A stretch of DNA of 40,684 nucleotides from a virus, in IMG/VR virus record IMGVR_UViG_3300036791_000469, positions 1 to 40,684 of that record. One strand, given 5' to 3'. Shown one piece after another: positions 1-40,684 of the stretch; the first letter of the stretch is position 1, and the number at the start of each line of letters is the position of its first letter. The notes under the pieces were generated by a model. The model was not told the origin of the DNA and did no database searches. It was given only the letters and a program-made list of their open reading frames with translations. Made by a program: the position numbers and the translations under genes.

Positions 1-133
1 TCATCGAAGGAAGCAAGGTCAACGCATCAGGCCAGGTTTTCGCTTTCTCTCTCTCAGATTTTGTCTCTGTCTCTGTCTCTGTCTCTGTCTCTGTCTCTGT
101 CTCTGTCTCTGTCTCTGGTGTAGCGTCTTGATA
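1..133. repeat. Terminal overlap, left copy (circular join)
   Basis: This segment recurs at the right end of the window (40558-40684). The two copies match except that this one has nine TCTCTG units and the right one has eight. The simplest reading is that the sequence is a circular or circularly permuted genome cut inside a coding region, as expected for a headful-packaging P22-type phage. A reading frame on the minus strand stays open through the whole overlap, so it is not an intergenic terminal repeat. Confidence 0.93.
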
Positions 134-421
134 GCAACTTGCTAGCATCGTGCTAGCATCGTGCTCCAGCCAGTGCGAACAATCTGATAACAAAGCAATT
201 ACGCGATTTTCAGAAATGCGCAAGCGGAATGCTAGCGTCTTGCTATCAGGAAGATAGCCGTCTTCTTCAGAAGCGATCAGCCAAAGGTTTATCAGCCCTT
301 TGGCTGAGTCACCAGAGAGACTGTGCCATTCAATATCATCAAGAATTTCACGATAAAGTTTGATCCAAGGTGGGCGCCGGCGCTTGTAATGCTGGAATTT
401 CTTCCAGTTGCGAATTCTCAC
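1..421 (-). CDS. Phage replication initiator (DnaT/O-like), 5' part, continues at 40557
   Basis: On the circular map this is the first 421 nt of a 765-nt gene that continues from 40557 down to 40214, about 254 aa in all. The product begins MRIRNWKKFQHYKRRRPPW and has an IKLYREILDD segment typical of phage replication initiation proteins, followed by a winged-helix-like region to about residue 97 and a (Glu-Thr)9 linker at residues 103-120. Low-complexity ET linkers are common in this family. The proposed start is GTG at 421-419, preceded by an AGAGG Shine-Dalgarno site that can be buried in a hairpin (424-443). No ATG lies upstream in frame near that site. The gene follows the radical-SAM gene and overlaps the loader-like gene downstream. 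Confidence 0.85.
   Translation of the reverse strand, partial: MRIRNWKKFQHYKRRRPPWIKLYREILDDIEWHSLSGDSAKGLINLWLIASEEDGYLPDSKTLAFRLRISENRVIALLSDCSHWLEHDASTMLASCYQDATPETETETETETETETETETKSEREKAKTWPDALTLLPSM
64..117. repeat. Hexanucleotide tandem repeat (TCTCTG)9 inside the initiator gene
   Basis: Nine perfect copies of TCTCTG on the plus strand read as GAGACA on the minus strand. In the initiator frame each unit is the dipeptide Glu-Thr, so unit changes add or remove two residues without breaking the frame. The tract sits between the N-terminal domain and the C-terminal part of the protein. The right-hand copy (40621-40668) has eight units. Confidence 0.95.
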
Positions 422-423
422 AA

Positions 424-464
424 TTCCTCTCCCACAAGAGGAAGGCGGGGAGTGTGGGCTCCCC
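424..464 (-). promoter_or_regulatory. Tandem hairpins with complementary loops before the initiator start
   Basis: On the minus-strand RNA a first hairpin (464-447) has stem GGGGAG/CTCCCC and loop CCCACA. Three bases later a second hairpin (443-424) has a perfect 7-bp stem TTCCTCT/AGAGGAA and loop TGTGGG. The two 6-nt loops are exactly complementary, so a kissing interaction is possible. The 3' arm of the second stem is the Shine-Dalgarno sequence of the GTG start at 421. No T-run follows, so a simple terminator is unlikely. Control of initiator translation is inferred. Confidence 0.55.
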
Positions 465-499
465 ACCCAGTAATACGGTCGGATTCAGCGCTCAGCATC

Positions 500-1384
500 T
501 TACAATTCCTCTGCCGGCGCAAGCCTTCTTTTGTCCATTTTGCGATCGTATTCAGCGAAGGGGATCTGCCGGAATAGGAAGCCATTGGCCCAGCGCGCAA
601 CATCCCTTTGGCGCTGCACCGTCCAATCAAACCGCGCGCGCGGGTCGCGCGTGGTGGTATTCAAATCCAGCATAGGCTGCACATGCGGTTCGCAGCCGGC
701 TTCAATGGTCTTGTGGATCCGTTCCATGCAGGGCTGGAATGGTTCATTGCCAATCAGCACGTATACCCGTTTGCGCCGGCCTGGCTCAGCCCTGAGCATC
801 TGAAACACGCGGTATACGTCTTCGGCTTCCTTCATGTCATCGAACGCAAACCGCCAAGGGCTGCGGCCAGCATCGATTAGCGGCTTCCAGCGCCGATACA
901 CTTCCTGTGTAAAGGTGCGCGGTTCAAAGCCGGAATTAGCGTCCAGCAGTGGCACACCATGCTTCCTGTAACGGTCAATGATGTGATCCTGATACTTTGC
1001 CGGCAGCGCAGATAGGTTGTTATCGCAAAGGATGGGCCGCACAGGGAAATCCGGTATCAGCGTGAAGCTGGCGCCTTCCATCTGCGGCACAATGCAGAAG
1101 TGGCAGCCTACAGGGCAGCCGCGGCTGGCAAACGTGGCCAATGGGTTATGCTTGGCCACCGCATCAGGGTAGGAATCGCCAATCTGGGCAATCAGGCTGA
1201 TTGGATGGGTCATTTTGCCCTGGCGCATCAGAAACAGCGCCGGCCCACCTACTACCACATTGAAGCCAAAGAATTTAGCTTGCTGCGCGCGGCGCATCGC
1301 TTCATCCAGCTTGTAAGTGAACGCCACTGACAGGTAGGCTGTACCGCTATCTTCCCAGCCAGCTATGCCATCACTCCAAGCCAT
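500..1384 (-). CDS. Radical-SAM superfamily protein (294 aa)
   Basis: The protein has a CPVGCHFC cluster at residues 90-97, the CxxxCxxC motif that binds the 4Fe-4S cluster of radical SAM enzymes. The preceding residues 15-55 (alternating strands ending VVVGGPAL) look like the Rossmann-type N-terminal part seen in B12-binding-domain radical SAM proteins such as methylthiotransferase relatives, but no complete cobalamin motif is evident. Later segments (LCDNNLSAL, DANSGFEP) fit a TIM-barrel core. The start is an ATG just after the winged-helix gene. It lies immediately upstream of the replication initiator, so a role in nucleotide or DNA modification is possible, but the substrate cannot be read from sequence. 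Confidence 0.8.
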   Translation of the reverse strand: MAWSDGIAGWEDSGTAYLSVAFTYKLDEAMRRAQQAKFFGFNVVVGGPALFLMRQGKMTHPISLIAQIGDSYPDAVAKHNPLATFASRGCPVGCHFCIVPQMEGASFTLIPDFPVRPILCDNNLSALPAKYQDHIIDRYRKHGVPLLDANSGFEPRTFTQEVYRRWKPLIDAGRSPWRFAFDDMKEAEDVYRVFQMLRAEPGRRKRVYVLIGNEPFQPCMERIHKTIEAGCEPHVQPMLDLNTTTRDPRARFDWTVQRQRDVARWANGFLFRQIPFAEYDRKMDKRRLAPAEEL

Positions 1385-1669
1385 TTAGAACAGCCTTCCC
1401 TGCTTCGCCTGCCTGGTGTTTACCGTCACCCGATACTCAAACAAGCCGCGGCCAGCGCCAGCCTTTTGCCGCCGTTCCACAATGTAGCCGATGGATCGCA
1501 ACTGCCGCAGCCGCGAAGATAGGCTGGATTGCGGATAACGGCCATGCAGCGCAAATTCGATTTCCCATAGGGTGCGCCACACGCCATCCAGCATCAGTTC
1601 CTTCACCGCTTGGCATTGCTGGCCCAGGCGTTCCCTATCTTCCTTCTCATAGGTTGGATCTAGGCGCAT
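1385..1669 (-). CDS. Winged-helix DNA-binding-like protein (94 aa)
   Basis: Residues 20-80 have a winged-helix layout: a helical stretch (CQAVKELMLDGVWRTLWEI), a second helix pair (SSLSSRLRQLRSIGYI) and a basic wing (VERRQKAGAGRGLFEYRV). Similar small proteins sit in the replication modules of many phages. The stop abuts the radical-SAM start with no gap and the start overlaps the preceding stop, so it is in a tight operon. DNA binding is inferred from fold pattern only. Confidence 0.7.
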   Translation of the reverse strand: MRLDPTYEKEDRERLGQQCQAVKELMLDGVWRTLWEIEFALHGRYPQSSLSSRLRQLRSIGYIVERRQKAGAGRGLFEYRVTVNTRQAKQGRLF

Positions 1670-2124
1670 CAGGCCAAAGATTCCTTGCGCAGCAGGCTGG
1701 TGCGAATTTCCGCGGTGATGTGGTTATGCTTATTCGATCGGCGCCGCTTGCCAGTATTTTTTCTTGACTGTGTGTAATGCTCACCGATGCGGTGGCCTTT
1801 CAAGGGCGCCTTTAGCTCATAGCTTCCCGCAGCAAAGCCGCCATTGCGATCAAAGGAAACCACTTCGCGGCTAACACTTTCTGGCACGCGATAGCGCACC
1901 GCGCTTTTGCCTTTGATCAGATACGCCACATTCACCGAAACAATGGCGCCGTCTGCTCCTAGCTGCCTCTCACAAGCTACGGACATGGCACACTTTTTGT
2001 GGTTCTTCACCGCGGCCGATTGCGAAATGCGGTTGGTTACTTCAATATCTACATCTTCTGTGGCATCTTTCACGGTAGTTACTTCAGGGTAAAACTTCTG
2101 CACGATTCCTAGACACGTTGGCAT
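1669..2124 (-). CDS. Hypothetical basic protein (151 aa)
   Basis: The ATG at 2124 follows a good AAGGAAGG ribosome site. The middle of the protein reads as beta-strand-rich (SVNVAYLIKGKSAVRYRVP). The C-terminus is very basic (RKNTGKRRRSNKHNH) and could bind nucleic acid. I do not recognise the family. Its position between an HNH protein and a winged-helix protein suggests a DNA-metabolism role, but nothing in the sequence fixes a function. Confidence 0.65.
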   Translation of the reverse strand: MPTCLGIVQKFYPEVTTVKDATEDVDIEVTNRISQSAAVKNHKKCAMSVACERQLGADGAIVSVNVAYLIKGKSAVRYRVPESVSREVVSFDRNGGFAAGSYELKAPLKGHRIGEHYTQSRKNTGKRRRSNKHNHITAEIRTSLLRKESLA

Positions 2125-2127
2125 ACG

Positions 2128-2493
2128 TTAACCTTCCTTTGTGATTAGATTTTTAGTGCTTCGCTTGGCCTGGCGCTGCTGTTTATCCAAAACTTGGTGA
2201 TGATGCCGGCACACGTGCAAAAGCCCTTCCAGCGTGTCTGTACGCTTCACGCTGCGCAAAGTACGATGGTGCGGATCCACCGCGTCACGCAGGCAGCGGG
2301 TTTTGCTTACTGTGTTCGTCGCAGCTTCATACCAATCAATCTGGTACTCGCACTGACCGCGGCTGCGCTGTGTCAGTGCAAAAACGCGGTCGCGCCAATC
2401 TTCACCTTTCAAGATTTCGCGCCCATCTGGCGTCACGTAAGATTTCGGATCTTTGAACCGTCGCGCCGCGGTGGCTTCTTTATCAGCCTTCAT
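2128..2493 (-). CDS. HNH endonuclease-like protein (121 aa)
   Basis: The C-terminal half carries an HNH pattern: a cysteine (C67), then VDPHH, then LLHVCRHHH near residues 93-101, giving paired Cys and His ligands and the catalytic His region. The N-terminal half is charged and contains a YVTPDGREIL segment. The upstream 51-aa gene overlaps its start by an ATGA. Phage HNH proteins act as nicking or resolving nucleases; whether this one is free-standing and homing-like or part of replication is not decided. Confidence 0.75.
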   Translation of the reverse strand: MKADKEATAARRFKDPKSYVTPDGREILKGEDWRDRVFALTQRSRGQCEYQIDWYEAATNTVSKTRCLRDAVDPHHRTLRSVKRTDTLEGLLHVCRHHHQVLDKQQRQAKRSTKNLITKEG

Positions 2494-2645
2494 GCTTTTG
2501 GCTGCTCACAATTCTTATGCTTGGCATTGAATCGGATGAGTGTTCTAGCCCAATACAAGCCCTGCATCCAAGGCTGTCTAACAATGGATTTGCCGCAAAC
2601 GCAGGTATAGCGAATGCGGCCCAGAATTGTTTTATCTAATTTCAC
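2490..2645 (-). CDS. Small cysteine-containing protein (51 aa)
   Basis: This GTG-initiated reading frame encodes a basic 51-aa protein with a CVCG motif near residue 15 and a further Cys near the C-terminus, suggesting a small metal-binding or redox site. Its stop overlaps the ATG of the HNH gene as ATGA, which supports it as a real coupled gene. Its start overlaps the end of the 30-aa membrane peptide gene by 14 nt. The ribosome site is weak. The function is unknown. Confidence 0.55.
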   Translation of the reverse strand: MKLDKTILGRIRYTCVCGKSIVRQPWMQGLYWARTLIRFNAKHKNCEQPKA

Positions 2646-2724
2646 GTTCGTTCGTTTCTGGGCCTAGCACGATGTATAGCATTGCAATGATTCCAACGAA
2701 TACCCAAATAATAAACGTAAGCAT
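2632..2724 (-). CDS. Tiny membrane peptide (30 aa)
   Basis: The ATG at 2724 follows GAGGGGAAATACCA, a strong and well-spaced ribosome site. The product is one hydrophobic segment (FIIWVFVGIIAMLYIVL) with a short charged tail ETNEREIR, which predicts a single-span inner-membrane peptide. It overlaps the next gene by 14 nt. Single-span phage microproteins often alter host membrane functions or block superinfection, but nothing here points to a specific role. Confidence 0.6.
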   Translation of the reverse strand: MLTFIIWVFVGIIAMLYIVLGPETNEREIR

Positions 2725-2776
2725 TGGTATTTCCCCTCTGGTGAAGCAAGGGCTGGGATCTTGCTTCGGTTAATTG

Positions 2777-3115
2777 TTAATCTGGATATATTCCTTCGCT
2801 GCCGCCAGCATAATCGTTTGGATAGTCGATTGCGTTACCGTACCACGCCCAATCAAGGCTCCAGTCGGGCGAGTCCTCCCACCATCCAAACATCAGGTAG
2901 TACATCGTATCGTCTGCTGCATCAAACGCTTCTTCCATTATGTTACTGGCCTGACTCAGCGCCGGGGGAGCGCATTCACCCCCACGGCATCCTGCAGGTG
3001 GATGCCAGACACAGCCTGTTTTTTCGTTGCAAGCCCAGGCTTGCGCCTTGGATTGCGACGGCATGAACAAACAAACTGCTGACAGGATCACTGCTGCATA
3101 CAGTAAACGTTTCAC
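2777..3115 (-). CDS. Secreted small protein with signal peptide (112 aa)
   Basis: The GTG start at 3115 is preceded by AAGGGG at good spacing. Residues 1-25 form a classic Sec signal peptide (basic MKRLL, hydrophobic core, cleavage after SKAQA). The mature part has four cysteines (CNEKTGC, GCRGGEC), which could form disulfides in the periplasm, and a Trp/Tyr/Asp-rich tail. An exported protein in the early operon is unusual and fits a role at the cell envelope, such as superinfection exclusion; this is inference. Confidence 0.7.
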   Translation of the reverse strand: MKRLLYAAVILSAVCLFMPSQSKAQAWACNEKTGCVWHPPAGCRGGECAPPALSQASNIMEEAFDAADDTMYYLMFGWWEDSPDWSLDWAWYGNAIDYPNDYAGGSEGIYPD

Positions 3116-3147
3116 ATAATGCCCCTTTCTGTTCCAGGGACAGTTCC

Positions 3148-3468
3148 TTATGATTCATGGCCGGCTTCAATCAGCCCATCAATGGCTTCATCCGAAATAG
3201 CCGCCAGCACTTTTACCATTAACTGATAAGCAATTGTGCTGTTACCGCGGCAGCGTTCCACCCACCGATTGCGCTGCTCATTCCAGGCTGAATAAGTCAA
3301 ATTATCCGTATAAAATTGCACTCGCACCCGGCCTTCTGGGTTAGCTTTGCGCCGCTGGGCTTCCAGCTTTGGGCAGTAAAGTACTCCTGGCTCTTGGGCT
3401 CTGCCCTTGTCTATCATCCACTGCAGATCCTTGATGAGTTCGATTAGCGGCTTGGCGCTATTTGCCAT
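3148..3468 (-). CDS. Hypothetical protein (106 aa)
   Basis: The gene starts inside the end of the RecT gene (11-nt overlap), so the two are likely cotranslated. The product is a soluble mixed alpha/beta protein with a central VRVQFYTDNLTYSAW segment and a C-terminal helical region. I do not recognise the family. The close coupling to the annealase hints at a recombination or replication accessory role. Confidence 0.65.
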   Translation of the reverse strand: MANSAKPLIELIKDLQWMIDKGRAQEPGVLYCPKLEAQRRKANPEGRVRVQFYTDNLTYSAWNEQRNRWVERCRGNSTIAYQLMVKVLAAISDEAIDGLIEAGHES

Positions 3469-4288
3469 TGGTAACTACTCTTTCCGTAGAATGTTTTGCA
3501 CTCTTGGGCCAGATTTCTTCTTGGGAAGCAACCGGAGCGGGTTTCTCAGGGGGTTTCCTTTTGCTCTTAGTTTTAGCTGCTTCCTCAAGTTTGCGTGCTT
3601 CCAGCACCTTGGCGTGTTCGGCTATCTTTTGCCGGGCTACTTCCTGCGCTGCTTCATGGCTGCCAGTGACTGGCTGCGCATCGATATAGCGGCGCCCTTC
3701 TGGCGTGTATTCATCGGCCGTCTGCGCCATTTCTTCATTGGTGTAGATGTCAGCCAGTTCTGGATAGCCTTTGCGCAGCGCCAGGGCTTCTGCACACTTC
3801 GCCAGCATGTGTTTCGGCATCTTGGCCCACATGAAGGCTTCGGGCTTCATCAGATCCTTGGGCGCATATTCATCCCAATAGGCCACACCAATGATGGGGT
3901 GCTCCAGCCCTTTCTTCCATAGGCGTATCGTGGCCTTTTCAGGGATGCGCTTGCTTTCCCCAAATACAAATTCTGGCTCATCACAGCCACCAAAATCTGC
4001 GTGGTCGCGCCCAGCCAGCGCGCGATAGCCATCGATACCGATCTGGATAGACATGGTGAAGCCGCCCACCCAGATGCCCTTTTCATCTTGGTGATGCTTG
4101 TTAGTAAACCGCTTGATGCAATGTAGTTGCCGCGTCATTGGGTCAATTTTGTGTTTCTTGGCTACCCACAGGAACAGCGCAAATTCATCATCGGTGACAC
4201 CTTTGGCCACCGTGCGCTTGAGTAACTCGATTTCATTCTTTTGCAGCCGGCGCGGCTTGGCTATAGCGAATTTCTTCGGTACTTTCAT
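3458..4288 (-). CDS. recT: RecT/Bet-family single-strand annealing protein (276 aa)
   Basis: The N-terminal 180 residues carry the Bet/RecT pattern: FALFLWVAKKHKIDPMTRQL followed by LHCIKR, then GGFTMSIQIGIDGYRALAGR, and AFMWAKMPKHMLAKCAEALAL. These proteins anneal complementary single strands during phage recombination. The last 90 residues are a charged, low-complexity tail rich in Lys, Glu and Ala. The start overlaps the upstream coiled-coil gene as TGATG. No lambda-exonuclease-like partner is recognisable next to it, so the matching nuclease is either unrecognised or from the host. Confidence 0.88.
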   Translation of the reverse strand: MKVPKKFAIAKPRRLQKNEIELLKRTVAKGVTDDEFALFLWVAKKHKIDPMTRQLHCIKRFTNKHHQDEKGIWVGGFTMSIQIGIDGYRALAGRDHADFGGCDEPEFVFGESKRIPEKATIRLWKKGLEHPIIGVAYWDEYAPKDLMKPEAFMWAKMPKHMLAKCAEALALRKGYPELADIYTNEEMAQTADEYTPEGRRYIDAQPVTGSHEAAQEVARQKIAEHAKVLEARKLEEAAKTKSKRKPPEKPAPVASQEEIWPKSAKHSTERVVTNGK

Positions 4289-5046
4289 CAGATTCCATCC
4301 TCTGCCCAGACTTCCACGCCAGGGATAACATCTAAGCCAATCTGCTTCTCAGCGCGGATAAACTGGCCGATAGCTACCTCATTCGCCATCAGGAATTTGC
4401 GTGGCAGCTTCGATGGGTCAATGACTTTGAATTTATAGTTTAGTCGCGCCTTAATGCCGGCCACCTTTGGCACCGCTGGCGCCACCTTTACCTCTTGAAC
4501 GGTTGCTGCTGCTGTCACCGCGGCCGCGGCAGCCTGTTTCTTGGCGGCTTCAGCCTGTTCTGCAGCCAGCTTAGCCAGCCGATCCGCTTCACGTTTCTTT
4601 AGTTCGCCAGCAGCTTGCTGGCGCTTGATTTCGGCTTCGCGTTCCTTGCGATCGGCTTCGGCTTTCTTGACTGCGGCAATGCGTTCTTCCTCAGCAATGC
4701 GCGCCGCTTCGCGCCGGCGTTCTTCATTGATCCTGTTTTCTTCTGCTTTGGCTTTGCGGCGTTCTTCGGCCTTCCAGCTTTCGGCTTTTAGGGCTGCGAT
4801 TTCCACGATTTCCTTGGCTGGTTCTACGTATTTCGCCTTCTCATTTTTCAGAAAGTCTAGGTGCGATCTGGCCGATTCAATCCCAGGATCCAGCTTGAAG
4901 CCCACATCTTTGATATACGCGCGGCCATCCAGCGCAACCTGGCAGGCGATCTGGTATTGCTCCGCGTTCGATACCACGATGGCGTTAGCGCGTTCGCGCA
5001 GCCCGGTTAGCCCTGCTTCGATGCGTACCACAATATCGGTGCTCAC
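4288..5046 (-). CDS. Coiled-coil recombination-module protein, DUF1351-like (252 aa)
   Basis: The best start is GTG at 5046, preceded by GGAGG seven bases upstream and overlapping the previous stop as TAGTG. An upstream extension to 5127 in the same frame has no such signal. Residues about 60-190 form a long Lys/Glu/Arg/Ala coiled coil. The C-terminal part (LNYKFKVIDPSKLPRKFLMA, ending PGVEVWAEDGI) matches the conserved end of DUF1351-type phage proteins found beside recT-like genes. A scaffold or nuclease-modulating role in recombination is likely but not shown. Confidence 0.75.
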   Translation of the reverse strand: MSTDIVVRIEAGLTGLRERANAIVVSNAEQYQIACQVALDGRAYIKDVGFKLDPGIESARSHLDFLKNEKAKYVEPAKEIVEIAALKAESWKAEERRKAKAEENRINEERRREAARIAEEERIAAVKKAEADRKEREAEIKRQQAAGELKKREADRLAKLAAEQAEAAKKQAAAAAVTAAATVQEVKVAPAVPKVAGIKARLNYKFKVIDPSKLPRKFLMANEVAIGQFIRAEKQIGLDVIPGVEVWAEDGI

Positions 5047-5234
5047 TAGCTTTCCTCCGTTTGTGTTGTGTAATCCGGCATATTCATTGCAATTAAGGTT
5101 GTGATCCTGCTGCGTATTTCCTGCCATTCTGCGCGGGTTATAGGTTGGTCGCGCAGCCGGCCACGTAGCGACCCTTCAGCGGTGATTTCTTCCACCATCA
5201 AAGCAAATTCTTGCACCAATCTGTCAGGCGTCAC
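5046..5234 (-). CDS. Hypothetical early protein (62 aa)
   Basis: A small acidic, largely helical protein. Its GTG start overlaps the upstream stop as GTGA and its stop touches the next GTG, so it is locked into the early operon by translational coupling. No motif is recognised. Confidence 0.65.
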   Translation of the reverse strand: MTPDRLVQEFALMVEEITAEGSLRGRLRDQPITRAEWQEIRSRITTLIAMNMPDYTTQTEES

Positions 5235-5470
5235 AGGTCAAACGCCGCCCGGCAATTTGACGAACACCACATCATGTGATTGCCTTCTTTGCATTCGCAG
5301 TTTCGGATTACAACCTTGTCGCATTGCTGACAGGTATGGTTATGTGGCTGCTGGTAACTAAGCCATTGCTCTATGCAGTCCTGAATGTCCTGCGCCAAGT
5401 CAGCCACTAGCGTTTCGTCTGTGACGCCAAAGTGTCTGGCTAGTTCTTCACATTTTGTGTCATAACTCAT
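5231..5470 (-). CDS. Small zinc-finger-like protein (79 aa)
   Basis: The first half is helical and acidic. The second half has CQQC, CEC and WCSSNC clusters plus His residues, a layout expected to bind one or two zinc ions. Both ends overlap their neighbours by four bases. Nucleic-acid or protein binding is plausible; no specific family is recognised. Confidence 0.65.
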   Translation of the reverse strand: MSYDTKCEELARHFGVTDETLVADLAQDIQDCIEQWLSYQQPHNHTCQQCDKVVIRNCECKEGNHMMWCSSNCRAAFDL

Positions 5471-5670
5471 GGCGCAACCTTTGGCGGCTTCTGCGTAACG
5501 ATTCCGCCATCATAAAGGATCTGCCATTCTTCCATGAATCGCTGCACGCCATGTTCATGGTCATCGCCACCTGAACTGGTGTAGCTATAGGCAACGGCAG
5601 CGAATACAGCTTTGGGAATCGATGAATACAGCCGGCCGAATGCTTCAGCGTATGGGCCGGTAGTTTTCAT
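5467..5670 (-). CDS. Hypothetical early protein (67 aa)
   Basis: The ATG overlaps the upstream stop as ATGA. The protein has an Ala/Tyr-rich helical segment (SIPKAVFAAVAYSYTSS) followed by an acidic, aromatic stretch. No family is recognised. Confidence 0.62.
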   Translation of the reverse strand: MKTTGPYAEAFGRLYSSIPKAVFAAVAYSYTSSGGDDHEHGVQRFMEEWQILYDGGIVTQKPPKVAP

Positions 5671-5855
5671 GTTCGTGCCTCATCACTATTTTCAAAGATG
5701 AATCCATTGGCCTTCATCCCTGCGGCCCTAAAACTCTGCCGGCATTTAGGGCATGTAATAGTCACAATGGCGCCGCGCACCGGCTGCTTGATCTGCTCCT
5801 CTGTAACGGTCCATTCGTTGTCACATTCAGGACACTGCGCGGTTAACCATTTCAT
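5667..5855 (-). CDS. Zinc-ribbon protein (62 aa)
   Basis: Starting at MKWLTAQCPECDNEW, the protein has two knuckles, CPEC and CPKC, about 26 residues apart, a textbook zinc ribbon. A longer in-frame start at 5972 would add a Pro/His-rich stretch that overlaps the upstream gene and has no support. The ATG at 5855 overlaps the previous stop as ATGA. Confidence 0.7.
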   Translation of the reverse strand: MKWLTAQCPECDNEWTVTEEQIKQPVRGAIVTITCPKCRQSFRAAGMKANGFIFENSDEART

Positions 5856-6037
5856 GGCTTCGTCACCAGTTTCAGCAGCACCGCGGCCAGGATGATCATC
5901 ACCAGCCAAAAACTCAGCTTGATGCGCGTAGGGTTGGGGATGCGTTCGGCAATGCGGTGAGATCCGCCGCATAGCTCGCAGGTCAGCGCTTCACGGTCGC
6001 ACGCTGTGCAGTTCACGGTGCGATAGTTGCCAATCAT
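5852..6037 (-). CDS. Membrane-anchored zinc-knuckle protein (61 aa)
   Basis: The N-terminal half has CTAC and CELC pairs (probable zinc knuckle). The C-terminal half is one membrane span (LSFWLVMIILAAVLLKLV). The ATG at 6037 overlaps the upstream stop as ATGA, so it is preferred over the start at 6055. A cytosolic zinc domain tethered to the inner membrane is expected. Confidence 0.65.
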   Translation of the reverse strand: MIGNYRTVNCTACDREALTCELCGGSHRIAERIPNPTRIKLSFWLVMIILAAVLLKLVTKP

Positions 6038-6240
6038 TGTGCTGCCGCCTTGCACACTGGACAGCGCCTGGCGTTCTTCTGCGCTGCGATCGCCTGGCGC
6101 TGCACATTCAGCGCTTGCGCCTGTCCATCACGAATCGCGTTCCACTGCGCAGCGCATTCAAACAGATAGGCAATCCAGCAGGAATGCGTCAGAAATGGCC
6201 TGTTAAATCCAACATTGTGAGCAATGATTTCGTTTTTCAT
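6034..6240 (-). CDS. Hypothetical early protein (68 aa)
   Basis: A helical protein with a CPVC pair at its C-terminus and a Gln/Ala-rich middle. The start overlaps the previous stop by four bases. No family is recognised; the single Cys pair could join a metal site in an oligomer. Confidence 0.6.
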   Translation of the reverse strand: MKNEIIAHNVGFNRPFLTHSCWIAYLFECAAQWNAIRDGQAQALNVQRQAIAAQKNARRCPVCKAAAQ

Positions 6241-6437
6241 GGTTTCACCAAGTATTTCACGGCGTGTTCATCGTGTAGGTAGGTGCGCTGCTCTGGCGTA
6301 TCAGGCCACATAACATAAAGCGAATCGGTAAACGGATCTTCCAGCACGATGCCGATTGCTTCAGGGCACTTGTTTGCGCCGGCAGGCCATTTAACTTTGT
6401 CACCCACTTTCAGCTTTTTGGCTTCGGCTAGGGTCAT
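6237..6437 (-). CDS. Small SH3-like beta-barrel protein (66 aa)
   Basis: The sequence LKVGDKVKWPAGA, IGIVLEDPF and DSLYVMWPDT alternates short strands in a pattern typical of small KOW/SH3-like barrels found in phages. The ATG overlaps the upstream stop as ATGA. Function unknown. Confidence 0.62.
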   Translation of the reverse strand: MTLAEAKKLKVGDKVKWPAGANKCPEAIGIVLEDPFTDSLYVMWPDTPEQRTYLHDEHAVKYLVKP

Positions 6438-6724
6438 GGTTTTAGCCCCATCTTTTCCAGCATTAGCTTGGTGTTGGCCCAGCTACTGCGCGCATTGCGC
6501 AGCGCCGCGGCATCTAGGATCTGCTCAGCCGGCCCTTTCGGTTGCGCCAGCTTCGGTGTGGATTGGTGCTCGCCGCCAATGGTTAAATCCTCACGTTCGC
6601 ATTGCTTATAGATTGCCCATTCAAAATCCCGCTTTGCTGTGTCATCCTCATCGGCTGGGCCATAGATTTCATCATCGAAGCAGCCAGCAAGAAATTCCAT
6701 GTGCGCTTCGTGTGGATCGTTCAT
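6434..6724 (-). CDS. Hypothetical acidic protein (96 aa)
   Basis: The first 50 residues are strongly acidic (GPADEDDTAKRDFEW) and the rest is helical and polar. It is coupled to both neighbours by four-base overlaps. No family is recognised. Confidence 0.6.
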   Translation of the reverse strand: MNDPHEAHMEFLAGCFDDEIYGPADEDDTAKRDFEWAIYKQCEREDLTIGGEHQSTPKLAQPKGPAEQILDAAALRNARSSWANTKLMLEKMGLKP

Positions 6725-6939
6725 GACTTCCCCCCACCGTTGATAGCCAGATTCGGGTCCGTGCCGGCCAGCCCAGGTTCGGATTTCGTTTCAGCTTCCA
6801 CTTCGGCCAATGATGCCAGCGCCGCTTCGGGTGTCGCGCCATAACCTACTGGCGTTCCTTCCACATCGTAGAAAGCCTGAAAGTCAAAGCGGCGATCTGG
6901 CGTGCTGTTTTCGGTGCGCTTCACGATTGGCTGCCTCAC
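6721..6939 (-). CDS. Hypothetical early protein (72 aa)
   Basis: GTG start overlapping the upstream stop as GTGA. The centre (FYDVEGTPVGYGATPEAALASL) resembles the small phage/plasmid strand-helix units that end in a GxTPEEAL helix. The C-terminus is Gly/Asn-rich. No function can be assigned. Confidence 0.58.
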   Translation of the reverse strand: MRQPIVKRTENSTPDRRFDFQAFYDVEGTPVGYGATPEAALASLAEVEAETKSEPGLAGTDPNLAINGGGKS

Positions 6940-7196
6940 AGCGTCACCGCCCGGTTAATCTTGGACAGCAGAGCATTGGCCTGCGCGACTGTTTCGGCTT
7001 CGCGCTGCTTGTATTCTTCGGACATGACATTGAAACCAACTTCAAATTCCAGGCCGGATTCGATGTAGTTAAGAATGCGAATCATTTCTTTGGAAGCCTT
7101 CACATAGGCGCGTTGATTCGGAGTCATCACGTTCAGGCTGGCCATCGCGTAATTCTCAATTCTGCGAACCATTCTCAGTGCTTCTAGCTTCGTCAT
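6936..7196 (-). CDS. First early-operon protein (86 aa)
   Basis: The ATG at 7196 is the first good start after the leftward early promoter and has GTGAGGGG at proper distance; a GTG at 7211 lies inside that ribosome site and is less likely. The protein is helical and contains LEALRMVRRIENYAM and a YKQREAETVAQANALL helix. No family is recognised. As the promoter-proximal gene it is a candidate early regulator or host-interaction factor. Confidence 0.65.
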   Translation of the reverse strand: MTKLEALRMVRRIENYAMASLNVMTPNQRAYVKASKEMIRILNYIESGLEFEVGFNVMSEEYKQREAETVAQANALLSKINRAVTL

Positions 7197-7218
7197 CGGC
7201 TTGCCCCTCACTGGTAAA

Positions 7219-7247
7219 AGTATGCCAAAGGCTTAAACCCTTGTCAA
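7219..7247 (-). promoter_or_regulatory. Leftward early promoter (PL-like)
   Basis: Minus strand: -35 TTGACA (7247-7242), exactly 17 bp, then -10 CATACT (7224-7219). It lies 20-50 bp upstream of the first early gene. The -35 box overlaps an inverted repeat at 7244-7259, so repression by the divergent HTH protein is likely. Confidence 0.75.
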
Positions 7248-7259
7248 CAGTTTTGTTGA
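7244..7259. promoter_or_regulatory. Operator-like inverted repeat O1
   Basis: TCAACA-GTTT-TGTTGA is a perfect 6-bp inverted repeat with a 4-bp spacer. It overlaps the -35 box of the early promoter. A related repeat with the same spacer length lies at 7297-7312. Confidence 0.6.
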
Positions 7260-7275
7260 ATTATTTGTACAGGGA

Positions 7276-7304
7276 TTGACTTTTAGGGCGAAATAGGCAA
7301 CAAT
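7276..7304 (+). promoter_or_regulatory. Rightward repressor promoter, probably giving a leaderless mRNA
   Basis: Plus strand: -35 TTGACT (7276-7281), 17 bp, -10 AACAAT (7299-7304). A normal start point 6-7 bp later falls on or next to the ATG at 7311, so the repressor mRNA is expected to be leaderless, as for lambda cI made from PRM. No ribosome site precedes the ATG, which agrees. Confidence 0.65.
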
Positions 7305-7312
7305 TCTGTTAT
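7297..7312. promoter_or_regulatory. Operator-like inverted repeat O2
   Basis: CAACA-ATTC-TGTTA repeats the CAACA/TGTT half-sites and the 4-bp spacer of the repeat at 7244-7259, with one mismatch in the outer pair. It covers the -10 box and start of the repressor gene. The two centres are about 53 bp apart, close to five helical turns. Confidence 0.5.
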
Positions 7313-7502
7313 GTCAAGGGTTTGCGATCCGCTGGTTAAAAGTGCCATTGATGCATTGGGCACACTGGAAGCTGCCGCCCAGGCGCTAAATGTATCAAAA
7401 TCATATCTTTACATGATTATTAAAGGCGACAGGCAACCGGGTAAGAAACTGCTGCAGGATCTAGGGCTATCGCGGGTGGAGTTAATTACTAGGGCACAAT
7501 GA
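7311..7502 (+). CDS. Small Cro/CI-type HTH regulator (63 aa)
   Basis: The protein is little more than one helix-turn-helix: a first helix, then TLEAAAQALNVSKSYLYMII as the turn-and-recognition unit, then KGDRQPGKKLLQDLGL, typical of small Cro-like or XRE phage repressors. It is divergent from the early operon and flanked by two similar inverted repeats, so it probably represses the early promoter and itself. It lacks a dimerisation or protease domain, so it is not a classical LexA-like CI. Confidence 0.75.
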   Translation: MSRVCDPLVKSAIDALGTLEAAAQALNVSKSYLYMIIKGDRQPGKKLLQDLGLSRVELITRAQ

Positions 7503-7512
7503 AGGGGGATTG

Positions 7513-7734
7513 ATGGATTTTACCGATTATGGGCTAGACAAGACTTATCCAACAGAGCAGCCGCAGATCGCAGGAATGGCGAACGCCCTACAGCGCAAGC
7601 CGAATCTGACAGAACGCCTGGAAATACAAATCAAAGATCTGGAAACGCGGCTGGCTAGACTCAAGGAAGCCCACGCAGAACTAAAAAAGAATCCTGGCAT
7701 CGAACACCTATTGAACCTGCTGCAGCGCATTTAA
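7513..7734 (+). CDS. Small coiled-coil protein (73 aa)
   Basis: The ATG at 7513 follows AAGGGGG. After a short N-terminus the protein is a coiled coil (LTERLEIQIKDLETRLARLK, heptad-spaced Leu/Ile) and ends in a second helix. Ten bases downstream of the HTH gene and in the same direction, it may be a cofactor or antagonist of the repressor. No family is recognised. Confidence 0.65.
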   Translation: MDFTDYGLDKTYPTEQPQIAGMANALQRKPNLTERLEIQIKDLETRLARLKEAHAELKKNPGIEHLLNLLQRI

Positions 7735-7753
7735 GCCGGCCGGAATTGGCGCA

Positions 7754-7936
7754 ATGAGCACTCTGGTAGCAATGTGGCTTTCAGCGAAGGATACCTGCAC
7801 CCTGCTGGAACTGTGGGCGCGCGCACGTAATAAAATGGAAGCAATGCAGGAAATAGATTGCTGTTCAGTGCCAGCGGAATTTGAAACACTGATTGAGTTT
7901 ATAGGGGAATTGCGAAGCGTGCAGGTGGTGCAGTGA
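7754..7936 (+). CDS. Hypothetical helical protein of the repressor operon (60 aa)
   Basis: Third gene of the short plus-strand operon. The protein is helical with a CC pair in the middle (EIDCCSVPAEFETLIEFIG). Its stop is separated by one base from the stop of the late minus-strand operon, so transcription of the two operons must collide here. I see no terminator hairpin with a T-run. Moderately supported. Confidence 0.5.
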   Translation: MSTLVAMWLSAKDTCTLLELWARARNKMEAMQEIDCCSVPAEFETLIEFIGELRSVQVVQ

Positions 7937-7937
7937 G

Positions 7938-8330
7938 TCAGCTTGCGGTAACAGGCTGCCAGATCTCAGCTAGTTCGGATTCAGCGGTGATCGGCTTGCC
8001 TAGCGCGTGGGCTACCCAGGAAGCTACAAAGTCTGCATAAGTGTCAGGTGCGTTGGAATCACTGGCAGGAGCATAAACATTCATCAGCGCTAAGAGCGTA
8101 GATTGCTGGGTAAGCCCATGATCGTTATGCCCTGAGAATTTAGCTTTCAGATCGGCCAGCAGATCCGCATAGCCAGTGATGAAATCTGGCTCAATGGTGT
8201 AGCCCTTATCATCCTTTGGCTTGTCAGACAGGCGCAGATTGCCAGGATTGCGGTTCTTATAACTGCGTGTGCCTGGCTTCCAACCTTCAAATTGCTGGAT
8301 CGCGTCTGCGACTGCTTCCAGCCCATTCAC
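7938..8330 (-). CDS. Peptidoglycan hydrolase / endolysin candidate (130 aa)
   Basis: The sequence AIQQFEGWKPGTRSYKNRNP followed by GNLR, then FITGYADLLADLKAK, VYAPASDSNAPDTYADFV, matches the small lysozyme-like domains of phage muramidases or transglycosylases in which an N-terminal Glu (here within FEGW) is catalytic. It has no signal peptide, so export would need the holin. Start GTG at 8330. It ends the late operon behind membrane proteins and a lipoprotein, as expected for an endolysin. Confidence 0.7.
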   Translation of the reverse strand: MNGLEAVADAIQQFEGWKPGTRSYKNRNPGNLRLSDKPKDDKGYTIEPDFITGYADLLADLKAKFSGHNDHGLTQQSTLLALMNVYAPASDSNAPDTYADFVASWVAHALGKPITAESELAEIWQPVTAS

Positions 8331-8332
8331 GG

Positions 8333-8524
8333 CTAATTCACGCCCAGCGAAGGCATGGCAATGCCGCGATTTTCACACAGGGTTTCGGCATTTTCATAGC
8401 CAAAATCCACAAGGAACTTCAGCCCATGATATTCCAGCATCAGGCAAGCCCTATCCTGCTCTGGCGTGGTGGGTAGGTTTAGCCGGTCGCGCCATTCGCC
8501 ATAGTAGCTGTCACCAATCTTCAT
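8333..8524 (-). CDS. Hypothetical lysis-region protein (63 aa)
   Basis: A soluble protein with PEQDRACLMLEYHGLKFLVD near the middle. The ATG has overlapping coupling with the upstream gene (8521-8524). Not recognised; the setting suggests a lysis or host-cell role. Confidence 0.58.
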   Translation of the reverse strand: MKIGDSYYGEWRDRLNLPTTPEQDRACLMLEYHGLKFLVDFGYENAETLCENRGIAMPSLGVN

Positions 8525-8715
8525 GGCGTAGGTGGCTGGGCCGCGGCATGGGCTGTGGCTACAATCTGCGCCAGGGTGGCGGAATCAGCCGCCAGCAGAT
8601 CTGCATCAGACTTGCCCTTTAAGCCGGCCACAAGTGCCTGAACCAAGCCAAATGCAATAGGCTCCAGTGCAGCAATATCACCTATTATCGCTACAGCGCC
8701 TGCCGCAGATGCCAT
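8521..8715 (-). CDS. Hydrophobic Ala-rich protein (64 aa)
   Basis: Ala/Leu/Ile-rich throughout, with a hydrophobic N-terminal half (AGAVAIIGDIAALEPIAFGL) and an Ala/Pro C-terminus. It may associate with the membrane, but charged residues inside make a clean span uncertain. One-base overlap with the lipoprotein gene. Confidence 0.58.
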   Translation of the reverse strand: MASAAGAVAIIGDIAALEPIAFGLVQALVAGLKGKSDADLLAADSATLAQIVATAHAAAQPPTP

Positions 8716-9146
8716 TAGGATGCTCCATTCAGTAGCGTAGCAACGTTGGCCAGCACTGCCTGCACCACTTGTAGCGCGGTTCTCAGTGCTGCCTGGCTTT
8801 GCAGATTCTTGATGGGAATTATGCCCGTATTTAACAGGGTTTGCACAGCCTGACCTACAGTAGCAAAGTTTTGCTGTACGGTGGCATTGTTGGCGCCGCT
8901 TTGCAGGGAACTGACTAGCACTTGCGCCGCTTGCGCAGCCTGGCCGATGGTCTTTTCTAACTTTTGATGCTCTGCGGCAGAGATCCGCCCAGCGTGGAAC
9001 TCCACCACTTCAGCCTGCTGGAACGATTGCAGACTAACAGTGAAGGTATGCTCAGCCACAACGGCATCGTGATAGCTTTTCGATGGACAGCCGCACAGCA
9101 ACACCACCAGCGCCAGAGCACCAAAGATTCGTCGCAACTTTATCAC
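8715..9146 (-). CDS. Lipoprotein of the lysis cassette, possible spanin (143 aa)
   Basis: A signal peptide with a lipobox (LLCGC, Cys about residue 19) predicts a lipid-anchored protein. The mature part is helical with Gln/Ala heptads. An outer-membrane lipoprotein beside holin-like and endolysin genes fits a spanin-type role, but no Rz partner is identified and it is longer than typical Rz1. GTG at 9146 has its ribosome site too close; TTG at 9137, preceded by AAAGGGTG, is an equally good start. Confidence 0.65.
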   Translation of the reverse strand: MIKLRRIFGALALVVLLCGCPSKSYHDAVVAEHTFTVSLQSFQQAEVVEFHAGRISAAEHQKLEKTIGQAAQAAQVLVSSLQSGANNATVQQNFATVGQAVQTLLNTGIIPIKNLQSQAALRTALQVVQAVLANVATLLNGAS

Positions 9147-9240
9147 CCTTTACTTTGCTGTGAGTACGCCTGTGGCCGATTAGCAGAAAGACGCAGAGTA
9201 GCCCAGCAAATTATCGTTCTGCAAGTCAATAATCAGAGAA

Positions 9241-9492
9241 ATGAAGAAAATGCTGTATTCTTCCTGGCCGAATCACATATATTCTGTGGATATGGATTGC
9301 CACACCCGATGCAATGTCTGCGGCGCAGGCAACTTGATTGAAATCCCTGCCGCGCGCAAAACCGTGATCCTGGCGCGCGAATGCGTGATCTGCGGCCACA
9401 TAGAACTGACCTGCGAAGCAGAGTCGCTTAGCAGAGCATCAGCCGGCGCAGGTCTACGCCTTTTACCAGCCTTTGACTCTGCTTGCAGATAG
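9241..9492 (+). CDS. Plus-strand zinc-ribbon protein (83 aa)
   Basis: This ORF runs against the late operon in the gap between the lipoprotein and the holin-like gene. It contains CNVCG and CVICG knuckles 26 residues apart, with flanking Cys residues, a good zinc ribbon, which is unlikely to arise by chance in an antisense frame. The ribosome site is weak (CAGAGA) and the start could instead be a later ATG (residue 18, MDCHTRC). No minus-strand gene convincingly fills this gap. Confidence 0.5.
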   Translation: MKKMLYSSWPNHIYSVDMDCHTRCNVCGAGNLIEIPAARKTVILARECVICGHIELTCEAESLSRASAGAGLRLLPAFDSACR

Positions 9493-9593
9493 TTCCCAGC
9501 CAATCATCCACCGTGCGCTTTTCTCCGATCTATCTCTCTGGTGAGGGTTCAGATCGTCCCCGGCACATAGTGGCCTGCAATCTATCTGCAATT

Positions 9594-9830
9594 TCAATAA
9601 AGCCCAAAAACATGCAGCAAGCCGATGAACAGAAACAGCATGAACACCCAATAAACGATTTGAATTGTGGTGCTGTCGGCGCCAAATTTCGTCATCACCA
9701 GTGATGCGATCTTCCAGACAATGCCCATGATACAAACGAAAATGACTAGCCCAATTAAAATGCCCAAAATGCCTTCAATGCCAAAGAATCCATAGTGGTG
9801 AGCGTAGACCTGCGCAAGCAAATTAAGCAT
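9594..9830 (-). CDS. Holin-like two-span membrane protein (78 aa)
   Basis: Preceded by a strong CCGGAGG site. Two long hydrophobic spans are clear: residues 18-45 (ILGILIGLVIFVCIMGIV) and 58-76 (IVYWVFMLFLFIGLLHVF), with a short polar loop between. Small two-span proteins next to the endolysin are typical class II holins. The family is not recognised by motif. Confidence 0.65.
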   Translation of the reverse strand: MLNLLAQVYAHHYGFFGIEGILGILIGLVIFVCIMGIVWKIASLVMTKFGADSTTIQIVYWVFMLFLFIGLLHVFGLY

Positions 9831-9841
9831 TTTTCCTCCGG

Positions 9842-10141
9842 TTAGGGCTTGGGTGGTGGTGGTTCTACGATAGAAATTGGATTCCCCACCTGGGCATTTA
9901 GGTGATTGACTGCTGGAATCCAGTTCGGGCTGGATTCAACCGCGGTGTTTTTTGCGCGACCCCAATTCGCTGCAAACTTGTTAGCGACCGTAAACCAGTA
10001 GCGATATTTCCCTGTGGATTGCGCTGTGGGTGCCGGTAGCGACGAAATGAACACATCGGCCACAAACTTTATGGTAGTTACGCTCACGCCGCTAACAGTG
10101 GCAGCAATCCAAGGATTCTTTAGCAATTCGGTAATGGTCAA
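9842..10141 (-). CDS. Lysis-region protein with N-terminal hydrophobic segment (99 aa)
   Basis: TTG start at 10141 with AAGGGG about ten bases upstream; no ATG lies nearby in frame. Residues 9-33 are moderately hydrophobic and could insert in the membrane. The remainder is polar (YRYWFTVANKFAANWGRAKN) and ends in a proline stretch. Possibly a second holin or antiholin-like component; uncertain. Confidence 0.6.
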   Translation of the reverse strand: MTITELLKNPWIAATVSGVSVTTIKFVADVFISSLPAPTAQSTGKYRYWFTVANKFAANWGRAKNTAVESSPNWIPAVNHLNAQVGNPISIVEPPPPKP

Positions 10142-10153
10142 AAGGATTTCCCC

Positions 10154-11539
10154 TTAAAAATGCGTTATTCCTGCTTGGAAACACTCAATCCAAGGCAGTC
10201 CGTTAGGGGCTATTTTGTTGTATAGGTGCGAATCCGTTGGATCCAGGCCCATGATCTGTTTGTATTGGTCTGCAATACCATCATGCTGTGACGATGGCCA
10301 AGGTGTGCCGGTAGGCACTGCTGGCGAACTGTATTGACCATTGAACAGTTGCCCTGAACCCATTGACTGGTATTGCGCGACCAGTCGCGCATCTACGGAA
10401 TCGCGGTTGCTGGTCCATGTGCCATCGCCTTGGATCCGCTGGGAATTGCCCACCGTTGGCAGCAAAACCCGATCCAAAGAGGTAATGTCAGCGGAAAGAT
10501 CTTGCGCAATGATGGGATATTCTTGCAATGGCAGCGGTGCAGGCTTATACCAACTGGCTGGTGGTGGGCCTAGTTCGGCTGTGCCTTCGCCATTCAGCTT
10601 GGCACACATCACGGTCTGATCGCCGGCTGGATCTTTCTGGTATTGGTCACTGTAGTTGCCCTGCAGATAGAAGGATCCTGGGCCGGGCATCTTTTGCGTA
10701 GTGTCATCGGTAGACTGCACTGGTGAGAAGCCATAGGGATGGGGATTGCTGTTGCCGTTGTTCAGATTCCCACGCACGTATTTATTTCCAATGATGTCCA
10801 TCACCACGCCACCTTGCGCCAACAGCGCAAAGTATTGCCAGTTATAGACTAGATTGGACACCCAACGGCCACGCTTGGTGTTGTACAGCGGGATGCGGTG
10901 GCCGATATTGATGTGGAAATTGTGATGAAAGTCTTGATCCACGCAATCTTCGGCCAGTGAGCTTGCATCGGTCATAAATGAAACTGGGTGGTTGACGTTT
11001 GGCTCAGCCATCAGGCAATTCTGCACGGTGGTGTTGGTAATCGGCTGGCCATTGGCGTAAGAAATAAAAGATTTGTTGCCCTGCCAGCGCATCGAACAGT
11101 GATCCAGAATCACGTTATTGATTAGGCCGCTGGCAAATTCAAAGCCTACGGTGCCGGTATCTGGGCCGGTGGGTGTGGGTGCGCTACCATCATAGGTTAG
11201 ATACCGCACTACCACATCATGCGTCGAAATAAACAGTGCTGCGCCGCTTTGACCCTTGCCACCTAGAACAATGCCGCCCATTGGCACGCTTTGCCCAAAG
11301 ATGGTGCAGAACGCATTGCCTAGCTGCAGGCGCGTTTTGTTGGTGATCAGCCCAGAAACGCGAAAAACAATATACCGCGGCCCTGATGCTTGGATTGCCG
11401 CGCGCAGAGATCCTGTGCCGGAATCATTTAGATTGGTGACTTCATACACCTTGGCAGAACTGCTTCGCCCCCCAACCGTTGCAGCGCCGGCGCCCATTGC
11501 GCCAGGAAACGCTGCCCCTTCTACGATTGGGGTTCCAGA
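10154..11539 (-). CDS. Pectate-lyase-like beta-helix tailspike domain, expressed by -1 shift (461 aa)
   Basis: The domain begins EGAAFPGAMGAGAATVGGR then VYEVTNLNDSGTGSLRAAIQ and YIVFRVSGLI, the standard N-terminal rung of PL1 pectate lyases and related right-handed beta-helices. Later parts have repeated helix turns (NNVILDHCSMRW, TNTTVQNCLM, GRWVSNLVYNW). The first ATG (11497) falls inside this conserved motif and has no close ribosome site. The frame is open upstream only to 11552, where it overlaps the end of the 140-aa gene at a slippery heptamer. The natural product is therefore probably a fusion with that gene, about 596 aa. Expected role: binding and cleaving host surface polysaccharide. 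Confidence 0.75.
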   Translation of the reverse strand, partial: SGTPIVEGAAFPGAMGAGAATVGGRSSSAKVYEVTNLNDSGTGSLRAAIQASGPRYIVFRVSGLITNKTRLQLGNAFCTIFGQSVPMGGIVLGGKGQSGAALFISTHDVVVRYLTYDGSAPTPTGPDTGTVGFEFASGLINNVILDHCSMRWQGNKSFISYANGQPITNTTVQNCLMAEPNVNHPVSFMTDASSLAEDCVDQDFHHNFHINIGHRIPLYNTKRGRWVSNLVYNWQYFALLAQGGVVMDIIGNKYVRGNLNNGNSNPHPYGFSPVQSTDDTTQKMPGPGSFYLQGNYSDQYQKDPAGDQTVMCAKLNGEGTAELGPPPASWYKPAPLPLQEYPIIAQDLSADITSLDRVLLPTVGNSQRIQGDGTWTSNRDSVDARLVAQYQSMGSGQLFNGQYSSPAVPTGTPWPSSQHDGIADQYKQIMGLDPTDSHLYNKIAPNGLPWIECFQAGITHF

Positions 11540-11943
11540 GGGTTTAGGTTGTCATCCCCTACATAGCCCAGGATGGCAGGAAACTGTAACTGCAGCCAAT
11601 TAAAGCCGCTGGATGCGGGAATGGGTGTAGTTTTGACTACGCCTGTGGTGTTGGCAGCTACCTGGCCGATGGCTGGCCCAGCGGATCCACCCGGCCCTGG
11701 CGCACCGCGCACCGTAGCCGCGGCGATCGTCACCGCCGAACTGCCTACAGGAAACTTATAGACAGGTGGCGGCACTACACCACTATCGGTAATGGTCAGT
11801 GTGGTGCCGGCCAGTACAGCATTGATACCGTTTTTAGTGCTGTCTACAATGGCCACAGGTACAGCAGGCGGCTGTACTGGCGCCGGCTGGATAGGTGGCG
11901 GCGTCACTGCAGAAACTGGAACGTGAATCGTGGAATTGCTCAT
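11521..11943 (-). CDS. Tailspike N-terminal adaptor, proline-rich (140 aa)
   Basis: ATG at 11943 with a GGAAAGGA ribosome site. Residues 10-30 are proline-rich (PPPIQPAPVQPPAVP). A short collagen-like GAPGPGGSAGPA stretch is followed by a beta-rich segment ending LQFPAILGYVGDD. It stops where the pectate-lyase domain opens in the -1 frame, so it is probably the virion-attachment part of a tailspike made in short and long forms. Confidence 0.68.
   Translation of the reverse strand: MSNSTIHVPVSAVTPPPIQPAPVQPPAVPVAIVDSTKNGINAVLAGTTLTITDSGVVPPPVYKFPVGSSAVTIAAATVRGAPGPGGSAGPAIGQVAANTTGVVKTTPIPASSGFNWLQLQFPAILGYVGDDNLNPLEPQS
11539..11545 (-). other. Candidate -1 ribosomal frameshift site (A AAC CCT)
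   Basis: In the frame of the upstream gene the bases read A-AAC-CCT, the X-XXY-YYZ form of a -1 slippery heptamer. After slippage both tRNAs re-pair on AAA and CCC and reading continues TCT GGA ACC into the pectate-lyase frame. Seven bases downstream CCCC (11532-11529) can pair with GGGG (11518-11515), a short possible stimulatory stem. The zero frame ends five codons later. Confidence 0.6.
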
Positions 11944-11958
11944 TTTGTTTTTCCTTTC

Positions 11959-13410
11959 CTACTGAACCATTGAAGGGATGGTGCCGGCTACCACCTGATT
12001 AGCCACGATAGCTGAGTTAGTGCCGTCTGAAAAGAACTGCGTGGTGTAAGCCGAACTAACCGTAATCGTTTGGTTGCCGGTAATATTAAATACGAAGGTT
12101 GCTGAAGCCCCGCTGGGATTCACAAACGGACAGGACCATGTACTATGCCCATCCACATTCTGGTTGCAGGATCCTGGCGACATCTTAGATCCAATCATCC
12201 ACGTTTGAATGGTGGCCAGCGCAGTAGCCACCGCGACACCTACGCCAGACCCGTTGCGAGTGCCAAAACAGCCAGACAGCGTGCCGCTTGGGCAAGACCA
12301 TTGATAATCCCACACACCCGCGGCGCCGCTATTCCATGCCATGATGTCAAACGATAAATCCCAAGCAATGCGCTGGTTGTCTGTCATGCCGCTATTGGCT
12401 GTGCCGGTGCCCCAATTCACTTCGGTGTAATAAACCGGCTTGGCGCTTAGCCCAAATGATGCAAATAGGCTTGCAGCGGCATTAAAGGATGCTTGCAAGC
12501 TGGCAACGGTGGGGCAATTCACTGGCGTGCCGCAGAAGGAATACGGATGCAGGCCAATGGCGTCCATGCTCGCCGCAGCGCCAGCTTGCTGCAAATATCC
12601 GCTGCCTGGCCCTGGCGTATTACCCGCTGCCGGCCCATATAGATGCGGCCCTGACGAATTGAACGTGCTGGCCGGTGGCCCAATCATAATAATCGTCGGA
12701 TCTGCTGTCTGTGCCGCTGTTTTGATCGTGGTGTTGTACTTCACCAGATCCGCCATTGTGCAGTTGGTGGTGAATGCCTGGTTGGCGCACTCATTAGCGA
12801 GATCGGCTTCGTTTAGCCCTTCAATAAAATTGCCATGAATGGTGGGATAGCGACTCACCCAATGGTTAACCAGCGCCGTGATGAAATTGGGCAGGGCTGT
12901 ATTCGTGGTGTTCAGGTCATTCGTTAGCTGCGCGCAGCCATTGGGATGATAGGTGCCATTACAGTTTGCTGGTGTCTGAATGTAAAAAGATGGTGTACGG
13001 CCGGCCACCCAGGACCATTTTCCGCTGTTCGCTGCAGCCAGATCCGTGAAGGTGTCACAGTTCGTGAAGTTGTAAACGCCTGCGCTTGTCTCAATCCCCG
13101 GCCAGGGACACGCCACTGTGCCGGCAACGTTCGTATCCCACAGCCGCATTACTGGAACGTTTATGGTGGGATTCTGCACGCCGCCTGTTTGGGTTTGCGT
13201 CATCCCAAAGAATGTAGCAGCCAGACCATTGTTCGGCAGCGCAATACAGCATTTGTTTTGCGCCAACACCTTGTGAGCGAATCTTCCAACATGGCTGGTG
13301 ATGCCGAATAGAAACAGCGCAGCCACAATGCTGGCAAGGGTGATGCCGAACCAAGGTAGGGCGCACAACACCAGGCGTCGAATCAATTCATTATCCAATA
13401 GGAAATGCAC
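11959..13410 (-). CDS. Clan GH-A-like glycoside hydrolase with N-terminal membrane anchor (483 aa)
   Basis: Residues 12-37 are one hydrophobic segment (signal anchor). The catalytic part looks like a TIM-barrel glycosidase: FIEGLNEADL carries the Asn-Glu acid/base pair (E201) and VYYTEVNWGTG the nucleophile Glu (E330). Order, spacing and strand context suit clan GH-A (GH5/GH39-like). A C-terminal beta domain follows (NPSGASATFVFNITGN). GTG at 13410 overlaps the previous gene by 28 nt; TTG at 13386, overlapping the stop as TTGA, is an alternative. Numbering is from the GTG. Expected to cut a polysaccharide outside the cytoplasm. Confidence 0.72.
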   Translation of the reverse strand: MHFLLDNELIRRLVLCALPWFGITLASIVAALFLFGITSHVGRFAHKVLAQNKCCIALPNNGLAATFFGMTQTQTGGVQNPTINVPVMRLWDTNVAGTVACPWPGIETSAGVYNFTNCDTFTDLAAANSGKWSWVAGRTPSFYIQTPANCNGTYHPNGCAQLTNDLNTTNTALPNFITALVNHWVSRYPTIHGNFIEGLNEADLANECANQAFTTNCTMADLVKYNTTIKTAAQTADPTIIMIGPPASTFNSSGPHLYGPAAGNTPGPGSGYLQQAGAAASMDAIGLHPYSFCGTPVNCPTVASLQASFNAAASLFASFGLSAKPVYYTEVNWGTGTANSGMTDNQRIAWDLSFDIMAWNSGAAGVWDYQWSCPSGTLSGCFGTRNGSGVGVAVATALATIQTWMIGSKMSPGSCNQNVDGHSTWSCPFVNPSGASATFVFNITGNQTITVSSAYTTQFFSDGTNSAIVANQVVAGTIPSMVQ

Positions 13411-14543
13411 AGCGCGTTTGTAGTGGGTGCAGCGTCAACGGTGATTGTAAAGCTGGTTCCTGCCGTGCGCGCAGTTACCCGCGGCGTTCCAAGCACAAGC
13501 GTGGATTGGGTGTTACACGTAATGGCTAATGCTGTTCCCAGCGAGTCATCCCGCTGCAGAATAACTTCGCTGTTGGCTGTAACTTTGGTGGTATTCACCA
13601 CTAGCGTAGTGCCGGCTGCAGCCAGCGCTACTCTGCCAGCCACGTTTGCGCCGCAAGCTGCTGGCGATACAGACTGCAGGCAATTGGTTGCTGTAGTGTA
13701 TTGCCCAGAAGAAAAAATACCGTTTGCGTTGGTGCCGCCACCATCACACGCGGCTATGGTTGCGGTCGCGCCATCGAAACAAAACGCTGGATTAAGCACC
13801 GCCTCTGTGCCGAACGTAAAGCGGGTGATTCCGTTTGAGCCATTCGCATTGGTATTGGCTGCAACGCGGCCATCTACCGCAGAACGAAACTGCGTTCGCG
13901 CATTCATGCCAATGGCGCTGCCGCCTGCAGCTTCAATGGATCCAGCCGAAGTTACGCCACCTGTTGCGCTAACGTTAAAGACTGTGGCGCCGCCATTGAC
14001 CGCGCGGAAATCAATGTAATTCCCGGTAAAGCCGGTGCAGCCATTTCCACCAATCAGCGTGCCGTTAGTGTTCCAAGCAGTTGGTGCTGTGGCGCCGGTA
14101 CAGTTGTAGTACCACAGTGGGACAGTGTTGGTGCCTGTGCCACCTGAAATGATGGTGCCGCTGAGCGTGTAAGCTGGCGCACTCAGCGCACCATTAACGC
14201 TGTTGCCGATGACCTGGCCGGTGGTCCATACGCCAGTAGATTGCGTGTAGCCGGTCACAAACGTGTTAGCAACAGGGGTCAATGTAAGGGGCGCAGGGGA
14301 AAGCCCGATCACGGAGAATGTTACGGTGCCAGCGCCATTGTCTACGATAGAAAGATTGGTAGTGCCGGCAAAATTCAGCAGCGTTTGCGACCCATTCGGC
14401 GTGCCATTGGTCTGAAGCGTAAGAGATCCGCCACCACCACCGCTGCCAGTGGCTGGGCTGCTGTAGCCGCCTGCAGGCGTCTGGGCCTGTAAGCCGGCAG
14501 CCGATAGTAAGAGGAAAGCTATCGTCAATAGTTTCTTCATCAT
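13383..14543 (-). CDS. Secreted or tail-fibre-like protein with signal peptide (386 aa)
   Basis: Residues 1-20 (MMKKLLTIAFLLLSAAGLQA) are a clear Sec signal peptide. The rest is rich in Gly, Thr, Ala, Asn and Val in repeated beta-strand style (SGTIISGGTGTNTVPLWYYN; TVFNVSATGGVTSAGSIEAA), similar to phage fibre or bacterial adhesin stalks. The start overlaps the upstream stop as ATGA. A signal peptide is unexpected in a virion fibre, so either the protein is exported or the N-terminus was borrowed from a host surface gene. Confidence 0.65.
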   Translation of the reverse strand: MMKKLLTIAFLLLSAAGLQAQTPAGGYSSPATGSGGGGGSLTLQTNGTPNGSQTLLNFAGTTNLSIVDNGAGTVTFSVIGLSPAPLTLTPVANTFVTGYTQSTGVWTTGQVIGNSVNGALSAPAYTLSGTIISGGTGTNTVPLWYYNCTGATAPTAWNTNGTLIGGNGCTGFTGNYIDFRAVNGGATVFNVSATGGVTSAGSIEAAGGSAIGMNARTQFRSAVDGRVAANTNANGSNGITRFTFGTEAVLNPAFCFDGATATIAACDGGGTNANGIFSSGQYTTATNCLQSVSPAACGANVAGRVALAAAGTTLVVNTTKVTANSEVILQRDDSLGTALAITCNTQSTLVLGTPRVTARTAGTSFTITVDAAPTTNALCISYWIMN

Positions 14544-15001
14544 CCCCCCGTCACAATGGCAGTCACAGAAACAGAATTAGTGCGCGACCGCATCAGCAAC
14601 CGCACAAACTTGGCATTGACCAGCACCGCATCTAGGTGCGCGGTGTTGTTTGTGGCGTCAAATGTGGTGATGTTGCAGTTGGAACACGTCTGGTAATTCG
14701 TGTCGCTATCCTGCGCTGCAACCTGCACATCCACTTCGCTAACTCCTGGCGCACCACTGAATTTGATGTCTACGCTGAAGGGTGTGCCAGACTTCTGGCC
14801 AGTATTGCTCAGTGCCAATTGCTGGCTGGCTGCGGTGGTTCCATTGCCAGGCGTAGGTGTTTCGTTGGTCCAAACATTGATGGGCTGGCCAGTAACCGCA
14901 ACTGGCGCGGGTGTGGTGGCGTTGTATACCGGCATGGCCAGCGAATTGGTGGCCACCAGCAAAACGAACAAAACTGCTAAAAACTGTCGAAATCGAATCA
15001 T
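14540..15001 (-). CDS. Secreted beta-rich protein with signal peptide (153 aa)
   Basis: The ATG at 15001 follows AAAGGGGC at good spacing; an earlier TTG at 15022 lacks a site. Residues 1-22 form a Sec signal peptide ending NSLAMP. The mature part is beta-rich with a CSNC motif near residue 115 that may form a disulfide, and a C-terminal RSRTNSVSVTAIVTGG strand. Coupled to the next gene by ATGA. Family not recognised. Confidence 0.65.
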   Translation of the reverse strand: MIRFRQFLAVLFVLLVATNSLAMPVYNATTPAPVAVTGQPINVWTNETPTPGNGTTAASQQLALSNTGQKSGTPFSVDIKFSGAPGVSEVDVQVAAQDSDTNYQTCSNCNITTFDATNNTAHLDAVLVNAKFVRLLMRSRTNSVSVTAIVTGG

Positions 15002-15014
15002 TTTGCGCCCCTTT

Positions 15015-15905
15015 TTAAGCAATAAACTCGAAAATGACTAGGCCACCGCTACCATTGCCGCCAGCACGGTTTGCGCCGGATGATGCGCCACCACCACCTG
15101 AGCCAAAGCCTGTAGCTGTGTTGCCAGCAAAGCCGCCAGCGCCGGCGCCACCACCACCACCGCCATACAGTGAACTGGTGCCGCCACCACCCACGCCAGC
15201 GGTGGCCAGACCCGATCCACCACCAGCACCATTGACCGTGCCACCTGTTGCTGCTGCGGTTTGCGCTGCGCCGGCTGACGTTGCGGCCACCGAAAAACCG
15301 CCATTGCCGCCTGGCGCGCTGATGTTTACGCCTGTCCCCACCACAGTGGTGGCGTTGCCAGGATTGCCAGTGCCGGCACTCACGCCATTGCCGCCAGGGC
15401 CGATGCTGACGGTATAGGTGTCCCCTGGATTCAGCCCAGTAGCCCACAGAATGGCTACCGCGCCGCTGCCACCACCTGAGCCATTGTTTGTCGCTGAACT
15501 GCCGCCACCTGCACCACCACCACCCAAGGCTGTGATCTTCGCGCCTGTTACGGTGCTGGGTACTGTAAACGTGCCGCCCAAGGTGAATGCCTGGGCTTGT
15601 GGTGTGAAGGGCGGATTGCCTGTAAACGGTGCCACCACATCGTCAATGGTTTCAATGGTGCCGCCACCAGAGTCTTCAATGACGAAATCGTAGGCAGTAT
15701 TCTGGATCAGCCAAATCGATGCCACGCCACTGGCATCCAGAATGACCGGGTTGGAGTTGGGTGTAGCGCCAGTTGCGTCTGTGTATGTGACCAGCGGTGT
15801 GGATGTGCCGGCCTGGAATGTGAAGACTTGCCCACCATTCAGCGGCGCACCAATGGCGCTAAAGAATTGCTGGCGAACAAAGGGCGCAAGATTGACTACC
15901 GGCAT
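15015..15905 (-). CDS. Glycine-rich tail fibre / adhesin (296 aa)
   Basis: Residues 1-75 match the virion-attachment region of many podovirus fibres (FFSAIGAPLNGGQVFTFQAG followed by TSTPLVTYTDATGA and VILDASGVASIWL). From about residue 125 the protein is a long run of Gly-Gly-Gly and Gly-Ala/Ser-Gly motifs, like the polyglycine-helix adhesins of some myoviruses. It ends with a hydrophobic strand GLVIFEFIA. The ATG follows AGAGG. Likely the primary receptor-binding fibre. Confidence 0.78.
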   Translation of the reverse strand: MPVVNLAPFVRQQFFSAIGAPLNGGQVFTFQAGTSTPLVTYTDATGATPNSNPVILDASGVASIWLIQNTAYDFVIEDSGGGTIETIDDVVAPFTGNPPFTPQAQAFTLGGTFTVPSTVTGAKITALGGGGAGGGSSATNNGSGGGSGAVAILWATGLNPGDTYTVSIGPGGNGVSAGTGNPGNATTVVGTGVNISAPGGNGGFSVAATSAGAAQTAAATGGTVNGAGGGSGLATAGVGGGGTSSLYGGGGGGAGAGGFAGNTATGFGSGGGGASSGANRAGGNGSGGLVIFEFIA

Positions 15906-15939
15906 GGTGGTACCTCTGTACTATTGTTGCGTTCCAATG

Positions 15940-15963
15940 CTCCTGCAAAACTGTCTGCAGGAG
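15940..15963 (+). promoter_or_regulatory. Hairpin covering the ribosome site of the plus-strand 52-aa ORF
   Basis: CTCCTGCA and TGCAGGAG are a perfect 8-bp inverted repeat with an 8-nt loop. On plus-strand RNA the right arm contains the AGGAG ribosome site nine bases before the ATG at 15973, so folding would hide it. In the opposite direction it lies just upstream of the fibre gene. No T-run follows, so it is not a standard terminator. Confidence 0.5.
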
Positions 15964-15972
15964 AAACACACA

Positions 15973-16131
15973 ATGAGACTTACACCACAGCAAATGCAGC
16001 GTGATGCCGAAATCCGCGCCAGGCTATGGCAGGAATTTGTGGCCAATTACCAGCGCGTTATGATTGAAACGCCTGAAAAGTTTGAGCAATACGCGGCCGA
16101 TTGGCGCGAACGCTATCGCGCTGCTCACTGA
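15973..16131 (+). CDS. Small plus-strand protein (52 aa)
   Basis: ATG preceded by a consensus AGGAG nine bases upstream. The product is charged and helical (MRLTPQQMQRDAEIRARLWQ onward) with an aromatic-rich middle. It sits in the gap between the fibre gene and the ParB-like gene and overlaps the latter's stop by 7 bp. Tightly constrained between two genes and opposite to the late operon, it may be a small regulator. Function unknown. Confidence 0.5.
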   Translation: MRLTPQQMQRDAEIRARLWQEFVANYQRVMIETPEKFEQYAADWRERYRAAH

Positions 16132-16496
16132 GGCACCTTGTAAGGGTTTCCCAGGTCATGCACCACCATTGCCGGAAATGATTTCGCGCCATTGATCTTC
16201 AGGGCATCAAATCGGTGCGCGCCTTCCAAGATGTAAGGGCCATCCTTGTCTATGGCCACAATCAAAGGATTGATCTCGCCCGATTGCTTGATCTGCGCCG
16301 CCAGATTCTTGGTTCTGGCGTTTATCTCTGGTGGTGCCGGCAATTCGCTCATTGGAAATTCCCTGATGCCAGGCAAAGTCTCGTGATCATCCAAGCTGGC
16401 GCCGATAGAACTGGTATTCGGTACTGAATCCCTTACCTTCATGCCGCTTACTTTGGATCCTGATACAGCCGGATACTTAGAACCCAAATAATCCAT
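16125..16496 (-). CDS. ParB/sulfiredoxin-like domain protein (123 aa)
   Basis: The C-terminal 70 residues contain INPLIVAIDKDGPYILEGAH then RFDALKINGAKSFPAMVV, the core of the ParB N-terminal domain with a GAHR box. The ATG starts four bases after the ejection-protein stop with GGGGGAG upstream. Such domains are often carried at the C-terminus of phage ejection or internal virion proteins, so this could be a detached module of the 442-aa neighbour. A DNA-binding or NTP-binding role is possible. Confidence 0.72.
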   Translation of the reverse strand: MDYLGSKYPAVSGSKVSGMKVRDSVPNTSSIGASLDDHETLPGIREFPMSELPAPPEINARTKNLAAQIKQSGEINPLIVAIDKDGPYILEGAHRFDALKINGAKSFPAMVVHDLGNPYKVPQ

Positions 16497-16500
16497 TGGG

Positions 16501-17829
16501 TCAAAGACTCCCCCTGGCCAAAGTCATTTCCCGCGGTTCGGTAGTGGCGGCTTCAGCACCTTTGGCCAGCCGGCGCCGATCGTAGGTGAACCGTTCGGTG
16601 CCTGGGTATTCCTGCTTGAGCGAATTAACTACCTGGCTGCGGGTAACGCCATTTTCGGCCAGATCGCCACCCAGCCAGTGAACGTGCAGCGTGCCTTCGC
16701 CCTTTGGTTCCACCGTCACGCTGCCTACCCGATTGCCACCCACATTGATGGTGTGTTCTGTACCTAGCCCTGGGCCTAGATCTTCGCCTTCGCCCAATTT
16801 CATCCCCGGCCCGGCTATGTCGCTTAGTTTCACGCTGCTGCGCACATTGGAAATGCCTTCGCCTGGTGGCGCAAACAGGATCTGCCCACCTAGCTGCTGG
16901 ATCTGCTTGGCTGCGCCTGGCTTGCCGGCCAATGCCAGATCCTGCAATGTTCCACGTGGAACACTGGGCATGTAATTGGGGTTTTCGCCTTGGAATAGTG
17001 GCCGCGGTGTTGGTACTACCGTTACGCCGCTGGGCCGTTCGCCGGCCAGATCCGTCAATTTGACGCCTTGGCCTTGCGCCAGTTGCTCTGGTGTGGGTGA
17101 CGGTGGACCCTGCACAGGCGCCAGCGGCTGCACTGCATTGGCCCTGGCGTTTGACGCAGCAACACGCCGCTGCAGCGCTTCTTTTGCCAGTTGATCTTTT
17201 GTAGCTGCAACTTCGGCAGCTTCTTGCTTGGCTTCGGGTGACTGCAGAACGCCTTCTAGTTCGGCGGCATTCGTAGGGATTTTGCCGCCAGCAGCGCCAT
17301 ACATTCCACCAGCCAGGCCGCCTAATGTGCCGCCTAGTTCACCCTGCCCAACCGCACTGCCGGCTTGAGATCCAAGCCAGCGCCCAGCCGCGGCACCTAC
17401 CATGCCTTTAACGACTGGCGCAAAGGGTGCCAGGCTTCGCGCTGCAATGGCCTCAATAGGCACGCCAGCCATGCCCACCGTAGACAGCCCTGTCAAAGCC
17501 GGCCCAGATCCTTCCCGCACCGCTTCTTCATCACTTCCTGGCGTTCTGGGAAGTGGTGTAGTCAGCCCTTTCCATCCACGCTGCAACATGGTGGTTTCTT
17601 TTGGGCCTTCATCGAAGGGGATGGGCTTGGCGCCAGCCTTGATTACATCGTTGAATTGTTCGACTGGAACGTAGCCAACATCACCAGGCGTACCATCTGG
17701 ATTATTAGGTGCCTGAACCTTGCGCGCAACCTTCGCACCATTGCTCAATGCATCGTGCAACTGATCAAAAGGCACTTGGCCAGGCGTGCCATCAGGAGCA
17801 AGTAAAAGCACCATCGGTTTAGTGCTCAT
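16501..17829 (-). CDS. Ejection / internal virion protein C (442 aa)
   Basis: The N-terminus has two copies of a short unit (APDGTPGQVPFDQLHDAL; NPDGTPGDVGYVPVEQFNDV) seen in podovirus DNA-injection proteins. Residues about 115-180 are Gly/Ala-rich and hydrophobic, suited to membrane insertion. The C-terminus (NVGGNRVGSVTVEPKG, HVHWLGGDLAENGVTRSQVV) is a small folded domain. Two KLS-type peptides occur at residues 256-263 (VKLTDLAG) and 333-340 (VKLSDIAG). Coupled to the gene before it by ATGA. Probably released into the host envelope during DNA entry. Confidence 0.7.
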   Translation of the reverse strand: MSTKPMVLLLAPDGTPGQVPFDQLHDALSNGAKVARKVQAPNNPDGTPGDVGYVPVEQFNDVIKAGAKPIPFDEGPKETTMLQRGWKGLTTPLPRTPGSDEEAVREGSGPALTGLSTVGMAGVPIEAIAARSLAPFAPVVKGMVGAAAGRWLGSQAGSAVGQGELGGTLGGLAGGMYGAAGGKIPTNAAELEGVLQSPEAKQEAAEVAATKDQLAKEALQRRVAASNARANAVQPLAPVQGPPSPTPEQLAQGQGVKLTDLAGERPSGVTVVPTPRPLFQGENPNYMPSVPRGTLQDLALAGKPGAAKQIQQLGGQILFAPPGEGISNVRSSVKLSDIAGPGMKLGEGEDLGPGLGTEHTINVGGNRVGSVTVEPKGEGTLHVHWLGGDLAENGVTRSQVVNSLKQEYPGTERFTYDRRRLAKGAEAATTEPREMTLARGSL

Positions 17830-19385
17830 GGCGTTTTAGGTAAGGCAGTGCCACCATATTTGGCAAAGAATGGATGGTTTGTGCCCGTTGCAGGCGCCGG
17901 CGCTGCAGCAGCACCGCCCGAAGTCTCAGCAGTGGCTTTCGTGTCGCCAATGCGGTTCTTGATCTGCGCAATTTGATCCGCATAAGACTGATGGCGATTG
18001 GCCATATCCTGTTTGAGCACTTTAGCCACAGCCAATGTCTGGCCATAGGTGGCGCTGGCTGGGTTAAAGGCTTCAATTTCATGCCGCGCGCTGTCCGAAA
18101 GCTGGCCGGTCAGACCTGGGCTAGAAGTAACTTTGGCAATTTCATTGACGGCCACCTGCCGCGCAGCATTCAATGCGGCCTGATCCTGGCTACCTAGTTC
18201 TGCCGCCCCTGCGCGCAGTGGCCGATTCAGCAAAGGAATGCCGGTATCAATGGCTTTCTGCGCCAGATTGGTGAACAGGTCCAGATTTTTGTTGGCAGTG
18301 TTTTCAAACGCAGTAACCGCATCCAGATTCTTTTGGATGCCAGTCAACGATGCCACATTGGCTTTGTATTCTCCGCTGCCAGCAGCCAGTGATTCACCCG
18401 CGTGCAGTTCTGCGGCGCGGTTCATGATCTGTCTGTTTTGAATGATGCCGGCTGCGCCGCGGCCTGCAGGTGGCAGTTTTCCGGTATTCCAGTAATTTTC
18501 AGCCTGCTGATCCAGCGCAGCCTTGGTCAGTTGCAAGCCGGCCGCATTCGCTTGGTCGCGCTGCGCCTTGGTGGCAGTCGCATTTTCTGTGGATTGCATC
18601 AGTTTATCAATGCGATCGTAATCCTTTTGCGTGGCATTGGCTGGCAGCGTGAACTGTGGTGGCAGCGGCTTATTCGGATTCAGCACTTGATACCGTGAGG
18701 TTAGCCCAGCATTCATTTGGGCAACATTCGGCAGCGGCAATTCACCTTCAGGCGGCTTGCCTTGCGCGCGAATCGTCGCCACTCTTTCTTCTTCAGCAGC
18801 TTTCTGCTGGCCAGGTGACTGTGAAACGGCGTTGTCTACAATCTGCTTGAAGGCTGCTGGGTTGGTATCAATTTGCTGCCGCAGTGCATTGATCTGTGGG
18901 CTGTTCGGCAGCGTATCCAGCAAAGTATGGGAAACGTTCGGGTCATACTTGGCGTTTTGGATCGCCTTGGCAGCATATCCCAGGGTATCTTTGTTGTACG
19001 TATCAATCTTTTGTTGCGATTCCTGCAAATCCGCCTTGGATTTCTGAAATTTGGTGACGTTATCCAGAATCCCAGGGATAGCATCACCATGCCCTGAAGA
19101 TGCAAGATTCTTGGTCAATTCGTCAGTATCGATTTCCGGTTGACCCTGCGCATTGGGCTTCACTGCAGCCCTGTAAGCGGCGCGCGTGGCCTGCTGGGTA
19201 GCCAACGCATCTTGGCGCGCAGCGATTTCCTGCTGGCCAGATTGCACATTCTGCTGTAGCGCTTGCTGGCGCAGTGGCGCTTCTTGCTGCATCTGCTTCA
19301 GTTGCGCCACCTTGGAGTATTGATCCAGCAGATTGGCTTGTGGTGTTGGGGGATTGATGGCTAGTGCCGCAAGTGGAATGCCCAT
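17826..19385 (-). CDS. Ejection / internal virion protein B (519 aa)
   Basis: Strong TAGGAGC ribosome site. The protein is almost entirely helical, Gln/Ala/Asn-rich with coiled-coil stretches (KQMQQEAPLRQQALQQNVQS), no membrane span and a disordered Ala/Pro tail. This composition and position, between gp10-like and fibre genes, match P22 gp7/gp20/gp16-class ejection proteins, which diverge too fast for motif recognition. Confidence 0.68.
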   Translation of the reverse strand: MGIPLAALAINPPTPQANLLDQYSKVAQLKQMQQEAPLRQQALQQNVQSGQQEIAARQDALATQQATRAAYRAAVKPNAQGQPEIDTDELTKNLASSGHGDAIPGILDNVTKFQKSKADLQESQQKIDTYNKDTLGYAAKAIQNAKYDPNVSHTLLDTLPNSPQINALRQQIDTNPAAFKQIVDNAVSQSPGQQKAAEEERVATIRAQGKPPEGELPLPNVAQMNAGLTSRYQVLNPNKPLPPQFTLPANATQKDYDRIDKLMQSTENATATKAQRDQANAAGLQLTKAALDQQAENYWNTGKLPPAGRGAAGIIQNRQIMNRAAELHAGESLAAGSGEYKANVASLTGIQKNLDAVTAFENTANKNLDLFTNLAQKAIDTGIPLLNRPLRAGAAELGSQDQAALNAARQVAVNEIAKVTSSPGLTGQLSDSARHEIEAFNPASATYGQTLAVAKVLKQDMANRHQSYADQIAQIKNRIGDTKATAETSGGAAAAPAPATGTNHPFFAKYGGTALPKTP

Positions 19386-19394
19386 GCTTAGCTC

Positions 19395-20570
19395 CTATCC
19401 ATAATACGTGCCACCAGTTGGGTCATACGGCGGAATATTGTAAGGGTTGTTTTGCTGCTGTTGTGGCGCCAATTGGCTAAGCAAAAGCCCTTGCTGCACG
19501 CTGCCTACACCCGCGCCAATCCCTGAATTGATTGCATTGGCCTGGCCTACATACCCGCTGGCTGTTGCGGCGCCGGCTTGCTGCGCACTTTGGCCGATCT
19601 GCTGCCCGGCTGTCTGCGAAATGTTGCCAATGTTGGCCGCGGCCTGCTGCCCTGCAGCATTTAGTTGGCCAGCCGCAGTTTGCCCTGTGCCAGCCAGGGA
19701 AGCCAGCCGGTTGAATTGGTTCGTCTGGTTGTTCTGAAACTGGTTGTAGGCTGTTTGGTAGTTCGTTAGCGCATTATTATAGGTTTGCTGGTAGTTCGAT
19801 GCTGCCAGCCTTTGACCATAATTTTCTAGCGCTTCAGCGGTGTTGCCAGACAGCAAGCCACCGCGCGCCGCGGCACTGTTCTGCAGCGCTGCTTCCCCTT
19901 GTTGCAGTTGGAATTGATACCCAGGCGTGGCCGCAGCTTGGGCTGCGGTGGGTGCTGTGAATTGCCCGGTCCAGGGCTGCAACAATGAGCCATAGCCTAC
20001 GCCACCCGCGGCGCCTGGTGCTTGCGCGGTTGTGCTGGCTGGCTGGCCAGAGATCGGCTGCGCCGCGGTACCTCTGACTGGGTTTAAGGTACCTCCCACG
20101 CCAAGCCCTGAAGTGGGTGCCGGCGCGCCACCGCGGGTGGCCGCAATCGTAGATGTTGGCCGCGCAGGAGCACCGACCAGCCCCGGCGCCGCTGTAATGC
20201 CTGGCGCTGCTGGCCGGCCGCTGGCGGGAACTGTGGTGCTGGCTGGCGCACCGGAATAGGGCGAAGCTACTGCACCCGGTGGGCCTTGCGGCGTGATGCC
20301 CAAGCCATAATCCAGCGCACCTAATGCCCCAGCACCGCTTTGCAGCCAGGGCGCCAGGTTCTGCTGGCCAGTCTGGTATTGCTGTTCCTGAAAGTTTAAG
20401 GCGTTCTGGGCTTCGGTGGCTTGCAGGTTGGCAGCATAGTTGGCAGCGCCAGCTTGTGTGGAAGCTGCCTGGCCGGCTGCGTGCGCACCAATCGCAGAAC
20501 TGGCTACGCCACCTGCAATGCCGGCGCCGGCAATGCCTAAACCGATCGCTGTGCTGGTTGCTACACTCAT
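19395..20570 (-). CDS. Ejection / DNA-transfer protein A (391 aa)
   Basis: Residues 8-30 are a Gly/Ala-rich hydrophobic N-terminus (GLGIAGAGIAGGVASSAIGA). A proline/Ala/Thr linker follows at 95-190. The segment TPGYQFQLQQGEAALQNSAA then ARGGLLSGNTAEALENYGQ is the hallmark of podovirus DNA-transfer proteins, followed by a Gln/Asn-rich helical repeat region. ATGA overlap with the oxygenase gene. Likely forms part of the DNA-entry conduit. Confidence 0.78.
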   Translation of the reverse strand: MSVATSTAIGLGIAGAGIAGGVASSAIGAHAAGQAASTQAGAANYAANLQATEAQNALNFQEQQYQTGQQNLAPWLQSGAGALGALDYGLGITPQGPPGAVASPYSGAPASTTVPASGRPAAPGITAAPGLVGAPARPTSTIAATRGGAPAPTSGLGVGGTLNPVRGTAAQPISGQPASTTAQAPGAAGGVGYGSLLQPWTGQFTAPTAAQAAATPGYQFQLQQGEAALQNSAAARGGLLSGNTAEALENYGQRLAASNYQQTYNNALTNYQTAYNQFQNNQTNQFNRLASLAGTGQTAAGQLNAAGQQAAANIGNISQTAGQQIGQSAQQAGAATASGYVGQANAINSGIGAGVGSVQQGLLLSQLAPQQQQNNPYNIPPYDPTGGTYYG

Positions 20571-21196
20571 GCTTCACCCTTCCGATCGTAAAAGCAGACC
20601 CATATCAGGCGCCCATCGGCAGGGCCAGTGCCAAAGCCTTCAAACGGATACCGGCTATGAAACAGGTTGGTGGGATAGGTAATGAAACGGTTGAATTGCA
20701 TGGGCACAAAGCCTACCTGGCGCCAGTAGGTCAGATCCTTCCATTCCCGCGTCATCATTTCATAGAACCAATCAGCATGAATGCCTTGCGCCTGCAGCGT
20801 TTCCTTCGATGGTAAGTGGTCTATATTCAAGCCGATATGCCGCCAAAACGCTGTGCCACCACTGTATTGGGACGGCAGATTCAGATACAGCACGCTGGCA
20901 TAGGCTGCACAAATGCCATCACTATGCACCCAGCTATGTGGCAGTTCACCAGCCAGGTTTAGCCGGAAGCCGCTTAGCCGCGGCGTGATGTCGGCACCAA
21001 TGGTGGCTTCCAGCAAAGGGATCCAATGCGGTACGGAATACTGCGAAATGCCGGTATAGCTCGCACCGTCTGGGCCTGTAACGGTGCCAAATGGTCCATC
21101 AATGACGGCGCGCCGCACGTCAAACGCATCTGGCGCAAAGTCATCAAACTGCAACAGCTTAGATTGCTTTTTGATAGGTGCTTTCGACGTATCCAT
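20567..21196 (-). CDS. 2OG-Fe(II) oxygenase-fold protein (DUF6445-like, 209 aa)
   Basis: Iron ligands are visible as H91-x-D93 (WVHSDG) and H180 (NLFHSRYPFE), with R197 (GRLIWV) in the place of the 2-oxoglutarate-binding basic residue. The order HxD...H...R and strand context (SVLYLNLP, RLIWVCFYD) fit a double-stranded beta-helix dioxygenase. Such genes lie among tail genes in several podoviruses. Substrate unknown; modification of a virion protein or host surface target is a guess. Confidence 0.72.
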   Translation of the reverse strand: MDTSKAPIKKQSKLLQFDDFAPDAFDVRRAVIDGPFGTVTGPDGASYTGISQYSVPHWIPLLEATIGADITPRLSGFRLNLAGELPHSWVHSDGICAAYASVLYLNLPSQYSGGTAFWRHIGLNIDHLPSKETLQAQGIHADWFYEMMTREWKDLTYWRQVGFVPMQFNRFITYPTNLFHSRYPFEGFGTGPADGRLIWVCFYDRKGEA

Positions 21197-21614
21197 ACTT
21201 TAGCCGCTGGTACAGTCTTCCTACCCGTTCGTTGGGCGCAATCATCTGCATTTGCTTGGCGCCGCAGCGCCGGGCAATGTCTTCAGCCGCCTTCAGCAAT
21301 GCCTTGCCGGCGCCGCGGTGTTCTGGTTCCATCCACCAAAAGATTTCCCCACCAATCATTTCCCCGGTCAGAAAGTGAGGATAGACATAAAAGCCGATCA
21401 TTCCCACCGTTTCACCATCAATTTCACTGAGCAACAGCCAGCCAGCCGGAATCAACTTGCGTGCCAGCACTTCCATCGGCCCATCAGCCACTCGCAGAAT
21501 GGTGCGATATTCGCTCGATTCATTGAACCGATGGCCCATTTCCAGAATCCGCGGGATATCGTTAACCGTTGCCGCCCGAATTGTCAGAACGCGCTCAGCG
21601 CAGTACGTGCCCAT
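21159..21614 (-). CDS. GNAT-family N-acetyltransferase (151 aa)
   Basis: From the ATG at 21614 the protein starts MGTYCAERVLTIRAATVNDI, the usual first strand of a GNAT. The acetyl-CoA loop is EHRGAGKALLKAAEDIA (about residues 99-115). The end (ERVGRLYQRLKYGYV) is the usual motif B/C region. An earlier start at 21767 would read through the neighbouring 87-aa gene and is rejected. The ribosome site is weak, and it overlaps both neighbours, suggesting translation coupling. Confidence 0.8.
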   Translation of the reverse strand: MGTYCAERVLTIRAATVNDIPRILEMGHRFNESSEYRTILRVADGPMEVLARKLIPAGWLLLSEIDGETVGMIGFYVYPHFLTGEMIGGEIFWWMEPEHRGAGKALLKAAEDIARRCGAKQMQMIAPNERVGRLYQRLKYGYVESTYQKAI

Positions 21615-21847
21615 GTATTGGTTGCCACGCAAACATAAAAAAACGTTCCGGCAGGATCTCGAAACACTTGCCCTGGCGTGCCTGGAAACGATGACGTAAA
21701 GCCAGCCGGCGCCACTGGCACCGGCGCAGTCAATTTCTGCTGCACTGCCAGAAACCACTGCAGCCAAGGCCAGGTAAACCGCTTGCCAGTAATCGCTTCG
21801 CTTTTGTCCGGCAGCAGTTGAAAAATCGGTGGTGCGTTGGCGGACAT
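21584..21847 (-). CDS. Small tail-region protein (87 aa)
   Basis: The ATG lies directly after the stop of the gp10 C-terminal frame. The first half (LPDKSEAITGKRFTWPWLQW followed by FLAVQQKLTAP) is a helix seen at the N-terminus of small podovirus tail proteins. The second half is a short beta segment (GQVFRDPAGTFFYVCVAT). It may be a needle or fibre adaptor. The last 31 nt overlap the GNAT gene. Confidence 0.62.
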   Translation of the reverse strand: MSANAPPIFQLLPDKSEAITGKRFTWPWLQWFLAVQQKLTAPVPVAPAGFTSSFPGTPGQVFRDPAGTFFYVCVATNTWARTALSAF

Positions 21848-22168
21848 TTATGCACTCTTGGCCAGCTTGCGTGCCAGCCGTTCTTCAGGCTGATACGCAG
21901 GGCTGGCTTTTAGGTATGCAGACACAAACCGCCAGGCGATTGGATCGCTTACTCGCACTTCATACAGCCGCTGGCGTGCTCGCCCCAGCCTGCGAAACAC
22001 TACGCGCGCGCCATATTTACCAGCCTGGCCAGCGCCGGTGAACACACGATTACTCCATGTGTGGCCGCTATCGTTGGACCAGCGCAGCGTAACTTGCGGA
22101 TCTACCGCGGCTGGTTGTGGTGGTACTGCTTGAACTCCGATGAAGACGGCGCCTTGCCTATTCTCAGC
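21848..22168 (-). CDS. C-terminal domain of gp10-like protein, in the +1 frame (about 107 aa)
   Basis: The frame encodes PQVTLRWSNDSGHTWSNRVF followed by GAGQAGKYGARVVFRRLGRA and RQRLYEVRVSDPIAWRF, the conserved C-terminal beta-sandwich of gp10-type tail proteins, but in the +1 frame relative to the 538-aa ORF. The frame is open upstream to 22222. No ATG, GTG or TTG occurs before the GTG at 22045, which sits inside the domain. Removing one G from the GGG at 22170-22168 would give a continuous LEVTAENRQGAVFIGVQ. Programmed +1 shift, real mutation or sequencing error cannot be told apart here. Confidence 0.7.
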   Translation of the reverse strand, partial: AENRQGAVFIGVQAVPPQPAAVDPQVTLRWSNDSGHTWSNRVFTGAGQAGKYGARVVFRRLGRARQRLYEVRVSDPIAWRFVSAYLKASPAYQPEERLARKLAKSA

Positions 22169-23780
22169 CCGTAACTTCCAGGCCGCTTTGCAATAACGTT
22201 CCTGATGTTGCCATTGGAAAAATTACCGGATAAACCGGAGAAAATGTTACTGGCACAGGATGCACTGGGCCGGCATTCACCGTGAGCTGATACGAAATGC
22301 CTTTATGATTCAAAATAATGGTTTCCGATGCGCTGGCACCCAAGAAAGCGCTGACGATAGCTCCACCATCGGTAATCTGCACGCGCCAGGCATCGGTGGG
22401 CGTGGTGAAATCCGGCAGAATAGCTACGCTAGGCGCATCGAAGGCGCCATGCAGTGGCGGAATTGGCCCTAGCCCTGTTTCCATGTCCAGTTCAAACTGG
22501 TGGTGCAGCATCCATTCCTTTTCAATGTTTACATAAGGCGTTCGGCGGATCCGCTCAATGGGATTGCCGAAATCATCAGCAAAATCCCAACTGCTGCCGT
22601 TAAATGTGGGAATATTCATCTGATAAATGTGGCCGGTATTCTGCCAGTCACCTACCAAGTGGTATGCCATGCCATCAAAATTCACGCTGGGCGCAATGGA
22701 ATTGAAAAATGCGTGGTTCTGGCTGCGATGCGCAAATTCCATGCCCGTAACAGGATCCAAATAAAACCGCTCATGCCACATCCCGGTAGCCACATCGTAA
22801 ACCCAGGTAGCGCCGCGGCCGCTGTTGGCCGATGGGAAATAGATCTGATAAAAACTGTGCCCCTGATCTTGGAATGCATACGCTTTGGCGTCCGTCACTT
22901 GCGGATAACTCTGCATGGCAAATTCCACGGCATGATTGCTCACGCGCTGCGGTGTGTAACCATTCGCGCGCCACACCAAAGCATTGCCGCGCTGATCGTT
23001 GCCAATCCAGAAAATGGAGTTATCCAGCTTTACAGCAGATCCTGCCGCGGCGCAGCCAGCTTCGATATAGCCGCCTTGCACAATGTCAAACGGAAACGGG
23101 AAATTCCCAGAGTTGTAATACACCTGGGAAGCACTGTTGCCCAGCATCCATACTTGCCGCTGGTTTACCACCATTGCAATAACATTATCAGGAAATACTG
23201 ATACCTTGGCAGTGGATGCGCCTGGCCAGGTGGCTGGATCCAGCGGTGCCGATGCATACCACTGGTTGCTGTTCTGATTCAGTGCCAGGTAAAACCCATC
23301 ACAGTAGCCCACCTGTGAAACAGGCAAGTTATTGAAATTGGCTGCTGCCACGGCATGGGGAGCGCCAGTATAGTAAAACACGTTTCCATCTACGGTCATG
23401 ATGGAAGCGCCTGCGCCAGCAGCCATATACACGAAGCGGCTGCCTAAAAAAGCCGCGCGGGTAAAGCTGTTTTCCGTAATCGCGGTGAATGCTCCACCAC
23501 CCTGATATTGCAACGAAAAAAAGAACGTTCCACACACCCCTTCTACTGGCCGCGCAATGCCAATGCCGCCATTAAAAGTGCCTTCCTGCAACACCATTGC
23601 ATCAATTGGAAGGTTGCCTGGAATGGTGGTGACAAGTTTCAGCCCTGCAGTGGGATACAGCGCGTACTGGCTTTTGCCATTGGCTTCCAGCGTTTCAACA
23701 TACAGATTGGCGCAGCGTTCATCATCAGCATTCGGTGATTGCGATCGGTACGATGGGCCGCAGAAATTGATTTGAGCCAT
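22164..23780 (-). CDS. gp10-like DNA stabilisation / tail hub protein (538 aa, frame broken near C-terminus)
   Basis: Family features in order: FCGPSYRSQSPNADDERCAN then LYVETLE (N-terminus), a beta-propeller-like repeat region, DNVIAMVVNQRQVWMLGNSA, AAGSAVKLDNSIFWIGND, MWHERFYLD, and MLHHQFELDMETGLG. In P22-type virions this protein plugs the portal together with gp4. The region after residue 455 holds about 80 extra residues not usual between DMETG and PQVxLRWS in relatives. The ORF ends at 22164 while the conserved last domain continues in the +1 frame. Confidence 0.82.
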   Translation of the reverse strand: MAQINFCGPSYRSQSPNADDERCANLYVETLEANGKSQYALYPTAGLKLVTTIPGNLPIDAMVLQEGTFNGGIGIARPVEGVCGTFFFSLQYQGGGAFTAITENSFTRAAFLGSRFVYMAAGAGASIMTVDGNVFYYTGAPHAVAAANFNNLPVSQVGYCDGFYLALNQNSNQWYASAPLDPATWPGASTAKVSVFPDNVIAMVVNQRQVWMLGNSASQVYYNSGNFPFPFDIVQGGYIEAGCAAAGSAVKLDNSIFWIGNDQRGNALVWRANGYTPQRVSNHAVEFAMQSYPQVTDAKAYAFQDQGHSFYQIYFPSANSGRGATWVYDVATGMWHERFYLDPVTGMEFAHRSQNHAFFNSIAPSVNFDGMAYHLVGDWQNTGHIYQMNIPTFNGSSWDFADDFGNPIERIRRTPYVNIEKEWMLHHQFELDMETGLGPIPPLHGAFDAPSVAILPDFTTPTDAWRVQITDGGAIVSAFLGASASETIILNHKGISYQLTVNAGPVHPVPVTFSPVYPVIFPMATSGTLLQSGLEVTG

Positions 23781-23783
23781 AGT

Positions 23784-24518
23784 TTACGAAGGAATCCCAG
23801 CCGGCGCATCACTGATCCAGTTGTATTGGCCACCTTTAGGATTGACCAAGGCCGGATCGCAAGTCAGATACATCGGCACAATGTTCATGCTCTTGATGCG
23901 TGCTTTGCATTCTGCAGCGTACTGAATCACCCAAGGATTGGCTGGCTGGCCAATCCATTCTGGCGCCAGGCGAATGCCCAAGTTATACCGCAGCATTTCT
24001 GGATAGCCTTGTGGGTACCGGATCTCGGTAATGAGATCTGGAAACTGCGTCAGAATGGTCCAGGTATACAGCGCGATCTGCTGTGGCGCTGTTGGCACAC
24101 CCCAGAAATTTAGATTGATCAGCGGAAAAGCATAATCAGGATAGACTGCTTGCGGCAGGTTGGTAGGCGTGTTTTTGACGGGGATTTGCTGCCACTGTTC
24201 GTAATTCAAGATGGCCATTGGCAGTTCTAGCGGCTGGGTGGCCAGTGGCTGCTGGATGATGCTGACCTGTTCAATGCGTGGTGGCCGCGGCATGTTGACA
24301 TCGCCACCTGTACCCAGCGTATACACCTGCTGATTGACCACCAGCGTGAACGTGCTGCGCAGAATGCTGAAGATCATTAGCCGTTCTGCGGTAAAAGAAT
24401 CAATCATTTCATTGGCAATTTCCAGCGCATCGGTTGCTTCATCATTGGGAATCGAATCACCAGGCGAAATGCAGCCTGTTAATCGCAATGCGCTGGAAAT
24501 CAGTTGCAAGCCGGTCAT
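23784..24518 (-). CDS. gp4-like portal-adaptor / tail accessory protein (244 aa)
   Basis: LISSALRLTGCISPGDSIPN, DALEIANEMIDSF and FTLVVNQQVYTLGTGGDVNM are typical of P22 gp4-family adaptor proteins, which bind below the portal ring. The second half contains AGWIG-like RLAPEWIG and a helical tail. ATGA overlap with the preceding gene; three bases separate it from the gp10-like gene. Confidence 0.8.
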   Translation of the reverse strand: MTGLQLISSALRLTGCISPGDSIPNDEATDALEIANEMIDSFTAERLMIFSILRSTFTLVVNQQVYTLGTGGDVNMPRPPRIEQVSIIQQPLATQPLELPMAILNYEQWQQIPVKNTPTNLPQAVYPDYAFPLINLNFWGVPTAPQQIALYTWTILTQFPDLITEIRYPQGYPEMLRYNLGIRLAPEWIGQPANPWVIQYAAECKARIKSMNIVPMYLTCDPALVNPKGGQYNWISDAPAGIPS

Positions 24519-24907
24519 TTTGCCTCTCTGGCTTCCTTCAGGCTGGCTGTCCAGTCGCTGCCTAGCGCTTTTTGTTCTTTGGCGCTATGCACGATTTGTT
24601 CAACCGGCCGGGTAACATACGCTTGCCAGTTTTGCACTTTCTTGATTTGGTTGGCGCCGGTTAGCTGGGTGAGATCTTCGTCCTTATCCAGCCAGCGTTC
24701 CTGCGATAGATTCGCCTTCTCAATTTCTACTTCCTCCGCGGTACGTTTTCGATACATCACCCGCGGATATTCCGTGTCAGTGGGTGGTGAGTAGACATAG
24801 CGCCCAGGCAAAGTACCTTCACCTGGCTTCCAGACATTAGGTCCGGCCGTAACGCGCTTGATGTCTGCTTCGGTTTGCGGCTGTAGTTGGTTGCTTGGTA
24901 ACGGCAT
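24515..24907 (-). CDS. Hypothetical head-region protein (130 aa)
   Basis: A charged protein with GEGTLPGRYVYSPPTDTEYP and a helical KRTAEEVEIEKANLSQERWL. Such genes often lie between the coat and gp4 genes in podoviruses. Coupled to gp4 by ATGA. No function recognised. Confidence 0.62.
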   Translation of the reverse strand: MPLPSNQLQPQTEADIKRVTAGPNVWKPGEGTLPGRYVYSPPTDTEYPRVMYRKRTAEEVEIEKANLSQERWLDKDEDLTQLTGANQIKKVQNWQAYVTRPVEQIVHSAKEQKALGSDWTASLKEAREAK

Positions 24908-24918
24908 TCAATTTCCTC

Positions 24919-25500
24919 CTATTGATAGAGTTGTATTTGTAAAACACGCTGCGCAATGCTGCTGCCGGCATTGCCGCTGCCTAGGTTGGCCAGGATTTCA
25001 AGCGTTTGTGCTCTGGTCAAATCAATGGCTGCCGAAGGCGCAGTGTTGGAATCCATAAAGCTGGAAGCCGCTGCCGCCAGCGTTGCGCCGGAACTGAACG
25101 TCAACACTCCGTGCGCTTCTACAGTGCCTGCACTGCCTACCGATGCTGTAAACGCGCTGAAAGTGAGTTGCCATGCCAGTGTCACACCCGTAGTGGCTTG
25201 CGATGCTGTTGTGAACGTCGCAATGGTTACGCCACCTAGTTTGATGGTGAAAACCAGCGTGCTGGCTAGTCCCAGGTTGTATGTCCCTTGGCAGAAAAGC
25301 TCAAAGCCGGCGCCAAGTACATTCAGAATGTTGCCCAGGTTGCTTGGCCCTGTAGGAAACAGAAACGTCATCAAATCGGTTGCTGTCGTTGGATTGGTGA
25401 GCGATACCGGGGTGGTATTGAGTGACATCTGGTACTGCAGCGCATTTGCCACGCGATCATCAAACGATCCGCGCCCTACAAGCCCTAAAGGTGAAGGCAT
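24919..25500 (-). CDS. Probable head decoration or fibre protein (193 aa)
   Basis: Start at MPSPLGLVGR (ATG 25500) preceded by AGGAGAG; the longer in-frame start at 25554 is not supported. The product is beta-rich with few charges (FELFCQGTYNLGLASTLVFT; GGVTIATFTTASQATTGVT) and resembles the jelly-roll-like head-fibre or decoration proteins next to phage coat genes. No catalytic motif. Confidence 0.62.
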   Translation of the reverse strand: MPSPLGLVGRGSFDDRVANALQYQMSLNTTPVSLTNPTTATDLMTFLFPTGPSNLGNILNVLGAGFELFCQGTYNLGLASTLVFTIKLGGVTIATFTTASQATTGVTLAWQLTFSAFTASVGSAGTVEAHGVLTFSSGATLAAAASSFMDSNTAPSAAIDLTRAQTLEILANLGSGNAGSSIAQRVLQIQLYQ

Positions 25501-25566
25501 GATCTCTCCTATAAAATTTGGGTGAGAAGGGCGCCGATCCTGGCCGCCCTTCATCAGTTGAATTGT

Positions 25567-26217
25567 TTATGCGAAGGTAACTGTGCCGGCCACCGCGCCG
25601 CTGCTGAGTACTTGCCATACTCCATTCGATGCGCGAAGAATCAAGCTGGCGCCGCGAAATGCTGGGAAGGTTGCAGTGGTTTTGAGTGCGGTTCCGTTGG
25701 CAAGCAAAGCAGTTGCCGTCAGAGTGTGCGCATTCGTGGTGTCGGAAACAATCATGATGATGTTGCCTTCCGCCGCAGCCGGTGGCGCCACCAATGTCAT
25801 GGCATCCACACCCGCGGTTTTGATTTCATAGAATGCGGCCACGTTGGGATTGATAGCGTCTGCTGAACCAGTTAGAAACGTTGCAGGCCAGCTAAGCCCT
25901 GCTTCAATCTGCTGGCTGGTGAGTGACTTGCCAATGTATTCGGAAATGGTTCCGAAATCCCCTGGCAAGCCGGACTGCACCAACGCTCCGTTGACGTGTG
26001 CCGCGGCTGGCGTACCGAACTGCCCACGCGCGACTTGCGCCACCAAAGTGGTGGGGTTTACCGAAGTGACCAGCATAAATTCCTGATCAATCAGCAGGTA
26101 GGTGATGCCCACTGAAGTTTGGAAGTTTGGATTGCTGATGTTGGTTACAGATGCAACCGTGACGCTGGGTTGGAGTGCAGTGACTGCAGCGGTTAGAGTT
26201 GTGTTTACGATAGCCAT
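25567..26217 (-). CDS. Probable head decoration protein (216 aa)
   Basis: AAGGGAG ribosome site. The N-terminal 110 residues follow a pattern seen in phage head proteins beside coat genes (MAIVNTTLTAAVTALQPSVT; YLLIDQEFMLVTSV; VARGQFGTPAAAH). The second half is a beta domain (IIMIVSDTTNAHTLTATAL). Position directly after the coat gene supports a decoration or minor head role. Confidence 0.65.
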   Translation of the reverse strand: MAIVNTTLTAAVTALQPSVTVASVTNISNPNFQTSVGITYLLIDQEFMLVTSVNPTTLVAQVARGQFGTPAAAHVNGALVQSGLPGDFGTISEYIGKSLTSQQIEAGLSWPATFLTGSADAINPNVAAFYEIKTAGVDAMTLVAPPAAAEGNIIMIVSDTTNAHTLTATALLANGTALKTTATFPAFRGASLILRASNGVWQVLSSGAVAGTVTFA

Positions 26218-26229
26218 CTATTTTCTCCC

Positions 26230-27450
26230 TTAGCTGCAGATCCGCACAGCAAGCTGTGGGTAAATCGTTGCCCAGCCGCCTAGCACATCGCAGCGAAGTG
26301 GCAAACGGTCAGTGTTAATGTCATACGCGCGGATAATTCGGCAGGATAGCCCGATTTCCGGCACGCCCATACGTTCACGCATGTCCACACCTTCCGGCAA
26401 AGGAAGGGGAACGTTAGCGAAAGTGAATGCGTCAGGATGGAAGCCCAGACCGCGGGTAGTGTTGGTGCCGCCAACGCCTTGAACCGTTACCGCGCCGCCG
26501 TTGGTAGGCGAAGCCGAAGCGTTCTGGAATGGGCCGCTGGTGATGATGCCGTTGCCATCTGGGCCGGCAATCTGCAATGTAGCTAAGCCGCCACCATCTG
26601 ACGAAGCATTGGCAATCAGCACCCATTGTGCAAGATCGCCGGTAGATGTGCGCGACTGCGGATTGACTGCAAAGCAGCCGGCAAACGTTACGATGTCGCC
26701 CAAATTCAGCCGCAAAGCTGCCGCGGCTGTCCAGCCTTGCGTAGTGATGCTGGATCCTGTCTGGTTGGCAGCACTGACTGTTGGTGTTCCCCCCTGTGGT
26801 CCCACCACTTGTGGCTGGGTGTTCTGGTCCATATACCAGTCAAAACCCAGCGTGTCTTCGCTCATCATGCCTTTATCGTACTGATCGCCAATCTTGCGTT
26901 GCGGATTGAACAAACCAGCCAAAGCATTCACGATGGTGGCGTTTTGCTTGGTTCCGATAACCATTTTGCGATCGGCTGTAGGCACTGCCTGATCGGACAG
27001 TTTCTGGCCAGCTTGTAAATACGTCAGCGCGGAATTGGGTACCGTTCCAGGCGTACCCACTTCATTGAACACGTTGACATACTGTGCTAAACCATCTACG
27101 TCAATCTGGTTGCCCATGCTGTACATGGCTGGGCGGATGAATCGCTTACTGAATTCATCGATGCTCAGCTTGAGATCCGCGGTGGTGACTTGGAAAGCGC
27201 GCTGATACTGCGTGGTAAGTGTCAGCGGCACGCTGGTTTCCGTGAGATCCTGGTAGATGATGCCTTGCCCTGCAGCCGGCACAAATCGTACAGGCTTGCG
27301 AAGGTTTAGCACCGTGCCAATCTTGGCGCCAGCTTCGCCAAATTCATCGCTATACTCACGGTTGACGTGCTTGGTAAAAACCGTTTCATTAAACAGGACC
27401 ATCAAAGTTTCTTTGGTGATCATGCCAATGGTTAGAAGCGTGTTGCTCAG
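26230..27450 (-). CDS. Major capsid protein, P22 coat (gp5) family (406 aa)
   Basis: Features: MITKETLMVLFNETVFTKHV then NREYSDEF, IGTVLNLRKPVRFVPAAGQG, a P-domain-like start, YMDQNTQ and the C-terminal YDINTDRLPLRCDVLGGWAT. Relatives usually have a short leader ending LLTxxMI, and the frame here reads SNTLLTIG before the ATG at 27423. A CTG at 27450 lies seven bases after AGGG, while the ATG has no ribosome site, so CTG is proposed as the start. If ATG is used the protein is 397 aa. Confidence 0.85.
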   Translation of the reverse strand: MSNTLLTIGMITKETLMVLFNETVFTKHVNREYSDEFGEAGAKIGTVLNLRKPVRFVPAAGQGIIYQDLTETSVPLTLTTQYQRAFQVTTADLKLSIDEFSKRFIRPAMYSMGNQIDVDGLAQYVNVFNEVGTPGTVPNSALTYLQAGQKLSDQAVPTADRKMVIGTKQNATIVNALAGLFNPQRKIGDQYDKGMMSEDTLGFDWYMDQNTQPQVVGPQGGTPTVSAANQTGSSITTQGWTAAAALRLNLGDIVTFAGCFAVNPQSRTSTGDLAQWVLIANASSDGGGLATLQIAGPDGNGIITSGPFQNASASPTNGGAVTVQGVGGTNTTRGLGFHPDAFTFANVPLPLPEGVDMRERMGVPEIGLSCRIIRAYDINTDRLPLRCDVLGGWATIYPQLAVRICS

Positions 27451-27473
27451 ATAATTACCCTAGATCCTCTCTG

Positions 27474-28406
27474 TCAGCGCGATCGGCCTGCACGGCGTGC
27501 CTTCATGTAATCCATAAAAGACAATTCGTCCAAAGTCTTCGGTGACGATTTTGTATTCGCTGCAACCGGGCTGATCGGTTCCGGTGCGCGCGATTCCGGT
27601 TTATCCTTGCGGGGTTTTGCTTCTGATCCTTTGCTGAGCAAGCGTGACAAGTGGCCTAGCGCCCCAATCTGGTCAATTTCTTCAAGCCCTTGGATTTCTT
27701 CGGCAATGTCAGGATTGGTGGCCAGGTGGTACATCACTTCTGGCCCATTTTCCAGCCGCTGGATATAAACCGCGGTAGCTGGCTGGACAATTACTCCTGA
27801 ATCCTGCAAAGCATCGTCAAAATCTTCGTGGCGTTCCCTAGCTTCTGAAACGCGCTGCTTGTGGGCTTCTACCACTTGTCTGGCAGATTCCTGGCGTTCG
27901 GTTTCGATTCGCTTCTGCTCTGCTTGGGCTAACTCTTGGCGCACACGCCAGCCCACCATCGCATCGATGTACGCCGCTTCGTTGTTTCCGAATTGCTCAC
28001 GAGTTGGCTGGGCATCTTTGGCTGGTTCAGCTTGCGTTTGTTGCTGGGCCGGCTGCTGCGCTGTGCTGCCGCGGCGTGCCTGCTCCAATTCGCTTTCAAG
28101 TTGCCGGGTGCGAGCAGTCAGCTTGTCAATCTTGCGCTGAAATCCGCCACCCTTGCTTTTGCTTTTCCCGCTGGATGCGTCCGTTTCCGATTCGGTCGCT
28201 GGTTTTGCGTCTGCTGGCTGCTCAGTCGCTTCGGTGTGTTCTTCCTGTTCCTGGGCTGCCGGTTCTTTGGCGCCCTCAGCCGGAATCGCTGTGGTAGTGG
28301 TTTTCCCTTCCCTACGTGCCTTCACATAATCTGCAAAAGGCACTTCGGGTGAATCAATGGACACTTCGGCTGCTGGTTGTGGTGCTACTGCTTCCGGCTC
28401 AGGCAT
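27474..28406 (-). CDS. Scaffolding protein (310 aa)
   Basis: Strong CAGGAG site. Acidic, helical, low-hydrophobicity protein with a long coiled-coil core (FQRKIDKLTARTRQLESELE) lying between portal and coat genes, as in P22. A short motif is repeated near both ends: VPFADYVKARREGK (residues about 23-36) and LSFMDYMKARRAGR (last 16 residues). The basic C-terminal copy is where P22 scaffold binds coat. It should be absent from mature virions. Confidence 0.8.
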   Translation of the reverse strand: MPEPEAVAPQPAAEVSIDSPEVPFADYVKARREGKTTTTAIPAEGAKEPAAQEQEEHTEATEQPADAKPATESETDASSGKSKSKGGGFQRKIDKLTARTRQLESELEQARRGSTAQQPAQQQTQAEPAKDAQPTREQFGNNEAAYIDAMVGWRVRQELAQAEQKRIETERQESARQVVEAHKQRVSEARERHEDFDDALQDSGVIVQPATAVYIQRLENGPEVMYHLATNPDIAEEIQGLEEIDQIGALGHLSRLLSKGSEAKPRKDKPESRAPEPISPVAANTKSSPKTLDELSFMDYMKARRAGRSR

Positions 28407-28454
28407 TGTTTCTCCTGTATTTTTGCCCGGTGATTAGTTGCGCCGGTACAAAGA

Positions 28455-30566
28455 CTATTGCCCTGCCGCGGCTGGCTCTGGCTGCTCTGCCTGCTGTGCC
28501 GCGTTTGTAGCTGCCATGCCTACTTCGTGCGCTTGATCAGCTTGCTGGTTTTGCTGCGCGTTTTGCTGCGCCACTGCAGCCATATCCTTTTCGTGATCCT
28601 TCTGGATTTGGTCCAAGGCTATATCGTGCGCAGCATCGTGCAGCATTCCGTACTGTTGCAGTTCCCGGTCAGCAATGCCTTCTTGCGTGGCCTTCGAAGC
28701 ATTGATTTGTGCCACCGCAATCTTGGTTACTTCCTGCATCTTGGTGACAGCCAGCTTCGATATTTCCTGCATCTGCGCAATGTCTTTCTTGCCTTGCTGT
28801 TCCACTTGCTTGGTCTGGATAATCTGGTGCGCTTGGTTCAAAAGCCCTGTGGCTTGCTGCAGTTGTGTGCCTAGCTGCGTTACTTGCTGCTGCAGTTGCT
28901 GCCCTTGCTTTTGTGGATCATCAGCAGCCAACACTTGCTGTGGCAGCATGGCGTGCAAGCGCTTACTAATTTCCTTGGCGCCGGGGATGTCCATGTTGCT
29001 GACTACAATGTCACCAATTAGCGGCAGCACGCTAGGATCCGACTTAATCAGATCCATTTGCACTGCGACTGCTTCCTGGCGCTTGGTCTGATAACTCGGC
29101 CCAACTTCAATCGTAATATCGTAGGTACCCTGGCTAAGATCGTGGATCTTGCTGATTTGCTGTTCTTCCGCCAGTGCTTCGGCATCTTCCTTTTGATCTT
29201 CCCCGTTATACGTTACTACATGGGTAATGGTCTTGTCTGGATGGATGATACGCTGGATGTCTGGCGTATCGTAGTAAACCGGAATCCAGTCAATGAGAAT
29301 GTGGCCGCATTCCCGCATCGCGCGGCTAAGGTTATCGGTATAGTTGAATGTGGCTACATCACCCTGTTGCTGCAGCCGGGTAATGGCGCGGCCGGATTCA
29401 TCACCGGTGCGTTGGCCCAACGATGGGTTATACAGCCCAATGCTGGCTTTGAGATCTAATCCTGCCTGCGTGATCATAGCCGCCAATGCTTGAATGGGTG
29501 GCTCTGCTTGGTCGCGCTGCGGTGCTGGCAGTGGCGTGCCTTCCAGTGACTTGGGCTTGTACTGCAAAACGGAATAATTCTTTTTATTGGCGTTCTTCCA
29601 CTCTGTTTCGTGGCCTTCAATCTGGCCTTCTGCAGCCACAAACGGCGATTTTGGCGCGAGTGCAATGGTTTCAGTCGCTGCTGATACCATGTAGTTATAT
29701 TGCCGCTGCGGCCCTTTGGCATTGCGAATCAAGCCGGCTAAATAGCGCTTGCCATCCACGTCCAGATCGTCACCCAGTACCGAAATCACTGGCACACGCT
29801 TGCCAGGTATCGGCTTGGGACCATCCAAAACTTCTACCGCATTGATCTTGGACCAAAACACTTTCTTTTTTGGCGCGCCTTTTTTGCGTGGCGTTTCTTC
29901 GATATAGAAATACTCTGCGATGCGCACAGATTCTTTGCTTAGCCAGGATTCTGGCGCATTGCCTTTGGAATAAAACGTTTCTAGCGATCCGCAAAGATCC
30001 GATTTCGGAAACTGGTTCTTATATTCGGTGGGGGTCAAGTCTTCCACGATGAAGCCCCAACCCTTTTTAGGCCCAGGATCCATGTAAACCGTGAACGTAT
30101 TGCGAATGGGCCGAATGCAGATGTTTTGCTTCCCGCTATCATCGTCGCGGTACTCTGCCAGCAGCCGAAAGTGGCCGCGGCCGCAGCGCACCATCGATTC
30201 AAAGGACATATCGTAGGCCAGTTCAGCATCGCTTTGCACTTCGATGTGCCTAACAATGCCTTGCCAGACCTCCGCACCTTCCACATCGGCGCCATCCCCA
30301 ACCGGATTCACGATGATCCCCGGCCGCTGTTGCCGTTGATTGTTGCAGACCAGCTTCACAGATTGCTGTGTTTGATCCATCGTCAGCATTGGCCGGCCAT
30401 CCAGCGCACGCTGCGATCGAATCAGTTCTGGCCACTGATCGCCTACCGAAAACTTCAGATCCTCCAGACACTCCACCCGCGGTTCAGCTTCTGCTTCATC
30501 GGCTTGCTTCCACCGATCCATTGCCAACTGTAGAAACGCCTTGTTTTTATTCGGATCGGTAGGCAA
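28455..30566 (-). CDS. P22-type portal protein (703 aa)
   Basis: The N-terminus (AMDRWKQADEAEAEPRVECL, LKFSVGDQWP, RPMLTMDQTQQSVKLVCNNQ) is characteristic of P22-like portals. The centre has a crown/stem-like region with IGLYNPSLGQRTGDESGRAI, and the C-terminal 170 residues form a Gln-rich helical barrel. The start appears to be TTG at 30566, after the previous stop. Forms the dodecameric DNA gateway. Confidence 0.87.
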   Translation of the reverse strand: MPTDPNKNKAFLQLAMDRWKQADEAEAEPRVECLEDLKFSVGDQWPELIRSQRALDGRPMLTMDQTQQSVKLVCNNQRQQRPGIIVNPVGDGADVEGAEVWQGIVRHIEVQSDAELAYDMSFESMVRCGRGHFRLLAEYRDDDSGKQNICIRPIRNTFTVYMDPGPKKGWGFIVEDLTPTEYKNQFPKSDLCGSLETFYSKGNAPESWLSKESVRIAEYFYIEETPRKKGAPKKKVFWSKINAVEVLDGPKPIPGKRVPVISVLGDDLDVDGKRYLAGLIRNAKGPQRQYNYMVSAATETIALAPKSPFVAAEGQIEGHETEWKNANKKNYSVLQYKPKSLEGTPLPAPQRDQAEPPIQALAAMITQAGLDLKASIGLYNPSLGQRTGDESGRAITRLQQQGDVATFNYTDNLSRAMRECGHILIDWIPVYYDTPDIQRIIHPDKTITHVVTYNGEDQKEDAEALAEEQQISKIHDLSQGTYDITIEVGPSYQTKRQEAVAVQMDLIKSDPSVLPLIGDIVVSNMDIPGAKEISKRLHAMLPQQVLAADDPQKQGQQLQQQVTQLGTQLQQATGLLNQAHQIIQTKQVEQQGKKDIAQMQEISKLAVTKMQEVTKIAVAQINASKATQEGIADRELQQYGMLHDAAHDIALDQIQKDHEKDMAAVAQQNAQQNQQADQAHEVGMAATNAAQQAEQPEPAAAGQ

Positions 30567-30568
30567 GT

Positions 30569-30931
30569 CTAGTCAGGGATGATGCCAAAGATGTCTTGGA
30601 ACTGAACAATATGCAATTCCGGTGCTGCACCAGCCGGCAAAGATTCTTGCTGATGATCGCCAGCCAGATCATTCCACTGCGAGTTAAAATAAACTTGCTG
30701 GCCTACTTTGACCCACGGCCCTTCACACCAGCCATCTAGCCATTCCCAGCGTTTGCGGCTTTGGAAATACCACCATTCGCCAGGATGCCATTTGCCAGGC
30801 CCAACAGCCACAACAATGCCGCGGATTGCGCGCGGCTTGGCTACATCAGGGATGTGGATGCTGCCAATTTTTTCCACATCCCCAACGCGCTGAATTATCA
30901 CCCGGTCATTTCTAGGGTGTAGGCTGAGCAT
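30569..30931 (-). CDS. GroES-like co-chaperonin (120 aa)
   Basis: From ATG 30931 the sequence LHPRNDRVIIQRVGDVEKIG then SIHIPDVAKPRAIRGIVVAVGPG follows the GroES fold, including the mobile-loop region and the GxVVAVGxG strand. VKVGQQVYFNSQWND and ELHIVQFQDIFGII match its last strands. About 25 extra residues with many Trp (GEWWYFQSRKRWEWLDGW) sit in the roof-loop position. Phage GroES homologues (T4 gp31) help the host chaperonin fold coat protein, which suits its place in the head operon. Confidence 0.78.
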   Translation of the reverse strand: MLSLHPRNDRVIIQRVGDVEKIGSIHIPDVAKPRAIRGIVVAVGPGKWHPGEWWYFQSRKRWEWLDGWCEGPWVKVGQQVYFNSQWNDLAGDHQQESLPAGAAPELHIVQFQDIFGIIPD

Positions 30932-31154
30932 CGAACTTATCCGGTGCAGATTCCGGTACAGGTGCAGGCTCAGGCTCAGGCGCCGGCTCATCCAAGCCTT
31001 TGCCAGTAACCGTCACCGCGTATTCTTCGCCCTTCTCACATTTTGTCTGGCTGCTGAACGTTACGGTGTGGCCGCTTACTACGTCGCGCAGCGTGATGTG
31101 ATGCAGCCCGGTGGCGTCTTGATTGTCTTCCGTGCATTGCGTCTTAAATTCCAT
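30912..31154 (-). CDS. Hypothetical head-region protein with Pro-Glu tail (80 aa)
   Basis: CAGGAGAG ribosome site. Residues 1-55 appear as a small beta domain (HHITLRDVVSGHTVTFSS; EEYAVTVTG). The C-terminus is a PEPEPAPVPE linker. It overlaps the GroES-like gene by 20 nt. No family recognised. Confidence 0.62.
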   Translation of the reverse strand: MEFKTQCTEDNQDATGLHHITLRDVVSGHTVTFSSQTKCEKGEEYAVTVTGKGLDEPAPEPEPAPVPESAPDKFDAQPTP

Positions 31155-31187
31155 GTTTTTCTCTCCTGGCGTTGCTTTAGATGTGTT

Positions 31188-31427
31188 TCAGGTAAGGCTG
31201 GACAGTTTCACACCACTTTTTTTGCCGATGCTGGGAAATTTACTGCGTACTTTGCTCTTGATGTTGGCATACGTAGCCGGCGCCAGGTTGCCTTTCTTCA
31301 CCGATCGCGCGCCTAGCTGAATGGCTTTGCGGCCGTGCTCGATGTCTTCGATGGGATAGGATCGGCCAGGGCCGGCAAATGACTTAGCTGGCAGTTCTTT
31401 GCGTGCTTTGGTGCTCAGTTTTGCCAT
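31188..31427 (-). CDS. Small phage protein with LPAKSFAGPGRSYPI motif (79 aa)
   Basis: The N-terminal ARKELPAKSFAGPGRSYPIE then DIEHGRKAIQL is a widespread small phage motif (DUF6582-like) of unknown role. The C-terminus is SGVKLSSLT, one of three similar endings in adjacent genes. ATG with GAGG nine bases upstream. Basic overall. Confidence 0.68.
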   Translation of the reverse strand: MAKLSTKARKELPAKSFAGPGRSYPIEDIEHGRKAIQLGARSVKKGNLAPATYANIKSKVRSKFPSIGKKSGVKLSSLT

Positions 31428-31551
31428 TTTGTTGTGCCTCTATAATTTCCCAGCGGCGTTTCAGCGCCACCCACTCCACCATCGTCAATTGATCCAGGCT
31501 ATGCAGGCCGGCAATGCGCTTGTAGCCTTCAATTAACTGCGCGCGGGTCAT
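31384..31551 (-). CDS. Overlapping microprotein (55 aa)
   Basis: The ATG overlaps the stop of the 62-aa gene as ATGA and the stop lies 44 nt inside the next gene. The product (MTRAQLIEGYKRIAGLHSLD onward) is helical and plausible as a folded small protein, with MVEWVALKRRWEII in the middle. Support is coupling and composition only. Confidence 0.5.
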   Translation of the reverse strand: MTRAQLIEGYKRIAGLHSLDQLTMVEWVALKRRWEIIEAQQNGKTEHQSTQRTAS

Positions 31552-31736
31552 TTTGCGAGATCCGACAGCTTCACGCCACCGCGGCGCACTTTAGCATTGT
31601 GTTTGGCCTGCATCGCGCGGCCTTTGGCTGTTTCTTTGTTGCCCCGCATCGCGCCCAGCTTGTTCATCACCATGTACGGAACTTTGCTGTTGGCGCCATA
31701 TTCGGCTTTGAGTTTTTCTTCCAGAAATTTAGGCAT
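31548..31736 (-). CDS. Small basic phage protein with KLSDL tail (62 aa)
   Basis: MPKFLEEKLKAEYGANSKVP then YMVMNKLGAMRGNKET matches a small protein found beside head genes in podoviruses, function unknown. It ends GGVKLSDLAK. It is highly basic and could bind DNA. Confidence 0.68.
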   Translation of the reverse strand: MPKFLEEKLKAEYGANSKVPYMVMNKLGAMRGNKETAKGRAMQAKHNAKVRRGGVKLSDLAK

Positions 31737-31828
31737 GTTTCTTCCTTCGCCGCCGCGGCCGTTTCATGGTTAGCTTTGGATTCTAGTTCAGCCAGGAATT
31801 TGGAGAGATCAAACCAGCAGTTTCCCAT
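31667..31828 (-). CDS. Possible overlapping microprotein (53 aa)
   Basis: The ATG follows the stop of the Cys-rich gene directly (TAGATG) and the frame runs 70 nt into the 62-aa gene. The first 30 residues fill what would otherwise be a 92-nt gap. No ribosome site is evident, so expression would depend on reinitiation. Confidence 0.35.
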   Translation of the reverse strand: MGNCWFDLSKFLAELESKANHETAAAAKEETCLNFWKKNSKPNMAPTAKFRTW

Positions 31829-32026
31829 CTATCTTGCCAAGCCGCTTAGCTGGATGCCAGCCTTCGCGGAAAACTTGCGGCACCAATCCTGCGGCAGGAT
31901 CACACCTTTGACGATCTCACAGCGTTTGATGACTTGGAAATGCCGGCACTGGCTGCAGTGCTTCGGCCCTTTGGCGGGATGTTCATAGCCAACTTCAGAC
32001 TTTTCATACTGCTTTGGGGGATTCAC
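31829..32026 (-). CDS. Four-cysteine, HiPIP-like small protein (65 aa)
   Basis: Cysteines at 24, 27, 36 and 49 (HCSQCRHF, KRCEIVKG, DWCRKF) follow the C-x2-C-xn-C-xn-WC pattern of high-potential iron-sulfur-like small proteins that also occur in podovirus head operons. It could bind a 4Fe-4S cluster or zinc. The GTG start comes directly after the previous stop. It ends AGIQLSGLAR. Confidence 0.62.
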   Translation of the reverse strand: MNPPKQYEKSEVGYEHPAKGPKHCSQCRHFQVIKRCEIVKGVILPQDWCRKFSAKAGIQLSGLAR

Positions 32027-32173
32027 TTAGCCTTGGTTTGCTGCGCCTGTTTCTTTCATGATCTTGCCGGCCAGTTCGGTGGCTTCCTCAAACCGTTTAT
32101 CACTGAGCATCACTTCCCAATCGGCACTGATCAGCACGGCGATTAGCAATGCCTTTAGTTGCGCTTCGGTCAC
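32027..32173 (-). CDS. Small helical protein (48 aa)
   Basis: GTG start overlapping the HNH stop as GTGA. The protein is helical (LKALLIAVLISADWEVMLSD, then a FEEATELAGKIM helix). Too short for most ORF callers but well placed: its stop abuts the next start. Function unknown. Confidence 0.55.
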   Translation of the reverse strand: MTEAQLKALLIAVLISADWEVMLSDKRFEEATELAGKIMKETGAANQG

Positions 32174-32547
32174 TTCGCCGCCTTGGCTTGCGCAATCGAT
32201 GCCTTCAGCAATTCCGTTAGCGTCTTGGCGTCTACGTCCTGGCCTAGCGCCATTGCGCGGATCCAGCGGCTGACAGGTACCAGCCCGGCCTGCGCTTTGA
32301 TAGCTTTATACTCATCTGGTTCAAACATCACGATAACACGATGATTGCGCTGCCGCCCACCGCGAAGGCGTGAACCTTTTGGATGTTTCTTCCAATGACA
32401 AGGCTTGCACAAAACAACCAAGTTATCAGGGTGATTATTGGCTCTGTCCCGATCCTTGTGGTGAATTTCAACTTTGCCAACCGTATGGCATTCTGTGCAT
32501 TCGTTATTTGCAGATTGAACCAGCAACGTGCGTAGTGTGGTATCCAT
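32170..32547 (-). CDS. HNH endonuclease fused to an RHH-like C-terminal domain (125 aa)
   Basis: Residues 17-55 are an HNH module: CTECHTVGKVEIHHKDRDRA then LVVLCKPCHWKKH. After a basic linker, residues 70-105 (RVIVMFEPDEYKAIKAQAGL then VPVSRWIRAMAL) resemble a ribbon-helix-helix DNA-binding unit and parallel a stretch in the next gene upstream. HNH genes beside terminases often assist packaging-site cutting; here homing or regulation are alternatives. The ATG at 32547 is chosen over an upstream start at 32568. Confidence 0.72.
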   Translation of the reverse strand: MDTTLRTLLVQSANNECTECHTVGKVEIHHKDRDRANNHPDNLVVLCKPCHWKKHPKGSRLRGGRQRNHRVIVMFEPDEYKAIKAQAGLVPVSRWIRAMALGQDVDAKTLTELLKASIAQAKAAK

Positions 32548-32610
32548 ATACACAGAGTACCACAACATTGTATTGATCTGCCTAAAATTGCCTGCTGTGT
32601 GTCCAATGCG

Positions 32611-32865
32611 TTAACTCCCTACCGTGCCGCGGCAATCGAAGCAATATCGGCCTGGCTGGGTACCGTGCTGGCAAGCGCTAGGGCTATCTGGCCCTTTTTC
32701 CGGCATGTTATGCGCCAGCTTGGGCAGCGTTGGCCTGAGGATGGCTTCGTTGCATTGCCGCCTGATCCACGTCGCTAACGGCAGCCCGGCCAATTCTGCC
32801 TTCGTCTTCCACTGTTCCCATTCGGCTACGTGCGCCAATATAACGACTGCCTTGTCACGTGCCAT
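32611..32865 (-). CDS. RHH-like small DNA-binding protein (84 aa)
   Basis: KAVVILAHVAEWEQWKTKAE followed by LAGLPLATWIRRQCNEA is a strand-helix-helix pattern of ribbon-helix-helix proteins (plasmid mobilisation and Arc-like regulators). The C-terminus has a CxHG...YCFDC Cys/His cluster. A TTG at 32910 is a possible longer start; the ATG at 32865 lies after a palindrome (32887-32900) that could be its operator. Confidence 0.58.
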   Translation of the reverse strand: MARDKAVVILAHVAEWEQWKTKAELAGLPLATWIRRQCNEAILRPTLPKLAHNMPEKGPDSPSACQHGTQPGRYCFDCRGTVGS

Positions 32866-32886
32866 AGGCTGGGCGTTTTGAGAAAA

Positions 32887-32900
32887 TGGTAAAATTACCA
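32887..32900. promoter_or_regulatory. Operator-like palindrome upstream of the RHH-like gene
   Basis: TGGTAA-AA-TTACCA is a perfect 6-bp inverted repeat. On the minus strand a TTGACG (-35-like, 32910-32905) immediately precedes it, but no convincing -10 box follows. Autoregulation by the adjacent RHH-like protein is inferred. Confidence 0.4.
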
Positions 32901-32928
32901 AATTCGTCAAACTGATACTTATGCTTGA

Positions 32929-34425
32929 CTAGCTGGCCATCCAAGACAGGCCATCGTCGCGCCCACCGTAGTACCGCGGTTCTTCTTTTGGCTCAGGGCG
33001 CCGCGCCGCCACCACCTGCGCAAACGTTAGCGCCAAGGCATCGGCATCGTCAGGGCTATCCAGGCCGCGTTTCTTCATCAATTGCTTATCTTCTAGCTTG
33101 ATGCGCTGTTGCTTGTCACTGACCAAGCATGGGCCGGCGAGATCCGCAGCCAAGCCAGGATCACTGTCAATGGCGCCATCCCTGAGCCAGTCTTTCATCT
33201 TGGCCCACATGTAATCTCGCATGTAAGCGGCAGTATTTTCAGGGCTGTGCGCACCAAAGTTAACGGTTACGATGTTGTTATGTCCAAGCTGCCTGAGTCG
33301 GGCTTCAACAGGGGCGGCAATTCCTGCTGAATCAAGGAACAGCATTGCGATCTTGCGCCCGTTGTAAGAATGAGTGAGGATATCCGCCAGTTTGCCGGTG
33401 AGCACTGCAGGGTCGCGCGTAAATTCCCCTTTAATCTTGATAGGTTTAATCGAAGCTGCGTCAAATCCGCAGCGGAAACGGATAACGTTATCATCGGCAC
33501 CGCCCCAAGCGAAGTCTACGCCTGCCACAAGCGGCTCATCCGGCAGAACGATCACGCGCTTTTTTTGCGCCTGGTCAATGAGATCTTGATCTATGAATTG
33601 CGCTGACTCTGCAACTGGCGGCAGGCCACGCGCGCGCACTCGGAAGAAATCGGAGTTTTCCCCGTAATCCTGTTCCCATTCAGCCAGCTTCTCTTTGTTC
33701 GTGCCTTCAACTTCCCTGCTGTCAATGACATATTGCTTCCAACGGTGCCGGGCTTTGCCGAACACCACATCGTAAAATGGCCCTTTGTTGCGTGTGGGAT
33801 TGCCGAACACCAGCCAGATGATCTGGGTATTCTCATCCAGCATCACGCCTTCGGCTACATCAAAGATGATCTGCGGCACTTCACTGCTTTCATCGATGAC
33901 GAATAGCAGCCGCTTGCCTTTATTGTGCAAGCCGGCCGCAGCCGCGGGATTATCTTCTGACCAAGGTACCAAGTCTGCGCGCCAGGTTTCGGCTTGCGCA
34001 TCGCGCGCCTTCACGCTAGTTACTGTTTTGTCAAACAGATCAGCATTGATGGCCAGCCGAAACCACTTGGCTAGTTCTGGGCTGGTCTTGGTCTTTAGCT
34101 GGTTATCGGTGTTTGCGGTAACGTTGCAGCGCGCGCCTTCAAACGTAGATAGCGCCCACCACACAATCCAACTGATGAGCGCGGATTTGCCAACATCGTG
34201 GCCACTGCTGACGGCAATCTGGCACGGTTGAAACCGCGTAGCAGGATTGCGTAGATGCTGGCCAATGTAGCTGAGCACTTCGCGCTGCCATTGCCGCGGC
34301 CCTTGTGAATCGGCTAGTTCACCTTCGCCCCAAGGGAAGCCATAGGCCACGCCACCCAGCGGGTCAAACGTGTATAGCTCTGTGATTTCTTCTTGGACTA
34401 AGCCAATTTCTGCGGTAGTGAGCAT
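32929..34425 (-). CDS. terL: Terminase large subunit (498 aa)
   Basis: ATPase: Walker A SGHDVGKS at residues 74-81, Walker B LLFVIDESSE at 173-182, coupling motif FGNPTR near 208-212. Nuclease: acidic residues D304 (AGVDFAWGG), D365 (LFLDSAG) and D462 (DDADALAL) in RNase-H-like strands. All key residues are present. It starts inside the end of the small-subunit gene (28-nt overlap). Drives headful DNA packaging. Confidence 0.92.
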   Translation of the reverse strand: MLTTAEIGLVQEEITELYTFDPLGGVAYGFPWGEGELADSQGPRQWQREVLSYIGQHLRNPATRFQPCQIAVSSGHDVGKSALISWIVWWALSTFEGARCNVTANTDNQLKTKTSPELAKWFRLAINADLFDKTVTSVKARDAQAETWRADLVPWSEDNPAAAAGLHNKGKRLLFVIDESSEVPQIIFDVAEGVMLDENTQIIWLVFGNPTRNKGPFYDVVFGKARHRWKQYVIDSREVEGTNKEKLAEWEQDYGENSDFFRVRARGLPPVAESAQFIDQDLIDQAQKKRVIVLPDEPLVAGVDFAWGGADDNVIRFRCGFDAASIKPIKIKGEFTRDPAVLTGKLADILTHSYNGRKIAMLFLDSAGIAAPVEARLRQLGHNNIVTVNFGAHSPENTAAYMRDYMWAKMKDWLRDGAIDSDPGLAADLAGPCLVSDKQQRIKLEDKQLMKKRGLDSPDDADALALTFAQVVAARRPEPKEEPRYYGGRDDGLSWMAS

Positions 34426-34766
34426 TCTACAATTTTAGCTGCACGATCGCGCGCGGTGGCCATCCGATCGGTGATGGTAATCTCGCCGCTAAATTCCATG
34501 CGGTGAACGTTCTTTTCATCGTCCATTTCGCGAATCAAAAGCACGCCAGCCATGCGCGAATCGCCTTCGATTGTGTCGTTGAGGAATTTTTCAACTTTGA
34601 CGCGATTCTTCTTTTTTTTCAACCACTTGCGATAGATGGATCCTACTGTGTGCTTGGGCCGGCCGCCAGGATTTCCGCTGGTCCCTTTAGGGAACTGTTT
34701 CAGCTTGTCACCAAATCTACTTAGTAAGTGACTGTTTTCAGTCTGGGCCTTGCTAATTGGATCCAT
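34398..34766 (-). CDS. terS: Terminase small subunit candidate, DUF5681 type (122 aa)
   Basis: FPKGTSGNPGGRPKHTVGSI is the DUF5681 signature found in proteins directly upstream of phage large terminases. A basic KWLKKKKNRVKVEKF stretch could contact DNA. The ATG at 34766 overlaps the previous gene by 14 nt; an earlier TTG at 34808 is less likely. Recognition of the packaging site is the expected role. Confidence 0.75.
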   Translation of the reverse strand: MDPISKAQTENSHLLSRFGDKLKQFPKGTSGNPGGRPKHTVGSIYRKWLKKKKNRVKVEKFLNDTIEGDSRMAGVLLIREMDDEKNVHRMEFSGEITITDRMATARDRAAKIVECSLPQKLA

Positions 34767-34974
34767 GCTGGAATCGCTGCGGCTTTCGTAGGGTGAGTGA
34801 TAAACCAAGGGGACCAGCTATAAATTCCTGGTGAGACAGCATTTCTAGCTGCCGTTCCATTCGCTTGAACTGGCTGTTTACTAACTCTGCGGCCTGGCGT
34901 ACTGATGCGCGAAGCTGATTCCGGCGAATGATGGCTGGGTGAATTTCCATCTGCATGATGGTGCGGCTGGTCAT
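34753..34974 (-). CDS. Hypothetical helical protein (73 aa)
   Basis: ATG at 34974 overlaps the previous stop as ATGA. The protein is helical (NQLRASVRQAAELVNSQFKR then MERQLEML), with a short Gly/Leu C-terminus. Position before the terminase genes suggests a packaging accessory; not recognised. Confidence 0.6.
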   Translation of the reverse strand: MTSRTIMQMEIHPAIIRRNQLRASVRQAAELVNSQFKRMERQLEMLSHQEFIAGPLGLSLTLRKPQRFQHGSN

Positions 34975-35234
34975 GTCAATTGGAGTGTACCGAACTTTGG
35001 GCCAAAAGCAACATTTTCGCTGTAAAAGGCCGATGGGCCGCGCACTGTCCATTCACTGCGTTTGCTGTCAGAGCGGGTTAAACGGATCTGGCGCGAATTG
35101 ATGAACTGGCCATCTTTGCGTGCGGTGATGGCTTTCGCTTCAGCCAGGGAAACATGATAGGGCTGGGCAAAATCGCTGAGTACTTCGATACGCTTAGAAA
35201 TGCGGGTACCTTTGGGTAGGGTGGCACCGAACAA
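34971..35234 (-). CDS. Hypothetical beta-rich protein (87 aa)
   Basis: First gene after the promoter at 35282-35310. The proposed start is TTG at 35234 with only a weak site. The sequence (YHVSLAEAKAITARKDGQFI; RQIRLTRSDSKRSEWTVRGP) suggests a small mixed fold. No family recognised. Confidence 0.58.
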   Translation of the reverse strand: MFGATLPKGTRISKRIEVLSDFAQPYHVSLAEAKAITARKDGQFINSRQIRLTRSDSKRSEWTVRGPSAFYSENVAFGPKFGTLQLT

Positions 35235-35281
35235 CAGGAAAACCGCCCCGGCGCAGGGCTAGGAATGGCTACAGCAATGCA

Positions 35282-35310
35282 TGTATATGAGAGTAAAGGA
35301 CGAATGTCAA
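35282..35310 (-). promoter_or_regulatory. Leftward promoter before the packaging/head genes
   Basis: Minus strand: -35 TTGACA (35310-35305), 17-bp spacer, -10 TATACA (35287-35282). It lies in an 81-bp gap between genes and points at the terminase operon. Perfect -35 and spacing match the early promoter at 7219-7247. Likely drives late genes with host sigma-70. Confidence 0.65.
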
Positions 35311-35315
35311 CCGGA

Positions 35316-35516
35316 TTATTGCTGGTCAATCAACGCTTGCATTGCGCGACTGTCACGAATCTGGCAGATCGCTTCGTGAATTGGCAAGTTATAACGCTGC
35401 GCGCGTTCTAACACTTGCTTTTCATGCTTGGGGCAAAGTTTGGCGTATTGCGCTGCTGGATCCCCGGTACAGATCCAGCAGGTTTTAACCGTTTCCACCG
35501 TTTTAGCCGCCCACAT
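35316..35516 (-). CDS. Small cysteine protein (66 aa)
   Basis: Start at MWAAKTVETVKTCWICTGDP; the CWIC pair plus a CPKH further on suggest a zinc knuckle. The C-terminal half is helical. It overlaps the previous gene by 14 nt. Function unknown. Confidence 0.6.
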   Translation of the reverse strand: MWAAKTVETVKTCWICTGDPAAQYAKLCPKHEKQVLERAQRYNLPIHEAICQIRDSRAMQALIDQQ

Positions 35517-35715
35517 GGATGGTGCCGCCTGGGCCTGGCTTGCCACCATTTCGGATGGTTTGAGTAGCTGGCTGCACCGCGGTGTTGTGGTAGACCGTCA
35601 GGGTGCCGGCCAGCGCCAAGCCAGCCAGCACCGTTGCCACCAACTTGCCACCAACTTGCCACCGATGTACCACCACTGTACCTGCTATCACTTGGCCTGG
35701 CTTCAGTTCGTTCAT
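35503..35715 (-). CDS. Single-span membrane protein (70 aa)
   Basis: AGGAGG ribosome site. Residues 22-40 (VGGKLVATVLAGLALAGTLT) form one membrane span. The C-terminal tail is Gly/Pro-rich (NGGKPGPGGTIHVGG) and probably periplasmic. Role unknown. Confidence 0.65.
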   Translation of the reverse strand: MNELKPGQVIAGTVVVHRWQVGGKLVATVLAGLALAGTLTVYHNTAVQPATQTIRNGGKPGPGGTIHVGG

Positions 35716-35726
35716 GGTGATTCCTC

Positions 35727-35972
35727 CTATAAAATATCTGCTGGGCCTGAATTATCTCGGATTTCTTCCCACGTCCATACCGGACTCATTCTGACTTCGC
35801 GGTACCACGGCAGCCCATCTTTCACGCCTACTGCCTCAAATACGCGGTACCATGACCGCCCACTGGAATCCCAAACAGGAATCAGCGGCAGATTGATAGC
35901 CTTAAGATTCGGCGTATTTTCCATGTCCTTAATCTGCGAGCAGCCGCAGCGCGTTTCCAGCAAAACCTTCAT
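35727..35972 (-). CDS. Hypothetical protein (81 aa)
   Basis: ATGA overlap with the upstream gene. Trp- and Val-rich C-terminal half (VWDSSGRSWYRVFEAVGVKD; VRMSPVWTWEEIRDNSG) suggests a small compact beta fold. A CGC motif lies near the N-terminus. Not recognised. Confidence 0.62.
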   Translation of the reverse strand: MKVLLETRCGCSQIKDMENTPNLKAINLPLIPVWDSSGRSWYRVFEAVGVKDGLPWYREVRMSPVWTWEEIRDNSGPADIL

Positions 35973-36148
35973 CGGTGTTGCCGATCAGCAATCTGCTTGT
36001 ATTCCATCCACTTCTCGAAACCCACTGCAGGCGTCAGTACATACCATGTCCAAAACTCTGGTGAAGTTTGCCCATGCGTCATCAGAACAAACCACTTCTC
36101 CTGATCATCGGTGGCGTATAGTTCGCCTTCGTGAATGAAGAAATGCAT
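35969..36148 (-). CDS. Hypothetical small protein (59 aa)
   Basis: ATG at 36148 preceded by AGGTGG nine bases upstream; preferred over a GTG at 36160 that lies in that site. Aromatic-rich (MHFFIHEGELYATDDQEKWF). Not recognised. Confidence 0.6.
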   Translation of the reverse strand: MHFFIHEGELYATDDQEKWFVLMTHGQTSPEFWTWYVLTPAVGFEKWMEYKQIADRQHR

Positions 36149-36184
36149 GGCCGATTCCACCTAAAAAATTCCGCCAATCGGCCG

Positions 36185-36328
36185 TTAAATGCCGAATGCC
36201 GAATCAAACGCCTGGGCTACCCACTTCAGCTTCGCCGCTTTCTTGGCTTCCAGCTTGGCGGCAATGTAGGCCACCCGTTCTTCGGTGCTCATCTGGCTTA
36301 GCTTCTGGATCTCTTGGCTGGTTAGCAT
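36185..36328 (-). CDS. Small helical protein (47 aa)
   Basis: Strong AGGAGG ribosome site. The product is one long amphipathic helix region (MLTSQEIQKLSQMSTEERVA then YIAAKLEAKKAAKLKWVAQA). Missed by size-limited callers, but the ribosome site and lack of any competing gene support it. Function unknown. Confidence 0.62.
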   Translation of the reverse strand: MLTSQEIQKLSQMSTEERVAYIAAKLEAKKAAKLKWVAQAFDSAFGI

Positions 36329-36402
36329 TTTGGTGTTTCCTCCTGAACCCATCGTAGCAAGTCACCTTTTGTGCTGTAACCTGGCCTAAAGGGCAATGCT
36401 GC

Positions 36403-36543
36403 CTATGATTTAAGTAACTTTTTAGACACACACTTGGGCCGGCCACCTGCTTTGCCGTTCTGGCGTGCCGCAGCCGCCTTGGCTGGTGACTTGGATTGCC
36501 CACCTAGCCGGCCCAGTGCCGCGGCTGCTTTGGAAGGATTCAT
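36403..36543 (-). CDS. Small basic Ala/Gly/Lys protein (46 aa)
   Basis: ATGA overlap with the upstream stop. The sequence LGRLGGQSKSPAKAAAARQN then GKAGGRPK repeats a style common in small phage and mobile-element proteins that carry an AAR-NG-KGGRP box. Very basic; nucleic-acid contact is likely. Function unknown. Confidence 0.65.
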   Translation of the reverse strand: MNPSKAAAALGRLGGQSKSPAKAAAARQNGKAGGRPKCVSKKLLKS

Positions 36544-36839
36544 CGTGATGCCTTTCGTAGAACGTTCCCCGATTCTGCGGCTATGTCCATTGAATAGAAG
36601 CCCTTCAAGCCACCATTAAACGGTTCCAGATAGAAACGGACGCTGGCGCTGTGCGCCATTGCCAGGGCGTATTTCTTCGTGATCCGCTTCGGCCAGCGCG
36701 GTTCCTTGGCCAGCCGGCCATTGCGAAAACCTCTGTTGCGCTCTGGCTGGGCTAATTCGCTGTTAAATTCCGCTTCACAAGCAGGGCAGTTCAGCGGGTC
36801 AATCCCGCGGCCGCCGTGATCTTTGCAGGTGATGTTCAT
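36540..36839 (-). CDS. Zinc-finger-like protein (99 aa)
   Basis: The N-terminus MNITCKDHGGRGIDPLNCPA then CEAEF has three Cys and a His suited to bind zinc. The rest is basic and mixed. ATGA overlaps at both ends. Not recognised. Confidence 0.62.
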   Translation of the reverse strand: MNITCKDHGGRGIDPLNCPACEAEFNSELAQPERNRGFRNGRLAKEPRWPKRITKKYALAMAHSASVRFYLEPFNGGLKGFYSMDIAAESGNVLRKASR

Positions 36840-37183
36840 GCTGCCACCGTCAGCAGCTTGGCCGCATTCGCTGGGTTAACGGTGACGGTCAAGCCGCAAT
36901 CGATGCCCTGGAAGATGCGATTGCTGACGCAGGCAAAACCTTCAGGGATCATCACCGCATCCAGCCCTGAAATCTTGCGATCAAAGCCCGACTGCGCTGG
37001 CACTTCCTGGGATACTGCGCCATCGGCCAAGCGCACAAAGCGGAAATACTCCCGCGACCCACCATCCCAGAAACTGCGGCAATCCAGTGGCGCGCTCTGC
37101 ACCGCAAAATAGAACTTGCGGCCTTTGTACCCTGGGAATGCCGCCTTGGCGATCGCTTTCACCGATTTGTCATTCGTCTTCAT
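36836..37183 (-). CDS. Hypothetical protein (115 aa)
   Basis: The ATG at 37183 has GTGAGGAC upstream. The protein is a small alpha/beta domain (YKGRKFYFAVQSAPLDCRSF; SREYFRFVRLADGA; NRIFQGIDCGLTVTVNPANA). It is the first gene after the promoter-like element at 37206-37234. Not recognised. Confidence 0.65.
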   Translation of the reverse strand: MKTNDKSVKAIAKAAFPGYKGRKFYFAVQSAPLDCRSFWDGGSREYFRFVRLADGAVSQEVPAQSGFDRKISGLDAVMIPEGFACVSNRIFQGIDCGLTVTVNPANAAKLLTVAA

Positions 37184-37205
37184 TGGGTTTGTCCTCACTG
37201 AAGAC

Positions 37206-37234
37206 ATATTAAACCCAAGCGCTTAGGCTGGCAA
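37206..37234 (-). promoter_or_regulatory. Leftward promoter-like element
   Basis: Minus strand: TTGCCA (37234-37229), 17-bp spacer, TAATAT (37211-37206), in a 129-bp gap between genes. A perfect inverted repeat GGTAC-AAAA-GTACC (37236-37249) lies just upstream of the -35, a possible operator or activator site. Confidence 0.5.
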
Positions 37235-37312
37235 TGGTACAAAAGTACCGAATTTGCCGTAGTACTTTATTCGCTGGGCTGCCGATCGTGCCGGCGCAGC
37301 CAGCGTATGTCT

Positions 37313-37567
37313 TCATCGGTTAGATCGGCTTCGGTGGCCTGCGCGCCATCTGGGTGATCGCATGGGCCGCAGCGTTGCCTTTTCTGCTCGAATCTGGGCT
37401 TTGAGCGCCCAGACATTGGCCATTGCTTCCTCTAGGATAGGCTCCCTGCGTCCGCCTGCACGCCACAGGCGAAAGATATGCTGCCCGGTGCGTATTAGGA
37501 TCAACTCTGCACGTTCAAGCCTATGTAGCTGCGCGCGGTAGGTTTCTGACTTTGGCTTTTTGCTCAC
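37313..37567 (-). CDS. Hypothetical basic helical protein (84 aa)
   Basis: GTG start overlapping the RusA-like stop as GTGA. Arg-rich with long helices (ETYRAQLHRLERAELILIRT). Could bind nucleic acid and assist recombination with its neighbour. Not recognised. Confidence 0.6.
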   Translation of the reverse strand: MSKKPKSETYRAQLHRLERAELILIRTGQHIFRLWRAGGRREPILEEAMANVWALKAQIRAEKATLRPMRSPRWRAGHRSRSNR

Positions 37568-37938
37568 AGTGCCTCAATTTCCACGATGGTCTGGCGTTCT
37601 TTGCCGATCACTTGCTTAGGTTCATCCAGTTGCAGGGATTTCGCGTCATCGTTCTTCAGAAAGCCAATCTGCACCAGAGCATCCAGAATGGGCTTCTGGG
37701 CGCCGGCTAAGTTGTCTGCATCGAATGGTTTGCCGTGATAAACCGTAATCAGCACGCGCATCTTTCGGCCATCCTGCGCTGCCAGGCAGATCTTGCGGCC
37801 CTGGACGGCGCCGGCCAGCCAAAACAGATCGCTTTGCCAGGCCAGGCGCAGCCGCCGATAGGCTTGGGGATGGCGATATTTCCGCCTGAGCACATTAGGC
37901 GAATCAGCTACCCGCGGCACTGCAATGGCCCAGGTCAT
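37564..37938 (-). CDS. rusA: RusA-like Holliday junction resolvase (124 aa)
   Basis: From ATG 37938 the core KPFDADNLAGAQKPILDALV then IGFLKNDD carries the RusA acidic residues D73, D75, D86 and D97/D98. N- and C-terminal strands (RVLITVYHG; RQTIVEIEAL) complete the fold. The longer reading to 38085 overlaps the upstream gene and is rejected because the ATG overlaps that stop as ATGA. Resolves branched DNA before packaging. Confidence 0.8.
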   Translation of the reverse strand: MTWAIAVPRVADSPNVLRRKYRHPQAYRRLRLAWQSDLFWLAGAVQGRKICLAAQDGRKMRVLITVYHGKPFDADNLAGAQKPILDALVQIGFLKNDDAKSLQLDEPKQVIGKERQTIVEIEAL

Positions 37939-38138
37939 TTGCCCTGCACCACCACCCCGCAGTTGCAAGGCATTCGGTGCCACCAGTGACAAGTAGGAAG
38001 GTGCTCTGCTTTTGACTGTACTTGTATTTTGCCGTCCCAGGCTTCGCAGCGGAACTTCTGGCCGCATTCTTCGCAGGCGTACCACACCGTCTTTCCTACG
38101 ACTTGCTTTCGCAGATCAAGATGCTGACAATCGCTCAT
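37935..38138 (-). CDS. Zinc-binding small protein (67 aa)
   Basis: ATGA start at 38138. Cys/His layout: DCQHL, YACEECGQKFRC, HLPTCHWWH, CNCG, giving enough ligands for two metal sites. Not recognised beyond zinc-finger style. Confidence 0.62.
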   Translation of the reverse strand: MSDCQHLDLRKQVVGKTVWYACEECGQKFRCEAWDGKIQVQSKAEHLPTCHWWHRMPCNCGVVVQGK

Positions 38139-38542
38139 ATCTTCGGCACTCCGCTGTCCGCTTGGGTGCGTCGCAGCAATGCCGTCTTGCGAAAACAGAC
38201 CACAGGCCACTCGGCTCCATTTTGTTCACAGCCGCATGATTCCCCGCACGGGCCCGCTGCATTAAATGGCTGAATCAATCCACATTCTTCAGCCCATTCT
38301 TGAATCTCCAGACCATCCCAATTGCCGCCTTCCTCGAAAACACTATCAACGATGCGTTCAGCAAACTTTAGTAGTGGCAGCGGCTCACCCGGCGCGGCTG
38401 CCAAGGCGGATTCGGCTTGATGCGCTTCGATGAGTTTGTTTAGCTGACCTGTGAGCCATTCTGCGTCGCAACTATCAAGTCCGTCGCGCAAAAGTACTTC
38501 AATTTCCTCAACCTGCAACTCCCTCAACCTCGCTTCATTCAT
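38135..38542 (-). CDS. Hypothetical acidic protein (135 aa)
   Basis: ATG at 38542, overlapping the previous stop by 8 nt. The first 80 residues are acidic helices (ARLRELQVEEIEVLLRDGLD); a Cys-rich CGESCGCE cluster follows, then a basic end. Not recognised. Confidence 0.6.
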   Translation of the reverse strand: MNEARLRELQVEEIEVLLRDGLDSCDAEWLTGQLNKLIEAHQAESALAAAPGEPLPLLKFAERIVDSVFEEGGNWDGLEIQEWAEECGLIQPFNAAGPCGESCGCEQNGAEWPVVCFRKTALLRRTQADSGVPKI

Positions 38543-38777
38543 GACGGGCCTCGCCTTCCGCCTTAGCGATAGCCTTGAGTCCATCTTCCCGCGCGTTGTC
38601 GCGGTTAAACTCGCTGCTATCGCCGCTGTACCAGTGCTCCCAAGCCTTCAGCGCGGCCAGCATGTCCTTCGCAGCCAAGTGCATCGGGCAACTCTTCTGT
38701 GTGACAATCTTCCGCTTCGCAGTCCATTGCGCTACATGAATCGCGCATCCACAGGTTGCTTTATATTCGCCGCCCAT
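38535..38777 (-). CDS. Hypothetical Cys/His protein (80 aa)
   Basis: ATG at 38777 overlaps the previous stop as TGATG, with AAGGGGG upstream. The N-terminal CGCAIHVAQ...CPMHLAA looks like a metal site; the remainder (LAALKAWEHWYSG) is helical. Not recognised. Confidence 0.62.
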   Translation of the reverse strand: MGGEYKATCGCAIHVAQWTAKRKIVTQKSCPMHLAAKDMLAALKAWEHWYSGDSSEFNRDNAREDGLKAIAKAEGEARHE

Positions 38778-39208
38778 CAAACGCCCCCTTCCCGCGCCGC
38801 GTCAGGTGAGGCTAGGGTGCGGATTGCAGTGCAAATTTCGGATAGCTGCTGGGCCACATTGTTATTGCTGAATTCCCTGCCACGCCACATAACTGTCGGG
38901 TATTGCGGAAGTTCCCAATGATTGACAAACTCAGCCGCCTGCTCCAACGCCTCCCGCCGCGTAGACTCTACGAGTTCGGTCACTGCTGTTTCAAATATGC
39001 GCTTAATCGCAGCGATTCTATCGACAGTCATTGCACAGCCCATTTCAGCTTCACAATGCATCAAGATATCGGTCAGCGCCTCCCGCATCCCGCCCTTCGG
39101 TGCTGCCAGTTGCGCGTGAAACGCTAGAATCTTCTGCTCTGCAACCGTAGCGCGAGCACGCCAATACTCCACCGTATCGTTGCGATTGTCCTTCGGTGCT
39201 GGAGTCAT
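38777..39208 (-). CDS. Hypothetical helical protein starting MTPAPKD (143 aa)
   Basis: ATGA start. Mostly helical with a coiled-coil-like N-terminus (VEYWRARATVAEQKILAFHA) and a Cys pair near residue 52-58. The first seven codons lie in a 21-bp direct repeat shared with the next gene upstream. Not recognised. Confidence 0.62.
   Translation of the reverse strand: MTPAPKDNRNDTVEYWRARATVAEQKILAFHAQLAAPKGGMREALTDILMHCEAEMGCAMTVDRIAAIKRIFETAVTELVESTRREALEQAAEFVNHWELPQYPTVMWRGREFSNNNVAQQLSEICTAIRTLASPDAAREGGV
39188..39208. repeat. 21-bp direct repeat, copy 1 (start-codon region)
   Basis: Identical to 39418-39438. On the minus strand each copy begins at an ATGA stop/start junction and encodes MTPAPKD. 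A partial copy occurs inside the 143-aa gene near 39095-39108. Confidence 0.8.
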
Positions 39209-39438
39209 AGTGTGCTTGTCTCCCGCAATTGGCTTTTACCGCAAACCACACATTCCCTGCGTTGGTTCTCATACTTCCCGGTTACTGGCTTATGCTCACC
39301 GAAAATCTCAGGCCGATACGGCATCCCGCTAGGGTCAACCGAAGCCAACGTATCGCCGCCAGAAATCGTTCCCCATTTGCTCCATTTGTGCGACCACGGC
39401 CAGCGGCACATATGCCCGTCCTTCGGTGCTGGAGTCAT
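39205..39438 (-). CDS. Zinc-knuckle protein starting MTPAPKD (77 aa)
   Basis: The N-terminus CRWPWSHKWSKWG and the later CVVCGKSQ give a Cys/His metal site of a type common in small phage proteins. ATGA overlaps at both ends. Function unknown. Confidence 0.63.
   Translation of the reverse strand: MTPAPKDGHMCRWPWSHKWSKWGTISGGDTLASVDPSGMPYRPEIFGEHKPVTGKYENQRRECVVCGKSQLRETSTL
39418..39438. repeat. 21-bp direct repeat, copy 2 (start-codon region)
   Basis: Partner of 39188-39208; the spacing between copies is 230 bp, the length of the 77-aa gene. Recombination between them would remove that gene precisely and keep the operon in coupling. Confidence 0.8.
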
Positions 39439-39731
39439 CGGCTACCACCTTCGTACGCTTCCCTGCTGATTTGCCATAGATGGAAACAGTTTTTATGCAA
39501 ATTTACATATTCCGCGCGCGGTGGCAGGATCATCACCATAAAAGCATCGTCAGGAACTAGATCGTATCGGGCTTTTGAGATCTCATCCCAGGTTGGATAG
39601 CGCATCGGATGAGACACGCTGATATGCCAGGCGCCATCGTCCTTCGATACCAATGCCTGAATGGATCCACGTTTGAAGACGCGCGCCCCAGGAATCGGCA
39701 CTGGACATCTAAACTCAACCCATCCATTCAT
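39435..39731 (-). CDS. DUF7694-like protein (98 aa)
   Basis: ATG at 39731 overlaps the previous stop as ATGA. The centre (WHISVSHPMRYPTWDEISKA then RYDLVPDDAFMVMILPP) and the end (EYVNLHKNCFHLWQI) match a small phage/plasmid family I recall as DUF7694, function unknown. The longer start at 39770 is not favoured. Confidence 0.7.
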   Translation of the reverse strand: MNGWVEFRCPVPIPGARVFKRGSIQALVSKDDGAWHISVSHPMRYPTWDEISKARYDLVPDDAFMVMILPPRAEYVNLHKNCFHLWQISREAYEGGSR

Positions 39732-39865
39732 CGGCTTTGCCTCAAATGAATTGCGCCGCAGATTTCGCATTTATAGCTTTGCAGCCCCAGAATCCCGCGG
39801 TTCTTCAGAAACCGTGCTGTGGATTCGGCCACTTCCATTCCCATATAGATCTGCTGCCGGCACAT
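39728..39865 (-). CDS. Small Cys/His protein (45 aa)
   Basis: Starting MCRQQIYMGMEVAEST, the protein ends YKCEICGAIHLRQSR, a pattern frequent in tiny phage zinc proteins (helix followed by YxCxxCxxxHL). The stop overlaps the next start as ATGA. It overlaps the 73-aa ORF in another frame by 95 nt, so one of the pair may not be expressed. Confidence 0.55.
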   Translation of the reverse strand: MCRQQIYMGMEVAESTARFLKNRGILGLQSYKCEICGAIHLRQSR

Positions 39866-39992
39866 TGGGCGCCCAGGTCCATTCCCAGCCACCACTGCAG
39901 CCTTCGGTGTCAAATCGCCGGGTGTGCAGCCAGTTGCCAATACGCCAGATTTCAATGGCTTCGTTTTCAAAGAGTTTTTCATACAGAAACAC
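39771..39992 (-). CDS. Possible small protein (73 aa)
   Basis: GTG start with AGAGG eight bases upstream and a 14-nt overlap with the loader-like gene. The first 45 residues (NEAIEIWRIGNWLHTRRFDT then EGCSGGWEW) look protein-like; the last part is low complexity and shares DNA with the 45-aa gene. Possibly real only in its first half. Confidence 0.45.
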   Translation of the reverse strand: MFLYEKLFENEAIEIWRIGNWLHTRRFDTEGCSGGWEWTWAPNVPAADLYGNGSGRIHSTVSEEPRDSGAAKL

Positions 39993-40398
39993 GCTGTTTA
40001 CCTCTGCACTGGCACTTTATGACCCATTTGCCTTGGCCATCGTCGCGCGGCTTTAACTGCCAGCCTGTACCACGGCACAATTGACATTCCGCGGCAGCTT
40101 CCCGCGGCCGTTCCTGTAGCGACATAGCAATATTGGCTTCGTCGCGGATCTCTGCTGGCGTAGGCAGGAACTTACAGCGCTTGATGGCTTCCTTAAATCC
40201 TGCGTTCATTGCCTCAATGCTTAAATCTCGTAATGCTTCCTGATACGCTATCGTCGCCAGCGGCGTCAGTTCCTGCCGGTACAGTTCCCCCAATAGCGCT
40301 AGATTCGATAGCAGCGCTGCCGAAAACCTTTCGGAAGGTTTCCGCATTCCGGCGCTGGCGTTCATCGGCTTTAGTTGGATATCCTTGACCCGATCCAT
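39979..40398 (-). CDS. Helicase-loader-like replication protein with zinc site (139 aa)
   Basis: The ATG at 40398 follows GGGGAGG at eight bases. LALLGELYRQELTPLATIAY then QEALRDLSIEAMNAGFKEAI and KFLPTPAEIRDEA is a helical domain common to phage helicase-loader or primosome proteins. The C-terminus has CQLCRGTGW and CQCRG, a DnaJ-like zinc knuckle. It overlaps the initiator gene by 185 nt. It likely recruits host DnaB to the initiator. Confidence 0.72.
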   Translation of the reverse strand: MDRVKDIQLKPMNASAGMRKPSERFSAALLSNLALLGELYRQELTPLATIAYQEALRDLSIEAMNAGFKEAIKRCKFLPTPAEIRDEANIAMSLQERPREAAAECQLCRGTGWQLKPRDDGQGKWVIKCQCRGKQRVSV

Positions 40399-40684
40399 TG
40401 ACAGTGCCTCCCCGATTAAACTCGTGGTACCTGCGAATCCGGTTACGCCAAGCTGCCATCCAATTTTTGTACTTGCGTCCGTGAGCTAGGCAATCATCCC
40501 GCCAGGTTTCAAACTCTCTCTCTGGGTCGGGTATGCCTTCCGCCAATGCGGCGTCTTTCATCGAAGGAAGCAAGGTCAACGCATCAGGCCAGGTTTTCGC
40601 TTTCTCTCTCTCAGATTTTGTCTCTGTCTCTGTCTCTGTCTCTGTCTCTGTCTCTGTCTCTGTCTCTGGTGTAGCGTCTTGATA
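40214..40684 (-). CDS. Phage replication initiator, 3' part (joined to 1-421 on the circle)
   Basis: This frame is open from the right edge of the window through the eight-unit Glu-Thr repeat. After the repeat it reads KSEREKAKTWPDALTLLP, then a segment EREFETWRDDCLAHGRKYKN and WMAAWRNRIRRY, the conserved C-terminal helix of DnaT/O-like phage initiators (AWRNWIR type). It ends at 40214 after a Ser/Gly-rich tail. The apparent TTG start at 40579 is only an artefact of the linear cut. Confidence 0.85.
   Translation of the reverse strand, partial: YQDATPETETETETETETETETKSEREKAKTWPDALTLLPSMKDAALAEGIPDPEREFETWRDDCLAHGRKYKNWMAAWRNRIRRYHEFNRGGTVNGSGQGYPTKADERQRRNAETFRKVFGSAAIESSAIGGTVPAGTDAAGDDSVSGSITRFKH
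40558..40684. repeat. Terminal overlap, right copy
   Basis: Matches 1-133 with one hexamer unit fewer. Together the two copies define a circular unit of about 40,557 bp. Confidence 0.93.
40621..40668. repeat. Hexanucleotide tandem repeat (TCTCTG)8
   Basis: Eight perfect units, one fewer than the left copy (64-117). Encodes (Glu-Thr)8 in the initiator frame. Confidence 0.95.

Follow-up and report, generated by a model that had tools for sequence, protein, structure and literature searches.

A phage pectate lyase gene divided between two overlapping frames: a probable broken fusion gene and a possible frameshift site

In phages, programmed frameshifts equip coat and tail-tube proteins with C-terminal Ig-like and FN3 domains (PMC5009743, PMC8718954). 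According to a review of phage recoding, whether an Ig-like domain is encoded in frame or expressed by frameshifting is apparently a chance of recombination (PMC5009743). Classical slippery heptamers of the form X XXY YYZ have A or U as Y, and phage sites with any nucleotide have also been reported (PMC10885494). Frame breaks known from a single sequence were considered likely sequencing errors or indels in the GeneTack survey of prokaryotic genomes (PMC3711429). The locus described here is a pectate lyase gene for which a first-pass annotation proposed a programmed -1 shift, a mechanism that it regarded as known for tail assembly chaperones but not, as far as it knew, for depolymerase spikes; given the Ig-like and FN3 extensions of coat and tail-tube proteins, a restriction to tail assembly chaperones is too narrow.

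The stretch of DNA that was analysed, hereafter the window, comprises 40,684 nucleotides of the IMG/VR virus record IMGVR_UViG_3300036791_000469. It belongs to a podovirus and encodes a P22-like portal, coat protein, large terminase and Hc3 head-closure protein; distant relatives were obtained by tblastn. The lyase locus sits in the tail/lysis region, between fibre-like genes (13383-15905) and an endolysin-like gene (7938-8330). Adjoining the lyase, the minus-strand ORF 11959-13410 resembles glycoside hydrolases (Pfam GH44, E 3.7e-5; GH39, E 1.2e-3; both under the curated cut-off), and, judging by these similarities, two polysaccharide-degrading enzymes of different kinds may be encoded next to each other in this phage. 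Two tail-region proteins encoded on the minus strand at 13383-14543 and 14540-15022 have signal-peptide-like N termini, export signals being unusual in putative tail proteins, and the former contains a C-terminal K1-lyase_C domain (Pfam PF24146, 27.1 bits; cut-off 27). Near the start of the window, the minus-strand gene 500-1384 displays weak radical-SAM similarity (E 2.6e-3, under the cut-off).

Two frames of one lyase locus

The features of the locus are collected in the table. The two ORFs overlap, with the second in the -1 register, as a -1 frameshift site requires. There is not a single ATG, GTG or TTG in the lyase frame ahead of the ATG at 11497, so that this part of the initial description stands: the frame has no start of its own before that codon, the adaptor ORF lies upstream and the conserved PL1 start, AFPGA, is located 5' of the first start codon. 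The predicted product sizes, a 140-aa adaptor and a 596-aa form shifted at A AAC CCT, also agree with the recomputed coordinates (135 + 461).

Table. Features of the lyase locus, in window coordinates
Feature	Position	Strand	Description
Upstream ORF ('adaptor')	11943..11521	minus	ATG start, 140 aa; N-terminal domain MSNSTIHVPV...IVDSTKNGINAVLAGTTLTI followed by a Pro-rich/linker region
SD-like AGGGG	11556..11560	minus	10 nt 5' of the heptamer; predicted anti-SD pairing
Lyase open frame	11551..10154	minus	465 codons, -1 relative to the adaptor; PL1-type pectate lyase
Overlap (frameshift box)	11521-11551	minus	31 nt; any frame change must fall here
Heptamer A AAC CCT	11545-11539	minus	in frame
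Stem-loop	11532-11470	minus	begins 6 nt 3' of the heptamer; by folding
Adaptor stop TAG	11521-11523	minus	
First start codon (ATG) of the lyase frame	11497-11495	minus	within the conserved AFPGAMGAG motif; located in the stem-loop's apical loop and lacking a usable Shine-Dalgarno sequence

The lyase frame matches PHROG 27797 'pectate lyase' (E 2.6e-25) and PDB entry 9buj (E 1.7e-11). A structure model built from four sequences was useless, whereas an alignment of 44 sequences gave a good AlphaFold model, with a mean pLDDT of 91; its nearest folds are 9buj, the best match (Foldseek E 8e-18, TMt 0.69), and other pectate lyases. By sequence and modelled fold, the frame encodes an enzyme of polysaccharide lyase family 1 (PL1) with predicted lyase activity towards pectate or a different uronate polymer. 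Across the 44 aligned sequences residue F15 never varies, and A14, P16 and A18 hardly do; all of these residues lie upstream of the ATG (M19). Residues 11-20 of the frame are modelled confidently (mean pLDDT 92). As judged from the alignment, starting at the sole ATG would deprive the lyase fold of its earliest conserved residues.

This bears on the possibility that the locus makes two separate proteins, with the lyase started at ATG 11497 either independently or by coupling after the adaptor stop. The ATG is only 24 nt past that stop, and termination-reinitiation over distances such as this exists. Nevertheless, we consider internal initiation improbable because the codon has no SD sequence (-1.5 kcal/mol), its surroundings are the most structured start region tested (-39.5 kcal/mol versus -6.5 to -25.5 kcal/mol) with the ATG itself in an apical loop, and the product would lose A14-A18, including the invariant F15, from a confidently modelled part of the fold. 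Every other PL1 examined starts upstream of the motif.

For the 140-aa adaptor, no virion-anchor domain was detected by Pfam or PHROG matching. Its N terminus has no signal-peptide-like stretch, unlike those of several free phage PL1s. The gene position and the absent signal peptide are what suggest the name 'tailspike' for this putative virion protein; to our knowledge, PL1 enzymes are not classical trimeric spikes. The adaptor-lyase protein is probably virion-borne and would open the polysaccharide coat of the host.

An unbroken relative and the frequency of broken lyase genes

Scanning viral contigs with the lyase as a single protein recovered no relative, and scans with the PL1 alignment yielded about 50 viral and about 80 bacterial loci. 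The closest relative found is L010 (IMGVR_UViG_3300031753_000011), with 52% identity in the lyase. There, positions 7464-9296 form a single unbroken ORF of 610 aa, consisting of an adaptor-like N terminus (MSNSTVNVPV...IVDTTKNGIKATLSGTTLTI), a proline-rich linker and the lyase. The N terminus is 66% identical to that of the window adaptor over the aligned first 61 aa. The order of N-terminal domain, linker and PL1 lyase is the same in both phages, but in L010 all three are in one frame. Since the two-part protein exists as a fusion in L010, its straightforward form is one gene. The endolysin-like and HNH-type genes of the window also have counterparts in L010 (62% and 58%, respectively), whereas no homologue of the P22-like Hc3 protein was detected there. 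With spike, endolysin-like and HNH-type genes in common, the two phages would appear to have exchanged host-contact and lysis modules. Searches with the adaptor alone found no homologue in viral contigs or phages, and none in a sample of 396 genomes of the phylum Acidobacteriota; a search with a two-row adaptor alignment recovered the L010 record again and nothing else. Conservation of the site in relatives, put forward initially as a check, did not materialize, as the sole adaptor homologue found is in frame and shares neither the -1 register nor the site.

The next relatives of the lyase (L139, L140, L141 and L011) have other N termini, several of them signal-peptide-like, and their start codon is always upstream of the motif. 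Signal-peptide-like N termini are frequent among the PL1 lyases of viral contigs (L013 and the four just named), which suggests from sequence that such enzymes may be exported from the infected cell rather than being parts of the virion. Across viral and bacterial loci, all 127 other recognisable PL1 start motifs have an in-frame ATG, GTG or TTG upstream, the window being the only exception. The break in front of the lyase is thus unique among the PL1 loci examined. One of 133 other loci, from an Opitutaceae MAG (L103:9458-10740), has a PL1 gene clearly split between two frames inside the lyase, likely through an assembly lesion or a real one, and gives a rough base rate for lesions in such genes. 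A degenerate DNA pattern retrieved no second record spanning the window junction among the other records of the collection. Consequently, the break is a singleton: it is known from one contig and no relative shares it.

We infer that the break is a lesion or an error, and a one-letter slip is the likeliest explanation because the closest relative carries both halves as an unbroken gene. The ancestor would have been a single in-frame fusion, in which a linker joined an N-terminal domain lacking a signal peptide to a PL1 pectate-lyase beta-helix. In this contig a one-base frame difference interrupts the gene in the linker, most likely because an error arose during sequencing or assembly or because the phage recently acquired a real indel. 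We hold this account to be the probable one, with moderate confidence. It is supported by the relative with an unbroken gene, by the confinement of the break to one sequence, by the unfavourable type of the heptamer and by the occurrence of such breaks in other public assemblies. Against it stand the position of the break in an inter-domain linker, the shortness of the box and the joint presence of a heptamer, an SD-like element and a strong stem-loop. Furthermore, the lyase frame is otherwise intact over its 465 codons, comparison with L002 and other relatives, where these permit it, brought up no further break in the window, and a codon-usage scan of the window revealed no clear additional frame break. 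The intact remainder of the lyase frame and the lack of another break relative to relatives indicate that the contig is not generally error-ridden.

A variant in which the break is an inactivating mutation of long standing, or an indel that switches the gene on and off reversibly, and is tolerated since the phage can do without the enzyme on its present host, appears very unlikely to us. Phage depolymerases can be host-specific accessories, and the short runs AAA, CCC and CCCC in the box beside a hairpin provide a slippage-prone context. However, the long homopolymers or tandem repeats that serve phase variation are missing, and the intact remainder of the lyase frame also argues against this variant. 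If the break is a lesion or an error, the locus counsels caution: recoding should be claimed for recoded-looking genes of metagenomic phages only once a relative, reads and a base rate are at hand.

Recoding signals in the overlap

Programmed -1 ribosomal frameshifting at A AAC CCT, helped by the upstream AGGGG and the downstream stem-loop, is a possible but doubtful reading of the same locus. Most ribosomes would stop at the TAG and release the adaptor, while a minority would continue into the adaptor-lyase, thereby setting the share of enzyme-bearing appendages. Both this grading and the one given to the broken fusion are judgements, not computed posteriors. The break coincides with a domain boundary, and the three signals follow one another in a dnaX-like order.

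The in-frame heptamer is present in the 31-nt box, where any in-frame XXXYYYZ is expected by chance in 2-4% of cases. It had been called canonical, but with Y=C it lies outside the classical consensus. In a systematic study in E. coli, CCN codons and motifs with mixed X/Z shifted poorly, and A_AAC_CCA stayed below threshold even with the IS3 pseudoknot (PMC4066793). A AAC CCT combines both unfavourable properties, having a CCN A-site codon and a mixed purine/pyrimidine X/Z, and is absent from the 21 motifs picked for the E. coli genome search in that study (PMC4066793). In its favour, re-pairing of CCU to CCC in the A site is of the cognate kind that bacteria prefer, and in E. coli the tetramer C_CCU does shift when accompanied by a pseudoknot (PMC4066793). 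Transcriptional slippage was dismissed, as no run in the box exceeds four bases.

Both types of stimulator are present, an SD-like element upstream and a structure shortly downstream. The predicted anti-SD pairing of AGGGG, at its 10-nt spacing, amounts to -8.3 kcal/mol, a value equalled by 5% of same-phase coding positions. The short GC stem originally proposed after the heptamer (CCCC/GGGG) is no better on its own than shuffled sequences and was discarded as a stimulator; what remains of the proposal is the larger stem-loop, whose 10-bp basal stem CCCCAAUCGU/ACGGUUGGGG encloses a GC hairpin. In strength it ranks fourth among the sites of the strand. Over 99 nt it folds with -43 kcal/mol (z -2.1). 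Over 75 nt the z-score is -3.8, a value reached by 0.6% of the phage's coding windows and by one of 127 homologous PL1 positions (the other 99.4% and 126, respectively, fall short of it), whereas over 60 nt it is just -1.1 to -1.6. When protein and phage codon usage are kept fixed, an equally stable fold arises in 5% of random synonymous sequences (p ~0.05); much of the stability thus stems from the Gly/Ala-rich motif, which forces a GC-rich RNA. No match was found in an Rfam search of 9800-12400.

As a null, uniform one-base deletions were simulated in the genes of this phage (n=5,932). A box of at most 31 nt resulted in 8.6% of simulated deletions. A heptamer fell within the box, usually a longer one than that of the window, in 15%, and a heptamer with a comparable SD-like element occurred in 1.6%. 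The combination of a heptamer with a comparable structure was not reproduced once (0/5,932). The last figure overstates the case for programming because the threshold for structure was chosen with the site already known, but the case does not vanish.

The proposal of a programmed -1 shift producing an adaptor-lyase therefore holds up in part: the anatomy, the SD-like element and a stem-loop placed as in dnaX speak for it, and the in-frame relative, the weak heptamer and the single sequence of this phage speak against it. The plain fusion in L010 does not by itself exclude programming, since modular C-terminal domains such as the Ig-like ones are in frame in some phages and expressed by frameshifting in others (PMC5009743). 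Programming stays a live minority reading, and the signals around the break that point to purposeful ribosome slippage warrant testing at the bench. If the shift is programmed, a depolymerase would be dosed by ribosomal frameshifting, the known frameshift-expressed domains, which are passive carbohydrate binders (Ig-like, FN3), would be joined by an active enzyme, and why a phage should carry mostly unarmed appendages would become a testable question.

Relation to known lyases and recoding systems

The window lyase shares the parallel beta-helix fold with PL1 pectate lyases (PfPL1, PDB 9buj; VexL, 6fi2; PHROG 27797), as well as the AFPGAxGxGA...GGR start, DHCS and the Arg219 region. Those lyases begin upstream of the motif, and many carry a signal peptide, whereas the frame of the window copy has no start there. 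The dnaX-type signal and the window locus have the same layout, with an SD-like element about 10 nt upstream of a slippery heptamer and a stem-loop shortly downstream (compare PMC3711429, Fig. 1). However, the slippery site of dnaX is A AAA AAG and that of the window A AAC CCT, the latter known from one sequence. A dnaX-like cassette (AGGGG, A AAC CCT and a long stem-loop) placing a pectate lyase on a minority of copies of an otherwise enzyme-free appendage protein, with a relative in which the fusion is constant, would be a tentative interpretation of this resemblance. The Ig-like extensions of T3 and A2, SPP1 gp17.1* and T7 gp10B are minority, C-terminally extended forms of structural proteins, produced when ribosomes change frame close to where the first ORF ends (PMC5009743, PMC8718954). 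The window product would match them, including in its carbohydrate-active domain. The extensions of T3, A2, SPP1 and T7 are carried by coat or tail-tube proteins and are experimentally supported, whereas in the window a predicted enzyme would be carried by a putative fibre.

Follow-up and report, generated by a model that had tools for sequence, protein, structure and literature searches.

Three genes for small proteins lie close together on the minus strand of the window, as we call the whole analysed stretch of DNA, a virus record of 40,684 bases. P1 (31188..31427; 79 aa, pI 10.7) belongs to the phrog_16160 family by its PHROG profile match. P2 (31548..31736; 62 aa, pI 10.3) has neither a Pfam nor a PHROG match. 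P3 (31829..32026; 65 aa, pI 9.6) starts with GTG and features four cysteines (CSQC..C..WC). The proteins end with similar peptides, SGVKLSSLT in P1 (31191-31217), GGVKLSDLAK in P2 (31551-31580) and AGIQLSGLAR in P3 (31832-31861). Two further copies, GVKLTDLAG (17041-17067) and SVKLSDIAG (16810-16836), are situated inside a 442-aa ejection-region protein (16501..17829, minus strand). Each of these five peptides, described in the initial annotation, is found at its place, all on the minus strand, and they are the sole matches to the pattern [VIL][KQR]L[ST]x[LIVM] among the six-frame open reading frames of at least 30 aa in the window.

The surrounding genes encode a P22-like podophage head and an ejection cassette, as follows from the presence of the portal, coat, scaffold and DNA-ejection proteins. 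The major coat protein of the P22 type (26230..27423, PF11651), the head scaffolding protein (27474..28406, phrog_8865), which is a candidate for the tag receptor or a part of it, and the P22-type portal protein (28455..30566, PF16510) are all encoded on the minus strand. A terminase is also encoded in the window (PHROGs), and the genes of the tagged small proteins sit in the terminase-portal late block. The gene adjoining that of the portal, on the minus strand too, encodes a GroES-like protein (30569-30991, PF00166); a GroES-like gene is found beside the portal gene also in many related contigs and in the cultured phages PBR31 and DSL-LC05. The ejection cassette, again on the minus strand, consists of a 391-aa DNA-ejection protein (19395..20570, phrog_598), a 519-aa protein (17826..19385), whose role is assigned by position only, and the 442-aa protein, the product of the third gene, whose role is assigned by the gene order after the phrog_598 protein. 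The first two have no tag. Directly after the cassette there is a gene of a ParB-N-like protein (16125-16496, PF02195), and a radical-SAM-like protein with a CPVGCHFC motif is encoded at 500-1384, both genes being on the minus strand and both Pfam matches under the cut-off. The portal, used as a query against bacterial genomes in a search for the host, yielded no match.

The tighter pattern [VI][KQ]L[ST]x[LI] is matched five times in the window (12,218 aa) and three times in the other contigs (502,150 aa). When each called protein is shuffled, the mean is 0.16 matches, and five were not reached in any of 5,000 shuffles; at the C-termini, the three observed matches compare with a mean of 0.003. 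When the 442-aa protein was shuffled 200,000 times, two copies arose once. All these figures are flattering, as the window pattern was composed after the peptides were known. Hence the pattern-free tests on related phages carry more weight.

The small carriers are indeed unrelated, as had been proposed: no similarity between their bodies is detectable, and their Pfam and PHROG results and sets of homologues differ. The match of P1 to phrog_16160 (E 2.5e-16) covers residues 1-66, so that the tag is outside it. In the AlphaFold models of P1 and P2, the tag is a low-confidence tail past a confident small helical body. Out of 119 relatives of P2 detected in IMG/VR, 80 were kept; their first 46-50 residues are conserved, while the tail is variable, as is its spacing. 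The P2 fold search gave no match, nor did a search for P2 among cultured phages. For P1, the fold search found no significant match in PDB and a few viral proteins, among them one annotated as a prohead protease; the hit, with probability 1.00 and TM 0.67, is to one domain of this 650-aa protein in the viral structure library. This similarity of a predicted fold may be a further hint of a place inside proheads.

A close relative, IMGVR_UViG_3300027853_000008 (L246/G063), has a portal 74% identical to that of the window and a similar local gene order; its contig is overlapped by IMGVR_UViG_3300005591_000009 (L243/L264). Here the P1 protein ends with KFPGIKLSSLAR, and a DUF3008-like protein (PF11450, E 2.3e-5) ends with KHGGVKLSELAR. 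The KLSxLAR peptide is kept on these two proteins, and P2 and P3 are absent from the examined part of the contig. The scaffold of this phage, like that of the window, has a near-identical motif close to both ends (FADFVKARREG and FMDYKKAREAG; in the window, FADYVKARREG and FMDYMKARRAG). Tails of the K[LI][SG]xL type occur in further P22-like contigs, where their carriers are P1, P2 and a protein featuring the motif YKLxxGE. The tails are MKIGRLARG and IKIGSLARAK in contig G094, VKLSSLARAR and PLKNLARAN in G074, and KLSSLRGN and SKLSDLA in L056.

In the relatives generally, the tail varies from phage to phage, yet in a subset of contigs it is common to P2 and its unrelated small neighbours. Thus, the tails are RRKKKMKGMAL, LRRKKKMKGMGL and RRRKMKGFALP in G030; KKVRLTRLMGR and KKVRMTKLMGR in G001; TLGANLMKGGK, SLGSNLMKGHA and MQKNLMGGGQ in G032; SALYGD (twice) and SLLYGD in G050; SHPGMRYK and SHPGMKYR in L034; LRALGGRQR and LRALGGKMC in G043; and VKLSSLRRA and VKLSSLRYAG in L012. 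The set of contigs found by P1 adds new tails, for example, KGYGGPPFQR and KGYGGPPFQT. The initial annotation had named the lack of the motif in relatives as evidence against itself; the relatives in fact have either the motif or a version of their own.

We relied on two permutation tests, one anchored at P2 and the other at P1, neither of which uses the pattern derived from the window. In the former (62 non-redundant contigs, pair score of at least 28, neighbours permuted among contigs), nine contigs feature a tail shared with the own neighbour, with 0.35 expected (p<=5e-5). In the latter, tails are shared in eight of the 52 contigs, with 0.36 expected (p<=5e-5). The two sets overlap by two contigs. 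The relatives featuring the tags come from virus contigs of metagenomes, many of which are fragments, with genes called by a simple custom script. More than 80% of the P1 or P2 contigs have no neighbour sharing the tail. Four contigs (L042, G006, G007, L024) with a tag-like P2 tail, for which no partner was found, are weak or negative cases, and the tails of L005 and L021 are counted likewise. An early screen of all gene pairs had shown a modest within-genome excess (36 vs 17 at the score of at least 32), and this number included true paralogues; therefore only the anchored tests are used here. The tails are short and the window pattern was selected after the fact, and both would make a chance likeness easier; however, given two pattern-free tests, each at p<=5e-5, and a control set of five cultured P22-like phages in which no such sharing is seen, mere chance is scarcely credible.

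A different set of tails is seen in G035 (IMGVR_UViG_3300005529_000056). Six unrelated proteins, including a ParB/methyltransferase-like one, have acidic ends of the IDEIG type: VEEIG, VDELG, IDEIG, IEEIG, LDEIG and LETIG (genes at 14930-16306, 19285-19476, 21224-21430, 26829-27125, 27474-28247 and 31320-31841). This may be a second, separate system of shared tails on replication-type proteins, perhaps resembling the SSB tail.

Most genes sharing a tail are neighbours, as would be expected if the tails were duplications or gene conversions of 3'-ends with no function of the peptide. In two contigs (L021:2054-3000 and L005:6125-6539) P2 or two other small proteins carry as their tail the helix that forms the C-terminus of P1 (LSxxAAxxIRxKAxK), which is consistent with such copying. 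On the other hand, tags are also observed 14 to 25 kb away, and the same codon is used at 45 of the 124 identical residues of shared tails, with 45.7 expected from random choice of codons. Since this agreement is at the chance level, the tails are neither recent duplications of 3'-ends nor a signal in the nucleic acid, and functionless copying is a very improbable explanation. An old copy kept by selection is possible, and that leads back to a recruitment motif. An origin from Shine-Dalgarno sequences or DNA repeats was rejected on the same codon evidence; besides, the window tails have no strong ribosome-binding stretch. The simplest reading of the codon data is that selection acts on the peptide. 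Overall, the shared tail is very likely a selected, co-varying interaction motif.

The initial annotation had extended the motif to an ejection protein. This holds in two phages only. One is the window; the other is G010, where the protein at the same position of the cassette (441 aa, 40343-41668) ends with ISIADLMKR, resembling the end of the P2 protein of the same phage, NISDLMKRK, although the two are about 25 kb apart in the record. The 442-aa and 441-aa proteins are equivalent by position, with no sequence homology detected between them, and neither IMG/VR nor 30 related records yielded a homologue of the 442-aa protein. In three other phages with shared tags (G061, G074, G094) the ejection-region proteins have no tag; thus a tagged ejection protein is not a general rule. 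We also considered that the tag might mimic the ejection protein of 391 aa, the candidate segments being FNRLASLAG (window) and GGTLKALGNYD (G043). This possibility was rejected, as such segments are typical of the family in phages with other tags.

The location of the carriers was addressed via crAss001 gp45, denoted 'Cargo protein 1' (C1) in PDB (7qog, PF25725). P1 is homologous to a part of gp45, with the PHROG match at residues 282-313 (E 7e-4). Peptides 275-300 and 307-320 of gp45 were obtained from virions by mass spectrometry (Bayfield et al. 2023, PMC10172136), hence the P1-type domain is carried in particles. In contig G014, a second small protein, adjoining P2, is homologous to another module of gp45. 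The gp45 protein combines its modules in a single chain of 842 aa, whereas in the window they are separate and joined solely by the common tag. The fusion argument is indirect and comes from sequence homology, and as it concerns one module, it covers P1 and not P2 or P3; still, it is the best available evidence pointing to the virion. The sequence A[FY]GGxL comes three times after modules of gp45 (L170:5988-8516), at residues 207, 330 and 425, the last copy being at the beginning of the published portal-bound domain 425-552 (PMC10172136). A candidate fusion of the 391-aa ejection family into gp45 was dismissed (hhalign probability 0.5%).

The tag-like character proposed in the initial annotation is borne out: the peptide is shared, maintained at the peptide level, carried by other proteins in the close relative and located outside the confident folds. 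What we infer from these data is the encapsidation, the step of loading and the partner that binds the tag. We suggest that the shared peptide is probably a lineage-specific short linear motif recruiting cargo to the procapsid core. Each phage lineage would have its own tag sequence, a flexible C-terminal tail on several unrelated small, mostly basic proteins, and in the window phage the tag is present additionally at two positions inside the ejection-region protein. The partner would be encoded by the phage and diverge together with the tag, the most likely one being the core formed by the scaffold and ejection proteins near the portal. It would bind the tag during formation of the procapsid, so that the cargo is docked before closure of the shell, and the enclosed small proteins might later be injected with the DNA.

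Alternatively, the tag could dock small proteins on an intracellular phage complex, such as a hub of late assembly or host take-over, with no packaging. The tag would be real and selected under either reading, the presence of P1, P2 and P3 in virions is something we infer, and an assembly gene, that of the GroES-like protein, adjoins the tagged genes. However, tag copies in the ejection-region proteins of the window and G010, the P1 module within a virion cargo protein and the location of the genes in the terminase-portal late block argue for packaging, and we consider docking inside the cell rather unlikely.

The nature of the partner is constrained by the variability of the tag. With such large differences in the tag from one phage to another, the receptor is likely to be encoded by the phage itself and to change along with the tag, while conserved partners from the host, such as GroEL or Clp proteases, fit badly. 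The case for GroEL is that the tag could copy the mobile loop of GroES (GGIxLPDxAK-like), the phage GroES being encoded next door; GGVKLSDLAK does resemble GSIHIPDVAK, the loop of the GroES-like protein of the window. But the tags of other phages (SALYGD, SHPGMRYK, NLMKGGK, LRALGGRQR, KGYGGPPFQR) are unlike such loops and have no hydrophobic GroEL-binding core, which a mimic of the loop should have in all tags. Moreover, GroEL is strongly conserved, and as the partner it would hold the tag constant. Hence GroEL docking is quite improbable. It is extremely unlikely that the tail is a degron, recognized at the C-terminus by a protease of the host, e.g. ClpXP: while some tails end with -DLA or resemble the C-motifs of the RRKK type, the specificity of host proteases is conserved and the tails SALYGD, SHPGMRYK and HRFA do not fit it, and the internal copies in the 442-aa protein are not C-terminal.

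A broader version of the recruitment motif is more tentative, and we hold it to be possible rather than probable. Many P22-like soil phages might use such a peptide as a barcode, each lineage with its own sequence and a co-diverging internal receptor, so that the product of any small gene gaining the peptide at its end would become virion cargo and reach the host. If the recruitment reading is true, small proteins that are carried or injected could be recognized from the genome sequence alone, by C-terminal tails repeated within a genome. It would suggest how phages exchange injected proteins without redesign of the capsid, the cargo genes being freely swapped, and would provide a testable function for common families with no assigned function: phrog_16160, the P2 family and the DUF3008-like proteins. 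It would also extend the idea of the T4 capsid targeting sequence (CTS) to phages of the P22 type.

Targeting peptides of encapsulins, to which the tag had been compared in the initial annotation, are short C-terminal tails on the cargo of an HK97-type shell. The tag is likewise C-terminal on its candidate cargo, a likeness of position only. The likeness may be one of function and does not extend to the systems, since the window is that of a phage with a portal, a scaffold, a terminase and a shell of P22-type coat protein, and has several small unrelated cargo candidates. Thus this is not an encapsulin system. The CTS of T4 seems to be a nearer analogue. It is a peptide of about 10 residues, common to the different small basic internal proteins IPI-IPIII, which it targets to the core of the head (PMC9026906); the internal proteins vary between related phages, and the CTS, located at the N-terminus, is cleaved off by the gp21 protease (PMC9026906). 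In both cases a short peptide is common to unrelated small proteins of one phage, the internal location being established for T4 and presumed for the window. However, the tag is C-terminal in P1, P2 and P3 and internal in the 442-aa protein, its sequence changes between lineages, and loading, proven for T4, is here a prediction. No prohead protease was recognized by Pfam and PHROGs among the head genes scanned, which were a part of all genes. Given its position, the tag is not a CTS of the T4 type. The ejection proteins gp7, gp16 and gp20 of P22 come from a cassette of the same type as that of the window, with a P22 portal, coat and DNA-ejection protein. In the passages considered on P22 (PMC12005531), the scaffold is implicated in the incorporation of gp16 and gp20, and no common recruitment peptide of the ejection proteins is described. 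By analogy with these systems, the tag probably functions like a capsid targeting sequence, but one that is lineage-specific and C-terminal.
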